A stretch of 56,481 nucleotides of DNA, taken from an uncultured Lachnospiraceae bacterium. GTDB lineage: Bacteria; Bacillota; Clostridia; Lachnospirales; Lachnospiraceae. The first letter of the stretch is position 1. Each line of letters starts with the position of its first letter. The notes under the pieces were generated by a model. The model worked only from the letters and a program-made list of their open reading frames with translations, had not been told where the DNA came from and searched no databases. Positions 1-56,481 of this stretch are shown piece by piece. The stretch lies in assembly GCA_902779575.1 (NCBI GenBank), contig CACZBW010000023.1, forward strand, positions 1-56,481. Reading direction: 5' to 3'. A program made the position numbers and the translations under genes.

Positions 1-72
1 GAGGTTGATAGGACAGAGGTGGAAGTGCAGTAATGTACGGAGCTGACTGTTACTAATCGGTCGCACGCTTAT
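1..72 (+). rRNA. 23S rRNA, 3' end (partial)
   Basis: The first 72 bases match the conserved 3' terminal domain of bacterial 23S rRNA: GGTTGATAGG, a GCAGTAATG-like stretch, GAGCTGACTG and TTACTAAT followed by GGTCG. The gene begins upstream of the window. The exact 3' end is estimated near the final GCTTA. No 5S rRNA follows; a tRNA-Asp gene starts about 70 bases later. Confidence 0.9.
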
Positions 73-143
73 CCCTGATATCGGTTCAGGGGAACGGATA
101 AATGTCTGGATAAAAGATTTTGTATGCGGTTTTCAAGGTATGA

Positions 144-217
144 GGCCCCGTGGCTCAGTTGGTTAGAGCGCCGCCCTGTCACGGCGGAGGTCACCGGTTC
201 GAACCCGGTCGGGGTCG
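144..217 (+). tRNA. tRNA-Asp (anticodon GTC)
   Basis: All four arms fold. The acceptor GGCCCCG pairs with CGGGGTC (one G-U), the anticodon stem CCGCC/GGCGG encloses loop CTGTCAC (anticodon GTC), and the T arm is ACCGG-TTCGAAC-CCGGT. The discriminator is G, as expected for Asp. The 3' CCA is not encoded. It is the first of five tRNA genes downstream of the 23S rRNA and is probably co-transcribed with the rRNA operon. Confidence 0.97.
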
Positions 218-254
218 TTCAGAACACCTGAGGGTGTGAAGAAAGCAGGCAATT

Positions 255-327
255 GCCGATGTGGCTCAATTGGCAGAGCAGCTGATTTGTAATCAGCAGG
301 TTATCGGTTCGAGTCCGATCATCGGCT
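255..327 (+). tRNA. tRNA-Thr (anticodon TGT)
   Basis: The acceptor GCCGATG pairs with CATCGGC, the anticodon stem GCTGA/TCAGC holds loop TTTGTAA (anticodon TGT, reading ACA), and the T arm is ATCGG-TTCGAGT-CCGAT. The discriminator is T and CCA is not encoded. Second gene of the cluster. Confidence 0.97.
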
Positions 328-408
328 TTGGTATGTGAGCCACACAATTAGAGCTTGCAATACTCTATGGGATAGTGTAGAATACATACCGTTCAAGAAT
401 ATGATTAT

Positions 409-490
409 GGGTGGCTTCCCGAGTGGCCAAAGGGGACAGACTGTAAATCTGCTGCAAATTGCTTCGGTGGTTCGAATCCACCGCCACCCA
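409..490 (+). tRNA. tRNA-Tyr (anticodon GTA)
   Basis: The acceptor GGGTGGC pairs with GCCACCC and the T arm is GGTGG-TTCGAAT-CCACC. The anticodon loop contains GTA, and a long class II variable arm accounts for the 82-base length, as in bacterial tRNA-Tyr. The discriminator is A. Third gene of the cluster. Confidence 0.96.
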
Positions 491-540
491 TTCAGAGCAG
501 AATCTGATCAACCAGTTTTCTGCTTTTCAATTTAAGATAG

Positions 541-614
<74 letters not shown>

Positions 615-620
615 CTCTAT

Positions 621-693
621 GCCCAGGTAGCTCAGTTGGTAGAGCGGAGGACTGAAAATCCTTATGTCGCTGGTTCGATTCCGGCCCTGGGCA
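621..693 (+). tRNA. tRNA-Phe (anticodon GAA)
   Basis: The acceptor GCCCAGG pairs with CCTGGGC, the anticodon stem GAGGA/TCCTT holds loop CTGAAAA (anticodon GAA), and the T arm is GCTGG-TTCGATT-CCGGC with discriminator A. It lies only 6 bases after tRNA-fMet. The T-rich stretch just downstream (about 695-718) probably ends the rRNA/tRNA transcript, although there is no separate terminator hairpin. Confidence 0.97.
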
Positions 694-776
694 TCTTTTT
701 TATCCTTTTTCTCCTTTTTGACGGCGGTGCTGAAAAGCATACGCTGTTTTTTATTTTCAGCGGCCTTTCTTTCCGG

Positions 777-805
777 TTGAGTTTCGATTTTATAGAAAGT
801 ATAAT
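777..805 (+). promoter_or_regulatory. Sigma-A type promoter for the sulfotransferase-like gene
   Basis: A -35 TTGAGT (777-782) is followed after exactly 17 bases by a perfect -10 TATAAT (800-805). The predicted start near 812 leaves a leader of roughly 155 bases before the ATG at 969. This separates the gene from the rRNA/tRNA transcript. Confidence 0.7.
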
Positions 806-968
806 GTGATTGCGGTGATAAAAGCGCTTTCCGCACTGTATCCGGACGCCGGTTTGACAGGCATACAGGCGTATTTCTGTATGGCATACAGAAGAGGCGG
901 GTGCGGAACGTTTTCATCAGAATGAGTTTGGAGCGGCGCAGGAAAGATCTGCGCAGGGAGGTTTTATT

Positions 969-2168
969 ATGGCTAAGTCTGTTCTGTTTCTTCATATTGG
1001 AACGCCGAAGACGGGAACCAGTGCGATCCAGCTGTTTCTGGTTACAAACAGAGAAGCTCTGGAGAAAAAAGGGTGGACTTATCCGGATTTCGGATTTGTA
1101 TATCCGGACGCCAGCGAAACGCGCAACGCCCTGTGGCTTGCCCGCGAGATGGATCCGTCAGACGATGAAAACCGGAAGAAGGCGATGCCGCAGCTGCTGT
1201 CTGCGGCTGAACAGTTTCCGCATATGATTCTTTCGGAAGAATCTCTGTGGACACAGGGGGGATACTGCAGCGAGGGAAGGGAACATTTCTGGCGTACATT
1301 TGCCTCTTTCCTGAAAGAGAATGATATTGATCTCAAAATTATCGTATATCTGAGAAGACAGGATCAGTACCTGTATTCCTACTGGGCGCAGAAGGTGAAA
1401 AAGCGTGACGAGACCCGTCTCTTCCGCCAGTTTGCAGAAGAGTTCGGCCTGGCGCATACGAAACTCGACTACTGTGCGCAGCTGGATCTGATTGCGGAAG
1501 GGGTCGGCGCTGAAAATATGATTGTCCGTCCTTATGACCGCAGCCGTTTTGAAAACGGTTCCATCGTATATGATTTCCTCGGGATCGTCGGCCTGACGCC
1601 GGATGACGGCTTTGAATTCCCGGAGGAGAGCAACAGCAGCATGTCGGACTGCGTGCTTGAGGCAAAGCGCCTGATGAACCGGTCGCTCTTTCAGAACCGT
1701 TCCACCGGGTTCCTGTACAGCAGCCTATGGGAGGTACAGCGGGAATTTGAGCAGGAGGGGAAGCTGAAGAGACGGAATGCATTTTCCAGCGCAGAGAGAA
1801 AAGAGTTTCTCCGCGCCTATGAAAAGACGAACGAGGAGACCGCCCGCAGATATGTGTATCCGGATGCGGAAACGGATCAGATTCCGCCGCTGTTTCCCAC
1901 GGATGATCTTGACCGGGAGTACGAAGAATGGACCTTCTCTGTGGAGGAGATCGCGGACGTCTACAACCGCTGCCTTTTTGTTGCGAACAGGAACGGAAAT
2001 GAGAAGATTCTGAAGCTACAGCAGAAAAACCGCAGGCTGCAGAAGAGAAATAAAAATCTCCGGGAAAAGGTGCTGCTGGAGCGCTGGAGACAGAGCCCGA
2101 TGAACCGGATGAAGGAGAAGATGGGAAAAAGCCCGCAGATCCGGGGAAAAAAGAAATCCCGTGACTAA
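969..2168 (+). CDS. Sulfotransferase-like P-loop protein
   Basis: Predicted 399-residue cytosolic protein. The N terminus has a beta strand followed by HIGTPKTGTS (residues 9-18), the 5'-phosphosulfate-binding loop of PAPS-dependent sulfotransferases, with K14 as the expected phosphate-binding lysine. The family transfers sulfate from PAPS to a hydroxyl or amine; the acceptor cannot be read here. The body lacks obvious membrane segments. The last 60 or so residues are strongly basic and probably coiled-coil (LQQKNRRLQKRNKNL, then a Lys/Arg tail), which is unusual for the family and could mediate oligomerisation or binding to an anionic polymer. The ATG at 969 follows GGGAGG (956-961) at good spacing. 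The gene stands alone behind its own promoter and faces the mtnN operon convergently. Comparable genes often sit in glycan loci, but none adjoins it here. Family-level confidence is fair; substrate unknown. Confidence 0.75.
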   Translation: MAKSVLFLHIGTPKTGTSAIQLFLVTNREALEKKGWTYPDFGFVYPDASETRNALWLAREMDPSDDENRKKAMPQLLSAAEQFPHMILSEESLWTQGGYCSEGREHFWRTFASFLKENDIDLKIIVYLRRQDQYLYSYWAQKVKKRDETRLFRQFAEEFGLAHTKLDYCAQLDLIAEGVGAENMIVRPYDRSRFENGSIVYDFLGIVGLTPDDGFEFPEESNSSMSDCVLEAKRLMNRSLFQNRSTGFLYSSLWEVQREFEQEGKLKRRNAFSSAERKEFLRAYEKTNEETARRYVYPDAETDQIPPLFPTDDLDREYEEWTFSVEEIADVYNRCLFVANRNGNEKILKLQQKNRRLQKRNKNLREKVLLERWRQSPMNRMKEKMGKSPQIRGKKKSRD

Positions 2169-2250
2169 GGAAACAAAGATTATATCAGCGTTTCCCTATA
2201 GTCACGGTAGAAACCGGGTGAAGCCGTCAGGAGCTTTTAAATTGAGAGAA

Positions 2251-2958
2251 TCAGCGTTTCTTCAGTTCTCCCAGAAGTGCGTTTACCAGGCGGATGGAAT
2301 GCTGTGCAGCCTGAACCTCAAAAACAGGATAGTCCATCATATCGGACTGATCCGCTTTATCGGAGATCGCCCGAATGATGATGAAGGGAACTCCGTTGAG
2401 GTATGCGGCCTGCGCGATTCCTGCGCCCTCCATCTCTGTACAGAAAGCATGGTAGGTATCGATCAGGCGCTTTTTCACTTCCGGCTGGTCGACGAACTGG
2501 TCGCCGGAGACGATCCGGCCACGGAACACCTGCAGGGAGGGATTGACTTTGCGGCTGACAGCAGCCGCTTTTTCGGCAAGCGCTTCGTCTGCCTGAAAAG
2601 AGAAGACGTTCATCTGCGGGATCTGGCCCGGCGCATAGCCGAATGTGACGGCGTTCACATCATGGTGGACCACGTCGGTGGAGATGACGATGTCTCCGAT
2701 ATTGATGTCCGCGTTCAGAGAACCGGCAACCCCGGTGTTAATGATGGCATCCACTCCAAAGTCATCGATCAGGATCTGGGTGCAGACGGCGGCATTGACC
2801 TTGCAGACGCCGCTCCGCACGACAACCGCTTCCATCCCGTTCAGTATTCCGGCGCAGAATTCCATCTGCGCTTTTCTGATGACGGAGGAAATCTGCATAT
2901 CTTTTTTCAGTGCCTCGACTTCCACTTCCATGGCGCCGATGATACCGATTTTTTTCAT
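2251..2958 (-). CDS. mtnN: 5'-methylthioadenosine/S-adenosylhomocysteine nucleosidase
   Basis: Hydrolyses MTA and SAH (and 5'-deoxyadenosine) to adenine plus the ribose product, clearing inhibitory by-products of SAM-dependent methylation, polyamine synthesis and radical-SAM chemistry in the cytosol. The 235-residue length is typical. Visible signatures: N-terminal IGIIGAMEVEVEAL with the catalytic-pocket Glu (E11), NTGVAGSL (74-81), the ribose-binding EMEGAG (175-180, with M176 and E177) and the catalytic Asp in ISDKAD (D200). The ATG at 2958 is preceded by AAGGAG. It is the last gene of a minus-strand run (GNAT-nitroreductase fusion, serine hydrolase, small conserved protein, mtnN) with gaps of about 70-80 bases, so it may be co-transcribed with them. 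The identification is secure. Confidence 0.97.
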   Translation of the reverse strand: MKKIGIIGAMEVEVEALKKDMQISSVIRKAQMEFCAGILNGMEAVVVRSGVCKVNAAVCTQILIDDFGVDAIINTGVAGSLNADINIGDIVISTDVVHHDVNAVTFGYAPGQIPQMNVFSFQADEALAEKAAAVSRKVNPSLQVFRGRIVSGDQFVDQPEVKKRLIDTYHAFCTEMEGAGIAQAAYLNGVPFIIIRAISDKADQSDMMDYPVFEVQAAQHSIRLVNALLGELKKR

Positions 2959-3029
2959 GTTTTTCTGGCTCCTTTATTCAGGGAAATATTCCGTATCTAG
3001 ATTTTTAAAAGACCGGGAACGGCGTTTGC

Positions 3030-3293
3030 CTAATCCTCCTCTATAACCTGCAGTTCCAGATACTGGAAGGGAATCTCTTCCACAAAACTGTCCTGGTAAA
3101 AACGGCAGCGGGCGTGTTTCCGGAAGTCCCGCACGGTAGAATCCAGCCAGAGCGGCTTCGGGAGATCGAATTCATAGCAGACCTGCTCCAAAGCATTGAA
3201 GACTTTATGGGTCCGGGTCTCATCGCTGCAGTCTTCGATGGTGATATCCCGGAGCATTTGATTGTTCTTCCACTCTTTCGCCCATATTTTCAT
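3030..3293 (-). CDS. Conserved small hypothetical protein (87 aa)
   Basis: An 87-residue soluble protein starting MKIWAKEWKNN and ending QVIEED, rich in aromatic and charged residues, with no signal peptide or membrane segment. The pattern (RTHKVFNALE, then a WLD segment, then RCRFYQDSF and a YLELQVIEED tail) resembles a small uncharacterised protein I recall as common in Clostridia; its function is unknown to me. The reading frame stays open further upstream to a TTG at 3365 overlapping the stop of the serine hydrolase gene, but the ATG at 3293 begins the conserved part and has an AGG-containing Shine-Dalgarno about 9 bases upstream, so it is preferred. It lies between the serine hydrolase and mtnN genes and is probably translated from the same mRNA. 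Confidence 0.7.
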   Translation of the reverse strand: MKIWAKEWKNNQMLRDITIEDCSDETRTHKVFNALEQVCYEFDLPKPLWLDSTVRDFRKHARCRFYQDSFVEEIPFQYLELQVIEED

Positions 3294-3361
3294 ATTTCTA
3301 CCTGTCCCCGCAGTCTGTGTCTTTCTGTATGCCGGATGCTTTTCTGACCGGAGATCCGGGA

Positions 3362-5719
3362 TCAATCCTCAAAAAAGTCATATGCGATTCTGGAGATTTC
3401 CTGGATATCCTGGCAGGCAGCATCTTTGTCCCATACATCCATGGAGAGGACGACTACAACAAAGTCGACGTTCCGGCCGTAAATGACGGCTGCGTCATTC
3501 TGTACGGAGTCCATCTCGCCGGTTTTATTTCCGACCAGGATGCCTTCCGGAATCCCTTTCGGAATCTTGTAACGGGTTTTCTGATCGAGCATCATCGATT
3601 CGATCTCGTTGCAGACAGACCTGGAAATGAATTCCCGGTAATAAACTCGCGACAGGAGCAGTCCGATATCCTTCGCCATAATCTGATTAAAATGGCTTGG
3701 GTCGACGTAGGAGGAACTGTCCTGGAAGCCGTTGTATTCATGCGTCCCGGAGCTGTATCCGTGCAGCTGCACGAAACGGTTGACGGCCGCGACGCCTTCC
3801 GCGTAGCTTCCGTCTCCCAGTTTCAGAAGAAGGCGGTTGGCGGCTTCATTGCTGGAATCTGTGATCATGCTCCGGATGAGGCTCACTGTTTCCTCTGTGC
3901 GTTCCAGGTTCCCCTGGTCAATCCGGTCATAGACCGCCGCCATGATGAACAGTTTCATGACGCTGGCTGATTTCATGGGCCGGTCTCCGACAACCAGGGC
4001 CTGGCCGGTCGAAAGATTTCCTATATAGACGGACCAGGTTCCATCGCAGACGGAGACAGTCTCACGAATCTGATCATACAGGATATGCATATCCTTCGGC
4101 AGGACCGCCAGCGGGTAGGAGCGCAGCATTCTGTAGTCATAAAGGCAGATACGGGCGCTGTTCATATTCTGAATCTGCGGTACGGCGATCGCCGCGTGGC
4201 GCGGCCGGATATCCTGCGCGGGGACTTCCGCCTGCGCGGCTTCGGATTCACCTGCAGCGTTCGGATCTGTTTCCGGTCTGCTTTCGCCGCCCGCTTCTGT
4301 ACTTCCTTCCGGGGAAGGCTCCTGAGCCCCGGCGCCGGCCTCAACAGCTGCCGCCTCCTGAACGGCGGCGTCAGTTTCCTCCGGAAGCGGGATGGTGGTA
4401 TTGATTCCGCTTCCCATTTCGACAGGCGTGAATATGATCTCTGATTCTGCTTCGGAAGAGAGTTCGATGTCAGAAGCGGAGACAGATTCCCACTCCGTTT
4501 CGCTTTCTTCAAGGATGCCGGCGTCAGCTTCAGCATTCTTCCTGTCAGAAGCGGTTTCTTCATCGTCGGAGTCCGCCTCTTTAGCGCCGGAAACGGGTTT
4601 TTTACTGTCTGAATCAGCTTCTTTCCTGCCTGCGTCAGCTTTTTCGCCGGCGGCCTCATCTTCTTCCGAATCAGCCGTTTCGGCGCTTTCTGCTTCGGTT
4701 TCCGCCTCTGTTTCGTTCATCGCGTCCGCGACGAGCCCGCCGAGATCTGTGCGGAATGCTTCCGCCAGTTCCGGATTCAGTGCGGTGAGGGGATCATCTG
4801 TGCTTTCTGTTTCGGTTTCCGCTTCTGTATCAGCTTCGCTGCCAGATTCGGTTCCCCTGTCCGGCGCCGTCTCAGTCTCCTCGTCCGATTCAGCTTCGCT
4901 GCCGGTTTCTGTTTCCGGTCCCGTCTCCGGTCCGGACGCTCTGCCAGCTTCGTTCCCGCTTTCCGGTTCAGACTCGGTTTCGCTTTCAGACCCGGTCTCA
5001 GATTCGCTTTCAACGGCCGGCATTGTCTCAGAGGCCTGCTCAGATTCTTTTTCACTGCCGGTTTTTGTTTCGGGTTCCGGTTCAGATTCCTCTTCGCTGC
5101 CGGTTTCCGTTACGGATGCCGGTTCAGATTCGGCTTCCCTGCCGGCTTCTTCCCCGGATTCCGTTTCGGATTCGCTCTCAATGACCGGCTCTGTCTCTGT
5201 AGCCGGTCCGGATTCGCTTTCAACGGCCGGCTCTGTCTCTGCAGCCGGTCCGGATTCGGATTCGCTGTCCGGCTCTGTTTCAGATTCCCTCTCTGCCTCA
5301 GGACCATTCGGGAAAGCATCGGAGTATTCATTCCCCTTTATCTCGCCGATGAGAATGGGAGCTTTTCTCATACGAAGCAGAAATTCACTGAAATGCAGTG
5401 CTTTCTGCAGGTCTGAGATCTCCTGCTCTTTCTTTTTTTTCTCTTCTTCCGCGGCGCGCTCTTCCAATTCTTTTTCTCTGGCAAGGGAAGCGTTTTCTTC
5501 GGACTCCTGCTGCGCCTTTTCCTGTTCCGCTTTTGCTTCCGCATTCAGCATGCTCTGGAGGACCGGATGCCCGGTCGAGAAGATGTCGATAAAATCTGCC
5601 TCCGGTTCTGCTGATTTTGCAGAAGCGGCGTTCACGGACAGTCCGGCCAGGGCAGCCATGAGCGCCGGATATATAAGATCTTTCTTTTTCATCTGATACC
5701 TGTTCAGTTTTTTATGCAT
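3362..5719 (-). CDS. Exported serine hydrolase (class A beta-lactamase fold) with a long acidic Glu/Ser linker
   Basis: A 785-residue secreted or surface protein. Residues 10-34 form a signal peptide ending near ASAKS. Residues 55-120 are a Glu/Lys/Ala-rich probable coiled coil. Residues about 135-545 are low complexity, dominated by Glu, Ser, Thr, Ala and Asp, with near-repeats of the form ESESGPAxETEP. The C-terminal 240 residues are a penicillin-recognising hydrolase domain with all three active-site motifs: SVMK (S586-K589), SSN (622-624) and KTG (732-734). This resembles the 'beta-lactamase2' group, which includes true class A enzymes but also non-beta-lactamase hydrolases, so resistance should not be assumed. 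ATG 5719 has GGAG at good spacing; the ATG at 5692 is an alternative and gives the same signal peptide. I infer a cell-wall-associated enzyme held off by a flexible, highly negative spacer. Confidence 0.82.
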   Translation of the reverse strand: MHKKLNRYQMKKKDLIYPALMAALAGLSVNAASAKSAEPEADFIDIFSTGHPVLQSMLNAEAKAEQEKAQQESEENASLAREKELEERAAEEEKKKKEQEISDLQKALHFSEFLLRMRKAPILIGEIKGNEYSDAFPNGPEAERESETEPDSESESGPAAETEPAVESESGPATETEPVIESESETESGEEAGREAESEPASVTETGSEEESEPEPETKTGSEKESEQASETMPAVESESETGSESETESEPESGNEAGRASGPETGPETETGSEAESDEETETAPDRGTESGSEADTEAETETESTDDPLTALNPELAEAFRTDLGGLVADAMNETEAETEAESAETADSEEDEAAGEKADAGRKEADSDSKKPVSGAKEADSDDEETASDRKNAEADAGILEESETEWESVSASDIELSSEAESEIIFTPVEMGSGINTTIPLPEETDAAVQEAAAVEAGAGAQEPSPEGSTEAGGESRPETDPNAAGESEAAQAEVPAQDIRPRHAAIAVPQIQNMNSARICLYDYRMLRSYPLAVLPKDMHILYDQIRETVSVCDGTWSVYIGNLSTGQALVVGDRPMKSASVMKLFIMAAVYDRIDQGNLERTEETVSLIRSMITDSSNEAANRLLLKLGDGSYAEGVAAVNRFVQLHGYSSGTHEYNGFQDSSSYVDPSHFNQIMAKDIGLLLSRVYYREFISRSVCNEIESMMLDQKTRYKIPKGIPEGILVGNKTGEMDSVQNDAAVIYGRNVDFVVVVLSMDVWDKDAACQDIQEISRIAYDFFED

Positions 5720-5800
5720 GAGGCGCTCCGTGTCTTATCGAAGCGCGTCTGTTCTCATTCAATTTACTGCGCACCATCATAGCACGACTCAAAAATTGTT

Positions 5801-6829
5801 TCAATGCAGGAAAAATCCATTGAAGCAGGCACGTTCTTCGAATGATTTTTTCTTAGGGGGTACTGCCGCGGACTCCGGGATGCCGACAGGCAGAAAACAG
5901 ACGAGTTCATATTCCTCAGGTACGCCCAGAATTTTAGCCATCTGATCTCCGATCCGGTCTGTATCTGTGATATGTCCTTCATACCAGCAGCTTCCGTAGC
6001 CCAGCGAAGCTGCCGCGAGCAGCATATTTTCTATGGCTGCCGAATAATCCTGAACGGAGAAACACCGGTCGCGGTAGGCTGTAATACGCCTGGTCAGTAC
6101 GCAGATGATCGCAGGGGCAGTTTCGCCCACGGGAGGCTGAATCACTGCGCGCAGTTTTTCAAGGAGCTCTGGATCATCCACGGCGATCAGGCTGGTCGTC
6201 TGTTTGTTGCAGCCCGAAGGGGCGTCCAGTCCGGCCTGCATAATCGCTGTGAGATCCTCCCTGGGAACCCGGCCGGGCTTAAATCTTCCGCGGTAGCTGC
6301 GGCGGCGGCTGACCAGATCCTGAAATGTCTGCTGCCGGCGCAGGGACATGACGTAGATCTGGCAGGGATTGGCTTCGTCCCAGAGGCCGGGAAAAACTTC
6401 CAGTTCTCTGAAGCCGAGTGCCTGGTAGAAGCGGTTGGTGGCGTCATAATCATCATAAAGCCCCATCTGGACCGTCTTTACCTGCATGAATTCATAGCCC
6501 TGCTTCACAGCGTATTCCTTTGCGGCAGAAAAAAGGTTTTTTCCGATTCCCTGCCGGTGGCAGTTTTTCAGCACGCCCATAACCGCCAGTTCGACGGTGG
6601 CGTCTCCGGTTTCTTTCAGACAGAGAAATCCGACAGGGGAATTCTCCATGAAGGCGGCAAAAAACGGCTGCCCTGCACTGCTGCGGATATATTCTTCGCG
6701 GGATTCCGTTATGGCGAACCAGTCCTGAAGCGCTTCCAGAATGCTTCTGGCGATCTTCTGTTTTTCTTCCGGGTCTGTGATAAGCACAGAATTACTCTGA
6801 GCAATTGTTTCCCGAACAGTTTTCTCCAT
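5801..6829 (-). CDS. Fusion protein: GNAT N-acetyltransferase + nitroreductase family flavoprotein
   Basis: A 342-residue cytosolic protein with two enzyme domains. Residues about 1-170 are a GNAT acetyltransferase: ELAVMGVLKNCHRQGIGKNLF carries the acetyl-CoA loop (HRQGIGKNL) and NRFYQALGF the typical C-terminal motif. Residues about 172-342 are a nitroreductase domain: FQDLVSRRRSYR at the start for FMN phosphate binding, LDAPSGCNKQTT, a hydrophobic core helix AAIENMLLAAASLGYGSCW, and LPVGIPE near the end. The ATG at 6829 follows GGAGGAAA; an open frame extends upstream to 7054 but without a ribosome site and without GNAT similarity. Both families are common, but I do not recognise this fusion from a characterised enzyme. 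Plausible roles are paired detoxification or modification of an amine and a nitro or quinone group. It appears to be the first gene of the minus-strand run towards mtnN. Confidence 0.85.
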   Translation of the reverse strand: MEKTVRETIAQSNSVLITDPEEKQKIARSILEALQDWFAITESREEYIRSSAGQPFFAAFMENSPVGFLCLKETGDATVELAVMGVLKNCHRQGIGKNLFSAAKEYAVKQGYEFMQVKTVQMGLYDDYDATNRFYQALGFRELEVFPGLWDEANPCQIYVMSLRRQQTFQDLVSRRRSYRGRFKPGRVPREDLTAIMQAGLDAPSGCNKQTTSLIAVDDPELLEKLRAVIQPPVGETAPAIICVLTRRITAYRDRCFSVQDYSAAIENMLLAAASLGYGSCWYEGHITDTDRIGDQMAKILGVPEEYELVCFLPVGIPESAAVPPKKKSFEERACFNGFFLH

Positions 6830-7265
6830 ATTATTTTCCTCCGGACAGATATTTTTCAGAATATTACAAGCATCATAGCATAAATGAAAGAAACAGACCA
6901 TCCCTCCTGAAGAATACGGCGAAACGTGAGCGGTCGAAGGAGCGGCTGTCCGCCCGAAGAACAGCATCGCCGCGAAAAAACCTGCAGCGTTCATAATAAG
7001 CCGGACGCTTTTCAGGAAATCTGCCCGGGATAGCGGACACGGGAAGGAAACCATGATAGAATCAAAGAAAGATCCGTGATAATATAATACTGAATGAGCT
7101 GTTTACGGACCGGGGAGAAAACAACCCGAAAGGAAAGGCACGGAACAGAGAGACCCCGGAAGAAGGGGGACAGGACAGCGAAGTATCCCGAAGAAAAGAG
7201 ATGAAACGGGGAGCAAAGTACCCGGAAAAAGAGGCGGGAAGTATTTCCCGGAGAAGGAGGTTTTA
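6830..7265 (+). other. Divergent intergenic region upstream of ridA
   Basis: 436 bases between the divergent GNAT-nitroreductase and ridA genes hold no credible gene. A perfect TATAAT at 7083-7088 could be the -10 of a ridA promoter, but no good -35 lies 16-18 bases upstream. From about 7105 to 7260 the plus strand is extremely purine-rich, with recurring CCCGGAA/CCCGAAA and GGAGAA modules, giving an unstructured G/A leader that ends in GAAGGAGG. The function of this purine tract is unknown. Confidence 0.4.
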
Positions 7266-7649
7266 ATGAGTAAAGTAATCCATACTGAAAAGGCACCTGC
7301 GGCGATCGGCCCGTATTCACAGGCTGTTGCGGCATCCGGCGAATTTATTTTTGTGTCAGGCCAGCTTCCGATCGATCCGGAGACAGGAGAGTTTGCCGGG
7401 GATGATATCGCGGCCCAGACAGAACAGTCTCTGAAAAATATCCGGTCTATTCTCCAGGCAGCCGGCGCGGATCTGGAAAATGTCGTGAAAACAACTGTCC
7501 TGCTGGAGAATATCGGCGATTTTGCGGCCATGAATGAGGTATATGCCCAGTTCTTTACGAAGGACTGCCCGGCAAGAGCAGCTTTCGAGGTGGCAGCGCT
7601 TCCGAAGGGAGCTCTGGTTGAGATTGAGGCGATTGCCGTAAAAGGATAA
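7266..7649 (+). CDS. ridA: RidA family reactive enamine/imine deaminase
   Basis: 127 residues, the usual length for RidA (YjgF/YER057c/UK114). The family hydrolyses reactive 2-aminoacrylate and related enamines released by PLP enzymes such as threonine and serine dehydratases, protecting cytosolic PLP enzymes from inactivation. Diagnostic residues are present: GPYSQA (15-20), the SGQLPID strand, the conserved arginine in CPARAAFEV (R104) that binds the substrate carboxylate, and VEIEAIA with E120 near the C terminus. The ATG at 7266 follows GAAGGAGG. cobO begins 39 bases downstream on the same strand, so the two are likely co-transcribed, although no functional link is known to me. Confidence 0.95.
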
Positions 7650-7688
7650 GTCCGGTCAATGCGGCTGTGACGAAGACGGGGGAGAGCT

Positions 7689-8252
7689 ATGTCCGGCGGG
7701 AATGAAGAAGGCCAGATAATAAGGAATGGACCGGGACTGGTTCACATCTACTGCGGAGACGGGAAGGGAAAAACCACCTGCGGCATGGGCCTGTGCTGCC
7801 GGGCTGCGGGCTTCGGCTATAAAGTTCTGATCTATCAGTTTCTGAAGGACAATTCCTCGAGTGAAAGAAAAATCCTGGAGGGGTCTCCCAATGTGGAATT
7901 TCTCGACGGGATGGATACGGAGCGTTTCAGCCGCCAGATGTCAAAGGAGGAGAGGCGCTTTCACAAAGAATTTTATGAGGAGCGGCTCCGCCTGCTGCGC
8001 CGGATGGTATCTTCGGGAAATTACGACATGCTCTTTCTGGATGAAGTTCTCTACGCGGTCCGGGCAGGGCTTCTCGATGAGAAGCTGCTGACGGATTTTC
8101 TGGACAGCAGGCCTCAGAATCTGGAGGTTATCCTGACCGGACGCGATCCCGGAGAAGAACTGCTGAAGAGAGCCGATTATATATCGGAGATCCGGATGAT
8201 CCGGCATCCGATCTCCCGCGGCCAGAAGGCGCGCGGAGGGATCGAGCGATAG
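7689..8252 (+). CDS. cobO: Corrinoid adenosyltransferase, CobO/CobA/BtuR type
   Basis: Transfers the 5'-deoxyadenosyl group of ATP to cob(I)alamin or cob(I)yrinate diamide, giving the adenosyl form of B12 in the cytosol. The 187-residue protein has an unusual reversed-type P-loop GDGKGKTT (23-30), as CobA enzymes do, the Walker B-like LFLDEVLYAV, VILTGRDP, and the family's C-terminal signature RHPISRGQKARGGIE. No other cobalamin biosynthetic gene adjoins, so it probably serves corrinoid salvage. ATG 7689 has GGGGGAG just upstream. The following 181 bases before the pyrophosphatase gene carry no recognisable site. Confidence 0.95.
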   Translation: MSGGNEEGQIIRNGPGLVHIYCGDGKGKTTCGMGLCCRAAGFGYKVLIYQFLKDNSSSERKILEGSPNVEFLDGMDTERFSRQMSKEERRFHKEFYEERLRLLRRMVSSGNYDMLFLDEVLYAVRAGLLDEKLLTDFLDSRPQNLEVILTGRDPGEELLKRADYISEIRMIRHPISRGQKARGGIER

Positions 8253-8433
8253 GGAAAGCGCAGAGACATAAGTGCCGGAAGGCGTACGGATACACAGACA
8301 GAGAGACAGCGTGTGTAAGCACAGAATACCGGCAGACGCACGCAGGGAAAGAGCGTCAGAAAGTGTAAAAGCACCGTGCGCCGGTGGCGGAGGAACTGCC
8401 GTATAAACAGATATGAGGGGAGAGGCGTGCATT

Positions 8434-10158
8434 ATGGAAGAGACTATAAACCCGGTTTATCAGGAATTAACCAGAACCGGCCACAAAGCCGGAAAGCGGA
8501 CAGTCTGCATTACGGGTCATAAAAATCCGGATACGGATTCGATCTGTTCGGCGCTTGCATATACGTATTTTAAACAGCAGCTGCAGGGACCGGACGGACC
8601 CAAGAAATATCTTGCCTGCCGGGCGGGGGCTGTATCAGGGGAAACGCAGTATGTTCTGGACTATTTCCATTTTCAGCAGCCGCTCTACATCGACAATATC
8701 GGAACCCGCGTCAAAGATATGGAGATTCACCGCACTCCCGGAGTGAACCGCAAGATTTCCGTGAAAGACGCATGGAATCTGATGAAGACACAGAATGTGG
8801 TTACGCTTCCTGTGACGGGGGAAAAGAACCGTCTGGAAGGCGTAATTACGATCAACGATATCGCAAAATCCTACATGGATGAAAATGACGCCGGTATCGT
8901 CGCCGTGGCAAAAACGCCCTACCGGAACATTCTTCAGACCCTGGAAGCGGAGATGGTCGTAGGGAATCCGGATACGGATTTTGACAGCGGGAAGGTAATC
9001 ATTGCAGCCGCGAATCCGGACGTAATGGAGAACTATATCAATGAAGGAGATATGGTTATCCTGGGAAACCGCTATGAATCGCAGCTGATGGCGATCCTGG
9101 CAGGCGCAGGATGCATCGTGGTATGTCTGGGAGCCGCCGTTTCCCGTACGATCCAGCATATGGCGCAAGAACACGGGACGGCCGTGATTGTCAGTCCGCT
9201 GGATACCTATACGGTTGCCAGGCTGATCAACCAGGCTATGCCGGTCGATTTTTTCATGAAGAGCGACGGACTGGTCACTTTCCGTATGTCGGATTATACG
9301 GATCAGATCCGGGAGATCATGTCCAAGAAGCGTTACCGTGATTTCCCGATCCTGGACAAGCATGGCAGCTATATCGGCATGATTTCCCGCCGGAACCTGC
9401 TGGGCGTGCGCAAGAGGGAACTGATCCTGGTGGACCACAATGAGGTATCCCAGGCGGTCGACAATGTGGACAACGCGGAGATTCTTGAAATTATCGATCA
9501 TCACAGGCTGGGTACCCTGCAGACCATGAATCCGGTATTTTTCCGCAATCAGCCGGTAGGATGCACGGCGACGATCATTTACCAGATGTATCATGAGTAC
9601 GGCATCGATATCCCGAAAGAAATCGCCGGGCTTCTGTGCAGCGCGATCCTGTCGGATACCCTGGTTTTCCGTTCCCCGACCTGCACGGCGGTGGACCGGG
9701 CGGCGGCCGAGGAACTTGCGCAGACTGCAGGAATTCAGATCGAACCCTTCGCAAAGGCGATGTTCGCGGCAGGCTCCGATCTGCGGAGCAAGACGGACGA
9801 CGAGATTTTCTATACGGACTTCAAGACTTTTGATACAGAGGAGATCACGATCGGGATCGGCCAGATTACTTCCATGAGCGAGGAGGAACTTCATGAGATC
9901 CGCGAGCGCATGAAACCGTTTATTGAGAAGGCTTATGAAGAGAAAGGCCTGGATCTTGCCTTCTTCATGCTGACCGACATCATCGAGGAGACCACGACCA
10001 TGCTCTGTTACGGGAATAAGGCCGAGATGATCGTGAAAGACGCCTTTGATGTACCGGTTGAGGAGAACGTGGCGGTCATGAAAGGCGTCGTATCCCGCAA
10101 AAAGCAGGTTGTCCCCGGCATCATGGCGGCTCTGGCCAGAGAAGCGGAGGAGACATGA
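8434..10158 (+). CDS. ppaC: Family II manganese-dependent inorganic pyrophosphatase with CBS-DRTGG regulatory insert
   Basis: 574 residues. The catalytic DHH domain is split by a regulatory insert. GHKNPDTDSI (28-37) supplies metal ligands, VDHNE and the DHH motif (IIDHHRLG) follow the insert, and the DHHA2 domain closes the protein (IGIGQI, FMLTDI, ending in a Ser-Arg-Lys-Lys substrate-binding segment SRKKQVVPG). Residues about 75-300 hold two CBS motifs flanking a DRTGG-like domain. In characterised clostridial and Moorella enzymes, AMP/ADP inhibit and ATP or diadenosine polyphosphates activate through this insert; that is family knowledge. The enzyme hydrolyses cytosolic PPi, pulling biosynthetic reactions forward. 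The ATG at 8434 is preferred over 8413 because GGGGAGAGG lies between them at proper spacing. It overlaps the next gene by ATGA. Confidence 0.95.
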   Translation: MEETINPVYQELTRTGHKAGKRTVCITGHKNPDTDSICSALAYTYFKQQLQGPDGPKKYLACRAGAVSGETQYVLDYFHFQQPLYIDNIGTRVKDMEIHRTPGVNRKISVKDAWNLMKTQNVVTLPVTGEKNRLEGVITINDIAKSYMDENDAGIVAVAKTPYRNILQTLEAEMVVGNPDTDFDSGKVIIAAANPDVMENYINEGDMVILGNRYESQLMAILAGAGCIVVCLGAAVSRTIQHMAQEHGTAVIVSPLDTYTVARLINQAMPVDFFMKSDGLVTFRMSDYTDQIREIMSKKRYRDFPILDKHGSYIGMISRRNLLGVRKRELILVDHNEVSQAVDNVDNAEILEIIDHHRLGTLQTMNPVFFRNQPVGCTATIIYQMYHEYGIDIPKEIAGLLCSAILSDTLVFRSPTCTAVDRAAAEELAQTAGIQIEPFAKAMFAAGSDLRSKTDDEIFYTDFKTFDTEEITIGIGQITSMSEEELHEIRERMKPFIEKAYEEKGLDLAFFMLTDIIEETTTMLCYGNKAEMIVKDAFDVPVEENVAVMKGVVSRKKQVVPGIMAALAREAEET

Positions 10159-10820
10159 GTACAGGCCGAAGCAGCAGGAACGGCAGGGGGAAGACGGGAG
10201 CCGGGAGAGAAAAAGCGGACCGGGCTGTGAAGCGGGCAGGGAGCCATAAGAAGGCGGTCTGGAAGGCCGGAAATATGCTTTATCCGCTTCCCGCGGTTAT
10301 GGTCAGCTGTGCCAGGGCGGGAGAGCGGCCGGATATTGTTACGGTTGCCTGGGCCGGGACCGTCTGCACGGATCCCGCGATGGTGTCCATTTCCCTGCGG
10401 CCGTCCCGCTATTCTTACGGAATCATCGATGAGACAGGAGAATTTGTAATCAATCTGGTGACGGAGGAGCTGATTAAAGCCTGCGATTTCTGCGGGGTAA
10501 AATCCGGGAGAGATACGGACAAGTTCCTTGAAACGGGACTGAGCGCGCTGCCTGCCGCCAGACTTTCCTCTGCGCCGCTGATTGCGCAGAGCCCGGTCAA
10601 TATTGAGTGCCGGGTTGTGCAGAAGCTTACGCCCGGTTCGCATCATATCTTTCTGGCCCGGGTGGAAGCGGTCGACATCGATGAGGACAGGCTTGATGAG
10701 AATGGGAGATTTGAGCTGAACAGGGCAGGCCTGGCAGTTTATTCGCATGGAGAATATTTTGCGCTGGGCAGGAAACTGGGAAGTTTTGGATTCAGCGTGC
10801 GCAGAAAGAAGAAAAGATAA
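10155..10820 (+). CDS. Flavin reductase-like, FMN-binding split-barrel protein
   Basis: 221 residues. From residue about 34 it matches the DIM6/NTAB flavin reductase family: NMLYPLPAVMVSC, then RPDIVTVAWAGTVCTDPAM and SISLRPSRYSYGII (flavin-phosphate contact region), FVINLVTEE, and a C-terminal VYSHGEYFALG. These proteins bind FMN and reduce flavins, or act as uncharacterised flavoproteins. The first 33 residues are Arg/Lys/Gly/Ser-rich, have no counterpart in the family as I know it, and lack an alternative ATG before M41, so a downstream non-ATG start is possible. The gene start overlaps the pyrophosphatase stop in ATGA, implying translational coupling. No transcription terminator is obvious; a minimal CCGC-TCA-GCGG hairpin with TTTT lies near 10845-10859. 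Confidence 0.85.
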   Translation: MSTGRSSRNGRGKTGAGREKADRAVKRAGSHKKAVWKAGNMLYPLPAVMVSCARAGERPDIVTVAWAGTVCTDPAMVSISLRPSRYSYGIIDETGEFVINLVTEELIKACDFCGVKSGRDTDKFLETGLSALPAARLSSAPLIAQSPVNIECRVVQKLTPGSHHIFLARVEAVDIDEDRLDENGRFELNRAGLAVYSHGEYFALGRKLGSFGFSVRRKKKR

Positions 10821-11041
10821 GGCAGTCTGCTTTTCTCATTTCTCCGCTCAGCGGTTTTGACTGGGAGATGGTCTGTGCGGGGAAGGGACTCAAAACAGAC
10901 CGTGTGTTTGTTTTCAGATCCGGATTAGTGAAGATGTGGTAAAAAGTGAGGATTTACGTCTTATATTTTATGGAAGATTGCTGAAAATTCCGCCGTATAT
11001 TCCGGTCCGGCACTGAAATCATCTGGAATTTTGATTCATCG

Positions 11042-11070
11042 TTTACATTACCTGTAAAAGTGAGTATAAT
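11042..11070 (+). promoter_or_regulatory. murA promoter with an inverted repeat over the -35
   Basis: A -35 TTTACA (11042-11047), a 17-base spacer and a perfect -10 TATAAT (11065-11070) lie in the 410-base gap 10821-11230. The -35 is one arm of a perfect inverted repeat, TTTACA-TTACC-TGTAAA (11042-11058), a plausible operator. The predicted transcript starts near 11077, giving a 5' leader of about 150 bases. The rest of the gap shows only A+T-rich sequence and no gene. Confidence 0.75.
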
Positions 11071-11230
11071 ACAGTCGACGGGCAATAACTGCCGGTCTGT
11101 TTGTTTACGCCAGTGGGAGCGGCGCGGCAGACATGAAAGTACATAGCTTTAAACTGATACCGGGGAGTTTTCCGCTGCTGTAAGGGCGGCTGCGGAAAGA
11201 TAAATAATTAATAATCTGCTGAGGTAATGT

Positions 11231-12523
11231 ATGGAACAGTATATCATTAAGGGTGGTTGTCCGCTGCACGGAGAAGTCGAGATCGGCGGAGCGAAGAACG
11301 CTGCCCTTGGAATCCTGGCGGCGTCGATCATGACGGACGAGACAGTCCTGATCGAGAATCTGCCGGATGTCAGAGATATTAATGTCATGCTGGAGGCCAT
11401 GTCGGAGATCGGCGTCAAAGTAGAACGCCTTTCCCCGCATATCGTGAAGATCAACGGCTCCGGTATCGGCGATGTGAGCATTGAGTACGAATATATCAAA
11501 AAGATCCGCGCTTCCTATTATCTGCTCGGAGCCCTTCTGGGCAAGTATAAGAAGGCGGAGGTTCCGCTTCCGGGCGGATGCAATATCGGAAGCCGGCCGA
11601 TCGACCTGCACCTGAAGGGATTCAAGGCGCTGGGCGCGAAGGTTTCCATTGTTAACGGAAGCATCTGCGCGGTTGCCCCGCAGCTGCGCGGAAGGCATAT
11701 CTTCCTGGATACCGTATCTGTCGGCGCGACGATCAATATCATGATGGCGGCTTCCATGGCGGAAGGGCGTACAGTAATTGAGAACTGCGCCAAAGAGCCT
11801 CACGTCGTCGACGTGGCCAACTTCCTGAACAGCATGGGCGCCAACATCAAAGGCGCCGGTACGGACATCATCCGCATCAACGGCGTGGAGAAGCTTCACG
11901 CAACCGAATATTCGATCATCCCGGATCAGATTGAAGCCGGAACCTTCATGTTTGCCGCGGCATGTACGCACGGGGATATCGTCGTGAAGAACGTCATCCC
12001 CAAGCATCTGGAGGCGACGATTTCCAAACTGCTGGAGATCGGCTGCGAGGTGGAGGAGTTTGACACCGCCGTGCGCGTGATCGCTCCGGAGCGCCTCAGC
12101 GCGGCCAATGTAAAGACCCTTCCGTATCCGGGCTATCCGACGGATATGCAGCCGCAGATCGCGGTTGCCCTGGCGATGGCGGAAGGTACCAGCATCGTTA
12201 CGGAGAGTATCTTCGAGAACCGCTTTAAATACCTGGATGAGCTCGCCCGCATGGGCGCGGTTTCCAAGGTGGAAGGGAATACGGCCATCATTTCCGGAGT
12301 AAAGGGACTGATGGGAGCCCGTGTCAGCGCGCCGGATCTGAGAGCCGGAGCAGCCCTGGTAATTGCGGGACTGGCGGCGGAAGGCATTACGACGATCGAC
12401 GATATCGTCTATATCCAGCGCGGCTACGAGAATTTTGAGGGCAAGCTGCAGCAGCTGGGCGCCAGGATTGAGAAGGTCAGTTCTGACCGCGAAGCCAGAA
12501 AGTTTCTGCTGAACGTCGGCTGA
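11231..12523 (+). CDS. murA: UDP-N-acetylglucosamine 1-carboxyvinyltransferase
   Basis: First committed cytosolic step of peptidoglycan synthesis: transfer of enolpyruvate from PEP to UDP-GlcNAc. The 430-residue length is normal. The N-terminal GGAKNAALGILAAS holds the conserved Lys22-Asn23 pair, and the catalytic loop PLPGGCNIGSRP contains the fosfomycin-reactive cysteine (C117, equivalent to E. coli C115), so the enzyme should be sensitive to fosfomycin at this residue. Further family segments are PYPGYPTDMQPQ, ENRFKYLDELARMGA and DLRAGAALVIAGLAAEG. Firmicutes often carry two paralogues (MurA/MurZ); which one this is cannot be decided from the window. The ATG at 11231 follows GAGGTAAT. It is monocistronic: strong promoter upstream and a strong terminator at 12621-12668. 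Confidence 0.97.
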   Translation: MEQYIIKGGCPLHGEVEIGGAKNAALGILAASIMTDETVLIENLPDVRDINVMLEAMSEIGVKVERLSPHIVKINGSGIGDVSIEYEYIKKIRASYYLLGALLGKYKKAEVPLPGGCNIGSRPIDLHLKGFKALGAKVSIVNGSICAVAPQLRGRHIFLDTVSVGATINIMMAASMAEGRTVIENCAKEPHVVDVANFLNSMGANIKGAGTDIIRINGVEKLHATEYSIIPDQIEAGTFMFAAACTHGDIVVKNVIPKHLEATISKLLEIGCEVEEFDTAVRVIAPERLSAANVKTLPYPGYPTDMQPQIAVALAMAEGTSIVTESIFENRFKYLDELARMGAVSKVEGNTAIISGVKGLMGARVSAPDLRAGAALVIAGLAAEGITTIDDIVYIQRGYENFEGKLQQLGARIEKVSSDREARKFLLNVG

Positions 12524-12620
12524 AGACCCCCTGTGGAAGTCAGAAGAGATGCAGGAGGAGAAGAGGCAGATTTCCTGTCCGGCAGCCATCCGGAAAACAG
12601 AATACCATTCAGATTTACAG

Positions 12621-12668
12621 CAGCTTCCTGTCTGCCGGAGTGACCGGCGGCCGGGGGGCTGTTTTTTT
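12621..12668 (+). terminator. Rho-independent terminator of murA
   Basis: A long hairpin runs from CAGCTTCC (12621-12628) to GGGGGGCTG (12653-12661). Its inner stem is GCCGG-AGTGA-CCGGC, with one mismatch, and it is followed by seven T residues (12662-12668). It sits in the 330-base gap 12524-12853 between murA and degV. Downstream, a TTGACA at 12762-12767 lacks a -10 at proper distance, so no degV promoter is called. Confidence 0.88.
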
Positions 12669-12853
12669 GTTCTGCTGAACGTCCGCCGGAAGCTTTATGG
12701 AAACACAGATGGCAGGAGGCCTGATGTTCGGAGAGCCGTGAATAGTGACTCCATAGAACATTTGACAGTGTTTGTATATGGCGCGGGCTCTTTTTTTCTG
12801 ATAAGATATTTCTGCCAGAGATGGTATTGATAATAATCCGGGGAGTATGGGAT

Positions 12854-13753
12854 ATGAGTAAGGTTGCAATTCTGACAGACAGCAACAGCGGAATTACGCA
12901 GGCAGCAGGAAAAGAACTCGGGGTCTCCGTCCTGCCGATGCCTTTTTATATCAATGACGAGCTGTTCTATGAGGATATTACCCTCTCGCAGGAACAGTTT
13001 TATGAACATCTGGAGGCGGACGCCGAGATCCACACCTCCATGCCGGTTGTGGGCGACGTCCTGGACCGCTGGAAGGAGCTGCTTGAGACGCATGACGAGG
13101 TAGTCTATATTCCGATGTCCAGCGGCCTGTCTTCTTCCTGCATCACCGCAAAGACGCTGGCGGAGGATTTCGACGGACGGGTTCAGGTTGTTGACAACCA
13201 GAGGATTTCCGTCACGCAGCGCCAGTCTGTCCTGGACGCCCAGGCGCTTGCAGCACAGGGCTGGGGAGCCGCTCAGATCCGGGAATATCTGGAGAAAACA
13301 AAATTCGAATCCAGCATCTATATCTATGTTCCTTCGCTGAAATATCTGCGGAAGGGAGGCCGCGTAACAGCCGCAGCCGCAGCCATGGGCACGCTTCTAA
13401 GGATTAAGCCGGTCCTGCAGATCCAGGGGGAGAAGCTGGACGCGTACGCCAAGTGCAGGACGATGAAGATGTCCAAGAGCGTGATGCTTAAGGCGATTGA
13501 GGATGACATCCGCGACCGTTTTCATCTGGAAAATGATCTGGACAAGGTCTGGATCTCCGGTGCGTATTCCGGCCTGATGCGGGATGAGGTCACGGAGTGG
13601 ACGGAGGAGATCGCCCGGATTTATCCGGGAAAGAAGATTGTGATGCAGCCGCTGTCCCTGTCTATCTCCTGTCATACCGGCCCGGGATGCCTTGCGGTTA
13701 CCTGTACAAAGAAGATTCCCGAGAATCCGGATGAGAGCGCCTGCCGCTGGTGA
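12854..13753 (+). CDS. DegV family fatty-acid-binding protein
   Basis: 299 residues. The start MSKVAILTDSNSGIT, the IPMSSGLSSSC segment, YVPSLKYLRKGGRV and the late HTGPG motif identify the DegV (EDD) fold. DegV proteins bind a fatty acid in a pocket between two domains; in Staphylococcus and Streptococcus the related FakB subunits present it to the kinase FakA for phosphorylation and use in phospholipid synthesis. No FakA gene lies nearby, so a FakB role is inference. The ATG at 12854 is chosen over the upstream GTG-type frame start because the DegV fold begins there and GGGGAG lies upstream. The gene is followed by the hip palindrome array; its second palindrome could double as a transcription end. 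Confidence 0.92.
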   Translation: MSKVAILTDSNSGITQAAGKELGVSVLPMPFYINDELFYEDITLSQEQFYEHLEADAEIHTSMPVVGDVLDRWKELLETHDEVVYIPMSSGLSSSCITAKTLAEDFDGRVQVVDNQRISVTQRQSVLDAQALAAQGWGAAQIREYLEKTKFESSIYIYVPSLKYLRKGGRVTAAAAAMGTLLRIKPVLQIQGEKLDAYAKCRTMKMSKSVMLKAIEDDIRDRFHLENDLDKVWISGAYSGLMRDEVTEWTEEIARIYPGKKIVMQPLSLSISCHTGPGCLAVTCTKKIPENPDESACRW

Positions 13754-13796
13754 TCTTCCGCGAAAGAGGCGGAAGCAGCAGATTGCCTGATCATAA

Positions 13797-13825
13797 TTGA
13801 CATAGCCGAACGGCTATATTATGAT
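13797..13825 (+). promoter_or_regulatory. Promoter of the hipBA-like operon with operator in the spacer
   Basis: A perfect -35 TTGACA (13797-13802), a spacer of exactly 17 bases and a -10 TATGAT (13820-13825). The spacer is almost entirely the first palindrome, ATAGCCG-AA-CGGCTAT (13802-13817), so a dimeric repressor bound there would exclude RNA polymerase. The natural candidate repressor is the HTH protein encoded at 13995-14210. A second -10-like TATACT (13896-13901) lies just beyond the third palindrome, without a good -35. Confidence 0.8.
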
Positions 13826-13893
13826 AAATATGTGAAAAGATAGCCGAACGGCTATTTTTTCACATCTGCGTCACAATATAGCCGCTCGGCTTT
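13802..13893 (+). repeat. Three palindromic operator-like sites at exact 38-bp spacing
   Basis: Copies: 13802-13817 and 13840-13855 are identical ATAGCCG-AA-CGGCTAT; 13878-13893 is ATAGCCG-CT-CGGCTTT with one arm mismatch. Centres lie at 13809.5, 13847.5 and 13885.5, so both steps are 38 bases. The middle copy extends to a near-perfect 36-base palindrome (13830-13865, arms of 17 with one G-T pair) whose right arm ends in a T6 run, so it could also terminate degV transcripts. The arrangement resembles the multiple-operator autoregulation known for E. coli hipBA, although the site sequence differs. Confidence 0.85.
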
Positions 13894-13959
13894 ATTATAC
13901 TGTGGTAACAGCGCCGGAATTATTCTTATATGCTTTTCCTGCAGGAGGGAAGGCCGGTT

Positions 13960-13998
13960 ATGAGGGTGCGGCGCAGGGAGAGGAGAACAGCGGGATGA
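13960..13998 (+). CDS. Possible 12-residue leader peptide before the HTH gene
   Basis: ATG at 13960 preceded by GCAGGAGGG (13941-13949) encodes MRVRRRERRTAG and stops with the TGA at 13996-13998, which overlaps the ATG of the HTH gene in ATGA. The stronger Shine-Dalgarno belongs to this mini-frame, so translation of the antitoxin might be coupled to it. It could also be fortuitous. Confidence 0.3.
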   Translation: MRVRRRERRTAG

Positions 13999-14210
13999 AG
14001 ATAACCAGCTCTGCCGCATTTGGGAAAGCAATACAGAAACGCCGGAAGGATCTGAAATATACCCAGGAGTATATTTCAGAGGTAACGGGTCTGAGCGCGA
14101 GCTTTATATCCAATCTGGAAAACGGGAAAAAGACGACGGAGCTTGAAAAAGCGATCATGCTTGCGAATGTTCTCGGCCTGGATATCGATCTCAGTGTCCG
14201 GGGACAGTGA
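13995..14210 (+). CDS. XRE-family HTH protein, HipB-like antitoxin
   Basis: 71 residues, essentially one helix-turn-helix domain: FGKAIQKRRKDLKYTQEYISEVTGLSASFISNLENGKK is an XRE/Cro fold with the recognition helix around SASFISNLE. The start codon ATG at 13995 is preceded by GGAG repeats; the open frame extends upstream to a GTG at 13902 without a ribosome site and across a palindrome, so the short form is preferred. It lies 11 bases before a HipA-like kinase gene. By family knowledge HipB both neutralises HipA and represses the operon through palindromic operators; the three palindromes immediately upstream fit this. The small size (E. coli HipB is somewhat longer) means the C-terminal HipA-contact tail may be short. 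Confidence 0.88.
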   Translation: MKITSSAAFGKAIQKRRKDLKYTQEYISEVTGLSASFISNLENGKKTTELEKAIMLANVLGLDIDLSVRGQ

Positions 14211-14221
14211 CGGAGAAATAT

Positions 14222-15496
14222 ATGAGTGATCTGAATGTATCGGTTGAACGCTGCGGGAAGATGCTTCCGGCAGGGCAGCTGCTGGAAAGCGGAAGAGGCC
14301 GGGCCCGCTTCCGTTATCTGGATTCCTACCTGGAAATGGAAGGCGCGGCTCCGATCTCGGTGAGCCTGCCGCTTCAGGAGCAGGCATTTGATGAGGACCG
14401 GACAAAAACCTTTTTTGAAGGGCTCCTTCCGGAAGGGTTTACCCGAAGAACCGTTGCCGCCGGACTGAAGGTGCAGGAAAATGACTATCTTTCCATCCTC
14501 GCGGCGCTGGGCAGCGAATGTCTCGGCGCCCTTCAGGTGACGGACGGCGCGCTTTCTCCGGAGGAGGGAAGCTATGAGCTTCTGGATGACGCGCGTGTGA
14601 AGGAGCTTGCCGGGGAAGGCGCTACGGAGGCTGTAAATATCGTTGTGCAGTGTCATCTCTCCCTCACCGGCGCCTCCGGTAAAGTCGGTCTGTATTATGA
14701 ACCGGATTCCGGAAGATGGTATCTGCCCAAGGGAGCGGCAGCGAGCACACATATCGTGAAACAGAGCCATGTGAGACTCAGGAATATCGTCGTGAATGAG
14801 CAGCTGGCTCTCCGGACGGCGAAAAAGCTCGGTATTGAGACGCCCGACAGCTTTATTATAAATATAGGCGGCGGTTCCGACGGAGAGGTACTGTTCGCGA
14901 CAGCGCGCTACGATCGGATAATCGCTGATGAAGCAGACCGGATCAGCGGTCTTCGGAGACCTTACCGTCTGCATCAGGAAGATTTTGCCCAGGCAATGGG
15001 GATTCCTGCAGGCGAGAAATATGAGAATCATCGGGCCGACTATCTGAGCGGGGTCTTTCAGATCATCCGGGCGAAGACGGCCCGGCCCCTTCAGGATATG
15101 CTGAAGATGTGGGAATACCTGGTGTATGATTATATCATCGGGAATTCCGATAACCATATCAAGAACCTGTCGCTGCTGTATTCGGAGGATTTGAGGAATA
15201 TCCGGCTGGCGCCCCTGTATGATGTGATCAGTACGGTTGTCTACGACGGAAGTACAAGAGAAATGTCCGTTTCAATTGACGGAAAGTATTCCATTGATGA
15301 GATTACGAGGGAATCTTTTGCGAACCAGGCGGAGAAGGTCCATCTTGGAAAAAAGGCGGCGATGAAGCGCTTTGACCGTCTGCAGAACGGATTCGAAAAG
15401 GCGCTGAATGAAGCGGCTTATGAATTAAAGGAAGAGGGATTTACGAACGCGGAAACGATCCGTGACGCTGTGCTTGCGAATCGCCGGATGAGATAG
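14222..15496 (+). CDS. HipA-like serine/threonine protein kinase (toxin)
   Basis: 424 residues, HipA length. The N-terminal 'couple_hipA' domain (about 5-110, FRYLDSYL, FFEGLLPEG) is followed by the kinase core: glycine-rich LTGASGK (149-154), STHIVK with the ATP-binding lysine K180, catalytic loop IGNSDNHIKN with D310, and the metal-binding LYDVIST with D334. These line up with K181, D309 and D332 of E. coli HipA. Known HipA phosphorylates glutamyl-tRNA synthetase at its ATP-binding loop, blocking translation and inducing persistence; other homologues use other targets, so the substrate here is inference. The core residues look intact, so the kinase should be active. The ATG at 14222 has GGAG at 7 bases; an in-frame GTG at 14207 overlaps the HTH stop as an alternative. 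Confidence 0.93.
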   Translation: MSDLNVSVERCGKMLPAGQLLESGRGRARFRYLDSYLEMEGAAPISVSLPLQEQAFDEDRTKTFFEGLLPEGFTRRTVAAGLKVQENDYLSILAALGSECLGALQVTDGALSPEEGSYELLDDARVKELAGEGATEAVNIVVQCHLSLTGASGKVGLYYEPDSGRWYLPKGAAASTHIVKQSHVRLRNIVVNEQLALRTAKKLGIETPDSFIINIGGGSDGEVLFATARYDRIIADEADRISGLRRPYRLHQEDFAQAMGIPAGEKYENHRADYLSGVFQIIRAKTARPLQDMLKMWEYLVYDYIIGNSDNHIKNLSLLYSEDLRNIRLAPLYDVISTVVYDGSTREMSVSIDGKYSIDEITRESFANQAEKVHLGKKAAMKRFDRLQNGFEKALNEAAYELKEEGFTNAETIRDAVLANRRMR

Positions 15497-15587
15497 GATG
15501 GTACAGACAGATCCATGCAGACAGGGGGTCGGACTGCCGGAGATCTGTGAACTGCGTAAGGGACAGACGACGGCAGGGAGGAAGCTA

Positions 15588-15616
15588 TTTACAATTGCCT
15601 GCTTTCTGGGTAAAAT
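15588..15616 (+). promoter_or_regulatory. metG promoter
   Basis: -35 TTTACA (15588-15593), 17-base spacer, -10 TAAAAT (15611-15616). The start would be near 15623, about 120 bases before the metG ATG. I searched this leader for the T-box consensus (TGGNACCGCG) and for an S-box/SAM riboswitch core and saw neither. Confidence 0.68.
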
Positions 15617-15745
15617 AGGAAACAATCTGCGAAAAGCATGGTTAAAATTCGCAGGATGCGGCCTGTAAAGACGGTCTGTGTCCGGCTGTGTGAAAAACCA
15701 TGAACAGGAACGGAGCAGAAACAGATAACGCAAGGAGGTTTGGCC

Positions 15746-17755
15746 ATGGCTGATAAAGGACCTTATTATATTACTACTGCCATCGCGTATGCGTCAGGAA
15801 AGCCGCATATCGGCAATACTTACGAGATTATTCTGGCAGACGCGATCGCCCGCCGGAAGAGAGCGGAGGGCTATGACGTAAAGTTCCAGACCGGTACGGA
15901 TGAGCATGGGCAGAAGATTGAGCTGAAAGCCCAGGAGAGAGGAATCACCCCGCAGCAGTTTGTCGATGAGGCGGCGGGTGAGATCCACCGCATCTGGGAT
16001 CTGATGAATACCAGCTATGACCGCTTTGTCCGCACGACGGACCCGGCGCATGAGCGCAAGGTTCAGAAGATCTTTAAAAAGCTTTATGACCAGGGCGATA
16101 TCTACAAGGGAGCCTATGAAGGCTGGTACTGTACGCCCTGCGAGTCCTTCTGGACGGAGAGCCAGCTGAAGGACGGCAAATGTCCGGACTGCGGCCGCGC
16201 GGTCACCAAGGCGAAGGAAGAGGCGTATTTCTTCAAAATGAGCAAATATGCGGACCGTCTGATCGAGCATATCAATACGCATCCGGAGTTCATCCAGCCG
16301 GTTTCCAGGAAGAATGAGATGATGAACAATTTCCTTCTTCCCGGCCTGCAGGACCTGTGCGTTTCCCGCACATCCTTCTCCTGGGGCATCCCGGTTGATT
16401 TTGATCCGAAGCACGTAGTCTATGTGTGGCTGGACGCGCTGACCAACTATACGACCTTTGCGGGATATGACGTGGATGGATCGACGGAGGAGTACGCAAA
16501 GTACTGGCCGGCGGATCTGCACCTGATCGGCAAGGATATCATCCGCTTCCATACCATCTACTGGCCGATCTTCCTGATGGCGCTCGGCGAGCCGCTCCCG
16601 AAGCAGGTGTTCGGCCATCCCTGGCTGCTGCAGGGCGACGGCAAGATGTCCAAGTCCAAAGGAAACGTCCTTTATGCGGACGAGCTCGCGGACTTCTTCG
16701 GTGTGGATGCGGTGCGCTATTTCGTGCTGCATGAGATGCCGTTTGAGAATGACGGCGTAATCACCTGGGAGCTGATGGTGGAGCGCCTGAATTCGGATCT
16801 GGCGAATACACTGGGCAATCTGGTCAACCGGACCGTTTCCATGACGAACAAGTATTTCAGCGGAACCGTGCAGGCGACCGGGGTGACGGACCTGGATGTG
16901 CCGCCGGCAGGCGTGATTTCCGAAGGCCAGACCGGGAGCATCGACGAGGACCTGAAGAAGGTGGTTCTGGAAACGCCGGTTCGTGTGGCAGGGAAGATGG
17001 AGCAGCTCAGGGTCGCGGATGCCATTTCCGAGATCTTTGCGCTCTTTAAGAGATGCAACAAATATATTGATGAAACGGCACCCTGGATTCTTGCAAAGGG
17101 TGATGAGACGAAGGACCGCCTCGCCCAGGTGCTGTATAACCTGGTGGAGGCCATCGCGGTCGGCGGCGAGCTCCTTGAACCCTTTATGCCTGAGACTTCT
17201 GAAAAGATCCTGGCCCAGCTGAACGCTGAAAAGCGCGGTCTTGCGCAGATGGATGCCTTCGGGCGCTATCCGTCCGGGAAGAAGGTCACGGACAAGCCGG
17301 AGATTCTGTTCATGAGGCAGAAGCTGGAGGACGTGATGGAGGAAGTTGCCAGAAGGCATCCGGCTCCGGCTGAGGAAGCGCCTGCCGAGAAGGCGGAAGA
17401 GAAAGACTGGATGGACGCGGAGGCAAAGCCCGAGATCTCCATTGAAGATTTCGCGAAGCTTCAGATTCAGGTCGGTGAGATCCTGAAATGCGAAGAGGTG
17501 AAGAAGTCCAAAAAGCTTCTCTGCAGCCAGGTCCGGATCGGCAGTCAGACCCGCCAGATCCTGTCCGGGATCAGGCAGTTCTACAGCGCCGAAGAGATGG
17601 TCGGTAAGAAGGTCCTTGTGATCACGAACCTGAAGCCCACTAAGCTTGCAGGTCTGATGAGCGAGGGCATGATCCTGGCCGCGGAGGACGATGATGGCCG
17701 CCTGTCCCTGGTTACGACCGAGAAAGAGATGAAGGCCGGAGCGGAAATTCACTGA
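15746..17755 (+). CDS. metG: Methionyl-tRNA synthetase
   Basis: 669 residues. Charges elongator and initiator tRNA-Met with methionine in the cytosol. The HIGH signature appears as PHIGN (20-24); the zinc-knuckle cysteines C129, C132, C146 and C149 (CTPC, CPDC) are present; the KMSKS loop is at 300-304. After the anticodon-binding helical domain there is an Ala/Glu/Pro linker (about 535-560) and a C-terminal EMAP/Trbp111-like tRNA-binding domain (about 565-669), the dimerising long form of MetG. ATG 15746 follows AAGGAGG by seven bases. metG - tatD - rsmA is the order also seen in B. subtilis (metS, yabD, ksgA), except that the intervening rnmV and yabE genes are absent here. Confidence 0.97.
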   Translation: MADKGPYYITTAIAYASGKPHIGNTYEIILADAIARRKRAEGYDVKFQTGTDEHGQKIELKAQERGITPQQFVDEAAGEIHRIWDLMNTSYDRFVRTTDPAHERKVQKIFKKLYDQGDIYKGAYEGWYCTPCESFWTESQLKDGKCPDCGRAVTKAKEEAYFFKMSKYADRLIEHINTHPEFIQPVSRKNEMMNNFLLPGLQDLCVSRTSFSWGIPVDFDPKHVVYVWLDALTNYTTFAGYDVDGSTEEYAKYWPADLHLIGKDIIRFHTIYWPIFLMALGEPLPKQVFGHPWLLQGDGKMSKSKGNVLYADELADFFGVDAVRYFVLHEMPFENDGVITWELMVERLNSDLANTLGNLVNRTVSMTNKYFSGTVQATGVTDLDVPPAGVISEGQTGSIDEDLKKVVLETPVRVAGKMEQLRVADAISEIFALFKRCNKYIDETAPWILAKGDETKDRLAQVLYNLVEAIAVGGELLEPFMPETSEKILAQLNAEKRGLAQMDAFGRYPSGKKVTDKPEILFMRQKLEDVMEEVARRHPAPAEEAPAEKAEEKDWMDAEAKPEISIEDFAKLQIQVGEILKCEEVKKSKKLLCSQVRIGSQTRQILSGIRQFYSAEEMVGKKVLVITNLKPTKLAGLMSEGMILAAEDDDGRLSLVTTEKEMKAGAEIH

Positions 17756-17783
17756 GGCTTTTCCGCCGGTAAATGAGAATGTG

Positions 17784-17812
17784 ACTGCCGGGTGTACCGC
17801 ACCCGGCAGTTT
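17784..17812 (+). terminator. Strong hairpin after metG (possible terminator)
   Basis: A perfect 11-bp stem ACTGCCGGGTG/CACCCGGCAGT with loop TACCG is followed by only three T residues, so as a terminator it would be weak or Rho-dependent; it may instead be a processing or stability element between metG and tatD. Confidence 0.5.
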
Positions 17813-17814
17813 GC

Positions 17815-17947
17815 GCGATAAAGCCCGAAAGTGGCTGCCATGCTCGCATGAGCAGACAATTGAGGGCTAACGGACATCGAACAGCGAAGCTGAGAGATGC
17901 TCGCGGTTATCGCGGACCCGGATCTGTCCGGGCGATAAAGCCCGAAA
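17815..17947 (+). repeat. Structured intergenic element flanked by a 16-base direct repeat
   Basis: GCGATAAAGCCCGAAA occurs at 17815-17830 and again at 17932-17947, 117 bases apart. Between them are small hairpins: GCTC-GCAT-GAGC, CGCG-GTTAT-CGCG, and CCCGGA-TCTG-TCCGGG just before the second copy. There is no open frame of note. It may be a small interspersed repeat or a structured RNA between metG and tatD. No second occurrence was noticed elsewhere in the window. Confidence 0.5.
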
Positions 17948-17977
17948 AAAAAGCGAAAAAGGCAGCTGGAGGAAAGC

Positions 17978-18925
17978 ATGAGGATCATAGATACGCACGC
18001 GCATTACGACGACGAGGCATTTGATGAAGACCGCGGGGAACTGCTGGGAAAGCTTCTGAAAGAAGGCGGCGTCGAGCTGGCTGTCAATATGGGCGCCAGT
18101 ATGTACGGGGCCGACGAGAGCGCTGCATATGCGGAGAAATACGATTACGTCTATGCGGGAATCGGGATTCATCCGGATGACGTCGGCGTATTCGAGCACG
18201 CCGGCATTTCACGGGAAGAAGCGGCAGAACTAACCCGGAAAGAAATCCGGGACAGAGAAGGCGTAGATCAGGGAGAGGCGGCTGAAGAAGGGACAGATGC
18301 GGCTGCGGAATCTTCCATACAGATCGGAAGGAAATATCAGGAGGCGATTCATTTTTCATCAGCAGACGATGTGATGGATCATCTGATTGGGATGTGCCGC
18401 CTGCCGAAGACGGTGACGCTGGGAGAAATCGGCCTGGATTATCACTGGATGGTTGAGCCGAAAGAGGTTCAGAAAAAATGGTTTATCCGCCAGCTCCGCC
18501 TGGCTGCGGAACTGGGGCTGCCGATCAATGTCCACAGCAGGGACGCAGCGCAGGATACCTTTGACACCATAAAGGAACATCACAGCGGAACGACAGGAGG
18601 AATCATACACTGCTATTCCGGAAGCGCCGAAATGGCGCAGGAGTATATCCGCATGGGGTATTATCTGGGCGTCGGCGGCGTGGTGACTTATAAAAATTCG
18701 AAGGTGCTGAAGCGGGTGGTCAGTGAGATTCCCCTGGAATATCTGGTGACGGAAACGGACAGCCCTTACCTGGCCCCGACTCCGCTCAGGGGTGAAAGAA
18801 ATGATTCCCGCAATATCCGCTATGTGATCGAAAAAATAGCCGAACTGAAGGAAATGGACCCTGAGGACTGCGCAGAGATCCTGAGGGAGAACGCACGGAA
18901 GGTATACCGGATCACGGAGGCATAA
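17978..18925 (+). CDS. tatD: TatD family metal-dependent hydrolase
   Basis: 315 residues of amidohydrolase-like TIM barrel. Metal ligands and signatures: IDTHAHYDD (D5, H7, H9), GEIGLDYH (catalytic-site Glu), NVHSRDA, IHCYSG and TETDSPYLAPTP. TatD proteins are Mg/Mn-dependent exo-DNases implicated in DNA repair and in apoptosis-like DNA degradation; the bacterial YcfH/YabD branch is less well defined. A segment of about 45 residues (roughly 75-125, rich in Glu, Ala, Gly and Asp) is inserted after the IGIHPDD motif compared with the usual length of about 255-265. It lies within the metG-tatD-rsmA block, 222 bases after metG. ATG 17978 follows GGAGGAAAGC. Confidence 0.93.
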   Translation: MRIIDTHAHYDDEAFDEDRGELLGKLLKEGGVELAVNMGASMYGADESAAYAEKYDYVYAGIGIHPDDVGVFEHAGISREEAAELTRKEIRDREGVDQGEAAEEGTDAAAESSIQIGRKYQEAIHFSSADDVMDHLIGMCRLPKTVTLGEIGLDYHWMVEPKEVQKKWFIRQLRLAAELGLPINVHSRDAAQDTFDTIKEHHSGTTGGIIHCYSGSAEMAQEYIRMGYYLGVGGVVTYKNSKVLKRVVSEIPLEYLVTETDSPYLAPTPLRGERNDSRNIRYVIEKIAELKEMDPEDCAEILRENARKVYRITEA

Positions 18926-19048
18926 GTTGTTCGCTCCGGGTCTGCGGGTTTTAAGCAGGCAGACGGGACAGGTCTTCCGATGCATAAAATTGAACCGAAA
19001 AAACCTGATAAAAGACAGCGGTTTATCCGCCGCTTTGGGAGTGAAGAT

Positions 19049-20014
19049 ATGGAAAAATTGTCGAATCCCTCAAAGACAAGGGAGATCATAGAAAAGTACG
19101 GATTTGATTTCCGCAAGCGCTTCGGCCAGAATTTCCTGGTGGACACGCATGTCCTGGAGCGGATCATAGAAGCGGCTCAGATCACGGAGGAGGACCTGGT
19201 GATCGAGATCGGCCCGGGCATCGGGACCCTTACCCAGTATCTGGCGGAAGCGGCGGCGAAAGTCGTATCCATCGAGATCGACCGGAACCTGATCCCGATT
19301 CTGGAGGAGACCCTGGCAGGGTATGACAATGTGACGGTCATCAACCAGGACGTTCTGAAGACAGACCTGAATGAGATAATCCGTGAATATGGAAGGCGGA
19401 AGGAAGGCGGAAGCGGCCAGAGTGCGGAGATCTCTGACAGGAGGATTCTATGTCAGGATCCTGCGGATACCGGTCAGGAAACGGTTTCCCTGCGGCCGGT
19501 CCGCATCGTCGCAAATCTCCCCTATTACATAACCACGCCGATCCTGATGGGGCTCTTTGAGAAGCATATTCCAGCAAAGAGCATAACCGTCATGGTTCAG
19601 AAGGAGGTCGCCGACCGCATGCAGGCGGAAGCAGGGACGAAGGATTACGGATCATTGTCGCTCGCGGTTCAGTACTATTCGCGCCCGCATGTGGAAGTCG
19701 AGGTACCGCCCCGCAGTTTTATGCCGCGGCCGAAGGTGTCCAGCAGCGTGATCAGCCTGGATATCTATGAAACGCCGCCTGTGAAAGTGGAAGATGAGGA
19801 GCTGTTCCGGAATATTGTACGGGCAGCCTTCAGCCAGAGAAGGAAGACTCTGGTGAACGCCCTCGGGAACGCGGCCCTCCTCTCCTTTTCAAAAGAACAG
19901 GTCGCTGCAGCGCTGAAAGCTCTCGGGCTGCCGGAAACGATCCGCGGCGAGGTCCTGACCCTGGAGCAGTTCGCCGCTCTGGCGAACCGGCTGGGGCAGG
20001 AGACCGGAAGATAA
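19049..20014 (+). CDS. rsmA: 16S rRNA (adenine1518/1519-N6)-dimethyltransferase
   Basis: Dimethylates two adjacent adenines in the helix 45 loop at the 3' end of 16S rRNA late in 30S assembly; its loss gives kasugamycin resistance. With the ATG at 19049 (GGGAG seven bases upstream) it has 321 residues. The frame stays open to 18980, but that start lacks a ribosome site. Motifs: FGQNFLVD (25-32), SAM-binding EIGPGIGT (53-60), motif IV NLPYYITTPI, and PPRSFMPRPKVSS. Between the beta-5 region and motif IV there is a Gly/Ser/Gln-rich insertion of roughly 35 residues absent from typical enzymes (about 270-290 aa). It is the last gene of the metG-tatD-rsmA group, closed by the bidirectional terminator at 20045-20080. 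Confidence 0.96.
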   Translation: MEKLSNPSKTREIIEKYGFDFRKRFGQNFLVDTHVLERIIEAAQITEEDLVIEIGPGIGTLTQYLAEAAAKVVSIEIDRNLIPILEETLAGYDNVTVINQDVLKTDLNEIIREYGRRKEGGSGQSAEISDRRILCQDPADTGQETVSLRPVRIVANLPYYITTPILMGLFEKHIPAKSITVMVQKEVADRMQAEAGTKDYGSLSLAVQYYSRPHVEVEVPPRSFMPRPKVSSSVISLDIYETPPVKVEDEELFRNIVRAAFSQRRKTLVNALGNAALLSFSKEQVAAALKALGLPETIRGEVLTLEQFAALANRLGQETGR

Positions 20015-20044
20015 CAGGAAAAACGGGATAATAGAACAGACGGC

Positions 20045-20080
20045 AAAAAGGCGCTGCAGCGATCATGCAGCGCCTTTTTT
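20045..20080. terminator. Bidirectional Rho-independent terminator
   Basis: Perfect 9-bp stem GGCGCTGCA/TGCAGCGCC (20050-20058, 20066-20074) with loop GCGATCA, flanked by A5 on the left and T6 on the right. It works on both strands, ending rsmA on plus and the convergent membrane-protein gene on minus. Confidence 0.93.
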
Positions 20081-20113
20081 CTTCGATTGATAAAGCTGAA
20101 AATACAGATTTGC

Positions 20114-20938
20114 TTACTCACTTGCAGGAGGAACTTCCCCACCGGAAGCAGGAGCAGCTTCATCTGCAGCAGGCGCCGTCTTATCTTCTTTCTGCGGTTC
20201 ATGCATTTTCCGGAATTCCTCTTCCGGAATGGAAGTATATCCGAGCGCGGAAAAATCCGCGGTTTCATCCACGTTGAAGCGGTTGTCGGGAGTGAGATCC
20301 GCATCGGTCTTCTCGGGCATCAGTTTTTCAATGATCGGGTAGACCAGGTAAACATTGGCCAGCACCTGCACGGCGAATCCGACCAGAATCCAGTAGAGCG
20401 TCCCGTAGGAGATGGTAAATTCATTTCTGGTGTAGATGAAAAGGACTCCGATCAGCAGGCCGATCATGGCAAATGTGCGCGGCGCGTTGGCAAATGCCAC
20501 CAGGATCGCGTTAATAAAAGTGTTCTTTATGGAATTATAGAAGCGTGCCTGCATGGCCCAGATGACAAAGAACACCATGGTCCACATGACTGCGCCGACA
20601 ACAATCATGCCTTTGATTACCCTGGCGAAAGTGCCTGTTGTGTCGCGGTACATGTAAAACTCCGTACCGAGGAGAAGGCCGAGCGCCAGCATGATCAGCC
20701 AGATGATCGTTGACTGTACAAAGTTCTGTTTGAAGGATTTGAAAAAGTTCCTGACGATATAGCCCTCTTCCTGCTCCTTGATTTTCAGGCAGACATAGTA
20801 GACGCCGGTCAGAGACGCGCCAATGGTGAAGATCGGAATGCTGCACAGAAGGAAAAGGATATTCAGGATCATAAGATCCGCAAGCTTTCCCAAAAACCGC
20901 CACAGCGGATTGTCCATGTCAAAGATACGATTCATCAT
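20114..20938 (-). CDS. YesL-like (DUF624) integral membrane protein
   Basis: 274 residues. Five or six hydrophobic segments are visible (about 18-50, 76-96, 105-128, 148-168, 178-200), with the family-type opening of a short amphipathic N terminus, LADLMILNILFLLCSIPIFTIGASLTGVYYV, and an EEGYIVRNFFKSFKQNF loop. This matches DUF624/YesL, a membrane family often found beside carbohydrate transport genes in Firmicutes; its molecular function is unknown. The last 70 residues are hydrophilic and end in an Ala/Pro/Glu-rich tail. The closest purine-rich ribosome site (AAGGAG) lies about 15 bases from the ATG, longer than ideal; a start at the second Met is equally possible. It sits 95 bases downstream of the alpha/beta hydrolase gene, separated by a duplicated sequence. 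Confidence 0.85.
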   Translation of the reverse strand: MMNRIFDMDNPLWRFLGKLADLMILNILFLLCSIPIFTIGASLTGVYYVCLKIKEQEEGYIVRNFFKSFKQNFVQSTIIWLIMLALGLLLGTEFYMYRDTTGTFARVIKGMIVVGAVMWTMVFFVIWAMQARFYNSIKNTFINAILVAFANAPRTFAMIGLLIGVLFIYTRNEFTISYGTLYWILVGFAVQVLANVYLVYPIIEKLMPEKTDADLTPDNRFNVDETADFSALGYTSIPEEEFRKMHEPQKEDKTAPAADEAAPASGGEVPPASE

Positions 20939-20960
20939 AGCCGGAAAATTTAACTCCTTT

Positions 20961-21052
20961 ACAATACATTCATTCTTAAGTGGCGCTTACGCTTTATCCG
21001 GAAAGATACAATACATTCATTCTTAAGTGGTGCTTACGCTTTGTCCAGAAAG
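20961..21052. repeat. Tandem duplication at the 3' end of the alpha/beta hydrolase gene
   Basis: Two 45-base copies (20961-21005 and 21008-21052), period 47, differ at only three positions. On the minus strand the upstream copy covers the last codons and stop of the hydrolase (LDKA, stop); the second copy repeats PDKA plus stop in the intergenic space before the YesL-like gene. It is a recent small tandem duplication that left a decoy gene end. Confidence 0.92.
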
Positions 21053-22041
21053 TTCAGGACGTCGCGGTATACTTCCTCACGGTTGAGCTCGTTCAGCACC
21101 TCATGGCGGCAGTGCGGGTAGATCTTGCATTCGGTTTTCTTAAGCCCCAGAGAGGTAAACTGGACCGCTGTTTTCCGGGGACCGTCGCCGTTATTTCCGA
21201 TCGGATCCTGGGCGCCCGCGATGAACAAAACCGGGAGATCCTTCGGCATGCGTTCCAGGTTGGAGCGCACGGTCAGGTAATGCAGCATATGGAAGAGGCT
21301 GTAAAAGCCGTTGCAGGTGAAGGTGAACCGTGTCCGTTTGTCCGCAAGATAGCGGTCTACGATCTTCTCATCGCGGGTCAGCCAGTCTGCGGGGGTCCGG
21401 GCGGAGGTAAACTGTTTGTTGCTGTTTCCCAGCACCAGGTTGTTGAGGAAGGGACTGCGGTAAAACCAGCTGTGACTGAGGGCAGTGGTCTGCGCGAGCA
21501 TCATGCCCGCATTGGCCTCAAGGGCGGTGTGCCAGGCTGTTCCGCTGATGACGGCGGCTTTCAGGCTGCTTCCGTAGAGGCAGAGAAATGCGCGCGCCAG
21601 AAAAGAACCCATGCTGTGACCGAGCAGGAAGCAGGGAAGATCCGGGTATTCATCCTGGGCGATGGACTGCAGGCGGCGGATATCCCTGACCAGAATACGG
21701 CCGCCCTCTTTTTCTCCTTTATCAGCAGGAGCGGAATCTTTCCCTCCCTTATCCGGACTTTTTTCTCCCGGGAGAAGATTTGTGCCGAAATAGCCCCAGC
21801 GCCGCTCGTCTCCGCCGCGGATGGAAGCGCCGTGGCCGAGCAGGTCATGGCCATAGACGACATAGCCGTGCTCCGCCATAAAGCGGGCGAAATCGTCATA
21901 GCGGTCAATAAATTCCTGCATACCGTGCACCAGCTGCAGGATGCCTTTCAGAACAATCTCCCGGTCCGGGACCCATTTCAGCGCCCGGATCTCAGTGAGC
22001 CCGTCCGAGGACGGGAAAGTGAATTCGATTCGATCAACCAT
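21034..22041 (-). CDS. Alpha/beta hydrolase, monoacylglycerol lipase/lysophospholipase-like
   Basis: 335 residues from ATG 22041, which has TTGGAG six bases upstream; the frame extends to 22131 without a ribosome site. It belongs to the 'serine aminopeptidase S33/hydrolase-4' type: oxyanion-side LVHGMQEFIDRY, YGHDLLGHGAS, nucleophile elbow LLGHSMGS (S143), acid residue in LFIAGAQDPIG and a late histidine in PHCRHEVLNE. Characterised relatives cleave monoacylglycerols or lysophospholipids; no signal peptide is seen, so it should be cytosolic. A hydrophilic Lys/Gly/Asp-rich insert (residues 90-114) interrupts the region between GHGAS and the next helix. Its last codons belong to the tandem duplication at 20961-21052. 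It is divergent from ileS across a 511-base gap. Confidence 0.9.
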   Translation of the reverse strand: MVDRIEFTFPSSDGLTEIRALKWVPDREIVLKGILQLVHGMQEFIDRYDDFARFMAEHGYVVYGHDLLGHGASIRGGDERRWGYFGTNLLPGEKSPDKGGKDSAPADKGEKEGGRILVRDIRRLQSIAQDEYPDLPCFLLGHSMGSFLARAFLCLYGSSLKAAVISGTAWHTALEANAGMMLAQTTALSHSWFYRSPFLNNLVLGNSNKQFTSARTPADWLTRDEKIVDRYLADKRTRFTFTCNGFYSLFHMLHYLTVRSNLERMPKDLPVLFIAGAQDPIGNNGDGPRKTAVQFTSLGLKKTECKIYPHCRHEVLNELNREEVYRDVLNFLDKA

Positions 22042-22256
22042 AACTGTCTCCAAACTATTATCCGGGAATGATCCGGCTGTCCTGCGCTGCCGTCTGTTTG
22101 GGGCGCCGGGACCTTCCTGCCGCGCCGACATTTGTCCGGGGCGCGGTCCCTTTTGATTCCAGTCACAGGCTCTATCATACCATATCCGGGGAAAATCTGG
22201 TGTGAAATGTGTGTGGTTTCCGCGAAGAAAAGCCGGTTTTTTCGTGATTTCTCAAA

Positions 22257-22286
22257 TTGACACCTGTACAGAGTTATATATATAAT
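22257..22286 (+). promoter_or_regulatory. ileS promoter and long leader
   Basis: Perfect hexamers TTGACA (22257-22262) and TATAAT (22281-22286) with an 18-base spacer lie in the 511-base gap 22042-22552. The leader from about 22293 to 22552 is 260 bases, G+C-rich and apparently structured. I could not find the T-box antiterminator consensus expected for a clostridial ileS, nor a terminator, so how it responds to isoleucine is unclear. Confidence 0.8.
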
Positions 22287-22552
22287 GCTAAAAGACTTTC
22301 CTCAGGGGGATACTATACCCTTTTTTCGGGAAAGCGGGACTTTCGCGCCGCCCGCAGAGCAGTGTGAGAGGATACCCGGAAAGCCGCAGGAAGCGGGATA
22401 ACGATGGATCAGCGCGGATATCCCGGCCGGTACAGGATGCCGGGGCGGCGGATACATATTTTAATTATGCGGAAGGAGAGCCCTCCGGGGATGCCTGAAG
22501 CAGCAGATTCGGCCCTGACCGACGAGAAAGGCGGGCCGTGGAGGAGACGGTT

Positions 22553-25500
22553 ATGCTTTATGATAAAGTGAACACTGACCTGAACTTTGTGGACAGGGAG
22601 AAAGAGGTAAATGACTTCTGGAAGAAGGAAGACATTTTCCAGAAGAGTATGAAGCAGCGGGAAGGCGCGCCCTATTATACCTTTTATGACGGCCCGCCGA
22701 CAGCCAACGGCAAGCCGCATATCGGACATGTGCTGACGCGCGTCATCAAGGATATGATCCCGCGCTATCATGCCATGAAGGGACAGTATGTGCCCAGGAA
22801 AGCCGGATGGGATACGCACGGTCTGCCGGTTGAGCTGCAGGTCGAGAAGGAACTGGGCCTGAACGGCAAAGAGCAGATCGAAGCTTACGGGATGGAGCCG
22901 TTCATCCAGAAGTGCAAGGAGAGCGTCTGGCAGTATAAAGGCATGTGGGAGGATTTCTCCGACACGGTCGGTTTCTGGGCCGATATGGAGAACCCCTATG
23001 TCACCTACTATGACGACTATATCGAGTCGGAATGGTGGGCGCTGAAAAAGATCTGGGACAGAAAGCTTCTCTATAAGGGCTTCAAGGTCGTTCCTTACTG
23101 CCCCCGCTGCGGGACTCCGCTCAGCGCGCAGGAAGTCGCCCAGGGCTACCGCCTTGTGAAGGAACGCTCCGCGATCGTCCGTTTCAAAGCCCTGGATGAG
23201 GAAAACCTCTATTATCTGGCGTGGACGACCACGCCCTGGACACTGCCCAGCAACACCGCGCTCTGCGTCAACCCGGACGAGACCTATATCAAAGTGAAGG
23301 CTGCTGACGGTTACACTTATATCATGGCTGAGGCACTGGCGGAAAAGGTGCTCGGTCCCCTCGGGGAATATGAAGTCCTTGAACGCTGCGTCGGAACCGA
23401 TCTCGAGTACAGGCCCTATGAGCCGCTCTTCGAGGGAGCGGGCAAAGCGGCAGAGAAGCAGCGCAAAAAGTCTCATTTTGTGACCTGTGACAATTACGTC
23501 ACCATGACAGACGGTACCGGTATCGTCCATATCGCCCCGGCTTTCGGTGAGGACGACGGACGGATCGGACGTTCCTATGACCTGCCTTTCATCCAGTTCG
23601 TGGACGGCGCGGGCAATATGACCGCGGATACGCCCTACGAAGGAGTCTTTGTCAAGAAGGCGGATCCGATGATCCTGAAGGACCTGGAAAAGGAAGGAAA
23701 ACTCTTCGACGCGCCGAAGTTTGAGCACGAATATCCGCACTGCTGGCGCTGCGACACTCCGCTGATCTACTACGCGCGCGAGTCCTGGTTCATCAAGATG
23801 ACCGCGGTAAAGGATGAGCTGATCGAGAACAACAACACGGTGAACTGGATCCCGCCCTCCATCGGCAAAGGCCGTTTCGGCGACTGGCTGGAGAATGTGC
23901 AGGACTGGGGCATCTCCAGAAACCGTTACTGGGGCACGCCGCTTCCGGTCTGGGAGTGCGGGGAATGCGGAAAGCAGATCTGCATCGGAAGCCGCGAAGA
24001 GCTGAAGGAGTACAGCGGAAGAGAAGACGCGATGACCGTCGAGCTGCACAGGCCTTATATCGACGAGTTCATCTGCACCTGCCCGGAATGCGGGAAGAAG
24101 GCCATGAAGAGAGTGCCGGAGGTTATCGACTGCTGGTTTGACTCCGGAGCCATGCCTTTCGCGCAGCATCATTATCCCTTTGAGAACAAGGAGACCTTTG
24201 AAAAGCAGTTCCCGGCGGCATTTATCTCCGAGGCGGTTGACCAGACCAGAGGCTGGTTCTACAGTCTTATGGCCGAGTCGACGCTGCTCTTCCACCAGAG
24301 CTCCTATCAGAACGTCATTGTTCTGGGTCTGGTTCTGGACGGGAACGGACAGAAGATGTCCAAGTCCAAGGGCAACGCCGTGGATCCTTTCGAGGCGCTT
24401 AAAAAGCACGGCGCAGACGCAATCCGCTGGTATTTCTACGTGAATTCGGCGCCCTGGCTGCCGAACCGCTTCCATGACAAGGCAGTACAGGAAGGACAGA
24501 GAAAGTTCCTGGGCACCCTTTGGAATACCTACGCCTTCTATGTTCTGTACGCGAATATAGACGAATTTGACCCGTCAAAGTATACGCTGGATTATGATCA
24601 GCTCCCTGTCATGGACAAATGGCTGATCAGCCGTATGAACACCATGATCCGCGATGTGGACAGCGATCTGGACGCCTACAGGATTCCGGAAGCTGCCAGA
24701 GCGCTGGAAAGCTTTGTGGACGACATGTCCAACTGGTATGTCCGCCGCTGCAGGGACCGCTTCTGGGCAGGCGGCATGGAGCAGGACAAGATCAACGCAT
24801 ACATGACCCTCTATGAGGCGCTGAAGAATCTCTGCAAGTGCGCGGCTCCGATGATCCCCTTCATGACGGAGGAGATCTATCAGAATATCGTGCGCAGAGT
24901 CGAGCCGGACGCTCCGGAATCGGTGCATCTGTGCGATTTCCCGGAAGCCGACGTAACGAAGATCGACAGCGAGCTGGAAAGACGGATGGATGAGGTCCTG
25001 AATATCGTTGTCATGGGCCGCGCCGCGAGAAATGACGCCAGCATCAAGAACCGCCAGCCGATCGGCCGGATGTTCGTGAAGGCCGCGGCGGAGCTTCCGC
25101 GCTTCTTCGCGGATATCATCACCGATGAGCTGAATGTTAAGAATATTGCATTTACAGAGGATGTCAGGGCGTTCACAAGCTACAGCTTCAAGCCGCAGCT
25201 TCGGACGGTCGGACCGAAATACGGAAAGCTTCTCGGCGGAATCCGCAAGTATCTTGGCGAGGTTGACGGAAACAACGCCATGGACGAGCTCAGGGCAAAC
25301 GGATCGATTAAATTCGATGTAAACGGCTCCGAGGTTGTCCTTTCCGAGGAGGATCTGCTGATCGATACCGCTCAGACGACGGGTTATGTGAGCCAGCAGA
25401 ACGGAGAGCTGACGGTCGTGCTGGATACCAATCTCACGCCGGAGCTGGTTGAGGAAGGATTTGTGAGAGAGCTTGTCTCCAAGATCCAGACCATGCGCAA

Positions 25501-25702
25501 GGAAGCCGGCTTCGAGGTACAGGATCATATCGACGTATATGAAAGCGGAAACGACCGGATCCGCGGGATCATGCAGAAATTTGAGGAAGAGCTGAAGAAG
25601 GAAGTCCTGGCCGAGTCGATCAGTTATGACGAAACGGACGGCTACGTCAAGGAATGGACGGTCAACGGCGAAAAAGTGACCCTGGGCGTGAAGAAGCGCT
25701 GA
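22553..25702 (+). CDS. ileS: Isoleucyl-tRNA synthetase, type 2-like
   Basis: 1049 residues from ATG 22553, with GGAGGAG upstream. It activates isoleucine and charges tRNA-Ile in the cytosol. HIGH is at 56-59 (PHIGH), GWDTHGLP follows at 85-92, the editing domain includes WTTTPWTLPSN, and KMSKS is at 601-605. The surrounding sequence (ANGKPHIGHVLT, IKDMIPRYHAMKG) and the long C-terminal anticodon-binding region without a terminal zinc finger resemble the eukaryote-like 'type 2' IleRS of mycobacteria and some Firmicutes rather than the B. subtilis type 1 enzyme. Type 2 enzymes are generally less sensitive to mupirocin; applying that here is inference. CPRC, CWRC and CGEC/CPEC pairs are probable zinc sites. 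glgP follows after 22 bases and is probably co-transcribed. Confidence 0.97.
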   Translation: MLYDKVNTDLNFVDREKEVNDFWKKEDIFQKSMKQREGAPYYTFYDGPPTANGKPHIGHVLTRVIKDMIPRYHAMKGQYVPRKAGWDTHGLPVELQVEKELGLNGKEQIEAYGMEPFIQKCKESVWQYKGMWEDFSDTVGFWADMENPYVTYYDDYIESEWWALKKIWDRKLLYKGFKVVPYCPRCGTPLSAQEVAQGYRLVKERSAIVRFKALDEENLYYLAWTTTPWTLPSNTALCVNPDETYIKVKAADGYTYIMAEALAEKVLGPLGEYEVLERCVGTDLEYRPYEPLFEGAGKAAEKQRKKSHFVTCDNYVTMTDGTGIVHIAPAFGEDDGRIGRSYDLPFIQFVDGAGNMTADTPYEGVFVKKADPMILKDLEKEGKLFDAPKFEHEYPHCWRCDTPLIYYARESWFIKMTAVKDELIENNNTVNWIPPSIGKGRFGDWLENVQDWGISRNRYWGTPLPVWECGECGKQICIGSREELKEYSGREDAMTVELHRPYIDEFICTCPECGKKAMKRVPEVIDCWFDSGAMPFAQHHYPFENKETFEKQFPAAFISEAVDQTRGWFYSLMAESTLLFHQSSYQNVIVLGLVLDGNGQKMSKSKGNAVDPFEALKKHGADAIRWYFYVNSAPWLPNRFHDKAVQEGQRKFLGTLWNTYAFYVLYANIDEFDPSKYTLDYDQLPVMDKWLISRMNTMIRDVDSDLDAYRIPEAARALESFVDDMSNWYVRRCRDRFWAGGMEQDKINAYMTLYEALKNLCKCAAPMIPFMTEEIYQNIVRRVEPDAPESVHLCDFPEADVTKIDSELERRMDEVLNIVVMGRAARNDASIKNRQPIGRMFVKAAAELPRFFADIITDELNVKNIAFTEDVRAFTSYSFKPQLRTVGPKYGKLLGGIRKYLGEVDGNNAMDELRANGSIKFDVNGSEVVLSEEDLLIDTAQTTGYVSQQNGELTVVLDTNLTPELVEEGFVRELVSKIQTMRKEAGFEVQDHIDVYESGNDRIRGIMQKFEEELKKEVLAESISYDETDGYVKEWTVNGEKVTLGVKKR

Positions 25703-25724
25703 GAGAATACAAGGGGAGGAATCA

Positions 25725-28268
25725 ATGGAGAATATTACCCAAAATGAACGAGCGGCTTTCAATGAAGCTGTAAAAGCGAACATGAGAATGTTCCATCAGA
25801 GGAGATTTGAACGGGCCGTTTTCAAAGAGGCGGTTAAAGATAATGTAAGAACCCTGTACAGAAAGACACTGCGGGAGGCAAGTACCCAGCAGATCTTCCA
25901 GGCTGTATCCTTTGCCGTCAAGGATGTGATCATCGACAACTGGATGGCGACCCAGCAGCAGATGGACCAGGATGATCCGAAGATCCTCTACTACATGTCC
26001 ATGGAATTCCTGATGGGACGCGCCCTGGGCAACAACCTGATCAACCTGACCGCCTATAAGGAAGTCAAGGCAGCGCTCGAGGAGATGGGACTGGATATCA
26101 ACGTGATTGAGGACCAGGAGCCGGATCCGGCGCTCGGAAACGGCGGTCTCGGCCGTCTTGCGGCATGTTTCCTGGATTCCCTGGCTACGCTGGGTTATCC
26201 GGCCTACGGCTGCGGCATCCGTTACAGATACGGCATGTTCAAGCAGAAAATCGAGAACGGCTACCAGATGGAGGTTCCGGATGACTGGCTGCGCAACGGC
26301 AACCCCTTCGAACTGAAGAGACCGGAATACGCGAAGCTGATCAAATTCGGCGGCTACGTCAGAGTGGAATACAACGAGCGGCTGCACCGCAACAAGTACA
26401 TCCAGGAAAATTATCAGTCTGTCCGCGCGGTGCCGTATGACATGCCGATCGTCGGATACGGCAACAATATGGTAAATACCCTGCGTGTCTGGGATGCGGA
26501 AGCCATCAATGATTTCCAGCTGGACTCCTTCGACAAGGGCGACTACCAGAAGGCTGTGGAGCAGGAGAACCTGGCACGCAATATCGTTGAGGTTCTGTAC
26601 CCCAATGACAATCATTACGCCGGCAAGGAGCTGAGACTGAAGCAGCAGTATTTCTTCATTTCCGCGTCCGTGCAGGAGGCTGTGTCCAAATACAAGAAGA
26701 CACACGACGATATCCATAAGCTCTATGAGAAGGTTACCATTCAGATGAATGATACCCATCCGACCGTGGCGGTCGCAGAGCTGATGCGGATCCTCGTCGA
26801 CGAGGAAGAACTGGAATGGGACGAGGCCTGGGCGATCACCACAAAGACTGTCGCCTATACCAATCATACGATCATGGCGGAAGCTCTTGAGAAGTGGCCC
26901 ATCGAGCTCTTCTCCCGCCTGCTTCCCCGTATTTACCAGATTGTCGAGGAGATTAACCGCCGCTTCCTTCTGGAAGTCCAGAAGAGATATCCCGGCAATC
27001 AGGAAAAAATCGCCAAGATGGCCATCATCTATGACGGCCAGGTCAAGATGGCGAACCTTGCCATCGTTGCCGGATACAGCGTAAACGGCGTTGCCCAGCT
27101 GCACACGGAAATCCTGAAGACACAGACACTGAGAGACTTCTACGAGATGTATCCGCAGAAGTTCAATAATAAGACCAACGGCATCACCCAGAGAAGATTC
27201 CTTCTTCACGGCAACCAGCTTCTGGCTGACTGGGTGACCGCGCATATCGGCGATGAGTGGATCACCGATCTTCCGCAGATCGCCAAGATGAAGATTTTCG
27301 CGGAAGACGAAAAAGCCCAGCAGGAGTTCATGAACATCAAGTATCAGAACAAGCTGAGGCTTGCCGCCTATATCAGAGAGCACAACGGCATCGAGGTGGA
27401 TCCGCGCTCGATCTTTGACGTGCAGGTCAAGAGGCTCCATGAGTACAAGAGACAGCTGATGAACATCCTGCATGTAATGTTCCTGTACGACCAGCTCAAG
27501 GATCATCCGGAGATGCCTTTCTATCCCAGAACCTTCATCTTCGGCGCGAAGGCGGCTGCGGGTTACCGCAGGGCCAAACTGACGATCAAGCTGATCAATT
27601 CCGTCGCGGACGTCATCAACAACGACAAGTCCATCAACGGAAAGATCAAGGTTGTCTTCATCGAGGATTACCGCGTATCCAACGCCGAGCTGATCTTCGC
27701 CGCAGCGGACATTTCGGAGCAGATTTCCACCGCTTCCAAGGAAGCCTCCGGAACCTCGAACATGAAATTCATGCTCAACGGAGCTCCGACCCTCGGAACC
27801 ATGGACGGCGCGAATGTTGAAATCGTGGAAGAAGTCGGCAGGGAAAACGCCTTTATCTTTGGTATGTCTTCCGAAGAGGTTATCCGCTTTGAAAATGAAG
27901 GCGGTTACGATCCGAATTTCTACTTCAATACCGATCAGGATATCCGCAGGGTACTGATGGAGCTGATCAACGGCCAGTATTCCAATGGCGATATGAACCT
28001 GTTCCGCGAGATTTATGATTCGCTGCTGACCAATAAATACGGAAGGGCCGACCAGTACTTTATTCTTGCGGACCTCAGGGATTACGACCGTGCGCGCCGT
28101 GAGATCGTCGAGGCCTACCAGGACGAGAAACGCTGGGCAAAGATGGCCATCCTCAATATGGCATCCTCCGGCAAATTCACTTCGGACCGCACGATCCAGC
28201 AGTATGTGGATGATATCTGGAAACTGCAGCCGATTAAGATCGAGGTAGATCCGTCGAGTTTTGAGTAA
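25725..28268 (+). CDS. glgP: Glycogen/alpha-glucan phosphorylase
   Basis: 847 residues, GT35 family. It releases glucose-1-phosphate from the non-reducing ends of alpha-1,4-glucans using PLP. The PLP site lies in KEASGTSNMKFMLNGA, with lysine K681 at the family position, followed by GTMDGANVEI. N-terminal family stretches are YYMSMEFLMGRALGNNL and EPDPALGNGGLGRLAACF. It starts at ATG 25725 with GGGGAGGAATC upstream. Its place 22 bases after ileS is not a functional pairing I know of; no other glycogen gene is in the window. A G+C-rich repeat of CCGCCCGGGC follows the stop (about 28318-28341) but lacks a T tract. Confidence 0.97.
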   Translation: MENITQNERAAFNEAVKANMRMFHQRRFERAVFKEAVKDNVRTLYRKTLREASTQQIFQAVSFAVKDVIIDNWMATQQQMDQDDPKILYYMSMEFLMGRALGNNLINLTAYKEVKAALEEMGLDINVIEDQEPDPALGNGGLGRLAACFLDSLATLGYPAYGCGIRYRYGMFKQKIENGYQMEVPDDWLRNGNPFELKRPEYAKLIKFGGYVRVEYNERLHRNKYIQENYQSVRAVPYDMPIVGYGNNMVNTLRVWDAEAINDFQLDSFDKGDYQKAVEQENLARNIVEVLYPNDNHYAGKELRLKQQYFFISASVQEAVSKYKKTHDDIHKLYEKVTIQMNDTHPTVAVAELMRILVDEEELEWDEAWAITTKTVAYTNHTIMAEALEKWPIELFSRLLPRIYQIVEEINRRFLLEVQKRYPGNQEKIAKMAIIYDGQVKMANLAIVAGYSVNGVAQLHTEILKTQTLRDFYEMYPQKFNNKTNGITQRRFLLHGNQLLADWVTAHIGDEWITDLPQIAKMKIFAEDEKAQQEFMNIKYQNKLRLAAYIREHNGIEVDPRSIFDVQVKRLHEYKRQLMNILHVMFLYDQLKDHPEMPFYPRTFIFGAKAAAGYRRAKLTIKLINSVADVINNDKSINGKIKVVFIEDYRVSNAELIFAAADISEQISTASKEASGTSNMKFMLNGAPTLGTMDGANVEIVEEVGRENAFIFGMSSEEVIRFENEGGYDPNFYFNTDQDIRRVLMELINGQYSNGDMNLFREIYDSLLTNKYGRADQYFILADLRDYDRARREIVEAYQDEKRWAKMAILNMASSGKFTSDRTIQQYVDDIWKLQPIKIEVDPSSFE

Positions 28269-28429
28269 AGGACTGCGGGAAACCGTGAGACAGTGAGGGC
28301 CAGCCGAGATCCGTTCCGCCCGGGCTGAATTCCGCCCGGGCCTGCGGCGGCTTCAGCTGCTGAATTCCGTCGGGACTGTTCTGTTCTTACACTCCATCTG
28401 CAGAGGTGGAATCTCAATGGGGCGACAAG

Positions 28430-29461
28430 ATGAAGATTGAGAAAATCAATGAAAATCAGATCCGCTGCACACTGACCAGGGCTGATCTTGAGAAACGTCA
28501 GATCAAGCTGTCTGAGCTGGCTTACGGCAGTGAAAAGGCAAGAGCACTGTTCCGGGAGATGATGCTGCAGGCATTTCAGGAATTCGGATTTGAAGTGCAC
28601 AATATACCGCTTATGATCGAGGCCGTGCCGGCCGGGGCGGATCAGCTGGTCCTGCTTGTCACAAAGGTACAGGATCCGGAAGAGCTCGACGCACGCTTCT
28701 CCCATTTCTCGCCTGATACCGGCCGCATGGAAGAAAACGGCCCGAGCCTTACCGATGTGCTTTCGGGGGCGGATGACGTCCTGAATCTTCTGAAAAAATT
28801 CAGCCAGGCGCGCGCCGGCGGACATCAGAGTACAGACAGCAGCATGGCGGGAGGCGAACGTTCCGACGGGGCCGCTTCTCAGGCCGGCGCGTCTGCGGAG
28901 AGGGCAGAAAGCCCGGCGGAGGATAAAGAGACCCGGCCTGAAGAGAAGGATGCGCGGGAAGGAAACAGTGCCCGGACTTCCTCTTCGGGAAGCAAAAACG
29001 CGGGTCATGCGGGAACTGCCGGAGCTTCCGCAGGGAAGACTGGAAAAAGAGACAGATCCGGATCCGCGAATGAGGGACAGGCCGGCACAGCGCCTCGTCC
29101 GGGTCAGACCGGGCCGGGGTTCAGCAGTCCGCAGAATCCGAATTCGATGACCGAGGAGGAGATCTACCAGTATACCAGGTTTTATCTCTTCCGGGATCTT
29201 GAGAGCGTCGTGAGCGCGGCCAGACGGATCGGCGAAGATTATAAGGGTGAGAATACACTCTATAAAAATCCGGACGACGGGGCTTTCTATCTTCTGGTCC
29301 GCAAGCAGGATACGGAGCCGGAGCAGTTTAACCGGATCTGCAATCTGCTGTCCGAGTATGCGATGCCGATGGATTATACAACCGGAATGGATGAATTCTT
29401 CCGGGAGCATATGAAGGTGATCGTGGACAACTTTGCGCTGCAGAGGCTCAGAGTGATCTGA
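28430..29461 (+). CDS. mecA: MecA-like adaptor protein with an expanded linker
   Basis: 343 residues, against about 220-240 for B. subtilis MecA. Residues 1-80 match the N-terminal substrate-binding domain (MKIEKINENQIRCTLTRADL, then FFREMM-like ALFREMMLQAF and GFEVHNIPLMIEAVP). Residues about 250-343 match the C-terminal ClpC-binding domain (YLFRDLESVVSAAR, LYKNPDDGAFYLLV, EYAMPMDYT, EHMKVIVDNFALQRL). Between them is a low-complexity Gly/Ser/Ala/Glu/Arg region of about 130 residues. MecA delivers substrates such as ComK to ClpCP; here the partner is unknown. The ATG at 28430 opens the conserved domain; the frame reaches a GTG at 28406 without a ribosome site. The Shine-Dalgarno is weak (GGGGCGA), suggesting modest translation. 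A perfect terminator follows at 29609. Confidence 0.92.
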   Translation: MKIEKINENQIRCTLTRADLEKRQIKLSELAYGSEKARALFREMMLQAFQEFGFEVHNIPLMIEAVPAGADQLVLLVTKVQDPEELDARFSHFSPDTGRMEENGPSLTDVLSGADDVLNLLKKFSQARAGGHQSTDSSMAGGERSDGAASQAGASAERAESPAEDKETRPEEKDAREGNSARTSSSGSKNAGHAGTAGASAGKTGKRDRSGSANEGQAGTAPRPGQTGPGFSSPQNPNSMTEEEIYQYTRFYLFRDLESVVSAARRIGEDYKGENTLYKNPDDGAFYLLVRKQDTEPEQFNRICNLLSEYAMPMDYTTGMDEFFREHMKVIVDNFALQRLRVI

Positions 29462-29608
29462 AGAAACGCTGCTGTTCACAGCCGGTCTGAAGTCAGGTTC
29501 CGGTTCGTCGTCTCTGCACGTAAGAAACAGGTCCTGATTTCAACTCAGGCCTGCGAAGCAGGAGCCCGGAGCGTTCCGAAAGAACGTCCTGACATACAGA
29601 AAACACAG

Positions 29609-29642
29609 AAGGAGATCCGCCGGAAACAGCGGATCTCCTTTT
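29609..29642. terminator. Bidirectional terminator between mecA and ferredoxin
   Basis: A perfect 12-bp stem AAGGAGATCCGC/GCGGATCTCCTT (29609-29620, 29629-29640) with loop CGGAAACA and short T tract. It serves the convergent mecA (plus) and ferredoxin (minus) genes. The minus-strand reading also has AA...TT flanks but few T residues. Confidence 0.88.
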
Positions 29643-29682
29643 AGATTGCAATCAGATAATTGAATAGCCCGGTAAACCGGAA

Positions 29683-29853
29683 TTACGGAGCCTGGATCGC
29701 TCCTGTCGGACATGCATCTGCGCAGGTTCCGCATTCGATGCAGGCATTCGCGTCAATCTCAAACTTGCCATCGCCTTCATGGATGGCTTCAACCGGGCAC
29801 TCACCGGCACATGTTCCGCAAGCTACGCATTCATCAGTAATTGTGTATGCCAT
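29683..29853 (-). CDS. 2[4Fe-4S] ferredoxin
   Basis: 56 residues from ATG 29853, with GGAGGAG at proper spacing. Two clusters of four cysteines, each CxxCxxCxxxCP (CVACGTCAGECP and CIECGTCADACP), give a classical clostridial ferredoxin, a small low-potential electron carrier serving hydrogenase, pyruvate:ferredoxin oxidoreductase and similar cytosolic enzymes. The upstream frame adds only MEEFI and lacks a ribosome site. Transcription appears to come from a minus-strand promoter with -35 TTGACT (29945-29940) and a weak TGTATT -10 (29922-29917), bordered by a 26-base inverted repeat. It is divergent from the DUF1858 redox gene. Confidence 0.96.
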   Translation of the reverse strand: MAYTITDECVACGTCAGECPVEAIHEGDGKFEIDANACIECGTCADACPTGAIQAP

Positions 29854-29944
29854 AATAAACTCCTCCAATTAAGTAATATACTCTCCCGGAATGTCTCCGG
29901 CTGCTTTATTCATTCTAATACACGGCGCTTGTTTTCACAAGTCA

Positions 29945-29970
29945 AATTTTATCAGAAGAATGATAAAATT
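29945..29970. promoter_or_regulatory. Inverted repeat at the ferredoxin promoter
   Basis: AATTTTATCA-GAAGAA-TGATAAAATT, perfect 10-base arms with a 6-base spacer, lies just upstream of and touching the minus-strand -35 of the ferredoxin gene. Its size and position fit a dimeric regulator. The half-site TGATAA recalls Fur-family half-sites, but the orientation and spacing do not match a Fur or PerR box. Confidence 0.6.
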
Positions 29971-30000
29971 CACAAAATAGGAAATACAATTAGAGGTCTC

Positions 30001-30017
30001 ACTGACGAAACGTCAGT
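30001..30017. promoter_or_regulatory. Second inverted repeat, TetR-operator-like
   Basis: ACTGACG-AAA-CGTCAGT, perfect 7-base arms. The TGAC...GTCA core is common in TetR-family operators. It lies in the 399-base gap 29854-30252 between the divergent ferredoxin and DUF1858 genes, about 100 bases upstream of the DUF1858 promoter. No TetR-type gene is present in the window. Confidence 0.55.
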
Positions 30018-30118
30018 CAGTTGTACCTAACCAACACACGCTGGTCCGTCGGATCAGGACTGGATTGACTGAACCGGGAACAGTAACTGGGACCAAACTA
30101 AATTGCGCAAAATATATC

Positions 30119-30147
30119 TTGCCACAGGGAACGGTTCAGAGTATAAT
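30119..30147 (+). promoter_or_regulatory. Promoter of the DUF1858 gene
   Basis: -35 TTGCCA (30119-30124), 17-base spacer, perfect -10 TATAAT (30142-30147). The leader of about 100 bases contains two small hairpins, GGTCT-GCG-AGACC and CCGGC-AGA-GCCGG. Confidence 0.75.
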
Positions 30148-30252
30148 TCAGCCATATGACGGTCTGCGAGACCGCAGAAAAGCAGTTTTACAGATAAGCC
30201 GGCAGAGCCGGATTTATTAAAACGAAGAAGGTTTAACAGGAGGAAATACCCA

Positions 30253-30471
30253 ATGGCAGAAAAGGCAATGGTTACAAAGGATATGACAATCGGTGAGATC
30301 ATCCGTCTCGACGCGGATCTGGCCGGCGTACTGATGAGCGGCGGCATGCACTGCATAGGCTGCCCGGCTTCCCAGGGAGAGAGCCTTGAAGAAGCGGCTT
30401 ATGTACATGGAATCGATCCGGATCTTCTGCTGGTCCGCCTGAATGCTTTTTTGGATTCAAAGCAGCAGTAA
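30253..30471 (+). CDS. DUF1858 / hybrid-cluster-protein-associated redox disulfide protein
   Basis: 72 residues. The sequence [49 protein letters not shown] is the DUF1858 domain (ScdA N-terminal-like), also known as the prismane-associated redox disulfide domain, with a CxxC pair (CIGC) at about residues 34-37. It is often encoded near hybrid cluster protein or iron-sulfur redox genes and is thought to act in redox or nitrosative-stress repair; the exact reaction is unknown. Here it is divergent from a 2[4Fe-4S] ferredoxin, which fits a redox theme. ATG 30253 follows CAGGAGGAA. It has its own promoter and terminator, so it is monocistronic. Confidence 0.92.
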
Positions 30472-30499
30472 GATTTTCATTATTCAGACTGTTTTCTGG

Positions 30500-30536
30500 A
30501 CAGCGTCGGGATAACCGGCGCTGTTTTCTTTTTTTC
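30500..30536 (+). terminator. Rho-independent terminator of the DUF1858 gene
   Basis: ACAGCGTCGG/CCGGCGCTGT stem (one T-G pair) with loop GATAA, followed by TTTTCTTTTTTT. It lies 28 bases after the stop codon. Confidence 0.9.
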
Positions 30537-31000
30537 TGCCCGCAGCAGTCCGGGACAGGTTTCTGATGTCACATGCACGGCATTACACAGTAAATGCAAC
30601 ATTACGGGATGCATCCCCTCTCTTTACGAGGTCCTATATTGGCTCTTTTTTCGAAACAGGACGGTGCAGGAGCAGAATAATGAGCCTCCCTTTCTGCGGC
30701 TTCCACAAAGACGCGGCCGGATCTTCGTTGCATTTGCCGAATTCGCTGAATGTCACACAAATGTTCTGGATGCCTCCGCAGAGCAGGGCTATAATATAGA
30801 CACGCAGATCGATGGAATCATTTCTACATGGAGATCTCCACAGCTCTTATCAGGGTCATTTCTTACCTGTCCGGATCAGGTCTGATCAAATCATCCTTCT
30901 GCCGACATTACATTTACCATATGGAATCAGGCAAAGTCTCTGGCAGATTGCGGAATGATACATCACAGTGCACCTCCGCTGCCTGTTGGAGGAAATCACT
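30537..31000. other. Gene-free region, no assigned function
   Basis: 464 bases, less G+C-rich than the neighbours. I checked for tmRNA, RNase P RNA, SRP RNA and 6S-like cores and saw none. A perfect TATAAT at about 30790-30796 (GGCTATAATATAG) has no convincing -35; if used, transcription would give a 200-base leader for the small gene at 31001. No repeat was seen. Confidence 0.4.
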
Positions 31001-31318
31001 ATGAAGTATGGAAAAATCGAACATGTTGCCAAATTCAGACGTGACAGCAGGAGCGTCTACGAGTTCCTGCAGAAATATGTGCGGGCAGGCTGTACCGTCT
31101 GCCTGGAAGGAAAGGAGGCGCTGCCGGACGAGATAGCGACGGCTTGTCTGCGTGAAAATGTCAGTTACATGATGGATTTTGTCCCTTCCGAGGACAGTCC
31201 GTTCCGGATCTCACGGATCGATTTCACAAAGATCCGCGAAGAGGGGGATGAACTGCCTGATGAAAACAGTTCCGGCAGGCATTCGAAGATAACCAGCTAT
31301 GAAGGCTGGTGCAGCTGA
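31001..31318 (+). CDS. Hypothetical small protein (105 aa)
   Basis: I do not recognise this protein. It is soluble, with basic N-terminal residues (KIEHVAKFRRDSRSVYEFLQKYV), two cysteines close together (GCTVCLEG), a third in the middle, and an acidic/Ser-rich C terminus ending EGWCS. No signal peptide or membrane helix. The ATG at 31001 follows TTGGAGGAAATC, a strong ribosome site, and the frame has normal codon use, which supports a real gene; the open frame extends to a GTG at 30968 without a ribosome site. It stands alone between gene-free regions. A domain search of the first 75 residues would be decisive. Confidence 0.6.
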   Translation: MKYGKIEHVAKFRRDSRSVYEFLQKYVRAGCTVCLEGKEALPDEIATACLRENVSYMMDFVPSEDSPFRISRIDFTKIREEGDELPDENSSGRHSKITSYEGWCS

Positions 31319-31477
31319 CCGCCCGCAAACGGGCCGGAACCGGAACGGGGGACAGAGCATTCAGTCTGCAGCGAATTTCCCCGCATTATGCAGAACCGGC
31401 CTGCAGCCGGGAACAAAGAGCGGCCGCGGGCGGAGATTATATGATTTTTCATATGCTTTTTCTTAAGATTTTCACAA

Positions 31478-31506
31478 TCGACTAACCGTTATGAACTTGT
31501 TATACT
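31478..31506 (+). promoter_or_regulatory. Promoter upstream of the GH18 gene
   Basis: -35 TCGACT (31478-31483), 17-base spacer and -10 TATACT (31501-31506) preceded by TGT, an extended -10. It lies in the 382-base gap 31319-31700. The leader contains two overlapping, mutually exclusive small hairpins around CTCTCAGTTTTGAGAACTG (31538-31557); otherwise nothing is recognised in the gap. Confidence 0.6.
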
Positions 31507-31700
31507 TACGGTTGTATGTAGGATTATGCTGTTCATGTCTCTCAGTTTTGAGAACTGGTCCGCGGCCGCATCCTTTCTGATGAGAGGAACCGCGCCTCAG
31601 GAAAGACCGCTCCGGAATCACTCAACGGATGTTTCGCGGAACCCTTTTCACGACGGACCGGCGGAAGGCGGACAGTTTACTGCAGTAAAGGAGGAGATTC

Positions 31701-34388
31701 ATGCAGGATCATTCTAAAGACAACCGTGACGAAAGGCCGTCCGGGAGCAGGAAGTCCTCGGGCGGCCTCTTTGATGCGTATATAACAAGAATTAACGCTA
31801 TGAAAACAGCGAACGGCGACGGGAATGTAACGAATGAGGAAGTTCTCGCCGCGGCAAACGAAGTGATCGCTGAAGCAACCGCGCGGAGGGCGAAAGAGAG
31901 AGCCCGCCTGGATGAAGAGCTCAGACAGCTGGAACTTGCGGAAGCAATCGCGGAGACAGACCGCGAAGTGGAAAAGCTGGCCCGGCAGCGCAGTGAAGAA
32001 AAAATATCGACCGCGAAGACAGTTTCCGCGGGCAGCGGGTCCGCAGACCGTCCGGATCAGGAAGAACCGGAACGGGACATCCCTTCAGGAAAGGATGCGG
32101 AATTCCAGGACAGGGAAGACAGACCGGACAACAGAGTGCCCGGAGAAATCCCGGTGAAGAAGGGGCAGAGCGAAGCTTCTCCGCCGCATAAGGAAAAGGA
32201 AAGCCCCCGTTCAGGGAGAGGCGCGGAGGACAAAGGCAGCCACAGTTCGAAGGCAGGCGCGGAGGACAAAGACAGCCGCAGTTCCAGAGCAGGCGCGGAG
32301 GACAAAGGCAGCCGCAGTTCCAGAGCAGGCGCGGAGGACAAAGACAGCCGCGGTTCCAGAGCAGGCGCGGAGGACAAAGGCAGCCGCAGTTCCAGAGCAG
32401 GCGCGGAGGACAAAGACAGCCGCGGTTCTGAAGCAGATACGGAGGGCAAAGAGAGCCGCAATCCAAAGGCGGGCCCGGCGGGAGCCGGAGGGGAAGGCGG
32501 CGTGAAAAAGAAAAAAAGGCGCCGCAGGAAATCCGGCCGCCGTTTTCTGTTTCCGCTGCTTCTGCTGTGCATGTTTGTATGTACGGCAGGTGCGGTGATC
32601 CTGATTCACCGCTATACGCCGACCAATGCGCGGATGTCCTGGCAGGACTATTTCGGGGACCTGGCCGCGGATGAGGCGGCGATCGTCCTTCAGGATGAGC
32701 TGATCGACCGGCATGCGCTGGTTTCCGACGGGGAGCTGTATCTTCCCTATCCAATCGTTGAAGAATCGCTGAATTCCCGTTTTTACTGGGACGACGCTTC
32801 GACCAAGATGCTCTTTACTACAGCAGAGCAGACCTTTGAGATTCCCATTAATTCCACCAGTTACAGCGTGATCGACGGAGCGCTCACCAGTGACCCGATC
32901 AGCCAGGCGAATTATGAGCATGTGATCGTGCTCAGGGATGACAGTGGAAAGCGCGCCGCTTCAGGGGAGGATCAGACTTCTTCGGAGAAAGAGAAGCTCT
33001 ATGTGAACGCGGAATATCTTGCCCGCTATACGAATGTCGCCTATACCTGGGAGAAGGAGACGCAGCATGTGCTGATCCGCTGCCGCTGGGGAGACATGCT
33101 GACCGCGCAGGCCCGTAAGGAAACCGCGGTCCGTTATATGGGCGGGATCAAGAGCCCGATCCTCACAGACCTTGAAAAGGGCGAAGAGGTGTATGTCCTG
33201 GAGGCCGGCGAAAAATGGCTGCGGGTACTGACGGATGACGGGTTTATCGGATGGGTGCAGCTTTCCCGCATGACCGGCCCGCAGACGAAGACGGTTGAGA
33301 ACAGCGGCTTTACGGAACCTGTTTATCCGGATCTGACAAGCGATGAACGGATTACGATCGTCTGGCATTACATGGATTCGGAGAGCGGGAACAGCAGCTA
33401 TGAAAACCGGACAGCCGATATGACGGGAGTGGACGTCATCTCCCCGACCTGGTTTTCTCTTACGGACAATGAAGGAAATATCCGCTCCATCGGCAAGAAG
33501 TCCTATGTGAAAAAAGCGCATAAGGATAATCTGCAGGTCTGGGGCCTGGTGAGCGATTTCTCCAGTGATATGGACACTTCCCTGGTACTGGCCTCCACCG
33601 CGGCCCGCCGGAACTGTATCGGCAATCTGGTGAGCGAAGCGGAACGTCTTGGCCTTGACGGAATCAATCTGGACTTTGAATATATGGAAGCTCCGGACGG
33701 GGCGGCATACTCCCAGTTTGTGCGGGAGATGTCGATCGCCTGCAGGAAGAGCGGACTGGTATTTTCCGTCGACCTGGCCTGCCCGTATGAGTGGAATTCC
33801 TATATTGACAGGAAGGAAGTCGGGACGGTGGCGGACTACCTGATCAATATGGGCTATGACGAGCATTACGTGGGTTCCGAGGCGGGCTCCGTAGCCTCGC
33901 TGGCATTTGAGGAACGGGCGGTCAGAGAACTGATCAAAATGGGAATTCCGGAGAGAAAAATTATCAGCGGAGTCCCCTTCTATACAAGAATCTGGTACAC
34001 TTCCTGGAACGACGACGGGACGATGAACATCAACTCTGAAGAGCTGTCCATGGGCGTTGTGCAGACCACCCTGAATACCTGGGGCGTGACGCCGGTCTGG
34101 GATGCGGAAACGGCGCAGAATTACGCTGACTGGACGCTGGACAACGGCGTGCGCTGCCAGATCTGGATCGAGGACGGAGAATCGATGGCCCGAAAGATCC
34201 TGCTTATTCCGAAATATAATCTGGGCGGTACGGCGGCCTGGGTTCTCGGGGCGCAGAGCGACTCGATCTGGCAGGTGATCAGCGACAATCTGAATCTCAG
34301 CAATGAGGAGGCCGCAGCGCGGGAGAGTGAGTACGCCGCAGAATACGCGGACATTTCAGAAGCTGTGGAAGACAGCACCGAAGCCTGA
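31701..34388 (+). CDS. Membrane-anchored GH18-family glycoside hydrolase with SH3 domain and N-terminal cytoplasmic repeat region
   Basis: 895 residues. Residues 1-275 are predicted cytoplasmic: a helical Ala/Glu/Arg region (about 45-105), then hydrophilic sequence with six 12-residue repeats of type GAEDKxSRxSRA (174-245) and a basic KKKKRRRRKSGRR stop-transfer edge. One membrane helix (about 282-302) places the rest outside: a copper-amine-oxidase N-like stalk domain (about 325-470), a bacterial SH3 domain (about 483-530), and a GH18 barrel (about 550-870) with the active-site motif DGINLDFE (653-660; E660 as acid). The external layout resembles YaaH/SleL-like peptidoglycan enzymes of spore formers, so peptidoglycan binding and N-acetylglucosaminidase or epimerase-type lysis is the likely role. 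The large cytoplasmic region is unusual. GGAGG precedes ATG 31701. Confidence 0.9.
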   Translation: MQDHSKDNRDERPSGSRKSSGGLFDAYITRINAMKTANGDGNVTNEEVLAAANEVIAEATARRAKERARLDEELRQLELAEAIAETDREVEKLARQRSEEKISTAKTVSAGSGSADRPDQEEPERDIPSGKDAEFQDREDRPDNRVPGEIPVKKGQSEASPPHKEKESPRSGRGAEDKGSHSSKAGAEDKDSRSSRAGAEDKGSRSSRAGAEDKDSRGSRAGAEDKGSRSSRAGAEDKDSRGSEADTEGKESRNPKAGPAGAGGEGGVKKKKRRRRKSGRRFLFPLLLLCMFVCTAGAVILIHRYTPTNARMSWQDYFGDLAADEAAIVLQDELIDRHALVSDGELYLPYPIVEESLNSRFYWDDASTKMLFTTAEQTFEIPINSTSYSVIDGALTSDPISQANYEHVIVLRDDSGKRAASGEDQTSSEKEKLYVNAEYLARYTNVAYTWEKETQHVLIRCRWGDMLTAQARKETAVRYMGGIKSPILTDLEKGEEVYVLEAGEKWLRVLTDDGFIGWVQLSRMTGPQTKTVENSGFTEPVYPDLTSDERITIVWHYMDSESGNSSYENRTADMTGVDVISPTWFSLTDNEGNIRSIGKKSYVKKAHKDNLQVWGLVSDFSSDMDTSLVLASTAARRNCIGNLVSEAERLGLDGINLDFEYMEAPDGAAYSQFVREMSIACRKSGLVFSVDLACPYEWNSYIDRKEVGTVADYLINMGYDEHYVGSEAGSVASLAFEERAVRELIKMGIPERKIISGVPFYTRIWYTSWNDDGTMNINSEELSMGVVQTTLNTWGVTPVWDAETAQNYADWTLDNGVRCQIWIEDGESMARKILLIPKYNLGGTAAWVLGAQSDSIWQVISDNLNLSNEEAAARESEYAAEYADISEAVEDSTEA
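32220..32471 (+). repeat. 36-bp in-frame tandem repeat in the GH18 gene
   Basis: Six units of exactly 36 bases (32220-32435) and a degenerate seventh (32436-32471) encode GAEDK(G/D)SR(S/G)SRA. Units alternate G and D at position 6, so the higher-order period is 72 bases, implying growth by dimer duplication. Units are nearly identical at the DNA level, so copy number probably varies between strains. Confidence 0.95.
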
Positions 34389-34516
34389 CCTGTAAAAACC
34401 ATTCTTTCTGCCGGAAGGAAAGGAAGCAGCGAATACCGGCCGGACAGTGATTACGACGTACGGCCGGGAGCAGCGGAAGATGACGGCATGAGGCAGCTGC
34501 AGTTCTGAGGCAAACC

Positions 34517-36073
34517 ATGTATCTTTATGAAGAATTGATCCGGTACGGGGCATCCGGCGCGTACCCCTTCCATATGCCCGGGCACAAGCGCAGGCTGGGC
34601 TCCCTGCCGGATCCTTATTCCTTTGATATCACGGAAATAGACGGTTTTGACAACCTGCACCACGCGGAGGGCGTGATTCTGGAGGCCGAGAAACGGGCGG
34701 CGCAGCTCTATGGGTCCGAAGAGACCCATTTCCTTGTAAATGGAAGTTCCTGCGGCATCCTGGCGGCGATCAGCGCCTGCTGCCGCAGGGGAAGCGGACG
34801 GATCCTGATGTCCCGGGGCAGCCATAAATCCGCTTACCACGCAGTCGGCCTGAACGGCCTGGAGGCGGTATATCTCCATCCCCGGCAGGAGGGGGAACTG
34901 AACGGTTCTGTCCTTGCTGAGGATGTAAGGCGGGCCCTGGAAGAGGACCGGCGTAAGGGTCTGAGCCGGATCAGCGCGGTTTTTATCACGTCGCCCAGTT
35001 ATGAGGGGATCGTCAGCGATACGGCAGTGATCGCGGAGACGGCGCACGCCTTCGGCTTGCCCCTGATCGTGGATGAGGCGCACGGGGCGCATTTCGGCAT
35101 GCATAAGCTGTTCCCGGAATCTTCCGTGAAGCTTGGCGCGGATATTGTAATCCACAGCCTGCATAAAACCCTTCCCTCCCTCACCCAGACGGCCCTTCTG
35201 CATGTGAACGGGGAGCTGATTGACCGCCGGCGCCTGAGGCGGATGCTGGATACTTTTCAGTCGAGCAGTCCCAGCTATGTCCTGATGGCGAGCATGGACG
35301 AATGCATCGGGATGCTCCGGGAGCATGGACGGGAACTGTTTGAGCGCTACGCGGAAGAACTCATCGCTTTCTACGGGGAATGGGGAATTAACCTCAGCCA
35401 AATCAAAAAAGAAACGGGGACAGTGGAAAAAGTACGGATTCTGGACCATTTTGAGCTGCTGCTTACGGATGATCCGTCCAGAATTCTGGTCTGTCCGGCA
35501 GAATCGGACATGACAGCGTCAGATCTGTATGATATCCTTAGACAGGACTATCATCTGCAGAGTGAGATGCTGTCTCTTTCTTATGTCCTGATGCTGTCCA
35601 GCGTGGGCGATGACCGGGAAGGTTTCCGCAGGCTGTCCGCAGCGCTCCGGGAGATGGACCGGCGCATCAGCGAAAAAGAAAGCGGATGTCATCTTGCAGG
35701 AACCGTGGCCGGAGCGCTCCGGGAGATGGACCGGCACGTCAGCGAGAAGAAAGCCGGATATCTTCCGGAAGAAGACCCGGCCGGAGCGCCCAGAGAGAAT
35801 GGCCGGCTTTCCCTGCCGCGTCCGGAGGTCTGCATGCGGATCCGGGAAGCGGAGGATGCGGAACTTTGCAGGACACCCCTTAGCCGGTCCGCAGGCAGGG
35901 TTTCAGGAGAATATCTCTATCTGTATCCGCCCGGAGTGCCGCTCCTGGTTCCGGGGGAACGGATCGGGGAGGAAGTTCCGGCGCTGGCGTTGGAGCTGAA
36001 GGCGCGCGGGTATTCCCTGCAGGGGCTGTCTGATTACAGCGCGGAGTCTATTCTGACCGTGAAAGAAGAATAG
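34517..36073 (+). CDS. Orn/Lys/Arg decarboxylase-like PLP enzyme (YaaO type)
   Basis: 518 residues, the short fold-type I group typified by B. subtilis YaaO and SpeA. The family removes the alpha-carboxyl of basic amino acids to make polyamines or cadaverine. Motifs: FHMPGHKR (18-25), FLVNGSSCGILAAI, SRGSHKSAYHAV, VDEAHGAHFG, and the PLP lysine in HSLHKTLPSLTQ (K217). The C-terminal region contains a 24-residue direct repeat (ALREMDRxxSEKxxG, residues about 376-430) inserted before the terminal domain. As in Bacillus, it is the first gene of the holB-ricT block, separated from holB by a nucleoside monophosphate kinase-like gene. The ATG at 34517 has weak ribosome-site sequence. Substrate (Arg, Lys or Orn) cannot be told from sequence. 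Its stop codon lies within a 38/39-bp tandem array. Confidence 0.9.
   Translation: MYLYEELIRYGASGAYPFHMPGHKRRLGSLPDPYSFDITEIDGFDNLHHAEGVILEAEKRAAQLYGSEETHFLVNGSSCGILAAISACCRRGSGRILMSRGSHKSAYHAVGLNGLEAVYLHPRQEGELNGSVLAEDVRRALEEDRRKGLSRISAVFITSPSYEGIVSDTAVIAETAHAFGLPLIVDEAHGAHFGMHKLFPESSVKLGADIVIHSLHKTLPSLTQTALLHVNGELIDRRRLRRMLDTFQSSSPSYVLMASMDECIGMLREHGRELFERYAEELIAFYGEWGINLSQIKKETGTVEKVRILDHFELLLTDDPSRILVCPAESDMTASDLYDILRQDYHLQSEMLSLSYVLMLSSVGDDREGFRRLSAALREMDRRISEKESGCHLAGTVAGALREMDRHVSEKKAGYLPEEDPAGAPRENGRLSLPRPEVCMRIREAEDAELCRTPLSRSAGRVSGEYLYLYPPGVPLLVPGERIGEEVPALALELKARGYSLQGLSDYSAESILTVKEE
35642..35806 (+). repeat. 72-bp in-frame tandem repeat in the decarboxylase gene
   Basis: GCGCTCCGGGAGATGGACCG begins at 35642 and at 35714; a decayed third unit (GCGCCCAGAGAGAATGG) begins at 35786, again exactly 72 bases on. 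The encoded 24-residue units are ALREMDRRISEKESG..., ALREMDRHVSEKKAG... and APRENGRL.... Confidence 0.88.
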
Positions 36074-36263
36074 CGGCGCAGGGCACGGATTTTCCGCCTG
36101 AGAAAACCTGGCGGTGCAGGGTACGGATTTTACAGCCTGAGAAAGAATGGCGGCGCAGGGCACGGATTTTCCGCCTGAGAAAACCTGGCGGTGCAGGGTA
36201 CGGATTTTACAGCCTGAGGAAGAATAGCGGCGCAGGACACGGATTTTACAGCCTGAAAAAAGC
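36071..36263 (+). repeat. Five-unit 38/39-bp tandem array after the decarboxylase gene
   Basis: Units start at 36071, 36109, 36148, 36186 and 36225. Each reads roughly T(A/G)GCGG(C/T)GCAGG, then CACGG or TACGG, ATTTT, and (C/A)C(A)GCCTGA. Units 1+2 and 3+4 form two 77-base dimers differing at two positions. The first base triplet is the TAG stop of the upstream gene. Each unit can form a CAGG...CCTG hairpin with an inner CGG-ATTTT-CCG in the odd units. There are no spacers, so this is not a CRISPR array. Confidence 0.93.
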
Positions 36264-36300
36264 GATCCGGTTTGCAGAAGAAAGCAGCTGACGGTGAGAG

Positions 36301-36900
36301 ATGAAGCATAAAATATTTTATCTGATGGGTAAAAGCGCGGCCGGGAAGGATACGGTCTATGAGGCTCTTCTTCAGGATAAAGAGCTCAGCCTGGTTCCGC
36401 TGATCCCTTACACGACCAGACCGATCCGGGAAGCTGAGCAGGACGGCGTCGATTATCATTTCACGGATGAAGAAGGGTACCGGAAGCTTGCAGAGGCGGG
36501 CAGGGTGATCGAGGTACGGGAATACCAGACCATACACGGTCCCTGGAAATATTATACTGTGGATGACGGAACGCTGGATTCTGCGCAGACGGATATCCTG
36601 GCGATCGGGACTCTGGAATCTTACCTGAAAATGGCGGATTACTACGGGCGGGAGAGAGTCATTCCCCTCTATATTGAGGTAGATGACGGGATCCGGCTCG
36701 GAAGAGCCCTGAAACGGGAGCAGAAGCCCGGCAACCATAAATATGAGGAGATGTGCAGGCGCTTTCTGGCGGATCAGAAGGATTTTTCAGAAGAGAAGCT
36801 TGCAGAGGCGGGAATTGAAAAACGCTTCAGCAATGATGATGAGCGGGGCGTCTGTATCGAAGAGATCCGGTCCTTTATCCGGGATCTGCAGAAAAAATAA
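36301..36900 (+). CDS. Guanylate kinase-like nucleotide kinase
   Basis: 199 residues. The P-loop GKSAAGKDT (10-18) and the following IPYTTRPIREAEQDGVDYHFTDEEGY (GMP-binding signature TTRPxR...DGxDYxF) place it in the guanylate kinase family, which phosphorylates GMP to GDP with ATP. The lid and C terminus diverge from canonical Gmk (LYIEVDDGIRLGRALKREQ, RRFLADQKDF, KRFSNDDE), so it may be a paralogue with altered specificity. In B. subtilis this position, between yaaO and holB, holds tmk (dTMP kinase); the replacement by a guanylate kinase-like protein is seen here directly. ATG 36301 follows GGTGAGAG. It ends 20 bases before holB, so the two are co-transcribed. Confidence 0.88.
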   Translation: MKHKIFYLMGKSAAGKDTVYEALLQDKELSLVPLIPYTTRPIREAEQDGVDYHFTDEEGYRKLAEAGRVIEVREYQTIHGPWKYYTVDDGTLDSAQTDILAIGTLESYLKMADYYGRERVIPLYIEVDDGIRLGRALKREQKPGNHKYEEMCRRFLADQKDFSEEKLAEAGIEKRFSNDDERGVCIEEIRSFIRDLQKK

Positions 36901-36920
36901 TAATGGAGCAGGGGGACTCA

Positions 36921-37973
36921 ATGTCGGGATTTCGGAATATCTACGGACATGAGAAGACAATCGCGCATCTGAGAAGCGCTATCGTGCTGGACCAGGTCAG
37001 CCACGCTTACCTGATTTCGGGCGATGAGGGGATGGGCAAGAAGACCCTGGCAAGGGCATTTGCCCAGACGCTGCAGTGTGAGAATCTGCAGATGGAAGTG
37101 CAGGAGATGGGCAGACCGGACGCGCATGCGGCTCCGGATGACGCATCCTGGAAACGGATCGACGCATGCGGCCTGTGCGGCAGCTGCAAACAGACTGTAA
37201 GCGGCAATCAGCCGGATATTCTCACCTGGAGCCATGAAAAGGTGAAGCTTTTCTCCGTTGACGACGCGAGGAAGCTGGCGGAAGATATTCAGATCCGGCC
37301 ATTTTCCGGCAGATATAAGATCTATATTGTTCCGGACGCGCAGATGATGAATGTGCAGGCGCAGAACGCCCTGCTCAAGACACTGGAGGAGCCTCCGGAG
37401 TACGCTGTCCTGATCCTTCTTACGACCAGCACGGACGCGATGCTGGAAACCATCCGTTCCCGCTGCGTCCTTCTTGACCTGAAACCGGTGGAGGACGCTA
37501 AGGTCCGGCAGTATCTGATGGAGCAGTGCGAGATTCCGGACTATGAGGCGGATATCTGCGTGGCCTTTGCGCAGGGGAACATCGGAAAAGCCGTCAGCCT
37601 GGCAGGTTCCGAGGATTTCCGGGAGACGATGGACCGGGCGGTACGGATTCTTACGCATATCCGGGACTGGGAGATGGAAGAGATCTCCGCAGAGGTGAAG
37701 GCCCTGGTTCCCTATAAGCTCAGAATCGACGATCTGCTCGACCTGTTCGCCGTTTGGTACCGGGACGTTCTGTTCTTCAAGGCGACGCGGCAGATTGACG
37801 GGATTATTTTCCGCGAACAGACCAGCGCCGTCCGGAAAGCGGCCCGGGAAAGTTCCTATGAGGGGGTACAGATGATACTGGACGCCAACCGGAAGGCAAA
37901 GGACCGTCTGAGAGCCAATGTGAATTTTGAACTGACCATAGAACTGCTGCTGCTCGCCATGAAAGAAAACTGA
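36921..37973 (+). CDS. holB: DNA polymerase III delta-prime subunit
   Basis: 350 residues, clamp-loader AAA+ fold. MSGFRNIYGHEKTIAHL opens the domain; the P-loop is ISGDEGMGKKTLA; a four-cysteine zinc module lies in CGLCGSCK plus an upstream Cys; the sensor region includes QNALLKTLEEPPEYAVLILLTTSTDAMLETIRSRC, with the SRC arginine-finger motif typical of HolB/DnaX. With delta and tau/gamma it loads the beta clamp at replication forks. The ATG at 36921 has GCAGGGGG upstream; the in-frame ATG at 36903 lacks a ribosome site. It is followed by ricT after a 352-base gap that contains hairpins but no gene. The neighbourhood (YaaO-like gene before, ricT-trmN6-rsmI after) is the conserved Firmicute order. 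Confidence 0.95.
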   Translation: MSGFRNIYGHEKTIAHLRSAIVLDQVSHAYLISGDEGMGKKTLARAFAQTLQCENLQMEVQEMGRPDAHAAPDDASWKRIDACGLCGSCKQTVSGNQPDILTWSHEKVKLFSVDDARKLAEDIQIRPFSGRYKIYIVPDAQMMNVQAQNALLKTLEEPPEYAVLILLTTSTDAMLETIRSRCVLLDLKPVEDAKVRQYLMEQCEIPDYEADICVAFAQGNIGKAVSLAGSEDFRETMDRAVRILTHIRDWEMEEISAEVKALVPYKLRIDDLLDLFAVWYRDVLFFKATRQIDGIIFREQTSAVRKAARESSYEGVQMILDANRKAKDRLRANVNFELTIELLLLAMKEN

Positions 37974-38080
37974 GCGCGATGCGCTCAGGACCGCCTTCCG
38001 AAAGAGGAAGGGAACGGCAGACGGAGCAGGAAGCAGCGTATTCGGGTTTATAATGCGGAAATTACAGGAGATTTAACAGG

Positions 38081-38137
38081 AGAATCACAGGCTGAAGCCT
38101 GTGATTCTTGCATCTGCGGGAGAAATGTGTTTATAAT
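38081..38137 (+). promoter_or_regulatory. Hairpin and candidate promoter in the holB-ricT gap
   Basis: The 352-base gap 37974-38325 contains a perfect 12-bp hairpin AGAATCACAGGC-TGAA-GCCTGTGATTCT (38081-38108), then TATAAT (38132-38137) with a poor -35 (TTGCAT, 18 bases). A second TATAAT is at 38049-38054. Downstream are another hairpin CCGTCTCC...GGAGACGG (about 38165-38189) and A6GT7 (about 38240-38254). I read this as a holB terminator-like stem lacking a T tract plus an internal start for ricT. Confidence 0.45.
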
Positions 38138-38325
38138 GGGGAATGAATTTTAGCTCAGCCGGGCCGTCTCCTTATCTTCAGGAGACGGGAAGCTGCATTT
38201 CGGCCTGTCCTCCGGAGATGGGCAGTTATATCGAATGATAAAAAAGTTTTTTTGCGTTCCTCTCATGATGGAAGGCATGAAAGACTTCGTGAGGGTGTTT
38301 GAAAGGAAGTTGAGAATACAGATAT

Positions 38326-40740
38326 ATGATTAAAATTATTGGAGTGCGCTTCCGCAGCGCGGGAAAGGTCTACTATTTTGATCCGGGTGATCTGGAGCCT
38401 GTCATGGGCGATCATGTCATCGTGGAGACTGCCCGCGGACCGGAATACGGCACGGTGTCCGGAAGAGTCAGAAATGTCGCGGACGATATGGTGACGCAGC
38501 CGCTGCGCGAGGTGATCCGGATCGCGACGGAGGAAGATACGCAGAAGGTTGAGGAAAACCGGGCAAAAGAAAAAGAGGCTCTGAACATCTGCAGGGAAAA
38601 GGTGAGAAAGCATAACCTTGACATGAAGCTGGTGGATGCGGAGTATTCCTTTGACGGAAGCAAGATCCTTTTTTATTTTACCGCGGACGGGAGAATCGAT
38701 TTCCGGGATCTGGTGAAGGACCTGGCTTCGGTATTCCGCATGCGGATCGAGCTGAGGCAGATCGGCGTACGCGATGAGACGAAGATGCTGGGCGGCATGG
38801 GGATCTGCGGCAGAGAACTCTGCTGCGCCACTTACCTGAGCGACTTCGCGCCGGTTTCGATCAAGATGGCAAAGGAACAGAATCTTTCGCTCAATCCGGC
38901 CAAGATCTCCGGAACCTGCGGAAGACTGATGTGCTGCCTTAAGAATGAGGAAGACACTTACGAATACCTGAACGCGAAGATGCCCAAGATGGGCGAGGAG
39001 GCCGGCACCGCGGACGGCCGGACCGGAAAGGTGGTGGAACTTAATGTTCTCCGCCAGAAGGCCAAGGTCATGTTTGAGGACGGGGAAGATAAGGAGATAG
39101 AGGAATTTCCGGTTGAAGAGCTGACCTTCCGGCCGCGCAGGCGCAAAGGGGAGAAGGCGGATAAGCCGCAGGACAATCCGAAGAGAGGGCAGAAGGCTGA
39201 GCGGGCGGACGCGGAGCAGGCTGAACGCAGCCGTGGACCAAAGGCTGAGCGCCAGGACACGGAACAGGCTGAATGCAGCCGCGGACCGAAGAAGCGTCCG
39301 GAGACGGAAAATCGACAGGTGAAAGCCCAGGATATCGATGTCCGGACAGCTGCAGGCGGAGAGAATTCCGCTGCTTTCACAGATGACGAAAGCATGGTAG
39401 GACTTCTGGCCGGAGCCGCGCTGTCCGCCGCGGAGACGGTACTTGCAGAAAGCGGGGATACCCGGGAACAGCTGAAGATCAAAGCGAAAGAGACGACATT
39501 TACACTGACCGAACTGGAGCTGGAAAAAGAATCCGCTCCGGCAGGAGCGATCAAAGCGGAGATCCGGAAAACCGAAGAAACGGTATCCAGGCTGGAGATT
39601 CATGCGGAAGGAAACAAAGTTTCCGCAGAGGAAAACAGGGAAGAGCGGAAGGATATCTCTGTTGCTGTGACATTGCCTGATTCCCAGGATATGGAGGATG
39701 CTCTTTCCGGTCAGGCTGCAGTGGAAAACAGGCAGACCGGGGCGTGGACAGAAGAAGTTCCGGCGAGCGGGAAATTCATTTTCCGGGAAGAGGATACAGA
39801 AACCACGCGGCGTGATTTTGATTTCCCGGAAGAAAAGACAGAAAATACGCAGCAGGATTTAACGGAAGCAGAGGAGTTTTCGTTCAATCCGGATGCAGCG
39901 GAATATGTTCCGGATGCAGCTGCTGTTGCTCCGGAAATGACGGCTTTCGCTCCGGATGCGGCCGGTGCGGACAGCGAGAAGGATTATATCAGGGAATGGG
40001 ATGGCGAGCGCCGGAAAAAACCGCGCCGCCGCAGACATAAATATCCGGAAGACGGCGCTTCTGCGGAAGAGTTCCAGGCAGATGCGGAGGAAAGAGCTTC
40101 CGGTTCCGGTGCGGGCAGGAAAAGCCGCCGGAACAACAATTCTGACCGCAGCCAGCGTGAGGAACGGACCGATCGCGAAACACGCAGGAAATATGCGGAG
40201 GGCGAGCAGGAGGTCTCTTCAGAAAACCGCCAGCGCAGAAAATACGCGGAAGGCGATGGCGAGCAGGAGGCCGGTTCAGATAATCGCCAACGCAGGAAAA
40301 ATGCGGACAGGAACCGGACGCAGGAAAATGATTCTGCCGGACGCCAGCGCAGGGGCAATAAGGAAAATGACGGAAACCGCAGGGATTCCCGAGGCAGCCG
40401 GAAAAAGCGCGACTACGATACGGAAGGCCAGGGAGGCAGATTTGCGGACGAAGACCGCAGAGGCAATGCCGGCGGCAATGGGGAAAGCGGCTCCGGGGAG
40501 GACCGGAACCGGGAATATCCCAGGGAAGAGGGACAGAGGAAGCGCAGACCGCGCCGCCGCCGTCCCGCAGGCAGCCAGGAAGGCAGAAGTCCGGAGAACG
40601 GGAACAGCCAGTCAGCAGCGGACGGCCGGCAGGAAAACGGCGGCCAGAGGTCCGGAAAAGGAAGAAAAGATTCCCAGAACCGCGGTGAGGCGGAGACCGG
40701 AGCCGGGAAACGCACATATGAGATGAGCATCTATGATTGA
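38326..40740 (+). CDS. ricT: RicT/YaaT (PSP1-domain) protein with a long disordered basic-acidic C-terminal extension
   Basis: 804 residues; characterised RicT is about 275. Residues 1-285 are the complete conserved protein: IIGVRFRSAGKVYYFDPG, the PSP1 C-terminal domain, and the cysteine motifs CGRELCC (C161, C166, C167) and CGRLMCC (C198, C203, C204). In B. subtilis, RicT with RicA and RicF forms a [4Fe-4S]-containing Y-complex that stimulates RNase Y-dependent mRNA maturation and affects competence, biofilm and sporulation. Residues about 285-804 have no such counterpart: first Glu/Ala/Lys-rich, later Arg/Asn/Gly/Ser-rich with KKPRRRRHKYPEDG (about 565) and RKRRPRRRRP near the end, typical of disordered RNA-binding tails. 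No stop or shift separates the parts. The ATG at 38326 starts directly at the domain. The stop overlaps trmN6 by 8 bases. Confidence 0.92.
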   Translation: MIKIIGVRFRSAGKVYYFDPGDLEPVMGDHVIVETARGPEYGTVSGRVRNVADDMVTQPLREVIRIATEEDTQKVEENRAKEKEALNICREKVRKHNLDMKLVDAEYSFDGSKILFYFTADGRIDFRDLVKDLASVFRMRIELRQIGVRDETKMLGGMGICGRELCCATYLSDFAPVSIKMAKEQNLSLNPAKISGTCGRLMCCLKNEEDTYEYLNAKMPKMGEEAGTADGRTGKVVELNVLRQKAKVMFEDGEDKEIEEFPVEELTFRPRRRKGEKADKPQDNPKRGQKAERADAEQAERSRGPKAERQDTEQAECSRGPKKRPETENRQVKAQDIDVRTAAGGENSAAFTDDESMVGLLAGAALSAAETVLAESGDTREQLKIKAKETTFTLTELELEKESAPAGAIKAEIRKTEETVSRLEIHAEGNKVSAEENREERKDISVAVTLPDSQDMEDALSGQAAVENRQTGAWTEEVPASGKFIFREEDTETTRRDFDFPEEKTENTQQDLTEAEEFSFNPDAAEYVPDAAAVAPEMTAFAPDAAGADSEKDYIREWDGERRKKPRRRRHKYPEDGASAEEFQADAEERASGSGAGRKSRRNNNSDRSQREERTDRETRRKYAEGEQEVSSENRQRRKYAEGDGEQEAGSDNRQRRKNADRNRTQENDSAGRQRRGNKENDGNRRDSRGSRKKRDYDTEGQGGRFADEDRRGNAGGNGESGSGEDRNREYPREEGQRKRRPRRRRPAGSQEGRSPENGNSQSAADGRQENGGQRSGKGRKDSQNRGEAETGAGKRTYEMSIYD

Positions 40741-41473
40741 GTTGAAAGCGGGAGAGCGGCTGGACGATCTTCAGCGGAACGGCTGCCGGATCATCCAGAA
40801 TGAGAAACTGTTCTGTTTCGGGATGGATGCCGTCCTGCTCACAGCTTTTACACAGGAGGATCTGCGGGAGGGCGACAATATCCTGGATCTGTGTTCCGGA
40901 ACCGGGGTCATCCCGATTCTCCTGGATGCGCGCTGCGGGGGCGGACACATGTTCACAGCCCTGGAGATCAATCCTGTGTGCGTGGACATGGCCAGGAGGA
41001 GTATCGAATACAACGGGCAGCAGGACCGAATCCGCATGATTGAATGCGATATCAGAAAAGCCGGGGAGATCATTCCGCCGGCTTCTTTTGGCACGGTTAC
41101 GGTAAATCCTCCCTATATGACGGGCGGCCACGGCCTGACCGGGGATAACAGGGACAAGATGATCGCCCGGCACGAGATCCTGTGCAGTCTGGACGACGTG
41201 GTATCCGCCGCCGCTCACGCTCTGCGGCCGCAGGGGCGGATGTATATGGTACACCGGCCCTTCCGCCTGGCGGATATATTCCGCTCGCTGAACCGGTATG
41301 GCCTGGAGCCGAAAAGGATGCGGATGGTGTATTCATTTGCGGACAAAGAACCGAATATGGTGCTGATTGAGGCGGTCCGCGGAGGGCGGCCGCGGATTCA
41401 GTGCGAAAAACCGCTGATCATTTACGAAGAGCCCGGGGTTTATACAGAGGAAGTGCGCAGGCTATACGGGTAG
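40733..41473 (+). CDS. trmN6: tRNA1(Val) (adenine37-N6)-methyltransferase-like protein
   Basis: 246 residues. SAM-binding ILDLCSGTGVIPILL (motif I), ALEINPVCVDMARRS, and the N6-adenine methyltransferase catalytic motif NPPYM. The opening ERLDDLQRNGCRIIQNEKLFCFGMDAVLLTAF is typical of the YfiC/YabB group. E. coli YfiC methylates A37 of tRNA-Val; Bacillus YabB is the positional homologue. The ATG at 40733 lies inside ricT (8-base overlap), indicating translational coupling. rsmI follows after 92 bases. Confidence 0.93.
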   Translation: MIELKAGERLDDLQRNGCRIIQNEKLFCFGMDAVLLTAFTQEDLREGDNILDLCSGTGVIPILLDARCGGGHMFTALEINPVCVDMARRSIEYNGQQDRIRMIECDIRKAGEIIPPASFGTVTVNPPYMTGGHGLTGDNRDKMIARHEILCSLDDVVSAAAHALRPQGRMYMVHRPFRLADIFRSLNRYGLEPKRMRMVYSFADKEPNMVLIEAVRGGRPRIQCEKPLIIYEEPGVYTEEVRRLYG

Positions 41474-41565
41474 CGGACCGCGAATGGGAAAGTCACCGGC
41501 GGCATGCTGTCAGACGGGAGTTCGAACTATCAAATTGCCGTGAATGGGAACGGTCAGGAGGACAT

Positions 41566-42594
41566 ATGCCGGGATTCGATCTGAATAAGGCAGCTGTGAA
41601 AGAGAACGAGGGTACAACCGGAAAGACAGCGCCGGAAGATACAGCCGCGGCGGCTGGAGAGGCGTCTTCTGCGAATGAGGAAACTGCGGTAGAAGAGACG
41701 GCTTTGGAGACACAGGAGACGGCACGAAGGCAGGACGGCTGCGGAACGCTCTACATGGTGGCGACCCCGATCGGGAATCTGGAGGATATGACCTTCCGGG
41801 CGATCCGGGTGCTGCGGGAGGCGGATCTGATCGCCGCGGAGGATACCCGCGGGAGCATCCGGCTGCTGAACCATTTTGACATCCATACGCCGATGACCAG
41901 CTATCATGAGTACAATAAGTTTGATAAAGCGAAATATCTCGTCGGGAAATTGCTTTCCGGCCAGAATGTCGCCTGCGTCACAGACGCCGGTACGCCCGGA
42001 ATCTCCGATCCCGGGGAGGTACTTGTGCAGATGGCCCTTGAGGCCGGCATCTCTGTTACGCCGGTGCCGGGCGCCTGCGCCGCGGTGAACGCGCTGATCT
42101 GTTCCGGCAGAAAGACCCGGAGATTCAGCTTTGAAGCATTTCTGCCGACGGATAAAAAAGAGCGGGCAGCCGTTCTGGAGGAGATGAAAACAGACACCCG
42201 CACCATAGTGCTCTACGAAGCGCCGCACCGGCTGGTGAGAACGTTGCAGGAGCTCATGGATGCGCTGGGGGACAGGGAAATCACGATCTGCAAGGAGCTG
42301 ACAAAGAAGCATGAGCGCTTCTGGCAGACCAGTTTCTCCAGGGCGCTGGCAGTATACGGGCAGCAGGAGCCCCGCGGTGAATATGTGCTTGTCATCGAAG
42401 GAAGAGATCGAAAAGAACTTGTTCAGGAAAAGCAGAATATGGTGATTGAATCGATGACCCTGACGGAGCATATGAACAAGTATCTGGGGCAGGGTATGGA
42501 CCGGAAAGAAGCGATGAAGGCAGTTGCGAAAGACCGGGGCATGAGCAGGAGAGATGTGTACCGGCAGCTGCTGGAGGCGGAGGCAGAGAGCTGA
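41566..42594 (+). CDS. rsmI: 16S rRNA (cytidine1402-2'-O)-methyltransferase
   Basis: 342 residues. It 2'-O-methylates C1402 in the decoding centre of 16S rRNA using SAM. The SAM-dependent tetrapyrrole methylase fold begins around residue 62 (LYMVATPIGNLEDMTFRAIRVL), followed by AEDTRGSIRLLNHF, VTDAGTPGISDPG, PVPGACAAVNALICSG and YEAPHRLVRTL. The first 60 residues are a nonconserved Ala/Glu/Thr-rich extension; ATG 41566 is nevertheless chosen because CAGGAGGACAT precedes it, while no ribosome site precedes the methionine at the domain edge. It ends the holB-ricT-trmN6-rsmI block. A weak CAGGT...CCTG hairpin with T5 (about 42610-42626) may terminate it. The next genes are on the opposite strand. 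Confidence 0.95.
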   Translation: MPGFDLNKAAVKENEGTTGKTAPEDTAAAAGEASSANEETAVEETALETQETARRQDGCGTLYMVATPIGNLEDMTFRAIRVLREADLIAAEDTRGSIRLLNHFDIHTPMTSYHEYNKFDKAKYLVGKLLSGQNVACVTDAGTPGISDPGEVLVQMALEAGISVTPVPGACAAVNALICSGRKTRRFSFEAFLPTDKKERAAVLEEMKTDTRTIVLYEAPHRLVRTLQELMDALGDREITICKELTKKHERFWQTSFSRALAVYGQQEPRGEYVLVIEGRDRKELVQEKQNMVIESMTLTEHMNKYLGQGMDRKEAMKAVAKDRGMSRRDVYRQLLEAEAES

Positions 42595-42671
42595 TGCGCT
42601 GCAGGTGCGTTACCCCTGTTTTTCTCCGGTATTATTGTTTTTGAGAAGAGAGTGAGAATTGCTAAATTTGC

Positions 42672-42974
42672 CTACCTTCGAAACAGCCTGGTGTAGTCCA
42701 TTCGGGTATCAGCTATGTGGTAAACAAAAATCTCTTCCTGAATAAGCCGGTAAATGGCAACATGCAGTTTACAGATGACCATTCTATATCCCTGTTGGTT
42801 GAGCCATTCATCCGGAGTCAGAGAACCTGAATCAGGATGTTCTTCAAGTCGTTCAATACAATCAAGGATGTGGTTGCTGACTTTGAGAGCTGTCTGTGCA
42901 TCAAATTCCATCAGATAATAATCTTCTATCTGCTTAAGATCTTCCCAGGCAGCAGGCAGAATATTAATCTTCAT
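42672..42974 (-). CDS. RelE/ParE-superfamily toxin
   Basis: 100 residues. MKINILPAAWEDLKQIEDYYL, the central HILDCIERLEEHPDSG, and the end EEIFVYHIADTRMDYTRLF match RelE/ParE toxins, small proteins that cleave mRNA at the ribosome (RelE-like) or poison gyrase (ParE-like). The IxDxRxDY ending and the Phd/YefM-type partner favour the RelE group; the target is not decidable here. Its start overlaps the antitoxin gene by 11 bases, with GGGAG eight bases upstream, so it is translated from the same mRNA. The pair is more A+T-rich than its surroundings and sits at the border of the glycan operon, consistent with acquisition by transfer. Confidence 0.92.
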   Translation of the reverse strand: MKINILPAAWEDLKQIEDYYLMEFDAQTALKVSNHILDCIERLEEHPDSGSLTPDEWLNQQGYRMVICKLHVAIYRLIQEEIFVYHIADTRMDYTRLFRR

Positions 42975-43230
42975 GGATCCGCTCCCTCAGCTTTCTTCGT
43001 GCATCAGCAACAGATATGGGCTTCGCTCCGGATAATCTTTCTTCTTCTGCCTGAAGGACTTTCAAACGGAGTTTTAACAGCTGTTCTCTTCTCTCGAATG
43101 CATCGATACTCATAATAACAAGATCGCCTTCCCCATTCTTAGTGATGTAGATGGGTTCGCTGGTCTGATGTGCCAGGTTTGAGATCGCCGGATAATCGTT
43201 CCGAAGTGCTGTAGACGCCTTGATTAGCAT
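42964..43230 (-). CDS. Phd/YefM-type antitoxin
   Basis: 88 residues. STALRNDYPAISNLAHQTSEPIYITKNGEGDLVIMSIDAFERRE is the Phd/YefM N-terminal DNA-binding domain; the C-terminal half (LKLRLKVLQAEEERLSG...) is the charged toxin-neutralising helix region. It binds and inhibits the RelE/ParE-type partner and represses the operon. ATG 43230 has AGGAGGAG upstream. A promoter and A+T-rich inverted repeat lie directly upstream. Confidence 0.93.
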   Translation of the reverse strand: MLIKASTALRNDYPAISNLAHQTSEPIYITKNGEGDLVIMSIDAFERREQLLKLRLKVLQAEEERLSGAKPISVADARRKLRERIHED

Positions 43231-43247
43231 ACAGGTCTCCTCCTATC

Positions 43248-43290
43248 ATTATTATAATAGAAATATATCATAATAATACTATATAATCAA
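43248..43290 (-). promoter_or_regulatory. Toxin-antitoxin promoter and operator
   Basis: On the minus strand, -35 TTGATT (43290-43285), 17-base spacer, -10 TATATT (43267-43262). An inverted repeat ATTATTAT (43248-43255) / ATAATAAT (43270-43277) brackets the -10, a likely Phd binding site. On the plus strand, TATAAT at 43253-43258 and 43282-43287 could serve the divergent glycan operon, but neither has a good -35. Confidence 0.65.
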
Positions 43291-43340
43291 CAGAGAACGT
43301 TCAGAGTATCTTTCAGGAAATGCGGAGTGAGGAAGCAGCC

Positions 43341-45242
43341 ATGAGAAAGATGAAAACCATAAGAATAATGGCGGGCTTGTTCATTTTGATCCTGCTTACA
43401 GCCGGCTTACTTGTTCATCTGGGCGTAGGCAGGAAAGGCTTCCGTCTGGATATTCCACTGACTTGTTCAGGCGGAGATGACACGTCTTTCCTGAGTGAAG
43501 TGAAGATGATGAAGGAAGGCGGCTTCCGGCCGCAGAGCAGTTCTCTCGGCGCACCTTATGGGACGGACCGTTCTGTCATGGTATCGACCTACCTGAAAAT
43601 GGACGTCAGCTTCCTGGCCTGGCTCTATGTGAAGCTAACCGGCAGTATCGGGGCCGCGATTAATCTGGCATATTTCACAGTCCTCTTCCTGACGGCAATC
43701 ATCTCTTATCTGGTTCTGTGCAGCAGGAAGATCCGGCCGGCCTTCGCGGTGGCGGGAGGACTGACCTACGCTTTCCTGCCTTATATGTTCCTCCGGAAGA
43801 TCGGACACCTGATGCTTTCCGCCTATCAGTTTGTTCCGCTTGCGGTGCTTCTGTGCATCTGGCTTTTTGAAGATGACCGCTTTCTGAAATTCCGCAGGGA
43901 CTTTTTCCGTTACCGCCGGAATCTGCTGGCAATCCTTTTCGCGGGACTGATCGCGTCGAACGGTATCGGCTACTATCCGTTTTTCAGCTGTATCATCCTG
44001 CTTGCCGCCGGGCTTTCAAAGTCATTGAAAGACCGCAGGTTCAGCGGATTTGGCGCAGCCCTGAAACAGACCGGCCTGATTGCTGGCTGGATGGCGCTTT
44101 TCCTGAGCCCCTTTATCCGGATCTGTCTGACCGAGCCGGAGAGATTAGGGGAAAATGCCCGTCAGATCGGGGATGTGGAGCAGTTTGCCATGAAGCTGGT
44201 CCGCCTTTTTATTCCGGTATTCGGGAGCGGGATCGGGCGGCTTGACGCGAAATTCGCGGAGTATGGCGCTGTTCAGCTGGCGAACTGGTCCGCTGAGGCG
44301 ACGGAGTATATCGGCCTGATGGGCACAATCGGATTTATTATTCTGATCATCGTACTGCTGACCGGTACCGTCCGGACTTCTCCGTTTTACGAGCTGGTCC
44401 TTTTGTCGGAACTTAATATCGTCATGATCCTGTACGGAGTGATCGGCGGCTTTTCGGCCTTCGTTTTCCTATTTGTGACCATGTCCGTGCGCTGTACAAA
44501 CCGGATCTCGGTTTTTATCGCGTTTGTCTGTATCTATGCCTTCTGTTTTGTCATGGACCGGCTGTGTGAATCGGCGGAAAGAAAGCCATACCGGACCACA
44601 GCACCTGGCAGCAGCAGGGTACGCGTGTCTGAGGGAAAATCGCTTCCTGTCCTTATCGGATTGTACGCGGCGTTTTTTGCGATAACTGCCGCCGGACTGG
44701 GGATTCAGATACGCGGCTGGTCTTATTCCAATGAAGATTTTGCGGAAAGCTATGAGCTGCGGGACCGTTATTTCAGGCAGATTGAAGAGATGCTGCCTGA
44801 CGGAGCCATGGTATATGAGCTGCCTTACTGTGCTTATCCGGAAGGCGGCGTGGCCGGGCAGATGAACGCGGACATGCAGTTTTTCGGATACCTGCATACC
44901 GATACAGTCAAATGGAGCTACGGAGCGCTCCAGGGGGAAAAAGCGGACAGGCTGAATGCATATCTCTGCACCCTTCCGCCCCGCAGTCTGGTACGGGCGC
45001 TCTGCTTCAGCGGCTTTCAGGGACTGTATCTGAACCGTCTGGGTTACAGCAGCGAAGCGGACTTTAAGGCTCTGACGGATGAACTGGCCCGGGAACTGGA
45101 TACGGAGGCTCTTGTATCTGAAGACGGCCGGATGTATTTCTTTGACCTGACCGGTTACGGAGAGAAGCTCCGAGCCTCCTGTACGGAAAAAGAGTGGAAA
45201 AAACAGAGGAAAGCCGTGCGGAGGGGAACCTTTGCAGGCTGA
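43341..45242 (+). CDS. Polytopic membrane protein, GT-C glycosyltransferase-like
   Basis: 633 residues from ATG 43341 (GGAG/GAGGAAG upstream; ATG 43320 lies closer to its AGGA and is less likely). One N-terminal helix (about 8-30) is followed by a first external loop with CSGGDDTSFLSEVKMMKEGG, where paired aspartates after the first helix recall the catalytic Asp of GT-C enzymes. About nine more hydrophobic segments run to residue 450, then an external C-terminal domain (about 455-630, including MVYELPYCAYPEGG). Proteins of this design transfer sugars from polyprenyl-phosphate donors outside the membrane; no closer family is claimed. It is the first gene of the glycan operon. The gap to the GT4 gene is 85 bases and contains TATAAT (45302-45307) with a poor -35. 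Confidence 0.75.
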   Translation: MRKMKTIRIMAGLFILILLTAGLLVHLGVGRKGFRLDIPLTCSGGDDTSFLSEVKMMKEGGFRPQSSSLGAPYGTDRSVMVSTYLKMDVSFLAWLYVKLTGSIGAAINLAYFTVLFLTAIISYLVLCSRKIRPAFAVAGGLTYAFLPYMFLRKIGHLMLSAYQFVPLAVLLCIWLFEDDRFLKFRRDFFRYRRNLLAILFAGLIASNGIGYYPFFSCIILLAAGLSKSLKDRRFSGFGAALKQTGLIAGWMALFLSPFIRICLTEPERLGENARQIGDVEQFAMKLVRLFIPVFGSGIGRLDAKFAEYGAVQLANWSAEATEYIGLMGTIGFIILIIVLLTGTVRTSPFYELVLLSELNIVMILYGVIGGFSAFVFLFVTMSVRCTNRISVFIAFVCIYAFCFVMDRLCESAERKPYRTTAPGSSRVRVSEGKSLPVLIGLYAAFFAITAAGLGIQIRGWSYSNEDFAESYELRDRYFRQIEEMLPDGAMVYELPYCAYPEGGVAGQMNADMQFFGYLHTDTVKWSYGALQGEKADRLNAYLCTLPPRSLVRALCFSGFQGLYLNRLGYSSEADFKALTDELARELDTEALVSEDGRMYFFDLTGYGEKLRASCTEKEWKKQRKAVRRGTFAG

Positions 45243-45327
45243 GAAACAGCAGGCCGGAACATCGTACTGAGAATTCCGTTCCAAAAAGAATGGCGGCAGG
45301 CTATAATAGGGAAAAGGAGACAGAAAG

Positions 45328-46626
45328 ATGAGGATCGGCATAGACGCCAGACCGCTGGCGCTAGAGAGTTATACAGGGATTCCGAAAGCGGTCTATGAGA
45401 TAACGAAATACTGGCTGGAGAATCATCCGGAACATGAGTACTACATGCTTTCGAGCATACCCGTGCATTTTGAGGAGAATCTCCCGGAAAACTGGCATGT
45501 GCTGGACAAGCCGGAAATGATCGACAACCAGAAATTCTGGGCGCTTTTTGAACTTCCGAAGCTGATCCGGGAACTGAAGCTGGATGTTTTCTGGGGCAGC
45601 AATTATCTCCTGCCCCGGAGAGTGCCGGGCGTGCGTTACTGCGTAACAGTATATGACCTTGCGATTTTCCGGATTCCGGACATCGGTGAGAGCTACAGTA
45701 CCTTCCGCCTCAGAGTATTCGGAAAGAAATCCTGCCATACAGCGGACACGGTGGTAGCAATCTCAAGGGCGACCGCGGAGGACGTGCATGAGATCTTCGG
45801 GATCCCCAGAAAGAAGATCGCCGTCAGCTACTGCGGCGGACCTTCCGGGGCAAGTGAAAAGGCAGAGAATGCATGCAAGCCCGGGACAGCAGGATGCACT
45901 GGTGAGGAAACAGAGAAGGCAGGGAAAGGCCAGGTCCGGGAGGAACTGGCTGCGCTTCAGAGCGGCGGTTTCTTCCTCTTTATCAGTACGATTGAACCGC
46001 GTAAAAATATCGTGACGATCGTGCACGCCTTTGAAGCGTTTAAACGGCGGGAGCAGGAGAAAAACAGCCGTCAGGAAGGCTCCGGAGAAGAAGAGAATTG
46101 CCCGGGGCAGAATATGAAGCTGGTGCTTGCCGGAAACAAGGGCTGGAAATACGATGAGATTCTTGCGGCAGTGGAGAGCAGTCCTTACCGGAATGATATT
46201 CTGATGCCCGGATATGTGTCGGACACGGAGAAAGCCATGCTGCTGGAAAATGCGGCGGCATTTCTGTATCCCTCCCTTTATGAAGGTTTCGGCATTCCGA
46301 TTCTGGAGGCTATGTACTGCGGCTGCCCTGTTGTGACAAGCGCGGTGTCTTCGATGCCCGAGGTGGGCGGCGACGCTGCTTTCTATATCCGGGAACCGAA
46401 AAACAGCGCGGAACTCGCGGACCGGATGGAAGAAGTCTGCAGGCTGGACAGTGGAGAACGGAATGAATTGCAGGCTCGCATGCGCCGGCAGGTGAAGAAG
46501 TTCAGCTGGAAGAAGAACGCGGAGCAGATGCTGCAGATCCTTTGCCGCAGGGATAAAGAACCTTATCAGGCGCCGCGCAGGATGCTGCAGATCCAGTTCA
46601 GAAAGGACGGAGAAGCGAAAAGATGA
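45328..46626 (+). CDS. Glycosyltransferase family 4 (GT-B fold)
   Basis: 432 residues, cytosolic. MRIGIDARPL and the donor-side signature FLYPSLYEGFGIPILEAMYCGCPVVTS (E-x7-E type, EGFGIPILE) identify a GT4 retaining transferase. FISTIEPRKNI marks the interdomain region. Two hydrophilic low-complexity insertions (about residues 170-205 and 232-250, rich in Glu, Gly, Lys) interrupt otherwise conserved segments. Family relatives transfer mannose, rhamnose, glucose or GlcNAc; the specific donor cannot be read. It begins with AAAGGAG upstream, and its last codons overlap the next gene by four bases (ATGA), implying coupling. Confidence 0.93.
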   Translation: MRIGIDARPLALESYTGIPKAVYEITKYWLENHPEHEYYMLSSIPVHFEENLPENWHVLDKPEMIDNQKFWALFELPKLIRELKLDVFWGSNYLLPRRVPGVRYCVTVYDLAIFRIPDIGESYSTFRLRVFGKKSCHTADTVVAISRATAEDVHEIFGIPRKKIAVSYCGGPSGASEKAENACKPGTAGCTGEETEKAGKGQVREELAALQSGGFFLFISTIEPRKNIVTIVHAFEAFKRREQEKNSRQEGSGEEENCPGQNMKLVLAGNKGWKYDEILAAVESSPYRNDILMPGYVSDTEKAMLLENAAAFLYPSLYEGFGIPILEAMYCGCPVVTSAVSSMPEVGGDAAFYIREPKNSAELADRMEEVCRLDSGERNELQARMRRQVKKFSWKKNAEQMLQILCRRDKEPYQAPRRMLQIQFRKDGEAKR

Positions 46627-47609
46627 AGAACATTGCCAAAACGCTGCCCGTTCTGTATATTGTTATTCCCTGCTATAACGAGGCGCGTGTCCTTCCGGTA
46701 ACGGAGCCGGCATTTCTGATGAAGCTCCTTGACCTGATTGCGGCGGGCAGCATATCGGATGACAGCAGGATTCTCTTTGTGGATGACGGGAGCAAAGATG
46801 CGACCTGGGATCTGATCGGACAGTTCCATGAACAGGACAGGCATGTGGCAGGCATTCAGCAAAGCCGCAACAGAGGCCACCAGAATGCCGTCCTGGCAGG
46901 ACTGATGGAAGCGAAAGACCTGTGTGATATCACCATTTCCATAGACTGCGACGGGCAGGATGACATCAATGCCATGGATGAAATGATCCGGCAGTATAAG
47001 GACGGCTGCGATGTTGTGTACGGCGTCCGGGCGAAACGTGATACAGATACCTTCTTTAAGCGCTGGTCCGCGGAGAGCTTTTATAAGCTGCTGAACCGGA
47101 TGGGCGGCGAGGTTGTGTACAATCATGCGGATTACCGTCTGATCAGCAGCCGTGTGCTGCAGGAGCTTGCCCGGTTCCATGAAGTGAATATCTTCCTGCG
47201 GGGACTGATTCCTCTGGTCGGATTCAAAAGTACGTCGGTCTACTACGACCGCTCTGAGCGTGTCGCCGGAGAAAGCCACTATCCCTTCCGGAAGATGCTG
47301 GCGCTTGCCATGGACGGGATCACAAGCCTGAGCATCCGGCCGATCCGCATCATCACGGCGCTGGGCTTTTTTATCTCCCTGGCGAGCGTGCTGGCAATCA
47401 TATGGGTTATTATCGGACATTTTATGGGGAATACCACGAACGGCTGGTCCAGTACGGTCTGCGCAATCTTTTTCATGGGAGGCGTGCAGCTGCTGTCGAT
47501 CGGTGTTATTGGAGAATATGTCGGTAAGATCTATCTGGAAACGAAGCAGCGGCCCCGCTACATCATCAGCGACCGGATCGGGATGGCGGAAGAAGATGGC
47601 AAGAGGTAA
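46623..47609 (+). CDS. GtrB/YkcC-like polyprenyl-phosphate glycosyltransferase (GT2)
   Basis: 328 residues. GT2 domain: VIPCYNEARVL, FVDDGSKDATWD, RNRGHQNAVLAGL, ISIDCDGQDD (DxD-like, metal and UDP-sugar binding). Two C-terminal membrane helices (about 237-258 and 275-297) and a short tail ending in KIYLETKQRPRY are characteristic of GtrB-type enzymes that make polyprenyl-phosphate-glucose or a related donor on the cytosolic face. That donor is then used outside by a GT-C enzyme; the operon holds three candidates. No GtrA-like flippase is visible. The ATG overlaps the GT4 stop; its stop is shared with the small HTH gene region. Confidence 0.93.
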   Translation: MKNIAKTLPVLYIVIPCYNEARVLPVTEPAFLMKLLDLIAAGSISDDSRILFVDDGSKDATWDLIGQFHEQDRHVAGIQQSRNRGHQNAVLAGLMEAKDLCDITISIDCDGQDDINAMDEMIRQYKDGCDVVYGVRAKRDTDTFFKRWSAESFYKLLNRMGGEVVYNHADYRLISSRVLQELARFHEVNIFLRGLIPLVGFKSTSVYYDRSERVAGESHYPFRKMLALAMDGITSLSIRPIRIITALGFFISLASVLAIIWVIIGHFMGNTTNGWSSTVCAIFFMGGVQLLSIGVIGEYVGKIYLETKQRPRYIISDRIGMAEEDGKR

Positions 47610-47614
47610 TGGCG

Positions 47615-47932
47615 ATGAGTAAAATGTATGAAAGCCTCATGGAAGGTCTTATGGAGGATCTTCACGATATTCAGGAGCATGGAGAGCCTCAGGGAAGAAA
47701 AACGGTAATAGAGTACAGTCCGGTAAAGGAATACTCTGCTGCAGAGGTAAAGTCCATTCGAAAAGATCTTGGCATCAGCCAGCCAGCTTTCGCCAAGTGT
47801 CTTGGTGTTTCAAAAAAGACTGTAGAAAAGTGGGAATCAGGAGATAACATTCCTTCTGGACCCGCTTCCCGTTTACTGGATCTGTTTAGGGACAGAACCA
47901 TTACGATTGCGCAGTATATAAGAAAGGCATGA
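47615..47932 (+). CDS. XRE/HigA-like antitoxin-type regulator (orphan)
   Basis: 105 residues from ATG 47615; an ATG at 47609 overlaps the preceding stop and is also possible (AGAGG at 47602-47606 favours 47615). MSKMYESLMEGLMEDL, then VIEYSPVKEYSAAEVKSIRKDLGISQPAFAKCLGVSKKTVEKWESGDNIPSGPASRLLDLF is the HigA-type antitoxin layout with a full HTH. No HigB or other toxin gene adjoins: the neighbours are both glycosyltransferases. Base composition is clearly more A+T-rich than theirs. I infer a transferred antitoxin that lost its toxin, possibly now a local regulator of the glycan operon. Confidence 0.88.
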   Translation: MSKMYESLMEGLMEDLHDIQEHGEPQGRKTVIEYSPVKEYSAAEVKSIRKDLGISQPAFAKCLGVSKKTVEKWESGDNIPSGPASRLLDLFRDRTITIAQYIRKA

Positions 47933-47970
47933 AATATTTCGGAATATTTTGCTGAAAGGGGTGCAAAGAT

Positions 47971-48783
47971 ATGACCGTATATCACGGGAGTATCAAAGAA
48001 GGGGGAGAACAATTGCACACATTTGCAGTCTGCGCCTACAGGGAATCTCCTTTCCTGGAAGACTGCGTGCGCTCTCTGGTCCGGCAGACCGTAAAGAGCC
48101 GGATCCTGATCGCCACATCGACGCCCAACGATCTGATCCGGAATGTCGCGGAGAAATACGGCCTGCCTCTGTATATCCGGGAGGGGGTAAGCGATATCCG
48201 GGATGACTGGAATTTTGCCTTTGATCAGGCTGAAACGCCATATGTTACGATCGCGCATCAGGATGACCTCTACCATCAGGATTATGTGAGATATCTGCTG
48301 AGCAGCGTGAAAGGGAAAAGAAGTGTAACCCTGTTTTTCAGCGATTATCTGCCGATCCGGCACGGCATAATCGGGGAGAAGGATCTCAACTGCCGCATCC
48401 GGCGTTTTCTGCGGCTCCCGATCCGGGGACACGGATCAAGCAGGTTCTGGAAGCGGGCGATTCTGTCTCTGGGAAATACAATCTGCTGTCCCACAGTGAC
48501 CTACTGCAGAGCGAATACCGGACAGTCACCCTTCAGTTCTGAGCTGAAGTTCAACATTGACTGGGATACATTCTATAAATTCGCTGGAAAGGAAGGGGAG
48601 TTCGTCTATTACGACGCGCCGCTCGCCTTCTACCGGATTCATGACGGAGCGACCAGCAAGGAGTTCATCGTCGATCATCAGCGGGAAAAAGAAGACCGGA
48701 TCATGTTCCGGAAATACTGGCCCGGCTGGATGACGGACCTGATCCTGTACTTTTACAGAGGTGCCTACAAGACCTATGATTGA
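47971..48783 (+). CDS. Glycosyltransferase family 2
   Basis: 270 residues, no convincing membrane helix. FAVCAYRESPFLEDCVRSLVRQT opens a GT-A fold; VTIAHQDDLYH supplies the DxD-like metal site (QDD); a late IHDGATSK segment is common to GT2 rhamnosyl- or galactosyltransferases. Acceptor and donor unknown. The ATG at 47971 follows AAAGGGGTG. Its last 8 bases overlap the next gene. Confidence 0.9.
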   Translation: MTVYHGSIKEGGEQLHTFAVCAYRESPFLEDCVRSLVRQTVKSRILIATSTPNDLIRNVAEKYGLPLYIREGVSDIRDDWNFAFDQAETPYVTIAHQDDLYHQDYVRYLLSSVKGKRSVTLFFSDYLPIRHGIIGEKDLNCRIRRFLRLPIRGHGSSRFWKRAILSLGNTICCPTVTYCRANTGQSPFSSELKFNIDWDTFYKFAGKEGEFVYYDAPLAFYRIHDGATSKEFIVDHQREKEDRIMFRKYWPGWMTDLILYFYRGAYKTYD

Positions 48784-50917
48784 GAAAAAAAACAGCAGAC
48801 AATTGTATATCAGCCTGTTTTATCTCGGACTCATCGCAGCCCTGGAGGTGTTTTTTTTCCGTTCCCTGCTTTCAGCGGACGCTCTGCCCGGGGATCATTC
48901 GGACGCCTGCCTGAATAATCTGATCATGGAACACTGGTTCCATTTCTTCCGGGGGAAGGAGCCCTTCGATACTCTCTCACAGTTCTATCCGGTGAAAGAC
49001 ACGGTCAGCTATACCGATATGCTGCTGGGCTATGCGCCGCTTTACAGTCTGCTGCGCTTTGCGGGACTGTCCCTGTTTCAGGCAGGTAAATTCACCGTTG
49101 TCCTGATTCACACGGCCGGAAGCTTCGCGCTGTTTTCTTTCCTGAAAAAGCATCTGAAAACCGGAAACTACGCCGCTTTTCTCGGCGTTCTGTGTTTTTC
49201 TTTCGCAAACGGCTACGCCGTGCGTTTCCGGCATACGCAGATGATCGCCGTCAGCCTGATCCCCCTGATCCTGATCTTTCTGGCGAAAGCTTATGAGAGC
49301 AGGGATGCGGGGAAGAAACGATGGTTCTGGCTCTGGCTTGCGATATCTTTCTACGCGCTGCTGGCCTACACTGGCTGGTACAGCTTCTTTTTCCTCAGCC
49401 TTTTCCTGCTGATCAGCGCGCTGTCAGTGATCGCTGTATGCGCATTCTGCAGCAGAAAACTGCTGAAAAAACTGGGCCGGGGAATCTTCGGACATTTCCG
49501 GGAGATCCTTTTATTTACAGGATACCTTGTTTGCTGCCTGATTCCCTTCCTGATGCTGTATCTTCCCACCAGCCGCATGGCGGGCAGGCGCAGCTGGCAG
49601 GAGGTTGCCTATTTTCTTCCGCGGCCGTCTGACCTGATCAATGTCGGAAAGAACAATCTGCTCCTCGGAAGATTTTTCCCGGCTCTTGCGGAGATGTCCG
49701 CGGAACAGAAAGGCGTCTGGGAACTGATCCAGGGTTTTGTCCCCGCGGCGCTGCTGCTCCTCGTTCTGCTGCTTGTATGGTTTTTCCTGCATGAATCAGG
49801 AAAAAGAGAAGATGAGCGGAGAAAAAACAGGGGCAGGCAAATATCTGACGAACAGGATATCCGGATCTGCGCAGTGGGAGCTTTAGCTGCAGCGATCTTT
49901 TTTTCCATCCTTCTGGTTATGGACCTGGGAGGATATTCCCTGTGGTGGCTGGTCTGGAAACTGGTTCCCGGGGCCGGCGCGATCCGCGCCGCGGCAAGGT
50001 GGTATTTTTTCCTGCTCCTGCCGATGGCGGTGCTTCTGGCTTACCTGACCGGCCGTCTGCTGAAGGCGGTCTGGGACCGGAATTTCTGGCCGGGACAGCT
50101 TCCCGGAGCGGGCGTTCTGGCGGCAATGGCCGTGTGCGCCGTGTTTCTGTGGATTGCCAATATCAACACCGCCTCCCTTTCCGGCTGGAAAGAGAGTGAG
50201 CAGAGGGCTTTTCTGGAGTCCGTTGCGGCGCCTCCTCAGGAGGCGGAAGTAATCGCCCTGGGCAATACCAGCGGATATGTAAATCCGGAGCCCTATACGG
50301 ACCAGCTGAGAGCCTGGATGCTGGCGGATCATTACGGACTGAAGACCGTGAACGGCTACAGCGGGCAGGTACCGGAATATTTCACCATGCAGGATATCAC
50401 AGCCTTTGACTATGTGCAGCGGATTCTGCAGTACCGGGCAGATACGGACTGTGAGGAAGACGTGTATATCTATGATCTCGGAAACGGGAGCTGGTCTCTT
50501 GCAGCGACCGGACCGGTCAGCTGGGATACGGAATACAGCTTCTCCACCGCGGAATGGGCATTTTTCAGCGGGGACTGGCATGAATGCGAGCCCTGGGGAC
50601 GCTGGGCCGGAGCGGATGCCGGAATCAGCTTTACAGCGCCGGAAGAAGCGGAATGTACACTTGTCCTTACCATGCAGGCCTTTTTCCAGGAACGCAACGC
50701 GGTCTTTCGCCTGAACGGTTATGATCTTGGATCATGTACGGTCGGGACGCAGGCGGACAGGTACAAATTCAAGGTTCCTGCCGGTGTACTGCAGGTGTAT
50801 AATAAACTGTCATACAGCCTGGAAGGGGAGCCGGTCAGACCGGCGGAGGCGGAAGCCGGAAACCAGGACCAGAGAGAAATCGGAGTCGGCTTCGTGTCAA
50901 TGAAGCTGAAACGATGA
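48776..50917 (+). CDS. Large polytopic membrane protein, GT-C-like, with C-terminal beta-rich domain
   Basis: 713 residues from ATG 48776, inside the preceding gene. N-terminal helix (about 9-27), then an external loop with PGDHSDACLNNLIMEHW, an Asp/His motif at the place of the GT-C catalytic Asp, and about eleven further hydrophobic segments to residue about 465. The last 240 residues are external: an NTSGYVNPEPY segment and a Trp-rich beta domain (FFSGDWHECEPWGRW, FRLNGYDLGS), resembling carbohydrate-binding jelly-roll domains at the C termini of membrane glycosyltransferases. I infer an extracytoplasmic transferase that uses a lipid-linked sugar. The gap to the next gene (172 bases) holds nothing recognisable. 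Confidence 0.75.
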   Translation: MIEKKNSRQLYISLFYLGLIAALEVFFFRSLLSADALPGDHSDACLNNLIMEHWFHFFRGKEPFDTLSQFYPVKDTVSYTDMLLGYAPLYSLLRFAGLSLFQAGKFTVVLIHTAGSFALFSFLKKHLKTGNYAAFLGVLCFSFANGYAVRFRHTQMIAVSLIPLILIFLAKAYESRDAGKKRWFWLWLAISFYALLAYTGWYSFFFLSLFLLISALSVIAVCAFCSRKLLKKLGRGIFGHFREILLFTGYLVCCLIPFLMLYLPTSRMAGRRSWQEVAYFLPRPSDLINVGKNNLLLGRFFPALAEMSAEQKGVWELIQGFVPAALLLLVLLLVWFFLHESGKREDERRKNRGRQISDEQDIRICAVGALAAAIFFSILLVMDLGGYSLWWLVWKLVPGAGAIRAAARWYFFLLLPMAVLLAYLTGRLLKAVWDRNFWPGQLPGAGVLAAMAVCAVFLWIANINTASLSGWKESEQRAFLESVAAPPQEAEVIALGNTSGYVNPEPYTDQLRAWMLADHYGLKTVNGYSGQVPEYFTMQDITAFDYVQRILQYRADTDCEEDVYIYDLGNGSWSLAATGPVSWDTEYSFSTAEWAFFSGDWHECEPWGRWAGADAGISFTAPEEAECTLVLTMQAFFQERNAVFRLNGYDLGSCTVGTQADRYKFKVPAGVLQVYNKLSYSLEGEPVRPAEAEAGNQDQREIGVGFVSMKLKR

Positions 50918-51089
50918 ACAATAAAGCGCCGTGCGGATCTTATGCGCGGCCGTGAAGGAAAATGCTGCACAGCCGAAAAATAAGCCGCCGCGGAGACAGA
51001 GCCTGCGGCCGGGGCGATAAGCAGCTGAAACCGGAAAGGTGACGGATGGCAGGAAACTGCCGGATAGAAGAAAAGGAGGGAGCGGCGCC

Positions 51090-51785
51090 GTGAACAGGAA
51101 GGATTACACGCTCAGCATAGTGATACCCTGCTATAATGAAAAGGATAATATCGAGACGATCGTCCGCAAGGTTCTGGATGCTCCGGTGGAGAAGAAAGAG
51201 ATTATTGTTGTAAATGACTGCAGCACGGACGGGACGGAGAAAATTCTGGAAGAAAAGATCCGGCCGCTGGTCAGCCAGATTATCTATCATGAGCAGAACC
51301 AGGGCAAGGGCGGCGCCCTGAGGACCGGATTTGCCCATGCGACCGGGGATATCGTGATCATTCAGGATGCGGACCTGGAATACGATCCGCAGGATTATCC
51401 GAAGGTATTGGAGCCGATCCTTGCCGGGAAGGCAAGGGTCTGCTACGGATCCCGTTTCCTCGGAGGAGTTTCCAAGGGCTACCTGGCCAACCAGCTGGCC
51501 AACCGCGCGCTGACCATGCTGTCCAACTTCTTTACCCATCAGAAACTGACCGACATGGAGACCTGCTATAAATGCTTTCGCAGGGAAGTCATCCAGGCCG
51601 TGGATATAAAGGAAAACCGCTTCGGCTTTGAGCCGGAAATCACGGCAAAAGTCAGCAAGATGCGGATCCGGATCCATGAGGTGCCGATCTCCTACCATCC
51701 GAGAACCACGGAAGAAGGAAAGAAGATCGGCTTCAAAGACGGACTCAGGGCAATCTATTGTATCTGGAAATACCGGAACGGCTGA
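51090..51785 (+). CDS. DPM1-like polyprenyl-phosphate glycosyltransferase (GT2)
   Basis: 231 residues from GTG 51090, chosen because AAGGAGGG lies nine bases upstream; the frame extends to another GTG at 51039 without a site. LSIVIPCYNEKDNIETIV, VVNDCSTDGTEKIL, NQGKGGALRTGFAHATGDIVIIQDADLEYDPQDY (DAD metal site) and the YKCFRREVI / ISYHPRTTEEGKKIGFKDG segments are those of dolichyl- or polyprenyl-phosphate mannose or glucose synthases lacking C-terminal membrane helices. It is the second lipid-donor synthase of the operon, with 46623-47609, so two different polyprenyl-linked sugars may be made. Confidence 0.93.
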   Translation: MNRKDYTLSIVIPCYNEKDNIETIVRKVLDAPVEKKEIIVVNDCSTDGTEKILEEKIRPLVSQIIYHEQNQGKGGALRTGFAHATGDIVIIQDADLEYDPQDYPKVLEPILAGKARVCYGSRFLGGVSKGYLANQLANRALTMLSNFFTHQKLTDMETCYKCFRREVIQAVDIKENRFGFEPEITAKVSKMRIRIHEVPISYHPRTTEEGKKIGFKDGLRAIYCIWKYRNG

Positions 51786-51901
51786 CGGCAGGCAGCTGAC
51801 AGGAACTACTGCAGACGACAGCCATTCCGAAAGGGAGAGCCGAAAGCTGCCGCTTATCCGGCGGACGGATGCCCGGCAGCGGCTGAATATGAGGAAATAA
51901 T

Positions 51902-53860
51902 GTGAGCAGCGAAAAAAATCCATCCATAAGTCTTTTTGTACCGGGCAGGCTCTGTCTCTTCGGAGAGCACAGTGACTGGGCAGGACAAAATAAGATCTAT
52001 AACGCGAAGATTATACCGGGACGGGCGATCGTAACGGGGATTGAGCAGGGCATCTACGCGACCGCTTCCAAAGCGGATGAATTCTGCGTGACCAGCAGCC
52101 TGCCGGAATATCAGGAAGCCTCTTTTTCCTGCAGAATGGAGAAGGAAGCCCTGCGCGATGTGGCGAGGGAAGGCGGTTTCTTTTCCTATGTGGCCGGCGT
52201 CGCGTCCTATATGTGCGAGTGGTACCGGGTCGGGGGCGTAAAAATCGAGATCACGAAGATGGACCTGCCCATGAAAAGCGGCCTGTCCTCTTCCGCGGCG
52301 ATCTGCGTCCTGGTCACCAAGGCTTTCAATGAGCTGTACGGCCTGCATCTGAATACGCTCGGCGTCATGAACATCGCCTTCTGGGGCGAGCAGCGGACGC
52401 CTTCCAGGTGCGGACGCCTGGACCAGGCCTGCGCCTTCGGGACCAATCCGGTCGAGATGATCTTTGACGGAAATGAGATGGACGTCGCCCGCATCCGGGT
52501 CGGCGCGCCGCTCTACTATGTGTTCGCTGACCTCATGGCGGGGAAAGATACCGTAAAAATCCTGGCGGACCTGAACGCGGGCTATCCTTTTGCGCGAAGC
52601 AAAAACGAACGGCGCCTGCATGAGGCGCTGGGCGAGGACAACCAGGGGATTACCGGGCGTGCCATTCAGTATATTTCCGAGGGGAACGCGGAGGCGCTCG
52701 GCGCCCTGATGCGGGAAGCACAGGCCCTTTTTGACGAGAAAATCCGGCCGATGAGCCCGGAAGAACTCGCTTCGCCGGTCCTGCACCGCACGCTGGAGGA
52801 CCCTGTATGCCGGTCCCTGACCTATGGCGGGAAGGGAGTCGGGTCGCAGGGCGACGGGACGATCCAGTTCCTGGCAAAGGACGCGGAGAGCCAGAAAAAG
52901 CTGATCGATTACCTGAGCGGGACGCTCGGGATGACCAGCTACAGCCTGACCCTCCGGCCGCGGACCCTGGTGAACCGGGCCGTGATCCCGGTTGCGGGCT
53001 TCGGAACCAGACTGTATCCTGCAACCCGCGGCGTGAAAAAGGAATTCTTCCCCGTTGTAGACAAAGACGGTCTGGTGAAGCCGGGCATCCTGGTTCTTCT
53101 GGAGGAGCTGAATGAGATCGAGGAGCTGGAGGAGATCTGCCTGATTCTCAACCGGGAAGAGCAGGCCTGGTATGAAAACTTTTTCTTCCAGCCGATCAGC
53201 GACGCCCACTATGATAAGCTTCCTGTGAAAATGCAGGCTTATGAGCAGAAGATCCGCCGGATCGCGCAGAAAATCCGCTTTGTCTTCCAGGAGGAGCAGA
53301 AAGGCTTCGGGCACGCGGTTTATCAGGCCATGGAATTTTCCCAGGGCCAGCCGGTGCTTCTGCTGCTGGGCGATACCATTTACCAGAGCCGCAGCGAAAA
53401 ATCCTGCACGCGGCAGCTGCTGGACGCCTACCAGCACTGCGGACAGGCTATGGTTGCCCTGCAGAGCGTTCCGCTCGAAAAGGTCGGCAACTACGGGCTT
53501 TTCGCAGGCGTCTGGGACAACAAAGAGCAGACCCTCCTGAAGATCGGCGCGGTCCGGGAGAAACCGTCGGTACAGGAAGCGCAGGAGTATATGGCAGTTC
53601 CCACCCGGGAGCGGGAGGAGAATTACTACGGCGCTTTCGGGAGCTATATCATCACGCCGGATATTTTCCGGAGGCTGGATGAAGCGGTACGGCAGAATCT
53701 GGTGAACAGAAAAGGAGAGGTGGAGCTGACCGACGCCCTTGCCTGGGCGGCCGCACAGGCCGGCCTTATGGGCTTCGTCCCGGACGGGGAATCATTTGAC
53801 CTGGGCAATGCGGAAGCCTACCGGAACACCGTCGCCAATTTCGGCGAACAGAACCATTAA
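51902..53860 (+). CDS. Fused GHMP sugar kinase and sugar-1-phosphate nucleotidyltransferase
   Basis: 652 residues in one frame. Residues 1-355 are a GHMP kinase with three motifs: VPGRLCLFGEHSDWAG (13-28), galactokinase-like; SGLSSSAA (126-133), the ATP loop; and GGKGVGSQGDG (from 309). RCGRLDQACAFG carries the Asp-Gln of galactokinase active sites. Residues about 358-652 are a nucleotidyltransferase: VIPVAGFGTRLYPATRGVKKEF (from V361) is the GalU/UDP-glucose pyrophosphorylase signature, with later LLGDTIY and a GAFGSYIITPDIF segment. The likely reaction sequence is sugar to sugar-1-phosphate to NDP-sugar (probably UDP). Bacteroides Fkp and plant FKGP fuse the same activities, but in the opposite order. 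The start is GTG 51902 with GAGGAAA upstream. It sits in the glycan operon and would feed its transferases by salvage. Confidence 0.93.
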   Translation: MSSEKNPSISLFVPGRLCLFGEHSDWAGQNKIYNAKIIPGRAIVTGIEQGIYATASKADEFCVTSSLPEYQEASFSCRMEKEALRDVAREGGFFSYVAGVASYMCEWYRVGGVKIEITKMDLPMKSGLSSSAAICVLVTKAFNELYGLHLNTLGVMNIAFWGEQRTPSRCGRLDQACAFGTNPVEMIFDGNEMDVARIRVGAPLYYVFADLMAGKDTVKILADLNAGYPFARSKNERRLHEALGEDNQGITGRAIQYISEGNAEALGALMREAQALFDEKIRPMSPEELASPVLHRTLEDPVCRSLTYGGKGVGSQGDGTIQFLAKDAESQKKLIDYLSGTLGMTSYSLTLRPRTLVNRAVIPVAGFGTRLYPATRGVKKEFFPVVDKDGLVKPGILVLLEELNEIEELEEICLILNREEQAWYENFFFQPISDAHYDKLPVKMQAYEQKIRRIAQKIRFVFQEEQKGFGHAVYQAMEFSQGQPVLLLLGDTIYQSRSEKSCTRQLLDAYQHCGQAMVALQSVPLEKVGNYGLFAGVWDNKEQTLLKIGAVREKPSVQEAQEYMAVPTREREENYYGAFGSYIITPDIFRRLDEAVRQNLVNRKGEVELTDALAWAAAQAGLMGFVPDGESFDLGNAEAYRNTVANFGEQNH

Positions 53861-53884
53861 ACCAGGCAAAGCGGGAGAGATGGG

Positions 53885-54388
53885 ATGAGAAATCAGAACA
53901 GGAATGTGTACAGTACCGGCGGCAGCCGCTCCATAGCGCGGAATGCCGCGGCGGCGTGCGCACTCCTGTTTTTTGCGCTTTTTCTGGCGCTGAAAGTAAA
54001 CGGATATCTGGATTTCAGCGCGTCTTATGAAATAAAGGAACTTGCAGCCAGCCGGGAGACTCTGAACCTGCAGCTGCTTCTGGATCACGAACCCGGGACT
54101 GTCTGGGGCACCATGCAGAATGCGTCGGGAGGAGACTGGCTGGAAGTTACATTCCGCCGGAGCCGGCAGGTCAGTGCTGTTGAACTGGAGGCGGATGCCG
54201 GGAACTGTCCGGAGCTGGAGCTGTACCGGATGGATCCGGCAAACGGGGAATGGGTCCTGTGCGGCAGCAGCCGGGATGGAAACCGGATTCTTCCGGACAG
54301 CGCTTTTGCGGCGGAGAAGATTCTCCTGAAGGCGGCGGAAGGGCAGACAGATGTTCCGTGGATTGTGAAAGAGCTGCGGATTGTATGA
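53885..54388 (+). CDS. Single-pass membrane protein with discoidin-like (F5/8C) external domain
   Basis: 167 residues. Basic N terminus, one membrane helix (about 18-40), then an external domain of about 125 residues: LLLDHEPGTVWGTMQNASGGDWLEVTFRRSRQVSAVELEADAG..., a pattern of F5/8 type C (discoidin) sugar-binding domains. I infer a glycan-binding accessory protein that holds or presents the polymer. The ATG at 53885 follows GGGAGAGATGG. Its stop is followed directly by the next membrane protein gene, whose open frame overlaps it. Confidence 0.75.
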   Translation: MRNQNRNVYSTGGSRSIARNAAAACALLFFALFLALKVNGYLDFSASYEIKELAASRETLNLQLLLDHEPGTVWGTMQNASGGDWLEVTFRRSRQVSAVELEADAGNCPELELYRMDPANGEWVLCGSSRDGNRILPDSAFAAEKILLKAAEGQTDVPWIVKELRIV

Positions 54389-54410
54389 GAGAGCAGGGAG
54401 AAAACAGAGT

Positions 54411-56225
54411 ATGTACAGCGGAGCTTTCCGAGATAAAGAGAATACCGTTCGGAAACATCTACCGTTTCTGATCTTTCTGGCAGCAGTCGCGGCGTCTGCC
54501 CTGCTTTTTGATTTCCGGACGCGGCGCACCTTTATTTTCGGGGACGGCGCCTCCTATTATACCTTTCTTCCGGAACTCTTTATTCATCACAAACTGGGAC
54601 CCTTTGTCAAGTATCCCGTCGGAACGGCTGTTCTGATGGCACCGTTTTTCCTGGCGGCGCATCTGCTTGCGCTGCTCCTGACGCCAGGGGCAGCCGACGG
54701 ATACAGCGTTATTTATCAGTATGCGACAGCCTTTGCGGCCCTGTTCTACTGTATCGCGGGGCTGATCCTTTTATACCGGATCCTGCAGCGCTACTATCAC
54801 AGGCTGACCGCGCTTCTGGTATGCATCTGCATCTATTTCGGGACGATGCTCCCGGTCTACGCGGCGGAAAATGCGAGCTATTCCCATGCTTACGCCTTTG
54901 CGGCGGTTACTTTTTTTCTCTGGCTTGTGCTCACCGGAAAAGACCTGGCCGGCCATGGTTACAGCTTTCTGCTAGGAATCTGTCTCGGCCTGATCTTTCT
55001 GATCCGGAACACCGACGTCATTATCGTTCTGGTCTATCTGCTGTTCGGATTCGGGCGCAACGGTTACAGGGAACGGCTTAAAAAAATCTTCCATCCTCTG
55101 CGGCTTCTGATCAACGCCGCGGGCTTCGCGGCAGTGGTCAGTCTGCAGCTCGCCTACTGGAAAGTACAGACGGGAAGCTTTCTGACAAACTCCTATTCCG
55201 GCGAGACCTTTCAGTTTGCTTTGAGACCCAAGATTATGGAGGTCCTTTTCAGCGACGCCAAGGGCCTGTTTATTTTCTGTCCGGTGCTGATCTTTTTCGC
55301 AGTCGGGCTGTTTTATATGCGCAAAGAAGCTGAGAAGACAGAGGGAGATCTTCGTGCCCGGAAGACAGGAGCCGTGGGCTACACAGGCTTTCTCAGGGAT
55401 CCCGTGGAAGTGCGCCTTGCCTGCATTCTTGTTTTTGTCATCACCGTCTACCTTTATGCGGCCTGGTGGTGCTGGTGGCTCGGAGCCGTCTATGGACAGA
55501 GGACCTTCTGCGACATTCTGGGGATATTCGCGATCGGAATGGGGGCTTTTTTTGAAGCGGTGTTCTTCGGCGGAAATGAGAAGAGCAGAAGGGTTACGGA
55601 GCGCGGCAGTCATACGGAGAATGGCGGCCTTGTGAAGCGCAGCCTGCGGGCTGCCGTCAAGGGAGCGGTCTGCGTGCTGACCATTTTCTTTGTCCTGCAC
55701 AGCCAGGCTCTGATCATGGGATCGCAGAGAGGCGTTATCAACAATAATCTTGCCAGCTGGAACCAGCTGCAGAAGGCGTTGAAGAATTTCTATACCGCGG
55801 AATATTATCACGCGGAGCACTGGTGGAAGATCCGGAACGGGCGGAACCTCTTCCGGGTAGACAGATCGTATTTTTTGTCCCAGTTTCCGCAGCATGAGGA
55901 CAGTTCCTATGTGTCGGGAGGCGAAGGCTGGCTTTTATTCGGCCCTTATAAGGAGCTGCCGGCAGGCAATTATACAGTTGCTTTCCATCTGGCTCTGGAA
56001 GACGGAGCAGAGATTCCGGAAGACGGGATACTGGGCACTGTGGGCGTAAACAGCAACGCGGGAGCATTTAACAGCGCGGATTATCAGAAAAAGATTGATG
56101 CCGGGGAACTGACTCCTGTGATTGAGAACCTGATTGTGGAAAGCGACTGTGAAGACTTTGAACTACAGGTTTACGCAGCCTGCGCCGGGCTTCGGATCGA
56201 CAGTATTGAGATTCGTCGAAACTGA
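54411..56225 (+). CDS. Polytopic GT-C (GT39-like) glycosyltransferase
   Basis: 604 residues from ATG 54411 (GGGAG upstream; the frame is open back to a TTG at 54381). First helix about 18-35, then RRTFIFGDGASYYTFLPELF with the GDG Asp motif expected for the catalytic base of GT-C/PMT-like enzymes, and about ten further hydrophobic segments to about residue 440. The external C terminus (about 490-604, GGEGWLLFGPYKELPAGNYTVAFHLAL...) has a carbohydrate-binding beta-sandwich look. It is the last gene of the glycan operon in the window and is followed by the leader peptide and terminator. No family-specific substrate can be given. Confidence 0.8.
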   Translation: MYSGAFRDKENTVRKHLPFLIFLAAVAASALLFDFRTRRTFIFGDGASYYTFLPELFIHHKLGPFVKYPVGTAVLMAPFFLAAHLLALLLTPGAADGYSVIYQYATAFAALFYCIAGLILLYRILQRYYHRLTALLVCICIYFGTMLPVYAAENASYSHAYAFAAVTFFLWLVLTGKDLAGHGYSFLLGICLGLIFLIRNTDVIIVLVYLLFGFGRNGYRERLKKIFHPLRLLINAAGFAAVVSLQLAYWKVQTGSFLTNSYSGETFQFALRPKIMEVLFSDAKGLFIFCPVLIFFAVGLFYMRKEAEKTEGDLRARKTGAVGYTGFLRDPVEVRLACILVFVITVYLYAAWWCWWLGAVYGQRTFCDILGIFAIGMGAFFEAVFFGGNEKSRRVTERGSHTENGGLVKRSLRAAVKGAVCVLTIFFVLHSQALIMGSQRGVINNNLASWNQLQKALKNFYTAEYYHAEHWWKIRNGRNLFRVDRSYFLSQFPQHEDSSYVSGGEGWLLFGPYKELPAGNYTVAFHLALEDGAEIPEDGILGTVGVNSNAGAFNSADYQKKIDAGELTPVIENLIVESDCEDFELQVYAACAGLRIDSIEIRRN

Positions 56226-56373
56226 GAGGCAGGCAGCAGGAGGATTTATCGTCTCTGTACGGACTGAAAGCATTGAGTGGAACCGGCTATGATCAGATCA
56301 GGCTTTATGGAAGCGGCTATAAACAAGGAGAAAACAACAACACATACACTTTATGAGCAAGGAGGATAAGAGT

Positions 56374-56427
56374 ATGCGAATGTTGAAGAATTGGCTGGCG
56401 CATTCTCGTGACTTAAGTCGTGAGTAA
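56374..56427 (+). CDS. 17-residue leader peptide (putative attenuator)
   Basis: ATG 56374 after AAGGAGG (56359-56365, eight bases away) encodes MRMLKNWLAHSRDLSRE and stops at TAA 56425-56427. Codons 7 to the stop lie inside a terminator-like hairpin, so ribosome position would decide whether the hairpin forms. The regulated gene would lie beyond the window. An in-frame ATG at 56353 would lengthen it by seven residues but lacks a ribosome site. Confidence 0.55.
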   Translation: MRMLKNWLAHSRDLSRE

Positions 56428-56443
56428 GCCAGCCTGATTTTTT
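56393..56443 (+). terminator. Rho-independent terminator or attenuator hairpin
   Basis: GGCTGGC (56393-56399) pairs with GCCAGCC (56428-56434). A second stem inside, CTCGTGAC-TTAA-GTCGTGAG (56405-56424), is followed by TGATTTTTTATT. It ends the glycan operon or, more likely given the enclosed leader frame, controls the next gene. Confidence 0.75.
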
Positions 56444-56481
56444 ATTATGGTTTCAGATTTGCGCCTGTTCGTCCGCACTAT

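Follow-up and report, generated by a model that had tools for sequence, protein, structure and literature searches.

Three copies of a short palindrome lie at even spacing across the promoter and leader of a two-gene operon in DNA from an uncultured Lachnospiraceae bacterium, and the locus raises the question of what these copies do and why they are placed so regularly. The window (the whole stretch of 56,481 nucleotides that was analysed) had been read in an initial annotation, made from its letters, as carrying a HipBA-like operon at this place. HipBA is a classic persistence module, and for models in which HipA is kept inactive on operator DNA the main basis is structures from E. coli and Shewanella. 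The features of the locus are as follows.

12821-13753: degV-like gene, preceding hipB-hipA
13797-13802, + strand: -35 box TTGACA of the predicted hipBA promoter
13802-13817, unstranded: putative operator 1, ATAGCCGAACGGCTAT, centre 13809.5, within the promoter spacer
13820-13825, + strand: -10 box TATGAT, after a 17-bp spacer (13803-13819)
13840-13855, unstranded: putative operator 2, ATAGCCGAACGGCTAT, identical to operator 1, centre 13847.5, 38 bp downstream
13878-13893, unstranded: putative operator 3, ATAGCCGCTCGGCTTT, a near-copy, centre 13885.5, 38 bp beyond operator 2
13995-14210, + strand: hipB-like gene for an Xre/HTH antitoxin and repressor (predicted), 71 aa; HTH_3, 1.1e-12
14207-15496, + strand: hipA-like gene for a predicted kinase, 429 aa; HipA_C, 1.7e-43, and Couple_hipA, 6.8e-23

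The hipB and hipA genes

The identification as a HipBA-like operon is upheld by the HTH_3, HipA_C and Couple_hipA matches, the latter two both exceeding the Pfam cut-offs, and by the match of the window HipA to E. coli HipA (E 4.4e-28 for the best chain). The small Xre/HTH gene lies directly before hipA, whose GTG start at 14207 overlaps the hipB stop; translation may instead begin at ATG 14222 (residue 6), and full-length HipA family matches start at residues 2–11. The window HipA aligns at the DxHxKN and YD stretches and at the serine of the E. coli SVAG loop, and we presume the catalytic residues to be among these. The window HipB is 27% identical to E. coli HipB, and its match to the couple_hipB model TIGR03070 (2.1e-14, 53.2 bits) falls below the curated cut-off of 71.65. 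E. coli HipB has a C-terminal tail with a final tryptophan, whereas the window HipB ends in VRGQ and lacks such a tail; passages of two papers present the entry of this tryptophan into a HipA pocket as an E. coli-type trait and not as a universal requirement of hipBA systems (PMC3376134, PMC10627512). The gene pair is, as judged from its sequence, a type II hipBA toxin-antitoxin operon, with toxicity, neutralization and kinase activity predicted.

Three palindromes over the hipBA promoter

The sites themselves have several striking features. First, two identical copies and a near-copy occur at exactly the centres initially proposed, with both steps 38 bp. Second, operator 1 fills the 17-base spacer between TTGACA and TATGAT, as had been noted, and it also touches the -35 box, the last base of which is its own first base. 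Third, the claim that operator 2 expands into a 36-base palindrome followed by a T6 run stands as to its extent (13830-13865) and the T-run; the pairing is imperfect (16/18 positions, with an A/A centre and one G/T position unpaired), and the T-run is not conserved among relatives. Fourth, the sequence ATAGCCG-NN-CGGCTAT differs from the E. coli consensus TATCC-N8-GGATA, as the initial annotation had it, and sites of this type track hipB across relatives. Finally, the three copies lie over the operon's own promoter, an arrangement expected of HipB autoregulation.

A search of the window permitting up to three mismatches gave six strand-wise matches, every one of them from the three operators, while shuffled windows gave a mean of 0.30 and at most 2, and six were reached in none of 100. 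The assembly (3,546,291 bases, 95.3% complete) was scanned with ATAGCCG-NN-CGGCTAT at up to two mismatches, and of the 13 places found (12 with a reversed control pattern) only the three window operators have zero or one mismatch. Since such sites are found nowhere else in the assembly, the operators appear dedicated to the hipBA operon. At 10.5 bp per turn a 38-bp step amounts to about 3.6 turns of the helix, so that neighbouring operators lie on different faces of it.

A 22-codon ORF is present between the array and hipB (13930-13998), its TGA overlapping the hipB ATG in the form ATGA, and within it a 12-codon stretch rich in Arg begins at an ATG (13960) that is preceded by GGAGG. This ORF is possibly a leader peptide coupled to hipB, or else present by chance.

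Conservation of the array among relatives

A search at 1e-30 found HipA relatives in 28 of 299 family genomes, one of the 28 being that of the window. The species genomes gave 74 loci, many of them titled Lachnospiraceae or Butyrivibrio. The loci examined number 103 (the window and L006-L107). Three were dropped for want of a HipB match and two for HipA identity below 45%, leaving 98, and removal of nine near-duplicates left 89, among which close relatives remain, so that these are not 89 independent cases. A symmetric 18-bp motif with the consensus TTTAGCCGTACGGCTAAA, refined on the same 89 upstream regions in which it was then counted, has 257 sites at score 8 in these regions; the corresponding counts are three in shuffled sequence, one in hipA coding sequence and one further upstream. 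Most loci have three sites (64), with two in 12 loci, four in 10, and seven, one and none in a single locus each.

The expectation that homologous loci would share both the sites and their spacing is largely borne out, except that 38 bp is the minor form of the step and 39 bp the usual one. Among 176 adjacent steps, 168 are 38–40 bp (27 of 38, 126 of 39 and 15 of 40), the remaining eight being 24 (twice), 68, 88, 103, 133, 186 and 288; one locus, L007, is an exception within the family in that its first step is 24. At least one step of 36–42 bp is present in 87 of the 89 loci and at least two in 72. The two loci without one are both counted in the 89: at L052 the contig starts inside hipB, and its sole 'site' is an artefact of a locus that has no upstream DNA, while L098 is a truncated hipA match. 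In another phylum, a hipBA locus on a Treponema saccharophilum plasmid has steps of 38 and 39. L099 has three more motif sites upstream of its main array, about 296–374 bp before hipB and with steps of 38 and 39; one of the three is weak.

Placement relative to promoter and gene

In 78 of the 89 loci a -35 box begins 12.5 bp before a site centre; it reads TTGACA in 20 and TTGACT in 56, and the spacer is 18 bp in 67, 17 bp in 10 and 16 bp in one. Where the spacer is 17 bp the next step is 38 in six loci, 39 in three and 24 in one, and where it is 18 bp the next step is 38 in five, 39 in 56 and 40 in six. The -35 box thus tends to fix the place of site 1 and the -10 box that of site 2, as one-base changes of the spacer would give. 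Counted from the start of hipB, the last site lies at -17.5 to -212.5 (sd 31, 87 loci), and in the window it is 109.5 bp before the gene. The step mostly varies by a single base and the distance to the gene widely, which argues that it is the step that is constrained.

Classes of step at distant hipA loci

More distant hipA loci were scanned with no given motif, for two alike palindromic 24-bp windows 18–100 bp apart at a score of at least 7. The 211 loci (234 minus short stretches and near-duplicates) come unevenly from a few classes and plasmids; E. coli is outside them, and L032, a fragmentary hipA belonging to the window's family, is included. Repeated palindromes were found in 59 of the 211 (L032 not among them), with 0.2 expected from shuffles. 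No pair at score 7 was found in the other 152, so any rule about the step is demonstrated only for loci at which this strict scan detects sites. Steps were then listed on a relaxed criterion of 70% match near each seed, and those up to 60 bp, longer ones being excluded from the tally, fall with the added copies into 26–29 bp (39 steps), 37–41 bp (63) and 48–51 bp (12), with two, of 19 and 45, outside. Mixed arrays occur, such as 29, 38, 29 at L147 and 29, 40, 29 at L200. The letters of the operator vary by hip group, with TTATGCG-NN-CGCATAA or TGTGCNCG types as examples.

A group of 24 distant rows, all from the Coriobacteriia-type genomes searched, falls with the window's family on a HipA tree. 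These have other operators, such as TTATGCG-NN-CGCATAA, and their steps are nonetheless 39 (42 steps), 38 (five) and 40 (one), with strays of 109 and 277; the step persists beyond change in the operator sequence. On a 72-row HipA tree the step class requires nine changes, compared with a mean of 25.6 and a minimum of 22 in 200 label shuffles, where the labels of 12 family rows and of E. coli were set by hand and the tree is a quick one, with 26 of 69 inner branches open, many weak and some rows long. Removing the 12 family rows again gives nine changes (shuffle mean 24.8, minimum 20), as does removing L052, which was labelled without an observed step. The classes also cluster modulo 10–12 bp (Rayleigh R is 0.68 for a period of 10.5 and 0.80 for one of 12, against a null 99.9% value of 0.38), a significance that is overstated because clades are not independent, and 10.5 is not the best-fitting period.

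These observations tilt us, on balance, towards a geometric code among HipBA systems, with classes of 26–29, 37–41 and 48–51 bp lying about one turn apart and outlasting the operator sequence within clades. If so, the operator array would template a HipB-HipA oligomer of defined form on the DNA, and the step could be read from sequence as a signature of the contact between neighbouring complexes.

Two other sets of loci add to this variety. The window's own genome contains a second, split Hip module (L127, G000:C65:1775-2452) composed of an HTH gene, a 112-aa HipS-like ORF and a 321-aa HipT-like ORF, and here the palindrome TAATACCCGAAAGGGTATAA is repeated with a 41-bp step (score 5 in the first scan). 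An Asticcacaulis genome (G877, that of L107) has 12 HipA_C matches (loci L135, L140 and L142-L151), and several of these loci have differing operator palindromes and steps.

A model for the array

We consider it very probable that the palindromes function as operators, with binding proposed from their sequence and placement, and probable that the array as a whole constitutes the HipB autoregulatory operators of the hipBA operon with a geometric requirement on the step; repression, cooperativity and bridging are the conjectural parts of this, as is the nucleoprotein loop or bend that the initial annotation had the 38-bp spacing set. HipB dimers would bind the three palindromes of type TAGCCG-NN-CGGCTA. 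Because operator 1 occupies the promoter spacer, bound HipB or HipB2A2 would exclude RNA polymerase, and operators 2 and 3, in the transcribed leader, would extend the complex; both roles are suggested by analogy with E. coli HipB, for which cooperative binding to four operators is reported (PMC3376134). The 38–39 bp step would then be a geometric requirement of adjacent operator-bound complexes, and its near-constancy while the operator letters change suggests that the spacing itself may be what the DNA-bound proteins need. HipA subunits flanking each HipB dimer could contact their neighbours, giving cooperative binding and keeping HipA on the DNA. Work cited in PMC6581861 gives the N-terminal subdomain of HipA a part in dimerization when DNA is bound. 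Such HipA-HipA bridging is the cause of the step that we favour, with even confidence for and against.

The same operators could be bound with HipB and DNA alone setting the step, through bending or DNA shape, and HipA only modulating it, an explanation that we regard as possible though rather unlikely. It accords with the 70 degree bend that E. coli HipA-HipB2-HipA is reported to impose on its operator (PMC3376134) and with an account of Legionella, where HipB needs neither HipS nor HipT to bind any one of three evenly spaced operators, a behaviour that the authors set against the cooperativity of E. coli HipB (PMC10653801). At a 39-bp step, however, about 20 bp separate the 18-bp sites, a gap that on geometric grounds small HipB dimers would find hard to span by touching. 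The step class also tracks the HipA clade; as co-evolution of HipB with HipA is to be expected, the pattern fits a step set by either protein.

Loci with hipB and without a full HipA bear on the choice between HipA and HipB. From a longer list of matches, 11 hipB loci that lack a full HipA or are an extra copy were inspected. In six the DNA retrieved around hipB contains no match to HipA, nor do their genomes have one at 1e-30, and these six retain arrays, with steps of 39, 39, 39 (L372), 39, 39 (L373 and L377), 39 (L385), 39 (L398) and 38, 38 (L399). HipA bridging as the sole cause of the step is weakened by these loci; if their loss of HipA is not recent, contact through HipA is dispensable for it. 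HipA remnants accompany a single site at L393 and L395 and no site at L400, which fits either a HipA-set or a HipB-set step. At L386 an array with steps of 39 and 39 stands beside a 265-aa hipA ORF, parts of which match residues 4-145 and 311-423 of the window HipA, the stretch between being absent. The extra copy of hipB at L380, about 3 kb from a complete hipBA, has one 40-bp step. Other genes begin within a few bases 3′ of the HipA-less hipB at L372/L401 and L377/L402; judged by eye from their translations, these resemble a peptide deformylase (L372) and a ThiF/TcdA-type enzyme (L377).

With HipA bridging retained as the favoured cause, the remaining explanations fare much worse. The array could be the remnant of a tandem duplication, its equal steps inherited and not selected, as this would give equal steps within a locus and two of the window sites are identical; we consider it very unlikely, given that the DNA between the window sites differs (by eye) and that similar steps, in three classes, occur at distant loci with differing operators. 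Marginally less likely again is a role at the RNA level, with the palindromes forming attenuator or terminator hairpins that belong to the leader or to the degV-like gene upstream. Transcription would cover sites 2 and 3, and a T6 run follows site 2, but site 1 lies upstream of the expected transcription start, and runs of T5 or longer are rare across the loci, following the first site in 0/88, the second in 19/87 and the third in 7/75 (sites numbered as found, so that a few loci with a stray upstream match are shifted by one). A terminator scan of 13700-14250 found none on the + strand and one on the - strand (13731-13718), and the four Rfam matches with E <1 are all far below the gathering scores; on the T-run counts, the terminator scan and the Rfam scores we reject the hairpin reading. 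Chance is rejected by the window shuffles, the assembly scan, the family motif controls and the distant-scan shuffles, and phasing on one helical face by a step of 38–39 bp that is not a whole number of turns. Nor does the array appear to be a general trait of Xre-regulated toxin-antitoxin operons, since among 30 HigB/Gp49 toxin loci only one has a pair at a score of at least 7, at 56 bp, compared with 59 of the 211 hipA loci. This control is small and drawn from one class, and it covered 900 bases ahead of the locus middle, where the match was assumed to lie, and 500 beyond it, a stretch different from that of the hipA scan.

Relation to known hip systems

Autoregulation of hipBA through multiple operators is already known in E. 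coli, as are evenly spaced operators in Legionella HipBST. E. coli K-12 resembles the window in that several operators serve the promoter of a hipB-hipA operon, that one of them comes immediately after a TTGACT box and that the middle step, as measured separately with the published consensus, is 39 bp; it differs in having four TATCC-N8-GGATA sites at steps of 28, 39 and 28, where the window has three at 38. As described in PMC10653801, Legionella pneumophila HipBST resembles the window in its three evenly spaced operators upstream of hipB, one of which overlaps the predicted promoter, and differs in being tripartite, with 53-bp gaps between operators of another sequence. Other sampled hipBA and hipBST-like loci likewise have repeated palindromes (the 59 of 211 above), with other sequences and with steps in the three classes. 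The passages on operator terms in a HipA phylogeny paper mention operators only in general (PMC8262856). We found no report of the TAGCCG-type array, the 39-bp step or the step classes in the literature searched, which by itself does not prove their absence, and a rule for the step over hipBA loci appears to be new. A step conserved amid diverging operators provides natural spacing variants, and the HipA-less hipB loci that keep or lose the array offer natural tests of which of the two proteins, HipA or HipB, sets the step. The step is also a simple mark by which hipBA promoters can be found and HipB proteins paired with their operators.
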